Source: a virus
Strand: one strand, 5' to 3'
Length of the DNA stretch: 20,788 nt
Virus record (IMG/VR): IMGVR_UViG_3300034101_003439
Location: 1 to 20,788 of that record
Numbering within the stretch: position 1 is the first letter of the stretch; the number at the start of each line of letters is the position of its first letter. The notes beneath the pieces were generated by a model. That model was given only the letters and a program-made list of their open reading frames with translations. It was not told where the DNA came from and ran no database searches. Shown here piece after piece: positions 1 to 20,788 of the stretch. The translations under genes and the position numbers were made by a program.

Positions 1-311
1 GCGTGTTTTTTAGATTTAAATGATTCTTTAGATAATGTATCTTTTATATCTTGAGCTGTTTTAAATTTTATACTAACTGTATCACTAGGATTTTCATCAG
101 TGTATAATCTTCTTCCTGATCCTTTTGGTTTTTTTCCTGTACCTGTTTTAGGGTCTGCTTCAATTATATTTTGTTCTAAATATCCTTTTTTAATAGCAAC
201 TTTAGGATCATTAGTAAAAGTATCAGAGGCTTTATATCTTGTTTTTCCTACCATATTAGCTTTATATGGGGGGTATATCATTTCATTTAATATGTCAGAT
301 AGTTTTATCAT
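1..311 (-). CDS. Conserved phage protein of unknown function, 3' end cut by window
   Basis: An open frame starts with ATG at 311 and runs off the left edge; 103 residues are visible with no stop. The start overlaps the stop of the upstream gene as ATGA, which supports both the start and translational coupling. The N-terminus (MIKLSDILNEM) is a short amphipathic segment ending in L-N-E, like the starts of several neighbours and like T4 capsid-targeting sequences. The middle is basic (G-K-K-P-K-G-S-G-R-R). The visible C-terminal part (N-P-S-D-T-V-S-I-K-F-K, then Lys/Ser-rich) looks familiar from uncultured T4-like phages, but I cannot name a family. Function is unknown; an internal virion protein is an inference from the N-terminus and position. 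Confidence 0.8.
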   Translation of the reverse strand, partial: MIKLSDILNEMIYPPYKANMVGKTRYKASDTFTNDPKVAIKKGYLEQNIIEADPKTGTGKKPKGSGRRLYTDENPSDTVSIKFKTAQDIKDTLSKESFKSKKH

Positions 312-679
312 TTTGTTTTTCCCCAAGTTTTACCTTTACCTTTTCTTTTACATCCTGCAGGAGTAGGTCTACAAGCGGGGTATTTAGAGCGATTTTCACC
401 TTTTTTTCTACCACATGCTTTATATCCTCCTTTTCCATCAGGAGCATTACAATCTACCCATCCCTTTTCTTTACCTTTAGGACCTGAACGATTAAACCAT
501 TTATGAAGTGATTCATCTTCTTGTAGAAGTTGTTCAAAAACTTCTTTTATACCTTTCCAAATATCTCCTTTACGACATCTAACTACAGCGCCTGATTTAT
601 AAGCTGATGGTTTATCGAATTTACGATCTGCTATACGCAAACATCTATCGCGTTTTTCTTTCTCATTTAAATTTTCCAT
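308..679 (-). CDS. Small Cys/Lys-rich protein, DUF5872-like
   Basis: This is a 123-residue protein counted from ATG at 679. That start shares one base with the upstream stop (TAATG). A TTG two codons earlier (685) is possible but less likely. Two conserved pieces are visible. Residues about 13-43 (C-L-R-I-A-D-R-K, then P-S-A-Y-K-S-G-A-V-V-R-C-R-K-G) match a cysteine-bounded motif common in phage and large-virus proteins. Residues about 58-110 (L-H-K-W-F, W-V-D-C, A-C-G-R, Y-P-A-C-R-P) match the DUF5872 pattern as I remember it. Cysteines at 13, 35, 77, 89, 103 and 110 could bind metal. The tail is very basic. Biochemical function is unknown. A nucleic-acid-binding or internal virion role would fit the charge and neighbours but is inference. 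Confidence 0.85.
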   Translation of the reverse strand: MENLNEKEKRDRCLRIADRKFDKPSAYKSGAVVRCRKGDIWKGIKEVFEQLLQEDESLHKWFNRSGPKGKEKGWVDCNAPDGKGGYKACGRKKGENRSKYPACRPTPAGCKRKGKGKTWGKTK

Positions 680-1335
680 TACCAATATCCGCTAAAATTT
701 GACCCACCACCTAATGATTTCCAATAACGACCTATATTACAAGACCAATATCCAGGAGTAGTTCTATCCTTTTTCTTATCACAATTTTGACGAGCAGCAA
801 ATGCTCTTCTTGCTTTAGGGTCTCTAATTTTAACTGCTAAGTTTTGTCCTCCACCTGCTGCTCCAAAAGATACTTTTTTAACTTTTTTAGTTTTAGGATC
901 TTTTACATAAACATAGAATTTTTTAGATCCACCACGTTTTGGTTTATTTAATGGAGGATGTTTTTTCTTTGTATCAGCTTCATTTAATTGTTCTTCTTCA
1001 ACAAATGGTACATCTAAAGGTACAAATTGATCTTCATATAAACCATAATTTCCAATATCAGTATTTTCAACTAACCATCTGTCTTCAGGATTTAGATATA
1101 ATTTTTCTTCATTATAAAGTTTTCTAACTTCCTTAAACAATTGAAGTTGAGCCTCAGTACCATACCTAAAAGCATTCTCATGTAGTGGAATGTTTTTATC
1201 TAAATGATATTGTAAGTTTTTAGAGACTTTATCTTCAACTAATAAAACATTTTCTTGAAGTGGTTTTAACTTACTTTCTTGTAATATTAGTTCTAGAGTT
1301 TCTTTAATTAAAAATTTTATATCAGATTTATTCAT
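679..1335 (-). CDS. Conserved phage protein with basic C-terminal domain and possible protease-processing sites
   Basis: A 218-residue protein with two parts. Residues 1-120 are helical and acidic and begin with the amphipathic segment MNKSDIKFLIKETLELILQE, which contains L-Q-E-S at 18-21. Residues about 125-218 form a basic domain with the signature P-K-R-G-G, K-F-Y-V-Y-V-K-D-P, D-P-K-A-R-R-A-F-A-A-R, N-C-D and Y-W-S-C (Cys185, Cys199). I recognise this domain from many T4-like and cyanophage proteins but know no proven function for it. The linker carries L-N-E-A at 117-120, which fits the [LI]-x-E|[AGS] pattern cut by T4-type prohead proteases. Cleavage there would free the basic domain. 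The start at 1335 lies 1 nt after the stop of the 35-residue gene, without a Shine-Dalgarno motif. Confidence 0.85.
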   Translation of the reverse strand: MNKSDIKFLIKETLELILQESKLKPLQENVLLVEDKVSKNLQYHLDKNIPLHENAFRYGTEAQLQLFKEVRKLYNEEKLYLNPEDRWLVENTDIGNYGLYEDQFVPLDVPFVEEEQLNEADTKKKHPPLNKPKRGGSKKFYVYVKDPKTKKVKKVSFGAAGGGQNLAVKIRDPKARRAFAARQNCDKKKDRTTPGYWSCNIGRYWKSLGGGSNFSGYW

Positions 1336-1336
1336 A

Positions 1337-1444
1337 TTATTTGAATTTAGCTAAAACTTCTTCATTATGTTTAAGAAGAGCTTGTCTTTTAACTTGGTTA
1401 CCTTTATTAGGTTTTGGTTTACCTACTTTTTTTGATTTAGACAT
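1337..1444 (-). CDS. Very small basic protein, 35 residues, hypothetical
   Basis: A complete open frame runs from ATG at 1444 to TAA at 1337-1339, filling the otherwise empty space between the 543-residue and 218-residue genes. The start overlaps the end of the upstream gene by 8 nt (ATGTCTAA), the same kind of coupling used by its neighbours. The product begins MSKSKKVGKPKPNKGNQVKR and ends in a helical stretch (A-L-L-K-H-N-E-E-V-L-A-K-F-K). The Lys/Arg excess suggests nucleic-acid or capsid-interior binding, but that is only inference. Gene tiling is the main support, so it is likely real but unproven. Confidence 0.6.
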   Translation of the reverse strand: MSKSKKVGKPKPNKGNQVKRQALLKHNEEVLAKFK

Positions 1445-3068
1445 TTGGTTCAGTATCTGAAGGTAATAAAGCATCATAGTCATCCATTGATAGGATATCT
1501 TGTTGTTTGTTTAATGAAACAGCATTTTCAGCTACATCATGTAAATCAACATCAGCAGAAGCATCTTCTTTAGCATATTCTAACATACGAATAAATAAAG
1601 GAACATCCATTGTGATAGTATCAACTGCATCTTCTTCTTCAACTTCACTAAGTTTTTCTCTAGCCCAGTCGGCTGCTTTATTAATTTTACTAGCTACTTT
1701 GTTTTTTAACTCATTATAAACTGCGTTTAAAGCTTCATCTTGTTTAACATCATCTTCAATATCTAAAGCAGCTTGAAAAGCTAATAAAATATCATCCATT
1801 GAAGTTTCACCTTCTTTTAATTGTTTAGTTGCAATAGCAAAAGCTTCTCCTTTATCCATTTTAGGATTTGCCTTTTTTATTTTTTCAGCAGTTTTATTTC
1901 TTTTTTTAAGTTTAGCAGGAGTTAATTTTTTCTCCAAAAGAACTTCTTTAATTATAGAAGTTAATTGTTCTTTTAATTGATCTTTCATTGGAAGGTTATT
2001 TTCGTAAAGTTTATTGGATTGTTGGAATTTTAAGTATCTATTAATTAAATCTTTTTTCTCAGCAGGTGTTATATTATTAACTGATATTTTATTATCTGTA
2101 ATATCTGCAGCAGGGAAATCTGATAGTATAGTAGCATAGAATAAATCTGCACTATCTTCATCAGATGCTCCTTCATCATCTGTAAAAGTTTTAATAAAAT
2201 TAGTAGTTTCAGATGAAGGTTCTTTAATAGGAGCAGATGTAGTAGTGCTAGTTTCTTCTCCAGTATCTGAAAATACTTGTTTAGAAAGAGTATTTAATTT
2301 TTCTCCAGCGTCCTTAGCAATTCTTTTAAGTAAGTCTCTATAAGCATCAGTGTTACTCATGTTAACATCTGCTAATGGATTGTCTTTTACTAAGAAAATA
2401 AATTCAGACTTACCATCTTTATCTTCAATAGTATACTCGTAATCTTTTCTTAAAGGAGATCTATCAAGTTCTTTTTGAGTAAAAGCAGGATAAAAATAAC
2501 CTTTTCTAAATATAGGATAACCAATATTATTACCTCCACCTACTTTAGTAAAAATAGGACTACTAGCTTCTAAGTTAGCGATATACTCTTTTATTTTAGT
2601 ATCATCAGATAAATCAGCTTCCTTATCAAATTTTAAAATGATAGTTTTTAAAGCTTCTCCAATGTCCTTACCTTCAGCTTTATATGCTTTAAATACTTGA
2701 TCAAGTTTAGATAAACGTTCTTGTTTATTTAATTTATCCCAAACATTAGTTAAAGACCATTTAACAATATTATTACGACCAGCTGCATTACCTGAAGGTA
2801 TAAGTTTCATAGCTTTAGATTCTCCTCCAGCTGATCTTTTAATATTTTGAGCTATGGTAACAGCTTGTCTTTGTTTATCACCATAATTGTCTAAATTATT
2901 AATAGCCTTTTCTAGTTTAGCAGGATTATCAGTTGGGATACTATAGCCAATAGTAATATCTTTTAAGGATACATCTCCAGTAGGATTCTCTTCAGGATTT
3001 TCATCCTCAAGTTCCTCCTTGATTAGTTTATAAAGATGGTTTTTTAAAAGTTCGATATTATTCGTCAT
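1437..3068 (-). CDS. Multidomain phage protein with two capsid-targeting-like helices
   Basis: A 543-residue acidic/basic mosaic, no signal peptide or membrane segment. Residues 1-22 (MTNNIELLKNHLYKLIKEEL) are an amphipathic helix. Residues about 40-265 form a globular region with a G-G-G-N-N-I-G-Y-P turn. Residues about 268-305 are a Ser/Thr/Glu/Asp-rich linker. Residues 306-356 form a conserved block (A-D-L-F-Y-A-T-I-L-S-D-F-P, N-R-Y-L-K-F-Q-Q). Residues 361-381 repeat the N-terminal theme (MKDQLKEQLTSIIKEVLLEK). Residues 386-419 hold a basic motif common in phage proteins (A-N-P-K-M-D-K-G-E-A-F-A-I-A-T-K-Q). Residues 484-536 match a small phage domain (P-L-F-I-R-M-L-E-Y-A-K-E-D, D-L-H-D-V) that I recall mostly from separate small proteins. 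It looks like a fusion of several modules. The start overlaps the upstream gene by 11 nt. Function unknown; scaffold or internal head protein is inference. Confidence 0.88.
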   Translation of the reverse strand: MTNNIELLKNHLYKLIKEELEDENPEENPTGDVSLKDITIGYSIPTDNPAKLEKAINNLDNYGDKQRQAVTIAQNIKRSAGGESKAMKLIPSGNAAGRNNIVKWSLTNVWDKLNKQERLSKLDQVFKAYKAEGKDIGEALKTIILKFDKEADLSDDTKIKEYIANLEASSPIFTKVGGGNNIGYPIFRKGYFYPAFTQKELDRSPLRKDYEYTIEDKDGKSEFIFLVKDNPLADVNMSNTDAYRDLLKRIAKDAGEKLNTLSKQVFSDTGEETSTTTSAPIKEPSSETTNFIKTFTDDEGASDEDSADLFYATILSDFPAADITDNKISVNNITPAEKKDLINRYLKFQQSNKLYENNLPMKDQLKEQLTSIIKEVLLEKKLTPAKLKKRNKTAEKIKKANPKMDKGEAFAIATKQLKEGETSMDDILLAFQAALDIEDDVKQDEALNAVYNELKNKVASKINKAADWAREKLSEVEEEDAVDTITMDVPLFIRMLEYAKEDASADVDLHDVAENAVSLNKQQDILSMDDYDALLPSDTEPNV

Positions 3069-3657
3069 CTTTTTTTTCTTTCTTTTCTTTTTTAGGAGCT
3101 GATTTTTCTAATGCTGCTTTTAATTTTTCTAAAACTTGTTCAGCTTTTTCTAATTTAGCAGTATAGTTTGATAATTCACCTCTCATTTCAGGATTATCAA
3201 TTAGTTTAGCCATTTCAGCTTTTAAATCTGCTACTTGTTTTTCTAAACCACCTACTTTAACTTGACCTTTTTTAATATTTTCTTTCATTAAAGTTTCTCG
3301 CTCTTTAACAGCAAATTTAGCTGCTTTCATAGCGGTAGCTTCATTTAGGTAAGCACCTTTATATCCCTCACCAATTAAATCTAGTAAAAGTTTTTTCTCA
3401 ACTAAATCTTTTTCAGTAGATTCATTCATAGCTTCTTTAACTAAATAAACATATTTGTCTTTAGTTACTTTGTCTTCAAACATTGTACCTGGAGCACTTG
3501 TACCTAATACTTCTTTTGTTTGAGTTGGTAATGGATTTTTCATCATATCCAAAGTCATATCTGTAGAATCTTTAGGTACGCTAGGATCAGTATTTAATTC
3601 AGATAAATAATCAGTTATGCTTTCTTTAATTATGTTTTTTAAAGTTTGATTTTTCAT
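3058..3657 (-). CDS. Helical, charged phage protein, possible internal or scaffold-like protein
   Basis: A 199-residue protein. It starts with an amphipathic helix (MKNQTLKNIIKESITDYLSE) holding I-K-E-S, then a Pro/Thr-rich linker (about 22-60) and a helical block with Y-V-Y-L-V-K-E-A-M-N-E (about 69-79). Residues about 134-185 form a heptad-like coiled coil (V-G-G-L-E-K-Q-V-A-D-L-K-A-E-M), and the tail is Lys/Glu-rich. The composition recalls T4 head-core and internal proteins, but no family can be assigned with certainty. It follows a 23-nt gap that contains a perfect 16-bp A/T palindrome (3671-3686), a candidate promoter, and it overlaps the 543-residue gene by 11 nt, so the two are probably co-translated. 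Confidence 0.85.
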   Translation of the reverse strand: MKNQTLKNIIKESITDYLSELNTDPSVPKDSTDMTLDMMKNPLPTQTKEVLGTSAPGTMFEDKVTKDKYVYLVKEAMNESTEKDLVEKKLLLDLIGEGYKGAYLNEATAMKAAKFAVKERETLMKENIKKGQVKVGGLEKQVADLKAEMAKLIDNPEMRGELSNYTAKLEKAEQVLEKLKAALEKSAPKKEKKEKKDDE

Positions 3658-3670
3658 GAGTTTAGTTTTG

Positions 3671-3686
3671 ATATAAATATTTATAT
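3671..3686 (-). promoter_or_regulatory. A/T palindrome, candidate phage promoter element
   Basis: The gap between the zinc-ribbon gene and the coiled-coil gene holds ATATAAATATTTATAT, a perfect 16-bp palindrome. It includes TATAAATA (the T4 late promoter -10 sequence) in both directions. The minus-strand TATAAATA copy ends about 20 nt before the ATG at 3657, a fitting distance. Similar elements lie in three other gaps. The site overlaps the last codons of the upstream gene. Confidence 0.4.
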
Positions 3687-4250
3687 TTCTAAGTTTCTTA
3701 ATCGTTTTATGTTATTTTTGATCATTTTTATAACTTCAGGATCAACACTACCACCATCCCATTTTTCTATATCACCTGCTTCAGTAACATATGTTTCATT
3801 TTTAGAATTAAAGTATTCATCAAACATTTGTTCAGCATCATCTATTGTAGCGTTTTTATTAGCATTTAGCATTTTTCTTTCATATGCTTCATACTCACCT
3901 GTTATTCTTAATTTACCTTCCATTTCAATAACACAATCAAAACATTTTTGATGTATGTTATACATTTTTCTATTTAAATGAAAATCTTTCATTGGTTTAG
4001 AACAACATGGACAAGTAAGTGGAAATTCAACCATTGCCTTTAAAGCATCGTGCTTGGTGACAGTTTGTTTAATACCGTTGTGAATAGTCCAAGTTTTACC
4101 GTTTTCTTCCCATATATCACCTTCAGTATGTTTAACTTGTTCTTTAGTATAACCGGATTGAATTCTAGTTGCATTTGCAGTTTGACCTGAAATAATATTA
4201 CGCATTCTTTGAATGTCTCTTTCTTGGAATTCTCTATTTAATTGTGACAT
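3681..4250 (-). CDS. Conserved zinc-ribbon phage protein of unknown function
   Basis: A 189-residue protein starting MSQLNREFQERDIQRMRNII. Residues about 41-66 form a conserved block (H-T-E-G-D-I-W-E-E-N-G-K-T-W-T-I, then N-G-I-K-Q-T-V-T-K). A probable zinc ribbon follows: C-P-C-C at 80-83 pairs with C-F-D-C at 103-106. The C-terminus has acidic helices. I recognise this layout from T4-like marine phage genomes, where it is annotated as a conserved hypothetical, and I know no demonstrated activity. The start lies 3 nt after the stop of the nucleotidase gene, implying one transcript. Unlike several neighbours, its N-terminus lacks the short hydrophobic helix with [LI]-x-E. Confidence 0.85.
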   Translation of the reverse strand: MSQLNREFQERDIQRMRNIISGQTANATRIQSGYTKEQVKHTEGDIWEENGKTWTIHNGIKQTVTKHDALKAMVEFPLTCPCCSKPMKDFHLNRKMYNIHQKCFDCVIEMEGKLRITGEYEAYERKMLNANKNATIDDAEQMFDEYFNSKNETYVTEAGDIEKWDGGSVDPEVIKMIKNNIKRLRNLEI

Positions 4251-4253
4251 AAC

Positions 4254-4805
4254 TTATATTCCTAATTGTTTTAAATCGTTTATTACTTGTTCAGCATTTT
4301 TATATAAAATTCCAATACCATTTTTATGTTTCCAATCCATAATGGTATCTTCTCTATCATCTATAAGAATTTTATTTGGACTTGATAAATCTGCTTTTTT
4401 ATCAGCTTGTTTAAAGATTATAGGTATTTTGATTTTTTCAGTATCTAGATGATCCTCAACCCATAATTGTTTTCCTTCTCTGCTTGAGTTATGCCATGAA
4501 GGAGCAGTAAGTAAAGTAGGTTTGTAAGGTTTAATATAATCCCACAATTCTCTACCTCCAGGCATCCAAGGCATTCCTCTCCAAAATCTTAAACCTACTT
4601 GATGATCTATTATATCCCAAAATTTTTCATCTACTTTTTTATCCCCATATTCTTTTTGAGCTTTTTTTCTATATTGATCAGGACTTAGACCAGTAAAATG
4701 TTCAAAGCGACCTTCAAAGTCGCAAAGAACCCCATCCATATCACAGTAGATTTGATAATTTATTTTAGGTTTTTCTTCTTCAAAAAGATTACTCAATGAT
4801 ATCAT
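4254..4805 (-). CDS. 5'(3')-deoxyribonucleotidase, HAD superfamily (NT5C-like)
   Basis: A 183-residue HAD-family phosphatase. Motif I is Y-C-D-M-D-G-V-L-C-D-F, with nucleophile Asp22 and acid/base Asp24. Motif II is L-L-T-A-P-S (Thr100). A Lys-rich segment near 133-138 is the likely motif III. Motif IV is I-L-I-D-D-R-E-D (Asp149, Asp150). Size and motifs fit the NT5C family, cytosolic enzymes that remove phosphate from (d)NMPs. In phages these probably help balance or salvage nucleotides. The preceding residues MISLSNLFEEEK are an unusual extension resembling the cleaved leader of T4 Alt, so packaging in the head is possible. The start directly abuts the upstream stop (TAAATG). Confidence 0.85.
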   Translation of the reverse strand: MISLSNLFEEEKPKINYQIYCDMDGVLCDFEGRFEHFTGLSPDQYRKKAQKEYGDKKVDEKFWDIIDHQVGLRFWRGMPWMPGGRELWDYIKPYKPTLLTAPSWHNSSREGKQLWVEDHLDTEKIKIPIIFKQADKKADLSSPNKILIDDREDTIMDWKHKNGIGILYKNAEQVINDLKQLGI

Positions 4806-5813
4806 TTATTCAAATATTTCAGGATTTTGACGTCCAAATTCTCTCATTAACACTCCTGCAACAGAGTGAGCTTCATTTTCAATAGGTGAACCATCTTCAC
4901 CTGCTCCATCATACATTCTTCCTTGAAGATTTTGCTGATGATGAACTAATTCATGAGCTAATGTTCTTAAAATATCTGCCATGTTTCTATTATGAACCAC
5001 TACTTTAATACGTTGAGAATCATTTCCATATAAACCAAAACTATGATTAGTAGAGGCATATTTTGGGGAGTTAATTATTACTATTTTAGGTTCATCTATA
5101 TTTAATCTACTACAAGCATAGTCAACAAATTTTTTCATTAATGGAGCTTTTTGAGGAGTAAATCCTTCATGTAGTATTGGGCCACCTCTGTATTCAAAAG
5201 ACCCATCATCTTCATCTAATTCTTCGTCTCTATAAGGTTCTAGAGTAGGTAAAATATTATTTCTATAATCTTCCATAGTAATTTCTTTCTCTTTATAATA
5301 AAGTTTAATTAATGAAGGATCATAATTTTGCAATTTTTCAGCCTCTTGTAAATAAGCTTCATTATCCTCTATCACATCTAACATTATATGAATTTCTTTA
5401 ATATAATTTTTAGCGTTAGGGATTTCTTTTTTAAGACCTAATATGATTCTTTCTTCAGATTCGTCTGAACCTTCAGATTTAGGTTCATCATCATAGTATC
5501 TAAAAGGAACAGATCGATATTTACTAGATAATTTATCACCATCTAAAACAATACGAGCAGTCATTCCTCCTACACCATAAGATCCTCTTTTATAAAATAA
5601 TTTATTACGAGTAGTTGAAAAAAAGTATAAATGAGTTATACCTTTTTCTATAAAGTATTTTTCATCTTTTTTAAAAAATTGAAAATCTCTTTCATAATTC
5701 CATGTACCTATTTCAGAACCTCTAAAAGAATTAGATTCTAATATAGGTTTTATAGAAGTTATTTTGGTAAAATGGTATACTGTACCTAATTGTTTTCTTT
5801 CAGAAATAAACAT
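4806..5813 (-). CDS. Fusion of ADP-ribosyltransferase-like domain and zinc metalloprotease
   Basis: A 335-residue, two-part protein. Residues about 10-150 resemble ADP-ribosyltransferase-like or toxin-like folds seen in phages: Y-H-F-T at 13-16, F-F-S-T-T-R-N at 64-70, I-V-L-D-G-D-K-L at 88-95, and E-S-E-E-R-I-I at 119-124. His14, the S-T-T motif and a Glu near 119-122 could form an active site, but this assignment is tentative. Residues about 215-335 form a zinc metallopeptidase domain with L-A-H-E-L-V-H-H: HExxH with His287, Glu288 and His291. A downstream E-N-E-A-H-S-V-A-G (312-320) offers Glu314 as a third ligand. A Glu/Asp-rich linker joins the parts. The metallopeptidase type is frequent in T4-like phage genomes. 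No signal peptide. The gene follows a 29-nt gap with an A/T element and abuts the nucleotidase gene. Confidence 0.8.
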   Translation of the reverse strand: MFISERKQLGTVYHFTKITSIKPILESNSFRGSEIGTWNYERDFQFFKKDEKYFIEKGITHLYFFSTTRNKLFYKRGSYGVGGMTARIVLDGDKLSSKYRSVPFRYYDDEPKSEGSDESEERIILGLKKEIPNAKNYIKEIHIMLDVIEDNEAYLQEAEKLQNYDPSLIKLYYKEKEITMEDYRNNILPTLEPYRDEELDEDDGSFEYRGGPILHEGFTPQKAPLMKKFVDYACSRLNIDEPKIVIINSPKYASTNHSFGLYGNDSQRIKVVVHNRNMADILRTLAHELVHHQQNLQGRMYDGAGEDGSPIENEAHSVAGVLMREFGRQNPEIFE

Positions 5814-5833
5814 ATTGTATATTTAGTTATTAA

Positions 5834-5846
5834 TATAAATATTTAT
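5834..5846 (-). promoter_or_regulatory. A/T element ahead of the ART-like/protease gene
   Basis: The 29-nt gap between the PD-(D/E)XK nuclease and the fusion gene contains ATAAATATTTAT, a perfect 12-bp palindrome, with TATAAATA on the plus strand (TATTTATA read in the transcribed direction). The element ends about 20 nt before the ATG at 5813. It matches the elements near 3671, 8368 and 14011. Confidence 0.35.
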
Positions 5847-6601
5847 TCCCCTCTTTTGATTACAGTTTTTAATTCTTCAATACTAGGTTTAGGATTAGGA
5901 TTTTCTAAATCAAATAATTTTTTAACACATCTAAAAATTTCTAAATCTTCATCTTGTGTTCTATCAGATTCAACAATTTCCCAACCTTTACCTTGCATTT
6001 TCTTACCAGATTTATCAATACCACGTTTAGATGATTTTAACCATAATATCCCTCTTCTATCTACTTTTTTTCCAAAACCTTCTTCATAGCATTTACTATA
6101 AATAGCAGTTTGTAAATCATAAGTGGTTTGTAAATGGTTTGATGTTTTTAAATCTAAAACCCATAATTCATCTTCTATTTCAACTACTAAATCACAAGTA
6201 CCTGCTACTTTTTCTTCATCTGAAAATAAGTGTACTTCTGTTTCAATTAATTTAGGTTTATAGGTTTCCCAAAATTCAACAAATTTTATAAACATTTTCC
6301 ATACTTCAGGTATGTATTTAGGTTTATGATATTGATCTAAAAAAGTACATTCTTTACCATTTAAATAATCCTCACATAGATTGTGAGTTTGAGTTCCTTC
6401 TTCAGCAGCTTTTTTAACAATGTATTCAGATGAGTATCCTACTTTTTTTAACCAATCCTCAAAATGTTTACCTTTAGGATATGAAGATAATACATGGGTA
6501 ATTGATGGATAATATTCACCATTTCTTTGATAAAATCTAGAATCTGGTAGAGTAATTTGTTGGTGATCGTCTGAAATTTTTAAAATTCTTTCGTAGCTCA
6601 T
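5843..6601 (-). CDS. PD-(D/E)XK nuclease, RecB/Cas4-like exonuclease family
   Basis: A 252-residue protein with the ordered motifs of RecB-family nucleases. An early G-T-Q-T-H-N-L-C-E at 69-77 (His73, Glu77) corresponds to the usual G-x-x-x-H motif. The catalytic core is G-T-C-D-L-V-V at 134-140 (Asp137) and V-L-D-L-K-T-S at 148-154 (Asp150, Lys152). The Q-T-A-I-Y at 164-168 is the helical Q-xxx-Y motif. All expected catalytic residues are present, so it is probably an active metal-dependent DNA nuclease used in replication, recombination or host DNA breakdown. It sits 3 nt downstream of the primase gene, in line with DNA metabolism. There are no cysteines placed for the Cas4 iron-sulfur cluster, so a plain phage exonuclease is preferred over Cas4. 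Confidence 0.85.
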   Translation of the reverse strand: MSYERILKISDDHQQITLPDSRFYQRNGEYYPSITHVLSSYPKGKHFEDWLKKVGYSSEYIVKKAAEEGTQTHNLCEDYLNGKECTFLDQYHKPKYIPEVWKMFIKFVEFWETYKPKLIETEVHLFSDEEKVAGTCDLVVEIEDELWVLDLKTSNHLQTTYDLQTAIYSKCYEEGFGKKVDRRGILWLKSSKRGIDKSGKKMQGKGWEIVESDRTQDEDLEIFRCVKKLFDLENPNPKPSIEELKTVIKRGE

Positions 6602-6604
6602 AGT

Positions 6605-7537
6605 TTAAAGGGATAATTTAAGTGAAAAAAGATCAGAAAAAGTAAATTCTTGTGAAGTTTGAATTAAATGAGTAAAGTGTTCAAATCCCATATCACTTGG
6701 GTCTTTACCGTCTAATTGAATAACATGTAATTTTTTTCCTGAATTGAGTAGTTCCTCAGCTATTTTAGTGGTGCTTTTTAAAGCATCATTATCTAAAGCT
6801 AAGTAAATATCTTTTATATTATTTGTTAATAATTTTTTAGTTAATTGTTTTGATAAGGTTTTACCATATAAGGGTATAGCATTTCTTTTAATAGCAATGG
6901 CGTCAAATGCACCTTCACAAAGTATAACAGGTAAATCCCAATTTATTAAATTTTCAAATCCAATTATTGAGTTTTTATCAGCCGATACAGCATCAAATTT
7001 TTTAGCAGGATCCTTTTCAAAAGAACGAGCTATAAAATAATTTAATTTACCTCTAGAATCATAATTAGGTATAATAATTTTATTAGCATACCTTCCTGTT
7101 TCACAATATCCAATTTGATATTTAAGTATGTCTACAGGTGTTATACCGCGTTTTTTAACGTAAGACAACGCGTGTCTAGCGATAATATCTGTTTTTGATA
7201 TATTATATAGAGGTTTATATTCCTTCGGTAATTCAACGTTAAGGTTAAAATCTGATTGGTCTATTTTAGTTGTAGTACCTAATATAGAATTTAGTTCAGA
7301 GTATTTGTTTCCTTCTACTTTTACAGCCTTAAATAAAGAAGATATAGTTTTACCTTTAGCATCACACGCCCAACAATGCCAGGGATTTTCATTTTTAGAA
7401 GTAGGGACTAGATTTATTTCTAATTTGGGTTTTCTATGATTACATAGAGGGCAGTGAAAGGCATAGTTACCTTTAGAAGTAGCATTGCCTTTACCTAGTA
7501 CAGATTGTACTAGACCTAATAATATTCCATTTACCAT
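6605..7537 (-). CDS. DNA primase, zinc ribbon plus TOPRIM (T4 gp61-like)
   Basis: A 310-residue primase. The N-terminal zinc ribbon uses C-P-L-C at 29-32 and C-W-A-C at 55-58, with the typical W-H-C-W-A-C-D-A-K-G context. Residues about 120-175 form the catalytic N-lobe (R-G-I-T, I-I-I-P-N-Y-D, Y-F-I-A-R-S). The TOPRIM fold has V-I-L-C-E-G-A-F-D-A (Glu208), L-A-L-D-N-D (Asp249, Asp251) and D-G-K-D-P-S-D (276-282). No helicase domain follows, so this is a stand-alone primase like T4 gp61 (about 340 residues), making RNA primers at the replication fork with a separate helicase encoded elsewhere. The start at 7537 has a weak AAGG upstream, one of few Shine-Dalgarno-like sites here. It lies 14 nt after the 50-residue gene and 3 nt before the nuclease gene. 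Confidence 0.9.
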   Translation of the reverse strand: MVNGILLGLVQSVLGKGNATSKGNYAFHCPLCNHRKPKLEINLVPTSKNENPWHCWACDAKGKTISSLFKAVKVEGNKYSELNSILGTTTKIDQSDFNLNVELPKEYKPLYNISKTDIIARHALSYVKKRGITPVDILKYQIGYCETGRYANKIIIPNYDSRGKLNYFIARSFEKDPAKKFDAVSADKNSIIGFENLINWDLPVILCEGAFDAIAIKRNAIPLYGKTLSKQLTKKLLTNNIKDIYLALDNDALKSTTKIAEELLNSGKKLHVIQLDGKDPSDMGFEHFTHLIQTSQEFTFSDLFSLKLSL

Positions 7538-7551
7538 AACCTTGTTTTTAT

Positions 7552-7704
7552 TTAGGATTCTCTTACATCAAATAATCCATTAAATAAATTTAACATTAAT
7601 CTTTTTTGAGAAGCGAAAAATAATATAGCTCCTTCTAAAGATGCTGATTTAATTGAATTAATAGCTTCGTCTGAATTTTTGTGATACAAGCTGTAACGTT
7701 TCAT
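7552..7704 (-). CDS. Small phage protein, 50 residues, hypothetical
   Basis: A complete open frame from ATG at 7704 to TAA at 7552-7554 fills the space between the homing endonuclease and primase genes. The product starts MKRYSLYHKNSDEAINSIKS and continues with an amphipathic helix (A-S-L-E-G-A-I-L-F-F-A-S-Q-K) and a closing L-F-D-V-R-E-S. The pattern of a beta-like start, an A-I-x-F-F-A-x-x-K helix and a final F-x-V strand resembles small proteins common in T4-like phages, though I cannot name the family. Spacing (14 nt to the primase) and a TATAAT-like sequence just upstream support it. Function unknown. Confidence 0.65.
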   Translation of the reverse strand: MKRYSLYHKNSDEAINSIKSASLEGAILFFASQKRLMLNLFNGLFDVRES

Positions 7705-7734
7705 GATGAGAGGATTTTATTATAATATATGAAA

Positions 7735-8361
7735 TTATTTTATGATATCAAAGTCTTTTGCATAAGAAAAAGTAAATCCTTTTAATGTGGGGTAAGAATA
7801 TTTACCCTTGACAAAACTACAAATTAATCCTTTACTAATATTCATTTTCTCACTACATTCTTTTATACTATTATACACGATTTGAGTTTCATGGCATAAT
7901 ATGGATTTAGTTCCTTTTCCTATTTTATTTTGAGATATTTTTTTACTTATTTCTTTACCTTTATTTTCCCACACATTTAACATCATATTTCTTAATTGTT
8001 GTTTATGTTCTGGGGTTCTTTCATATCTAAAACTAGAAATTTCTTTCATTAATTTGCTATGTTCTGGTCTGGTTTTCCCAGTCCATGAAGGTTTAGATGC
8101 TAATTTAATATTAAGACCATTAATATGACTATTAAATTTTAATATATAAAATTCTTCTTTATCATTTAATGAATCAATATCACATTCTTCTATTATTTCA
8201 AACATATGATTTTCATATTGATATTTTTTTAAAGAATTATATAATTTAAGAGATTGATTGCATTGCAATCTTTGATATTCTCTCCACCTTCTTTCTATAT
8301 TAATACTTTGTCCAATGTAAATTTTCCCTTTTGGGTTTGTAATTTTGTATATTCCTATCAT
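7735..8361 (-). CDS. GIY-YIG homing endonuclease, free-standing, with NUMOD motifs
   Basis: A 208-residue protein. The catalytic GIY-YIG domain occupies residues 1-90: G-I-Y at 3-5, Y-I-G at 15-17, an Arg around 24-25, and the metal-binding Glu in K-E-E-F-Y-I (Glu69). The DNA-binding part has two NUMOD3-like motifs (G-K-T-R-P-E-H-S-K-L at 95-104 and R-T-P-E-H-K-Q-Q-L at 115-123). A NUMOD1/IENR1-like helix-turn-helix follows at about 158-198 (V-Y-N-S-I-K-E-C, G-L-I-C-S-F-V-K-G-K). This is the layout of Seg-like and intron-type homing enzymes: they cut a related phage genome lacking the gene so that repair copies it in. All active-site residues seem intact. It lies between the small GIY-YIG-like gene and the 50-residue gene, flanked by gaps of 49 and 30 nt, as expected for an inserted mobile gene. 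No intron is evident. Confidence 0.9.
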   Translation of the reverse strand: MIGIYKITNPKGKIYIGQSINIERRWREYQRLQCNQSLKLYNSLKKYQYENHMFEIIEECDIDSLNDKEEFYILKFNSHINGLNIKLASKPSWTGKTRPEHSKLMKEISSFRYERTPEHKQQLRNMMLNVWENKGKEISKKISQNKIGKGTKSILCHETQIVYNSIKECSEKMNISKGLICSFVKGKYSYPTLKGFTFSYAKDFDIIK

Positions 8362-8367
8362 AATTAT

Positions 8368-8382
8368 TATTTATTATAAATA
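8368..8382 (-). promoter_or_regulatory. A/T inverted repeat ahead of the homing endonuclease gene
   Basis: The 49-nt gap upstream of the endonuclease start contains TATTTATTATAAATA, an inverted repeat with 7-bp arms around one base. Its TATAAATA half (plus strand) matches the elements at 3672, 5834 and 14013. The shared 8-mer ends 13 nt before the ATG at 8361. Confidence 0.3.
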
Positions 8383-8410
8383 TTAAAATAGAAAAAACTT
8401 ACCAAGAATA

Positions 8411-8863
8411 TTAAATAAAATCCTTCCTAAAATAACGTCCTTCTATATTATCATTAAAATAATTACTTCCAGATTCTAATACCTCATTTACAAACAAATA
8501 TTTTGTTTCATAGTAAGTTAATAATTTTTTTGTGGGAACAAAACAAAGTATTTCACGTTTGAAATCTTCTTTATTACCGTCTTTTATTAACTGCTTTATT
8601 TCTGATTGTGAACCATAATAAGTTTTCCAATCAGATTCTTTTATTACTTGTTTTTTCTTACTTAATCTCTTATCAGTAATTAAAGCTAATTCTTTTTTAC
8701 CTAATGCTTTATTAGTAACTGACATTAATTGTTTTTTACCTAAGTATTTTTTATCTGTAGGTAAATGTGTTACTTCATAAATAAACCCGAAAGTATTTTC
8801 GGGCATATCTGATATTTCTGTTATTACTTTACCTTTATAAATCCAAGTTGGAGTTGTAACCAT
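8411..8863 (-). CDS. GIY-YIG-like putative nuclease with internal tandem repeat
   Basis: A 150-residue protein. G-F-I-Y-E-V-T at 26-32 and K-Y-L-G-K-K at 39-44 occupy the places of GIY and YIG. E-S-D-W-K-T-Y-Y-G-S at 76-85, F-K-R-E-I-L at 101-106 and Y-Y-E-T-K-Y-L-F at 117-124 complete a pattern I know from small GIY-YIG-like phage proteins annotated as endonucleases. Glu119 may be the metal ligand. The Tyr-to-Phe change in GFIY and the Leu in YLG are deviations, so activity is uncertain. Residues 40-78 contain three imperfect 13-residue units rich in Lys placed between the YLG motif and E-S-D-W, lengthening the usual loop. The gene starts 14 nt after the 101-residue structural gene and sits next to a second GIY-YIG gene. 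Confidence 0.7.
   Translation of the reverse strand: MVTTPTWIYKGKVITEISDMPENTFGFIYEVTHLPTDKKYLGKKQLMSVTNKALGKKELALITDKRLSKKKQVIKESDWKTYYGSQSEIKQLIKDGNKEDFKREILCFVPTKKLLTYYETKYLFVNEVLESGSNYFNDNIEGRYFRKDFI
8630..8746 (-). repeat. Three imperfect 39-bp tandem repeats inside the GIY-YIG-like gene
   Basis: Three consecutive 39-bp units lie at 8708-8746, 8669-8707 and 8630-8668, encoding residues 40-52, 53-65 and 66-78. Their protein units are YLGKKQLMSVTNK, ALGKKELALITDK and RLSKKKQVIKESD. By hand alignment the first two units share 28 of 39 bases, including an uninterrupted 12-base run. The third is more degenerate. All keep the reading frame. Confidence 0.7.
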
Positions 8864-8877
8864 AGTTATATTTTATT

Positions 8878-9183
8878 TTAAATATCGTATTTAACTACAA
8901 AAACTGTATCTGTTGTTGAAGAAAGAGGAATTGGTTGTGCTAATTTAGCTACAGCTAATAATTCATTTCTATTATTATATAATCCTACTGTTGTGACATA
9001 AGGAGCAAAGAATGAACTTGTAGCAAAGTTTCTTAATGAACCTGAATTATCTGTTGATATTGTAGGGTTTAAAGACATGTTAAAATCGTTTTCTCCGACT
9101 TTACAACGAACTTCCTGTTCATAAACGATATATTCGTTTTTGAAATTTAAAGTAGCATTTGGATCTTGTACTATAGCTGCCAT
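8878..9183 (-). CDS. Small structural protein, stand-alone copy of a shared C-terminal module
   Basis: A 101-residue protein. From residue 32 onward it aligns with the last 69 residues of the 350-residue protein at 12267-13319. Both have N-D-F-N, N-P, T-T-V-G-L-Y-N, N-E-L-L-A-V-A-K-L, P-x-P and a final V-K-x-D. The first 31 residues have no counterpart there. The module is common in virion proteins of uncultured T4-like phages, usually at the end of large structural proteins, and probably forms a beta domain for assembly or attachment; no activity is known to me. The start shares one base with the stop of the 1,026-residue gene (TAATG), so translation is coupled. A virion role is inferred from homology and neighbours. 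Confidence 0.8.
   Translation of the reverse strand: MAAIVQDPNATLNFKNEYIVYEQEVRCKVGENDFNMSLNPTISTDNSGSLRNFATSSFFAPYVTTVGLYNNRNELLAVAKLAQPIPLSSTTDTVFVVKYDI
8881..9090 (-). repeat. Duplicated structural module, copy 1
   Basis: This stretch encodes residues 32-101 of the small structural protein and matches 12270-12476 at protein level and partly at DNA level. Around 8941-8998 and 12330-12387 the two copies share long identical runs such as TTTAGCTACAGCTAATAA. Confidence 0.7.
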
Positions 9184-12100
9184 TATGCGAAATTATTAAT
9201 AGTTAATTTTATAGTTGCAGCAGGTGTATAACTTGTTCTATCTATATAAACACTTACATCTGTACTTATTTCATCACCATTAGAAGCAAATTGTACATTT
9301 TGAGCTGGAGTGTAAGGGCTAATTAAAGAATATGGATAGTTTCCTGAGTTTATTTGTGGGATAACTGATGTAATTACATTACCAATAAGGATATTACTAC
9401 CAGATACTGTCATACTATATACATAATATCCATTTTGGTCTATAAAGCCAGCATAATTATTACTTCCCAATATACTAAAATCTAGATTAAATTCTAATGG
9501 GTCAGATACAGTAAAAGTATTAGTAGCATTATTTACTACTGTAATACCTGAACCATTATTTAAAAAATATTCAACGCTTTGACCTGATAAATTTTTGAAT
9601 TGTATAGTAAGTGGTTCAAATTCAGGAACTGGGTCTATAATTAGGCATGAAGCAGATATTATATTACTGTAGGAAGAAGTAGCCCCATTACTACAACTAT
9701 TAAAAGCTCTAAAATATACTGGTTGGGCTCTATAATCATATGAATTAGCAAAAGGCTGGTTGAGAGATGATGTAAGTCCACCAAACGTTCTTACAACTAT
9801 TTCACCTCCTGGAGGGGAATCAGGTAGGGTAAATTTTCTATATCCTATAGGCCCATTAAAATCTGGGTATAGACTGTATTCAATAGACATAGAAGAGGCA
9901 GAATTTGAAGCTGAGTTGAAATATATATTATATTGATATCTAAAACTAGCATCGTCGCATCCAAGTAATGTTACATCTGTTATTATAGGAGGAACACAAG
10001 CTGTTGGAGGAGTACATTGAGCAATATCTAGATAATATCTATAATATACATTAGTATTACATTTAATTATAACATCATTTGTTCCTGAGATAAATAATTC
10101 TGTAAAGTTTATAGTAGGACCAAATAGAGTAGTTCCGTTAGAATAACTAGAAGTTACTACTGAACCTGAGTAGATTCCTGAATTAAAAATTTGTCGTATT
10201 CCTGAACTTGAAACATATCCTGTATTAATTCCTGAAGAAGTTACACAAAATGAACCAGTATAAACATAATTTCTTTCAAATATTTCTATACTTGAAGTAG
10301 GAGAAGAACAACCATTACTATCTATTAAGAAAGTTGTATAGGTTCCAGAACTTAGCCCATTTAAACTTATAGAACTTGAATCTGAAGAATACGTTAATCC
10401 TGATCCTGTATTAAAAGCAAAATAAGTATAAGGAGGAGTTCCTCCACTTCCATTTATAATAATTGCATTAGAACATGAATCTATATAAGAAGCTGTAGTA
10501 GTTAAAGTTAGAGCTGTAGGTGAAGTTAAAGTAAAAGTATTACTATAAGATTGACATTGATTTATACCAGAGGCTGTTACATTTAAATTATAACTTCCAG
10601 TAACTAAACCAGAAGCAGTTACAGTATTATTTGGGAATGAACTTAGACTAACATTAGTATAGATATTACTTCCAGTAGCATCTAACAGATTAACTATTAA
10701 ATTATCAATTACATTTGTAAATGCTACAGTTATAGACCCATTAGACCCACCATAACAAGGTATATTAGATTGAGTTACACTAGCAGTTAAAGCAGAATAA
10801 ACTCCTAAATTTACTATAGAACTTGTAATACAATTAAATGAATTTTTAACTGCTATAGTATGTGAACCTGTTGATAATCCTGTAAATTGTTTAGGTAAAG
10901 GAAAATATGAACCACTATCTATAGAAGCAGAAACAGAGGTTCCAGTCCCATCATCGGATATTGTTATTATACCATCATTGCTAATACTAGAACATGGTAA
11001 TTTAATTATACTAGTTGTATATGATATACCAGGATACCAAGAATTAAATGATTGGGATATTGTAGTTCCTAAATAATCTTTAACATAAATAACATTACTA
11101 TTAGAAGAAGTTATACTACCACTAACAGTTTTATTAAAAAATCCAGGTATTCCTGTATATGTAGTTTCATTATTTAAAGAATAACTATAAGGAGGTACCC
11201 CATAATTGATAGAAAATGTTACAGGTACACTTGCAGTTGAATTAAAACAAACTGATGAACTTATTAGGTTATTAATTTCTAAAGATAAAGCAGTTATTGT
11301 TAAATCAATTGAGCTAGTATTACTTCTTACTCCATTAAAATTTCCAATAGTATACTCTAATTTATAATTACCAGGTATTACACTAGTTTGATCAGGTGTT
11401 ATAGTTATAATACCATTATTTATAGTATAATTAGGAAAACTAAATCCTGGTACAGACATTAATTGTACTGATGTAGGATCTAAATTACCACAATCAGCAA
11501 AATCATTTGTTAATATTTGTAGTGATTGAGAAAGATATTCTGTATTTTGGTATAAATAATAATCATTAGCTGTAGTTGGAGGAGCTCCAAATATACATAA
11601 ATAATCTTGATCTGTAAGTACTATTAATCCTTGAGAATAAAATACATTACCTATATATAAAGAAGAAGTAGCTAAAGTATCTAATAAATTACCTTCACCA
11701 TCATCTTGGATATTATAAGTTGAACCTGATATTACTACAGATTTAGGAGATAATCCTGAACCGAAAATATTTTGATCAATTGATATTACAACTATTTTAC
11801 TTCCTATATCAGGATCAAATCCAGTTTCATCATATAAACTTGATGATATATTATATAGAGTGTTATTAAAAAGAGTAGGATTAGTACCAATAGCAGAACT
11901 ACCTGTTAAAGTAGGTATATTTCTATTTGCAGCTAGCATTGACCCTGAAGTCAAAGTAGATTGCTCATAGTTAAAAAATGATGATGAATGGAAAAATCGT
12001 CCTGTAAGTGATCCTGAGGTGTAGTTTTGGTAATAAAGATTTTTTATAGAATCATAAACTAATCTTCTATATTCTTCGTTTGCTGTTTGTGAGTCATTTA

Positions 12101-12263
12101 TAGGATCAAAAGGATTAGTTCTATCAATAGGTAAATTCTCACCTATATAAATTGTAACTCCATTTTGAGATAAAGTAGTATTATTAACCCCCCATTGTTT
12201 ATTAGCAATATAGGAGGTTAATGATATATCATTTGAATTTAATGTTTTGTATGAAAAACTCAT
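9183..12263 (-). CDS. Large virion protein with SprB-like repeats, probable tail or adhesin component
   Basis: A 1,026-residue protein rich in Ser, Thr, Asn, Tyr and Gly. Residues 1-220 resemble the start of the 350-residue protein: M-S-F and L-N opening, an I-V-V-I-S-I-D strand, L-S-P-K-S-V-V-I-S-G-S, and V-F-Y-S-Q-G-L-I-V-L. Residues about 326-662 hold roughly four beta-sandwich units like SprB repeats of Bacteroidota adhesins: I-P-C-Y-G-G-S-N-G-S-I-T-V, G-T-P-P-Y-T-Y, G-L-S-S-G-T-Y-T, D-S-N-G-C. Residues about 757-872 look like another Ig/fibronectin-like unit, and 885-1026 a further beta domain. Paired cysteines recur. No signal peptide, as expected for a protein assembled into virions inside the cell. 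Position among tail-type genes suggests a tail fibre or decorating adhesin that contacts the host. It starts 3 nt after the 350-residue gene. Confidence 0.8.
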   Translation of the reverse strand: MSFSYKTLNSNDISLTSYIANKQWGVNNTTLSQNGVTIYIGENLPIDRTNPFDPINDSQTANEEYRRLVYDSIKNLYYQNYTSGSLTGRFFHSSSFFNYEQSTLTSGSMLAANRNIPTLTGSSAIGTNPTLFNNTLYNISSSLYDETGFDPDIGSKIVVISIDQNIFGSGLSPKSVVISGSTYNIQDDGEGNLLDTLATSSLYIGNVFYSQGLIVLTDQDYLCIFGAPPTTANDYYLYQNTEYLSQSLQILTNDFADCGNLDPTSVQLMSVPGFSFPNYTINNGIITITPDQTSVIPGNYKLEYTIGNFNGVRSNTSSIDLTITALSLEINNLISSSVCFNSTASVPVTFSINYGVPPYSYSLNNETTYTGIPGFFNKTVSGSITSSNSNVIYVKDYLGTTISQSFNSWYPGISYTTSIIKLPCSSISNDGIITISDDGTGTSVSASIDSGSYFPLPKQFTGLSTGSHTIAVKNSFNCITSSIVNLGVYSALTASVTQSNIPCYGGSNGSITVAFTNVIDNLIVNLLDATGSNIYTNVSLSSFPNNTVTASGLVTGSYNLNVTASGINQCQSYSNTFTLTSPTALTLTTTASYIDSCSNAIIINGSGGTPPYTYFAFNTGSGLTYSSDSSSISLNGLSSGTYTTFLIDSNGCSSPTSSIEIFERNYVYTGSFCVTSSGINTGYVSSSGIRQIFNSGIYSGSVVTSSYSNGTTLFGPTINFTELFISGTNDVIIKCNTNVYYRYYLDIAQCTPPTACVPPIITDVTLLGCDDASFRYQYNIYFNSASNSASSMSIEYSLYPDFNGPIGYRKFTLPDSPPGGEIVVRTFGGLTSSLNQPFANSYDYRAQPVYFRAFNSCSNGATSSYSNIISASCLIIDPVPEFEPLTIQFKNLSGQSVEYFLNNGSGITVVNNATNTFTVSDPLEFNLDFSILGSNNYAGFIDQNGYYVYSMTVSGSNILIGNVITSVIPQINSGNYPYSLISPYTPAQNVQFASNGDEISTDVSVYIDRTSYTPAATIKLTINNFA
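10278..11288 (-). repeat. SprB-like protein repeats (about four units)
   Basis: Residues about 326-662 of the 1,026-residue protein contain successive units of about 80 residues. The recurring features are a Cys near the unit start, G-x-P-P-Y-x-Y in the first and fourth units, a G-L-S-x-G-S/T-Y/H turn, and a C-terminal N-x-C before a hydrophobic strand. Units 2 and 3 are more divergent and lack the P-P-Y turn. Boundaries are approximate. Confidence 0.6.
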
Positions 12264-12266
12264 TCA

Positions 12267-13319
12267 TTAAAAGTCTAATTTTACTCTGATAAGAGCTTCT
12301 TTTGTAAAATCTTTTGGTAGTGGTTTTGATAATTTAGCTACAGCTAATAACTCATTATTAGTATTATATAAACCAACTGTTGTAATAAAAGTTTGAGGAT
12401 TATTAACTAAAGTAGGATAATAAAATTCTCCACTACCACTTATCATAGAAGGATTAGTAGTATAGTTAAAATCATTATTTTTAATTCTAACAAAAACATA
12501 ATCTGATGTTATAGTTTCTTCACTATTTAGTTTAAAACCACCTACACCGTTAGCTTTATTTATAGCGTTAAATAATCCAATTTGGGTATTTAATAGAGTT
12601 GGATTAGTATTAGAAGTACCTGGTTGTAACCCTATACCTCCTAGACTGCAAGATAAAGATAAAGCTCTAGAATTTAATAATATTAAACCTACATCTGGTA
12701 GAAATTTACCATATGAACCTGAAACTGTGTAACCTGCAGTACTTCCACTAGTAATTGTAGAGGTTGTAGCTGCCCCATTAGAGCCACTAACTATATCAAA
12801 TACCCTACCAGCATCACAATAAGTTAATGTAGTAACATTGACACTATTATTAGTTAATTGTATTGATGATGAAGCTACCCCATCTGAACCCGATAGTGCT
12901 AAGTTAAATGTTCCTAAAAATAATTTTTCTTTATAGTTAGCTCTATTAATATTAATTACATAAAAATCAGGTGAATTAGTATTACCTGTACCAAAACTAA
13001 TATTAGTATTTTCATCTCCATTCACTAATGTTCTAAACTGACCATAAGTAATTCTTGTAGGAGATAATCCTGGTACTAATGAATTGATAGGAGCAGAACC
13101 CGACCCATTTACTTGCCCATATGAAATGGAAAATTGGGATAGGTCTGATGGATATAATGTAGTAGATCTTTGATATACTGGAAGGTATGAATTATTTGTA
13201 GGCGATGTAGATGAAGTGAAAAAACTAGTCATAGCAGTTGTATTGTCACTCCATAGTGTTGAAACTATTGAATCTGAACTTACTACAAAGTCTTCAGCGT
13301 TTAATGTTATAAAGCTCAT
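12267..13319 (-). CDS. Conserved virion structural protein, baseplate or tail-periphery type
   Basis: A 350-residue protein beginning M-S-F-I-T-L-N-A-E-D-F with V-S-T-L-W-S-D-N-T near 19-27. The middle has I-N-I-N-R (122-126), L-F-L-G-T-F-N-L-A-L-S-G (133-144) and a V-G-L-I-L-L-N strand (210-216), which parallel the N-terminal region of the 1,026-residue protein. Residues 282-350 form the module shared with the 101-residue protein (T-T-V-G-L-Y-N, N-E-L-L-A-V-A-K-L-S-K-P, final V-K-L-D-F). I recognise this architecture from uncharacterised structural proteins of uncultured T4-like phages. It is beta-rich, Ser/Thr/Asn-rich and has no enzyme motifs. It starts 11 nt after the 219-residue gene and ends 3 nt before the next gene. 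Confidence 0.8.
   Translation of the reverse strand: MSFITLNAEDFVVSSDSIVSTLWSDNTTAMTSFFTSSTSPTNNSYLPVYQRSTTLYPSDLSQFSISYGQVNGSGSAPINSLVPGLSPTRITYGQFRTLVNGDENTNISFGTGNTNSPDFYVININRANYKEKLFLGTFNLALSGSDGVASSSIQLTNNSVNVTTLTYCDAGRVFDIVSGSNGAATTSTITSGSTAGYTVSGSYGKFLPDVGLILLNSRALSLSCSLGGIGLQPGTSNTNPTLLNTQIGLFNAINKANGVGGFKLNSEETITSDYVFVRIKNNDFNYTTNPSMISGSGEFYYPTLVNNPQTFITTVGLYNTNNELLAVAKLSKPLPKDFTKEALIRVKLDF
12270..12476 (-). repeat. Duplicated structural module, copy 2
   Basis: Encodes residues 282-350 of the 350-residue structural protein, the counterpart of 8881-9090. The best conserved part is the DNA for V-G-L-Y-N through A-V-A-K-L. Confidence 0.7.
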
Positions 13320-13330
13320 ATTTTATTTAA

Positions 13331-13990
13331 TTAGCTAGTTACTCTAGTTATTGTTAAAGGTATAGTTAATCTAGCTCCTGAATCTCTACCAGTTATAGTT
13401 AAAATAGTAGATAAAGAAGAATTTGTACCAAATAATGTATTGACAGTTGTAGCTGTTAAGTTAATAGTAGCTCCAATTACAGTTCTTGAAACATTTGTTC
13501 CTATTGTTGTTGTTGAATTTAAAGCTTGAACTTCAGCAGTATTAATACCAACACCATTAAATGTAGATAATAATCTTGAATCACCTATAGTGGCAGTGTA
13601 TCCTGAGGATTCAAATGCTGTAGATGCTCCTAAATAATTTAAAGTTTGAGGAGTAATAGCAAGTGAAGCCCCTTGACGTAATGTTATTGAAGTATAACCT
13701 ACATCTAATACAGGTAATTTAGCAGTACCACGAGGTAAAGTTAAAAGTTTATATTTCATTATTTGAGTCTCATCAGGAAAAGCTTCAATTATAGGCATAG
13801 CTTCAATAGCTTCACCATAAAAAGCTGATCCAGATGGATGGTTTGGATTATAAAGAGTATAGTCAATTTCATCATCAGATAATGAAAATTGAGTAATTCT
13901 AAATGAACCGTCATTTTTAGCTAAAAGTTCTCTGCCTTTTTTAGTTAAAATAGCATCTACGGTTACTGATGTGTTATTTAAAAATCCCAT
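13331..13990 (-). CDS. Conserved phage structural protein
   Basis: A 219-residue protein with a strongly conserved-looking first 90 residues: M-G-F-L-N-N-T-S-V-T-V-D-A-I-L-T-K-K-G-R-E-L-L-A, F-x-I-T-Q-F-S-L-S-D-D-E-I-D-Y and Y-N-P-N-H-P-x-G. I recall this N-terminal domain from many uncultured T4-like phage genomes next to tail-type genes. The L-T-K-K-G-R-E-x-L-A part also resembles the opening of other baseplate-associated phage proteins. Residues about 95-219 are Thr/Ser-rich and beta-like, ending in I-T-G-R-D-S-G-A-R-L, which suggests an Ig-like domain. No enzyme motif is seen. It follows a 47-nt gap with an A/T element and has no Shine-Dalgarno motif. Exact virion location is unknown. Confidence 0.8.
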   Translation of the reverse strand: MGFLNNTSVTVDAILTKKGRELLAKNDGSFRITQFSLSDDEIDYTLYNPNHPSGSAFYGEAIEAMPIIEAFPDETQIMKYKLLTLPRGTAKLPVLDVGYTSITLRQGASLAITPQTLNYLGASTAFESSGYTATIGDSRLLSTFNGVGINTAEVQALNSTTTIGTNVSRTVIGATINLTATTVNTLFGTNSSLSTILTITGRDSGARLTIPLTITRVTS

Positions 13991-14010
13991 ATTGTTTTAT
14001 TCGATTACTA

Positions 14011-14021
14011 ATTATAAATAT
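14011..14021 (-). promoter_or_regulatory. A/T element ahead of the 219-residue structural gene
   Basis: The 47-nt gap 13991-14037 contains TATAAATA on the plus strand at 14013-14020 (TATTTATA in the transcribed direction), 22 nt before the ATG at 13990. It shares the core ATATTTATA with the elements near 3671, 5834 and 8375, but here it is not palindromic. No hairpin terminator was seen for the long gene that ends at 14038. Confidence 0.35.
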
Positions 14022-14037
14022 ATGCATTTCTTATTTT

Positions 14038-17000
14038 TTAAATTAAGTTTTGTGATTTTAAACTTTTAATTATATTACCAGCCTCATCTTTTAATTTTGT
14101 ATTTATATTATCAGGGATTAATATTCCTGTAGAAGTTTGGCCTGGTTTTTTATTAGCTATTAATACTATATTTGTTTCATCTGGTATTTTAGATAGAAAT
14201 ATAAAATTTTGTATTTTACCTATTGTAGAGCCTGATGGTGAGTTTACACATGCTTGATTTGGGATATCTGTTCCCATTACTTCAAAAACTAATCTATTAT
14301 CATAAGATCCAGTTCCGTTAGAACCACTTCCAATAGGTGTACCTTGTGGAGGATATATATTAACTATTTCTCTTTCAAAATCAGATGCAAATGGAAATTT
14401 ACCACTATCATGATTAAAAAATCTGATTAGATCTCCTTTTTTAGGTATAAAATATTCAGTTATATCTTGAAATCCTCCTAAAATTGGATCTATTAGAGAT
14501 GCTGTTGGAAGAATTTGAATAAAATTATTATCTGTTAAATCATTATTATAATATAAAGTAGATAAATCATAAGAAGCAGTTAAATATGTAAATAGACTAC
14601 CACTAATCACACTATTACCTCTTTCAAAATAATAATTATTATTACTCCCACTGCTAAATCCATTATCAAAAGATCCTGTTTGATAAATATATTGTGGTGG
14701 ATCAGTATATATAAAAGGATTTCCATTTGGTGGTAAAATATAATTAAAAGTAGGAGCTGTTGTAAATTTAATTTGACCACTTGTAGTAGTTTTAGTAATA
14801 TTAATACTACTAATAATAGAACTTAAGGAGCCTGATAGGTTTACTAATTCTAATGAGGCATTACTAGGAGCATTTGAGGGTGATATTAAATAACCATCTA
14901 TAGGGAAAGTTACAATTAACTCAAATCCATCATTTTCTTCTATAATATAATTACCAGCATTTTGACTAAAAGTAGAAGGAGAAGATGGATTAAATTGATT
15001 TGTGTTAATTGTAGGTATTGCAAATGAGGCTGTTGTACCTGTAGATTTTAAATCAAAAGATGAAGGACCATCAAAAAATAAAACTGTTAAATCTTGTCTT
15101 TGACCATTTCCTATAATAGTATTCATTAAGGAATTTCTATTAGGATGTAGATAAAAGAAACCATTAACTCCCACTGGTAAGTTGACAGATCTTATATTAT
15201 TATTCCAATTTACATTATTAATAGGTGAAATTTGCCCATCATTATATTCATAAGATCCTAAATTAATACCCGACCAAGTTACTAATCCTACTTGAGAACC
15301 TGCTATAGGTTGACTAAATAAAGTACTTAATAAAGGAGCAGGTGATACTTTAATAGTAAGTTGAATAGTACCTGTTACCCTTTGTCTTATTTCTCCTTCA
15401 TATAATGTAGTTCTTTGAACATTAGGGAATTTAATTCTAGAATTAATCACAACACTTAATGTGTTAGAATTTAAATTTAAAGCTGTAACAGTAGGAGCAG
15501 TTGAAAATTGGGGTGTACCTATATCTAATAGTCCTGAGGTGGATTGTGTTACAGGAGTTGTACTAGTATTTAAAATAGGTACTTCATTTTCAAAATTTAA
15601 TTGTAATTGAGGAGGAAAAGCAGCAACATTTGTTGAAAAATTTTGTAATATTGGTTCATATCTAAATCCACCCGCATAAATTGGTTTTAACCCATTTAAG
15701 GATTTTTGTTTGGAAGGTTGATTAATATTATCTAAAGCTATATTAGCACTTGTTCTATTAAATAAATTTTGAACATCAAATAAACTTTTATTAGCTTCAG
15801 TTAATTCAACAATATTAGAAGCACTATTAATTAAATATTTAATATTAGCGTTTACTCTTCCAGGGAATGTTACTGATTGAGAAGTGATTTCTTTAAAATA
15901 AGCAAATTCAACAGCATTATAATTTATTACAGGATCACTACCATAAGAAGTATCTCCAAAAGTATAAATATTATATGTAAATCCTGTTAGTTTACTACCC
16001 AAATATCTAGGAATAATATGTCTAGCTAAAGTATAATTACTATCTTGTACAGGAGCATCTAAAAATTGATAAGCATTAGTATTTAAATTTAAAAATAAAC
16101 TTGAAGTTAAATAATTAAAATTAACAGGAATTATAGGTGTATAAGTATAATCTACATCAAGATATTTAGTAGAAGTTCTAGCAGTTGAAACATTATTTAG
16201 AATAGGATTTAAGGGTAATCTATAAAAGTTTTGATTAATAGCTTGGGAAGTAGATATAGGAATACGATTTAATTCATATACTATATTATCTAATGATTGA
16301 GAATGAGCTATTATTGTAGTACCTCCTAATTCACCTGTAAATAATTCTCTACTATCATTATTGTATTTAAATACACTTCCTGATATATAAGAAGTAGAAG
16401 ATGTATAAGAAGTATTATAGATTTCATCAAGTCCATTAGAACCAGTTATAAATGCTGTTTCTATTGAACCACTATGATCTACAAAAGATAGTACAGGTTC
16501 ATGTCTAGCTATTTTATTTCTTTCTAAAATAGTAGTATTAATAACTAATCCTGTTGATAAATTAGCTTTAGCAGGAACAAAATCCTTTATCATTTTGAAT
16601 AAAGAATTATCAAAATAAGATAAAAGTTTTATTAAATCAAAAATATTTTCTTTTTTAGAATACTTTTTAAAATAAAAATTTCTTAAATCTGTTAAAGCAG
16701 GATAAGAACCTGATGATGCTAATCTAGGATCTCCAATATACTCATCAATATTAAATGAACCTAATTGGTCTATAATATCAGCATTAATTGAATCCTGTGG
16801 TGAAATAGCTACCTCTACTATATTTAAATCATTAGTGTAAGGATATATTTCAGGTTTCTGTATTGAAATATAAGGTGTTAATACATCTCCAGGTACTAAA
16901 TTAGGAGTTGCTACTCTTATTTTTTCATCTATTTCAGTAAAACTTCCAATATTAGGAGTATTAATTAAATAATCTTCATAGTTAATACTATAAGAAGAAT

Positions 17001-19566
17001 AAACATTATAATCTGAAAATGCTACTCCTGTCCAGAATGAAGCAGTATTTGAAGGATGTACTGAAGTTGGAGCTGTATTATTTATATCTAATTCTGATCC
17101 TAGAGGAGCTCTGAATATTAGATTAGGATATGAACCACTTACACTATCAAATACAATAGATTGTGGATTTAAAATATGATCTTTAAAATTATTAATAGGG
17201 ATAGAACCTACCCAATACCTAAATTCTTGAATTGAACCTGTAAACGGATACACGTAATTCGCTCCACCAGGAAATAATTGATTATCTAACCAAGAATTAA
17301 TAAAATTACTATTAAATACTCCATCTCTATATATAGAACAAGACTCTAAATATTGTATTCCATTAGAATCTTTATTACCAATAGTTAAAGTATAAGTTTG
17401 AGGAGTATTAAAGTATAATATATTGTTTCTATCTATACTACCTGTTTCTCTAGTTAAATTTAAAGTCCACCAATCGTCATTATATAATGGAAGAGTTATA
17501 GGGGTTGAATAAAAAGGATTACCACTATCACTTAAACCAAAATCAATATTAGCATAAGATTCAGATATGTAAGTAACTCTAATAATTTGATTCTGACCAG
17601 AGGATTCTAATATAGATTGTGTAGGTAATATATTATCACTATCTAATTTAAATCTAAATTCTAAAGTATCAGGATAAATATCATTTGAACCTGAATCTAA
17701 ATATTGTTTATAAGACGGGCCTCCTGTAATTATGATATAATTTGATGGAGCAGTAGTATCTAAAGAGGATGCATAGTTAAATTTAGGAGTAATTTGTTCA
17801 ATAACTTCTAAATCTTTTCTATTACCACCGTATTCTCTAATTTTTAATATTGTATCAGTAATACCAAAACAATTGATTAAAGCGCGTAACCCTCTTCTTG
17901 TACCCTTAGTCTTGAGTAAGTAAGGTAAGTTGTGATACAATCTTTTATATGTTTCTTTTACGATATCATTATCAGGGATAGTATATTGAGAGGCAGTCAC
18001 ATAATTATTTATCATGTAAGAACCTGTAGAAGGTAAAGTAGCAGCATTAGAATCAATTCCTAATAAAGCTAAATATAAATCTTCTTGATTTCTTGAATTA
18101 GTATAAAGTTTAATACCAAAATTTCTTAAAGTATCAGCTACTAAATCTTTAGAAATACCATAATCAATTCTATTATCTGCAACTTGTAAGTCAGTAATAT
18201 CTTTTATATAAGTCCAAATATAGTCATAATGTTGACCTAACATAGAAGTAAATAATTCTAAATTAGCATTTTGAGAATCAGCTTTTATATATTCAGGTAG
18301 ATTATTCCAAATATAATCTTTATTATTAATATCATAATTATCTGCATCTAAAACTTGTCCTCCATAATATTGTGAAGTATAATCAACTGAGCCAAACCAA
18401 TTTAAAGCTACAGATGTAGTAACAGCTGAATTTATGTAAGGTTTAGTTGAATTACTTTTAGGCCATGAACTACTTCCAGATTCGTAATATAAAAAATATT
18501 CATATCCATCAAATTTTTGGATAAGAGTATCTAATTGATTTTGTAAATTAAGTACACTAGCTGATGTATAAGTTATGCTAGAAGAAGCATTTAAATTATT
18601 TATAGCATTAATATCAGATTGAAGAGATTGTATTTGAGTTAATTTATATTTAAAATTCTCAAGTCTTTCTCTTGCAGATGAAAAATGCACAAAATTAGAA
18701 AAATCTGTATAATCAACTGTTATTTCAATACTTTTTTCTTCTAACCAAGATTGTAATTGTTGATAAGAAGAAGAAATACTTGAATTTAATAAAGTAGATA
18801 AATTCAAATAAGGTGTAGTTAAATTAGTTTTTTCAGCTAATTCAATGTTAATATTTGGGCCTCTTAAAGATAAAGTATCAAGTGTTGCTTCTGCTAAGAA
18901 AGTTGTATCAACTTGAAAAGCATATGGTTCAGAAATACTCTCTACAATCCAAAATGTATCTTTTAATTTAATATTAGATGGTAAAGGCTCATATAATTTA
19001 ATATATAAATTAGCGTAAGCTTCATTTGAATTATCAAAAGCAACATTAACTCCTATATAAGTTTTATTATCACCAAAATTTAAAATAAAATCTGAATAAT
19101 AAGCTTTGGAATTTCTTTCAGCTATAAAAGTTAAATAAGATTGTCCTAAATCAGTATATGATATATTATTATTAGAAATTTTAATTTCTGTTCTATCTGA
19201 TGATATATCTGATATAAAGAACTTATTAGCTTCAGAACTTGAAAATAAAGGTCTATAAAAGTTATAAGTTATATCATATTGACCTTGATTAATACCAAAT
19301 GATTCTAAATCAGCTTTAGGGTCTAATTCAATTTGATTATATAAAGAAGTTCCTTGAACTGTTTGTCTTGTAGTATAATTTCTAAAATCATAAACAGAAT
19401 TTAGTATATCACCATTAGGAGATATAACGTGCACTTCTACTTTATCATTAGGTAAACCAAATTCATTACTAATATTCAAAGAATTTAGTAATGATTCATC
19501 ATTTATTTTATAATCTTGATTTATGAATTGATTTGAATCAAGTTGTGATACGTTTGTAATTTCCAT
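14038..19566 (-). CDS. Giant tail/baseplate protein with adaptor-like region and LamG-like domain
   Basis: A 1,842-residue protein, the largest here. Residues 1-240 form a beta-rich start. Residues about 290-352 form a likely coiled coil (L-E-N-F-K-Y-K-L-T-Q-I-Q-S-L). Residues about 420-585 resemble the P2 gpI-type tail region in phages: Y-D-Y-I-W-T-Y-I-K-D-I-T-D-L at 447-460, and Y-K-R-L-Y-H-N-L-P-Y-L-L-K-T-K-G-T-R-R-G-L-R-A-L in two pieces at 540-563. Residues about 600-800 look like a LamG/concanavalin-type beta-sandwich (F-R-F-K-L-D, W-W-T-L-N-L-T-R, Y-R-D-G-V, F-R-Y-W). A second helical motif (L-L-S-Y-F-D-N-S-L-F-K-M-I-K-D-F-V-P) lies near the middle, followed by repeated Ser/Thr/Asn-rich domains. 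The C-terminus carries G-D-L-I-R-F-F-N. It probably links the baseplate to peripheral fibres and may bind glycans. The start shares one base with the upstream stop (TAATG). Confidence 0.8.
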   Translation of the reverse strand: MEITNVSQLDSNQFINQDYKINDESLLNSLNISNEFGLPNDKVEVHVISPNGDILNSVYDFRNYTTRQTVQGTSLYNQIELDPKADLESFGINQGQYDITYNFYRPLFSSSEANKFFISDISSDRTEIKISNNNISYTDLGQSYLTFIAERNSKAYYSDFILNFGDNKTYIGVNVAFDNSNEAYANLYIKLYEPLPSNIKLKDTFWIVESISEPYAFQVDTTFLAEATLDTLSLRGPNINIELAEKTNLTTPYLNLSTLLNSSISSSYQQLQSWLEEKSIEITVDYTDFSNFVHFSSARERLENFKYKLTQIQSLQSDINAINNLNASSSITYTSASVLNLQNQLDTLIQKFDGYEYFLYYESGSSSWPKSNSTKPYINSAVTTSVALNWFGSVDYTSQYYGGQVLDADNYDINNKDYIWNNLPEYIKADSQNANLELFTSMLGQHYDYIWTYIKDITDLQVADNRIDYGISKDLVADTLRNFGIKLYTNSRNQEDLYLALLGIDSNAATLPSTGSYMINNYVTASQYTIPDNDIVKETYKRLYHNLPYLLKTKGTRRGLRALINCFGITDTILKIREYGGNRKDLEVIEQITPKFNYASSLDTTAPSNYIIITGGPSYKQYLDSGSNDIYPDTLEFRFKLDSDNILPTQSILESSGQNQIIRVTYISESYANIDFGLSDSGNPFYSTPITLPLYNDDWWTLNLTRETGSIDRNNILYFNTPQTYTLTIGNKDSNGIQYLESCSIYRDGVFNSNFINSWLDNQLFPGGANYVYPFTGSIQEFRYWVGSIPINNFKDHILNPQSIVFDSVSGSYPNLIFRAPLGSELDINNTAPTSVHPSNTASFWTGVAFSDYNVYSSYSINYEDYLINTPNIGSFTEIDEKIRVATPNLVPGDVLTPYISIQKPEIYPYTNDLNIVEVAISPQDSINADIIDQLGSFNIDEYIGDPRLASSGSYPALTDLRNFYFKKYSKKENIFDLIKLLSYFDNSLFKMIKDFVPAKANLSTGLVINTTILERNKIARHEPVLSFVDHSGSIETAFITGSNGLDEIYNTSYTSSTSYISGSVFKYNNDSRELFTGELGGTTIIAHSQSLDNIVYELNRIPISTSQAINQNFYRLPLNPILNNVSTARTSTKYLDVDYTYTPIIPVNFNYLTSSLFLNLNTNAYQFLDAPVQDSNYTLARHIIPRYLGSKLTGFTYNIYTFGDTSYGSDPVINYNAVEFAYFKEITSQSVTFPGRVNANIKYLINSASNIVELTEANKSLFDVQNLFNRTSANIALDNINQPSKQKSLNGLKPIYAGGFRYEPILQNFSTNVAAFPPQLQLNFENEVPILNTSTTPVTQSTSGLLDIGTPQFSTAPTVTALNLNSNTLSVVINSRIKFPNVQRTTLYEGEIRQRVTGTIQLTIKVSPAPLLSTLFSQPIAGSQVGLVTWSGINLGSYEYNDGQISPINNVNWNNNIRSVNLPVGVNGFFYLHPNRNSLMNTIIGNGQRQDLTVLFFDGPSSFDLKSTGTTASFAIPTINTNQFNPSSPSTFSQNAGNYIIEENDGFELIVTFPIDGYLISPSNAPSNASLELVNLSGSLSSIISSINITKTTTSGQIKFTTAPTFNYILPPNGNPFIYTDPPQYIYQTGSFDNGFSSGSNNNYYFERGNSVISGSLFTYLTASYDLSTLYYNNDLTDNNFIQILPTASLIDPILGGFQDITEYFIPKKGDLIRFFNHDSGKFPFASDFEREIVNIYPPQGTPIGSGSNGTGSYDNRLVFEVMGTDIPNQACVNSPSGSTIGKIQNFIFLSKIPDETNIVLIANKKPGQTSTGILIPDNINTKLKDEAGNIIKSLKSQNLI

Positions 19567-19907
19567 TATGCTGATGCTGTTAAATCATCTATTGTTTGTT
19601 GTAACGTTAAATTTTCAAGTCTAAGTTGGTTAATTTCATCTAATAGAGCATCTATTTCTCCTGAGTTTTGATTAACACCAACATATTCTGTACTTCTTTT
19701 TATTAATTCTAAATGTGAATTAAAATCTCCTTCAGTAGGTATTTCATAAAATAAATCATTATAATAATTAAAAAATTGATTTACAGTTACTGCTGATGAA
19801 GTTACTTCTGTTTGGGGTCTAATTAATTGTTTAAACTCAGTATCAATTACATTAGGATATGTAATTTTACCATAAACTGTTTTATTTAATTGAATTACTT
19901 CAGCCAT
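19566..19907 (-). CDS. Small phage protein with C-terminal coiled coil
   Basis: A 113-residue protein. Residues about 1-75 are mixed (T-V-Y-G-K-I-T-Y-P, F-F-N-Y-Y-N-D-L-F-Y-E-I-P), and residues about 84-110 form a leucine-heptad helix (I-D-A-L-L-D-E-I-N-Q-L-R-L-E-N-L), probably an oligomerisation segment. Both ends overlap neighbours by one base (TAATG at 19907 and at 19566), so it is translated as a unit with the genes on either side. A connector or chaperone-like helper for the giant tail protein is a guess from position; I do not recognise the family. Confidence 0.8.
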   Translation of the reverse strand: MAEVIQLNKTVYGKITYPNVIDTEFKQLIRPQTEVTSSAVTVNQFFNYYNDLFYEIPTEGDFNSHLELIKRSTEYVGVNQNSGEIDALLDEINQLRLENLTLQQTIDDLTASA

Positions 19908-20788
19908 TATCTAATTACTTTAAAATAATTTAATGGGTCTTCTATAATTATAGTATCACCATTTGAAAGTATAGTTTTTATTATAATTTGATAATATCTT
20001 TCAGGTTCTAAACCATTCATGTATATTTTAAAATAATTACCTGTATTATCACAACTTACTTTAGTAAAAGTAGTATCAAAATCAATTATTACTTCTTCAG
20101 TTTTAGCATCTTTTAATGCCCAATATGTTGATGATGGTAATGCTTTTGCATTTAAATATACAGAAGTAGTACCAAAAGACCTAGCAGGAAATTGATCTCT
20201 TGCTTTTAATCTAAAAGTATAAGTACTTCCTTCAGGAAATTCATTTTTTAAATTAGAAATTACTGAATTGAAATTTGAAGAAGTTATTTGAGTTAAACTA
20301 GTACTATATAAACTATCATTCCATTTTAATTCTATTTGTGGTGGATATATTGTATGAGTATCCATTGAGAAAAACTTAGTCCCAAATGATGATGTAGTAC
20401 TATTTTCTATACTACTACTTTGTTTTAATAAAATTCCATAATTAGAATTAGGATTACTATACCAGTAATTAACTAGAGTAGTAATATCCATATTAATATC
20501 TTTATCACTAGTATAAACAAAACTTTGAGAATAAGCAGTAGCATTATAATCACCACCAGGAGTAACCCATGGAGATACCCAAGTACATCCTGTAGTAGTA
20601 ATAGGAGTATCAGCGGCTTTACCTAATCCCATATCCCAAGCTGTAGTTATTCTATGTCCTAGAATAGTATAGTTTGCAGGTAAAAGGGCATTTGCTAAAA
20701 ATAATTTAATAGAAGCACTATAAGCACTTCCACTAATATTATTTGTAATTACATTTTGAAGATTAGTGTTAGAAAATTGAATTAGGGC
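19907..20788 (-). CDS. DNRLRE/CBM96-like virion protein, N-terminus beyond the window
   Basis: The reading frame is open from the right edge (20788) to TAA at 19907, giving 293 visible residues. The ATG at 20632 is an internal methionine: 52 codons upstream continue the same protein (for example N-A-L-L-P-A-N-Y-T-I-L-G-H-R) without a stop. Residues about 15-125 (visible numbering) fit the DNRLRE-type domain found in bacterial surface proteins and related to CBM96: a W-D-M-G-L-G-K segment, T-T-G-C-T-W, D-I-N-M-D-I-T-T-L-V-N-Y-W near 97-109, and N-Y-G-I-L-L-K near 116-122. A second beta domain follows, ending Y-F-K-V-I-R. A carbohydrate-binding tail or fibre component is inferred. It overlaps the next gene by one base. 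Confidence 0.8.
   Translation of the reverse strand, partial: ALIQFSNTNLQNVITNNISGSAYSASIKLFLANALLPANYTILGHRITTAWDMGLGKAADTPITTTGCTWVSPWVTPGGDYNATAYSQSFVYTSDKDINMDITTLVNYWYSNPNSNYGILLKQSSSIENSTTSSFGTKFFSMDTHTIYPPQIELKWNDSLYSTSLTQITSSNFNSVISNLKNEFPEGSTYTFRLKARDQFPARSFGTTSVYLNAKALPSSTYWALKDAKTEEVIIDFDTTFTKVSCDNTGNYFKIYMNGLEPERYYQIIIKTILSNGDTIIIEDPLNYFKVIR

Follow-up and report, generated by a model that had tools for sequence, protein, structure and literature searches.

A cassette of putative head-cargo proteins with modular T4-like leaders in an Immutovirus-like Flavobacterium phage

Introduction

Why would neighbouring phage genes encode otherwise unrelated proteins that all begin with the same kind of short helix? 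The question is raised by a cassette at the left end of a 20.8 kb fragment (the window, meaning the whole stretch of 20,788 nucleotides analysed here), the source of which is an Immutovirus-like Flavobacterium myophage. In T4, the internal proteins IPI, IPII, IPIII and Alt carry capsid-targeting sequences that gp21 cuts after [LI]xE, and the T4 head-carried proteins proved to be specific anti-restriction factors. The leader is the sole part shared by T4 Ip1-3, and these proteins are injected (PMC12373910; PMC9026906); T4 has three internal proteins besides Alt, and at least 10 internal proteins are reported across the T-even phages (PMC12373910). From sequence comparison, the cassette very probably encodes phage-head cargo with modular capsid-targeting propeptides of the T4 kind.

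The cassette and its tagged proteins

The cassette is bounded by genes for an exonuclease and a primase, the order of which is identical in G001, a near relative (its primase is 94% identical to that of the window), and in the Flavobacterium phage immuto (Immutovirus). The features are:

3..311, minus strand: tagged ORF, incomplete at the left window edge; leader MIKLSDILNE (bases 282-311), body with DPKTGTGKKPKGSGRRLYTDENP
308..679, minus strand: DUF5872 protein (Pfam PF19197, 6e-8), reduced leader MENLNE
679..1335, minus strand: tagged protein, class A leader MNKSDIKFLIKETLELILQE (bases 1276-1335); phrog_7595 (3e-12), unknown function
1437..3068, minus strand: 543-aa polyprotein-like ORF, leader MTNNIELLKNHLYKLIKEEL (bases 3009-3068)
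1935..1991, minus strand: leader-like stretch MKDQLKEQLTSIIKEVLLE within the 543-aa ORF, a candidate internal cleavage region (motif E at residues 374 and 378)
3058..3657, minus strand: Lys-rich, coiled-coil-like protein, class A leader MKNQTLKNIIKESITDYLSE (bases 3598-3657)
3681..4250, minus strand: Cys-containing conserved protein without leader, 92% identical in G001
4254..4805, minus strand: 5'(3')-deoxyribonucleotidase (NT5C; phrog_2643, 2e-26), class D leader MISLSNLFEE (bases 4776-4805)
4806..5813, minus strand: putative DarT/Tpt1-like ADP-ribosyltransferase (ART) domain and zincin metallopeptidase (HELVHH), bare start MFISE
5843-6601, minus strand: exonuclease, no leader (cassette boundary)
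6605-7537, minus strand: primase, no leader (cassette boundary)

The five N-termini singled out by the first-pass annotation, starting at 311, 1335, 3068, 3657 and 4805, are all present at these coordinates and on the minus strand, and its description of them as amphipathic helices ending in [LI]xE on otherwise unrelated proteins holds for five of the eight cassette ORFs, against none of the 11 other ORFs in the window (hypergeometric p ~0.005). Counterpoints within the window are the DUF5872 and ART proteins, which start with a bare site and no full leader (MENLNE at 679 and MFISE at 5813), and the ORF at 3681-4250, the sole cassette ORF with neither leader nor bare site, for which no Pfam or PHROG family match was obtained.

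Orthologs place the sites directly ahead of complete domains. The N-terminal extension of DUF5872 carries [LI]xE immediately before the domain in 12/12 dereplicated orthologs, in the majority as part of a complete class A leader (for example MERLKKIIKEVLTE); in NT5C the phrog_2643 match begins at residue 15, that is, behind the leader, and 14 of 16 dereplicated orthologs have an extension containing [LI]xE, as do all ten orthologs of a zeta-like kinase. Class A leaders, though divergent, are found on the orthologs of the 679..1335 protein, and among some 25 relatives of the 3058..3657 protein in the loci examined the bodies diverge while the leader is retained. The body at 3..311 is homologous to interior parts of the long polyproteins G018_101051 and G020_132768; in L393 its homologue follows immediately after the leader MIKLIDILFE, and at the equivalent locus of G001 the leader MIKLNNLLNE stands ahead of an unrelated body. 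The C-terminal domain of the 543-aa ORF (DVPLFIRMLEYAKEDA) occurs elsewhere on its own, with or without a leader, or within other tagged proteins.

Motif frequency against controls

Many 28-residue stretches contain an [LI]xE by chance, so the motif alone is weak evidence, and it was dropped as a test by itself as too common. A stricter motif (a hydrophobic residue followed by [LI]xE, within residues 3-30) was counted in 11 related genomes with 2196 proteins and found at 410 N-termini, against expectations of 283 (internal windows) and 254 (shuffled sequences). The motif is not equally common throughout: it is present in 104/217 N-termini in the cassette (48%) and 49/94 in the head module (52%), but in only 257/1885 of the rest (14%; cassette versus rest, Fisher p=3e-29), the frequency in internal windows being 11%. 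Because the loose regexes call too many class D leaders beyond the cassette, they were used together with region and internal controls; the leader regexes matched 157 of 2196 true N-termini and 66 of 6402 internal Met positions, an approximately seven-fold excess. Non-homologous proteins were more similar to one another at their N-termini than in internal and C-terminal controls, most strongly in immuto, G001 and G010. The T4 positive control returned gp24 (MAKINELLRE), Alt (MELITELFDE) and gp21 (LIE at 9).

Leader classes and their exchange between bodies

At least four classes of leader can be distinguished: A (MKKSELRQIIKEEL..LxE), B (MDNFDLKKYLAEGRLLKE), C (..RMQKLAGIITE) and D (MIKLSNLLxE). 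With about 110 contigs sampled per class, 98 unrelated body families were found behind class B leaders and 86 behind class C; the same few tags stand on nearly two hundred unrelated proteins of related uncultured phages. The glutamate of the class B L-x-E is 96% conserved without being imposed by the search pattern, and x is variable.

Leaders are also exchanged. Dissimilar leaders were found within 26 body families, in 23 of which an LxE site lies at both junctions, a figure that for classes C and D follows in part from the searches themselves, as some regexes contain LxE; homologous bodies in L250, L328 and L420, for example, follow leaders of classes B, C and A. Six consecutive ORFs of G010 share a class B leader ahead of different bodies, with pS of 0.49 and pN of 0.095 in the leader and pN of 0.68 behind it, values by which the leaders on unrelated bodies are under purifying selection. 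Conservative regexes identify 7-23 tagged proteins per genome. Bodies at a single cassette locus turn over between relatives, some tagged genes lie distant from the head module, and some bodies are also found without a leader, such as MNPKDIITVDVPLFIRLLEYAREDA.

The tagged bodies include NT5C, zeta-like kinases, a DarT-like ADP-ribosyltransferase and an HD domain, as well as a superoxide dismutase (L464:7433-8122). One sigma-70 factor is tagged but its two relatives in the collection lack a leader, so tagging was not accepted as a rule for sigma factors. PADLOC gave no convincing match for the pooled tagged proteins (weak Cas10 and LeoBC scores only), and none of the proteins scanned gave a Pfam or PHROG match to the body of a T4 IP or of Alt.

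Polyproteins

One part of the 4806..5813 protein may be a DarT/Tpt1-like ART domain: its best Foldseek match is DarT (7yk3; probability 0.99, E 5e-3), with weak scores from a model of moderate quality (mean pLDDT 65). The protein has an internal site, PILHE|GF, at residue 216 (bases 5166-5168). Homologous ART-like bodies bear leaders of classes A, C and D (L223, L414 and L389). Where the metallopeptidase domain lies within polyproteins, an LxE marks its boundary in 48 of 51 relatives, with 16 expected, and the two domains each occur singly behind a leader as well.

Prohead protease and genome context

A gp21-type protease, which the first-pass annotation had proposed to look for, is present in G001 and in the larger relatives; the PF03420 search of the 20.8 kb window gave no match, as expected of a fragment. 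In G001 the cassette, terminase, portal, S77 prohead protease (Peptidase_S77, 42464-43015) and capsid protein are consecutive on one strand. The S77 protease was found in 12 of 17 records, G001 among them, and all searched tag-bearing contigs of at least 110 kb encode it. Capsid proteins and proteases begin with the leader type of the tagged proteins (MELNQLFEGA, MSNLVNSLLETA, MSLNTLLESA; LLIET..LLTE), which resembles T4 Alt and gp24.

The same gene order is found in immuto, with the protease as gp070; searches with class B and C leaders matched no other deposited phage, and 18 immuto proteins, mostly annotated as hypothetical, are tagged according to a conservative regex. No PHROG match was obtained for Immutovirus scaffold proteins. 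Our literature search found no virion proteomics for these phages or any Immutovirus, and a study of Baltic Flavobacterium phages (PMC7077304) mentions neither immuto nor mass spectrometry. Most of the 11 genomes conserve a class A-like N-terminus on a protein encoded beside the baseplate genes (immuto gp114); this may be a tail protein.

Discussion

Leaders, candidate sites, protease, genomic place and leader swapping can all be read from the sequences. Among them are a propeptide before a complete body, an [LI]xE end, an S77 protease (in relatives), an exchangeable leader, and a capsid protein and protease bearing the same kind of site. The leaders are best read as T4-type capsid-targeting propeptides, much expanded and modular. 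The earlier proposal that the block's proteins are loaded into the head is strongly supported at this level by the leaders shared with capsid protein and protease and by leader exchange at LxE. We infer that the amphipathic leader would bind the prohead core and so bring the protein into the prohead; that the phage S77 protease would cut after [LI]xE and free the mature body inside the head; and that the cargo, part of it synthesised as polyproteins whose domains are separated by LxE, would be present in virions, be ejected together with the DNA, and may counter host defences or help to initiate takeover of the host.

Chance resemblance hardly enters into consideration: AT-rich phage proteins may often have N-terminal amphipathic helices with a glutamate, [LI]xE by itself is frequent and a loose motif occurs in 14% of other N-termini, but the seven-fold excess over internal Met positions, the regional difference, the swapping of leaders and the near-identical leaders under purifying selection on unrelated bodies all speak against it. 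Amphipathic helices could, however, bind many partners, and the leaders might be docking helices for another site (tail, baseplate, or a membrane or replication compartment), with [LI]xE no protease site. The class A-like N-terminus beside the baseplate genes and the tagged genes far from the head module would suit such docking; LxE also lies at a domain boundary within polyproteins, an unlikely place for a docking helix, and the leaders on capsid proteins and proteases, the swapped-leader junctions at LxE and the S77 protease in every searched tagged contig of at least 110 kb make this improbable.

The proteins could also be prohead scaffold or core only, cut up and expelled at maturation and neither retained nor injected, as happens to T4 gp22, gp67 and gp68, most of which is lost after cleavage (PMC9026906). 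A Lys/Glu-rich, coiled-coil-like character is indeed seen in several tagged bodies, including that at 3058-3657 of the window, but many others are folded enzymes or regulators (NT5C, zeta-like kinase, superoxide dismutase, sigma-70, HD, ART), the turnover of bodies at one locus is more in keeping with accessory cargo than with a scaffold that is essential, and the capsid-assembly candidates gp067 and gp071 adjoin the protease; we regard a purely scaffolding role as very unlikely.

Read as head cargo, the same tags on unrelated proteins suggest a general means of loading chosen enzymes into the head, to enter the bacterium with the DNA. It is likely that a general packaging code, made up of at least four interchangeable address peptides and protease-cut polyproteins, operates in uncultured T4-like phages of aquatic Bacteroidota and covers tens of proteins per phage, among them enzymes that are not known to be carried in heads of the T4 type; those named in this reading are the sigma-70 factor, superoxide dismutase, zeta-like kinase, deoxynucleotidase and DarT-like ADP-ribosyltransferase. 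If so, a T4 feature with four cargo proteins would become a widespread modular delivery system in these phages, and the leaders could serve as a sequence key for recognizing injected proteins with anti-defence or takeover functions, sorting hundreds of unannotated phage proteins into one class, predicted to be head-carried and delivered at infection. A cultured phage and host pair exists (immuto and Flavobacterium sp. LMO8), which makes the prediction testable.

The likeness to T4 lies in a short N-terminal leader ending in [LI]xE, an S77 protease in the genome and unrelated bodies, and the leaders of T4 Alt and gp24 resemble class D here; the differences are the 7-23 tagged proteins per genome, the several leader classes (the longer ones of ~18-25 aa) and the polyproteins. 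Several kinds of enzyme cargo found here are, to our knowledge, not known from T4. In phiKZ and SPN3US many head proteins have propeptides cut C-terminal to glutamate, with several sites each (PMC9026906). The ejection proteins of these distantly related phages are similar in that a prohead protease processes their propeptides at a short glutamate motif, but PMC9026906 does not describe them as unrelated bodies that carry a few interchangeable leaders. Polyvalent proteins of phages and conjugative elements are multidomain early-phase effectors, predicted to be packaged and processed (PMC5512222), and include ART and zincin metallopeptidase domains, a combination that the window may also have at 4806-5813; the proteins here are shorter, with a boundary LxE that is a potential head protease site and domains that also stand alone behind a leader.

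The Cassette and Its Genomic Place

The first-pass annotation had pointed to five window proteins whose N-termini resemble the capsid-targeting leaders of T4 and which might be loaded into the head and injected with the DNA; all five N-termini are present in the window sequence, a fragment of 20,788 bases from IMG/VR. They belong to a cassette in the left part of the window (positions 1–5813), with every gene in question on the minus strand. The N-termini of the remaining block ORFs are listed below; the motif is absent from those of all the other eleven window ORFs.

Block ORF starting MENLNE, minus strand, bare site only
Block ORF starting MFISE, minus strand, bare site only
3681–4250, minus strand, block ORF without the motif

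The closest relative of the window is G001, a phage genome of 173 kb (primase 94% identical), and the window tail protein at 13331–13990 has 76.5% identity to its counterpart in immuto, a cultured Flavobacterium phage; kinship with immuto suggests that the hosts are Bacteroidota. The gene order of the window, from tail proteins to GIY-YIG protein, primase, exonuclease and cassette, recurs in G001, which continues with terminase and portal, then a prohead protease of the Peptidase_S77 family (PF03420, E 3e-31) and a gp23-like capsid protein, the whole series on one strand. Immuto is arranged likewise, with gp070 as the annotated protease and gp066 as the capsid protein. The prohead protease that the first-pass annotation proposed to look for is found in both, and of the 17 related records taken first, 12 encode PF03420, G001 included; PF03420 is present in every searched tag-bearing contig of at least 110 kb and often missing from shorter ones.

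An N-Terminal Motif in Excess of Chance

The motif, counted as [hydrophobic][LI]xE in residues 3–30 across 11 genomes, exceeds chance at N-termini. The prospect that it is equally frequent in non-head proteins was not borne out: it occurs in 104 of 217 cassette proteins and 49 of 94 proteins encoded between terminase and capsid gene, versus 257 of 1885 others (cassette versus others, Fisher p=3e-29), and 10.7% of 28-residue windows inside cassette proteins contain it. Class-specific leader patterns pick out 7 to 23 proteins per genome, a total of 157 among 2196 real N-termini, versus 66 among 6402 internal methionine positions; our ORF caller agreed with the annotated immuto starts in 205 of 219 shared genes. 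When 25-residue segments of non-homologous proteins were compared in an unbiased way, high-scoring resemblances were commoner at N-termini than at internal or C-terminal positions, an excess that is strong in G010 (a related phage), immuto and G001 and small in two other relatives, G007 and G015. Signal peptides and common nucleotide-binding folds aside, the strong resemblances are largely leaders.

Leader classes (our own grouping, set by eye, then by pattern)
Class A: MKKSELRQIIKEEL..LxE
Class B: MDNFDLKKYLAEGRLLKE or MDNFDLKKFLVENKLTxNSxLLxE
Class C: MKKQLNEQFKRMQKLAGIITE
Class D: MIKLSNLLxE

Class B comprises at least 141 proteins in at least 98 body families and class C at least 133 in at least 86; among the matches listed, both motifs are N-terminal nearly without exception. 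The glutamate of the first L-x-E, which the class B search pattern did not impose, is 96% conserved among the 141 leaders listed, and the middle residue is variable. When class B and C queries were run against 50,697 deposited phage records, immuto was the only match. Six consecutive G010 genes open with class B leaders followed by unrelated bodies; these leaders differ at half of synonymous sites and at only 9.5% of non-synonymous sites, so the peptides are preserved by selection and are not recent copies.

Leaders and Bodies Are Exchanged at the Site

Homologous bodies with dissimilar leaders form 26 families, in 23 of which [LIMVF]xE stands where homology begins in both members, a count that is in part built into the search for classes C and D, as some leader patterns contain LxE. 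The clearest case is one body behind three leaders.

Swapped body (slash, end of leader)
L250, class B: ..RLLKE/DLDLSSEVDQYLKDNPF
L328, class C: ..KAKLNE/ELDLPSEVDQYLKDNPF
L420, class A: ..KILTE/EIDIASELD

N-terminal extensions of dereplicated orthologs carry the site in 10 of 10 zeta-like kinases (shuffle mean 3.5), 12 of 12 DUF5872 proteins (6.5) and 14 of 16 nucleotidases (6.5). At the left window edge MIKLSDILNE precedes one body, and at the same locus in G001 MIKLNNLLNE precedes an unrelated one. For some bodies that elsewhere carry a leader, leaderless copies exist. A metallopeptidase domain follows varying upstream domains, and its boundary bears [LI]xE in 48 of the 51 relatives, where 16 were expected; polyproteins would therefore seem to be split by the same sites as leaders.

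A 77-aa protein, MNPKDIITVDVPLFIRLLEYAREDA.. (L425:4914–5147, L407:3962–4195 and many others), is found by itself, either bare or behind a leader, and also as a domain of the 543-aa window ORF.

Head Proteins, Probable Cargo and Proposed Mechanism

In these phages the capsid proteins begin with MELNQLFEGA, MSNLVNSLLETA or MSLNTLLESA and contain a further conserved site, GLLEG; their prohead proteases have N-terminal sites such as LLIET..LLTE. T4 served as the control: gp24 starts MAKINELLRE, Alt starts MELITELFDE, and gp21 has LIE at residue 9. The T4 leader directs proteins into the core and gp21 cleaves after L/I-x-E (PMC9026906); it can bring almost any protein inside the head (PMC7697877), and it is the sole common part of Ip1–3, injected inhibitors of different type IV restriction enzymes (PMC12373910).

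Tagged or block-encoded proteins
Window: deoxynucleotidase, tagged block
Window: DUF5872 protein, block
Window: two-domain protein, DarT-like N-terminal part, then zincin metallopeptidase
L464:7433–8122: Fe/Mn superoxide dismutase, tagged
L304:8509–9108: sigma-70 factor, class B leader
L285: HD-domain protein, tagged
Other contigs: zeta-like kinases and NMNAT-like proteins, tagged

Most tagged bodies gave no family match. The DarT resemblance (Foldseek probability 0.99, E 5e-3) comes from a model with a mean pLDDT of only 65; in other contigs this ADP-ribosyltransferase-like (ART-like) domain follows class A, C or D leaders, one tagged copy matching Tox-ART-HYD1 weakly (E 6e-4, under the curated cut-off). 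The sigma-70 factor, which adjoins another tagged ORF (L304:7889–8497) and a DpdA-like gene, is the one tagged case, and two relatives of it in the set have no leader; if packaged, it would affect transcription immediately upon injection.

By analogy with T4, leaders would attach to the prohead core, the prohead protease would cleave after [LI]xE, as the sites themselves suggest, and the mature cargo would remain with the DNA and then be ejected; the literature searched yielded no virion data for these phages. Immuto is annotated with QueC, QueD, QueE, FolE, QueF and DpdA (L001:18607–37015), genes of 7-deazaguanine DNA modification, and its DNA is therefore probably modified; several G001 ORFs are similar to these genes. 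Given these annotated genes, and since T4 internal proteins defend modified DNA, a cargo role against restriction is plausible, but nothing in this analysis connected a tagged body with restriction.

A Possible Exception and Other Window Genes

Immuto gp114 (L002:31525–31944) and its G001 equivalent (7237–7725), with similar proteins in most other genomes, lie beside baseplate genes, look largely disordered and have a conserved class A-like N-terminus, IKEAVKEAIQEELKDILLEAV. Such a protein is either a tail protein, and hence an exception, or cargo encoded outside the cassette.

7735–8361, minus strand, GIY-YIG endonuclease-like ORF (PF01541, 4e-8), adjoining a small ORF (7552–7704)
8411–8863, minus strand, SegE-type GIY-YIG protein (PF19835, 1e-29)
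9183–12263, minus strand, tail-region protein of 1026 aa with many 'GGTPPYTY..'-like repeats

The first has no copy at that place in G001, which has only a distant relative elsewhere, and looks like a mobile homing endonuclease. The PHROG family and immuto homologue of the second are labelled NAD synthetase, a label that looks wrong. The repeats of the third are, by appearance, reminiscent of those of Bacteroidota surface adhesins (SprB-type).
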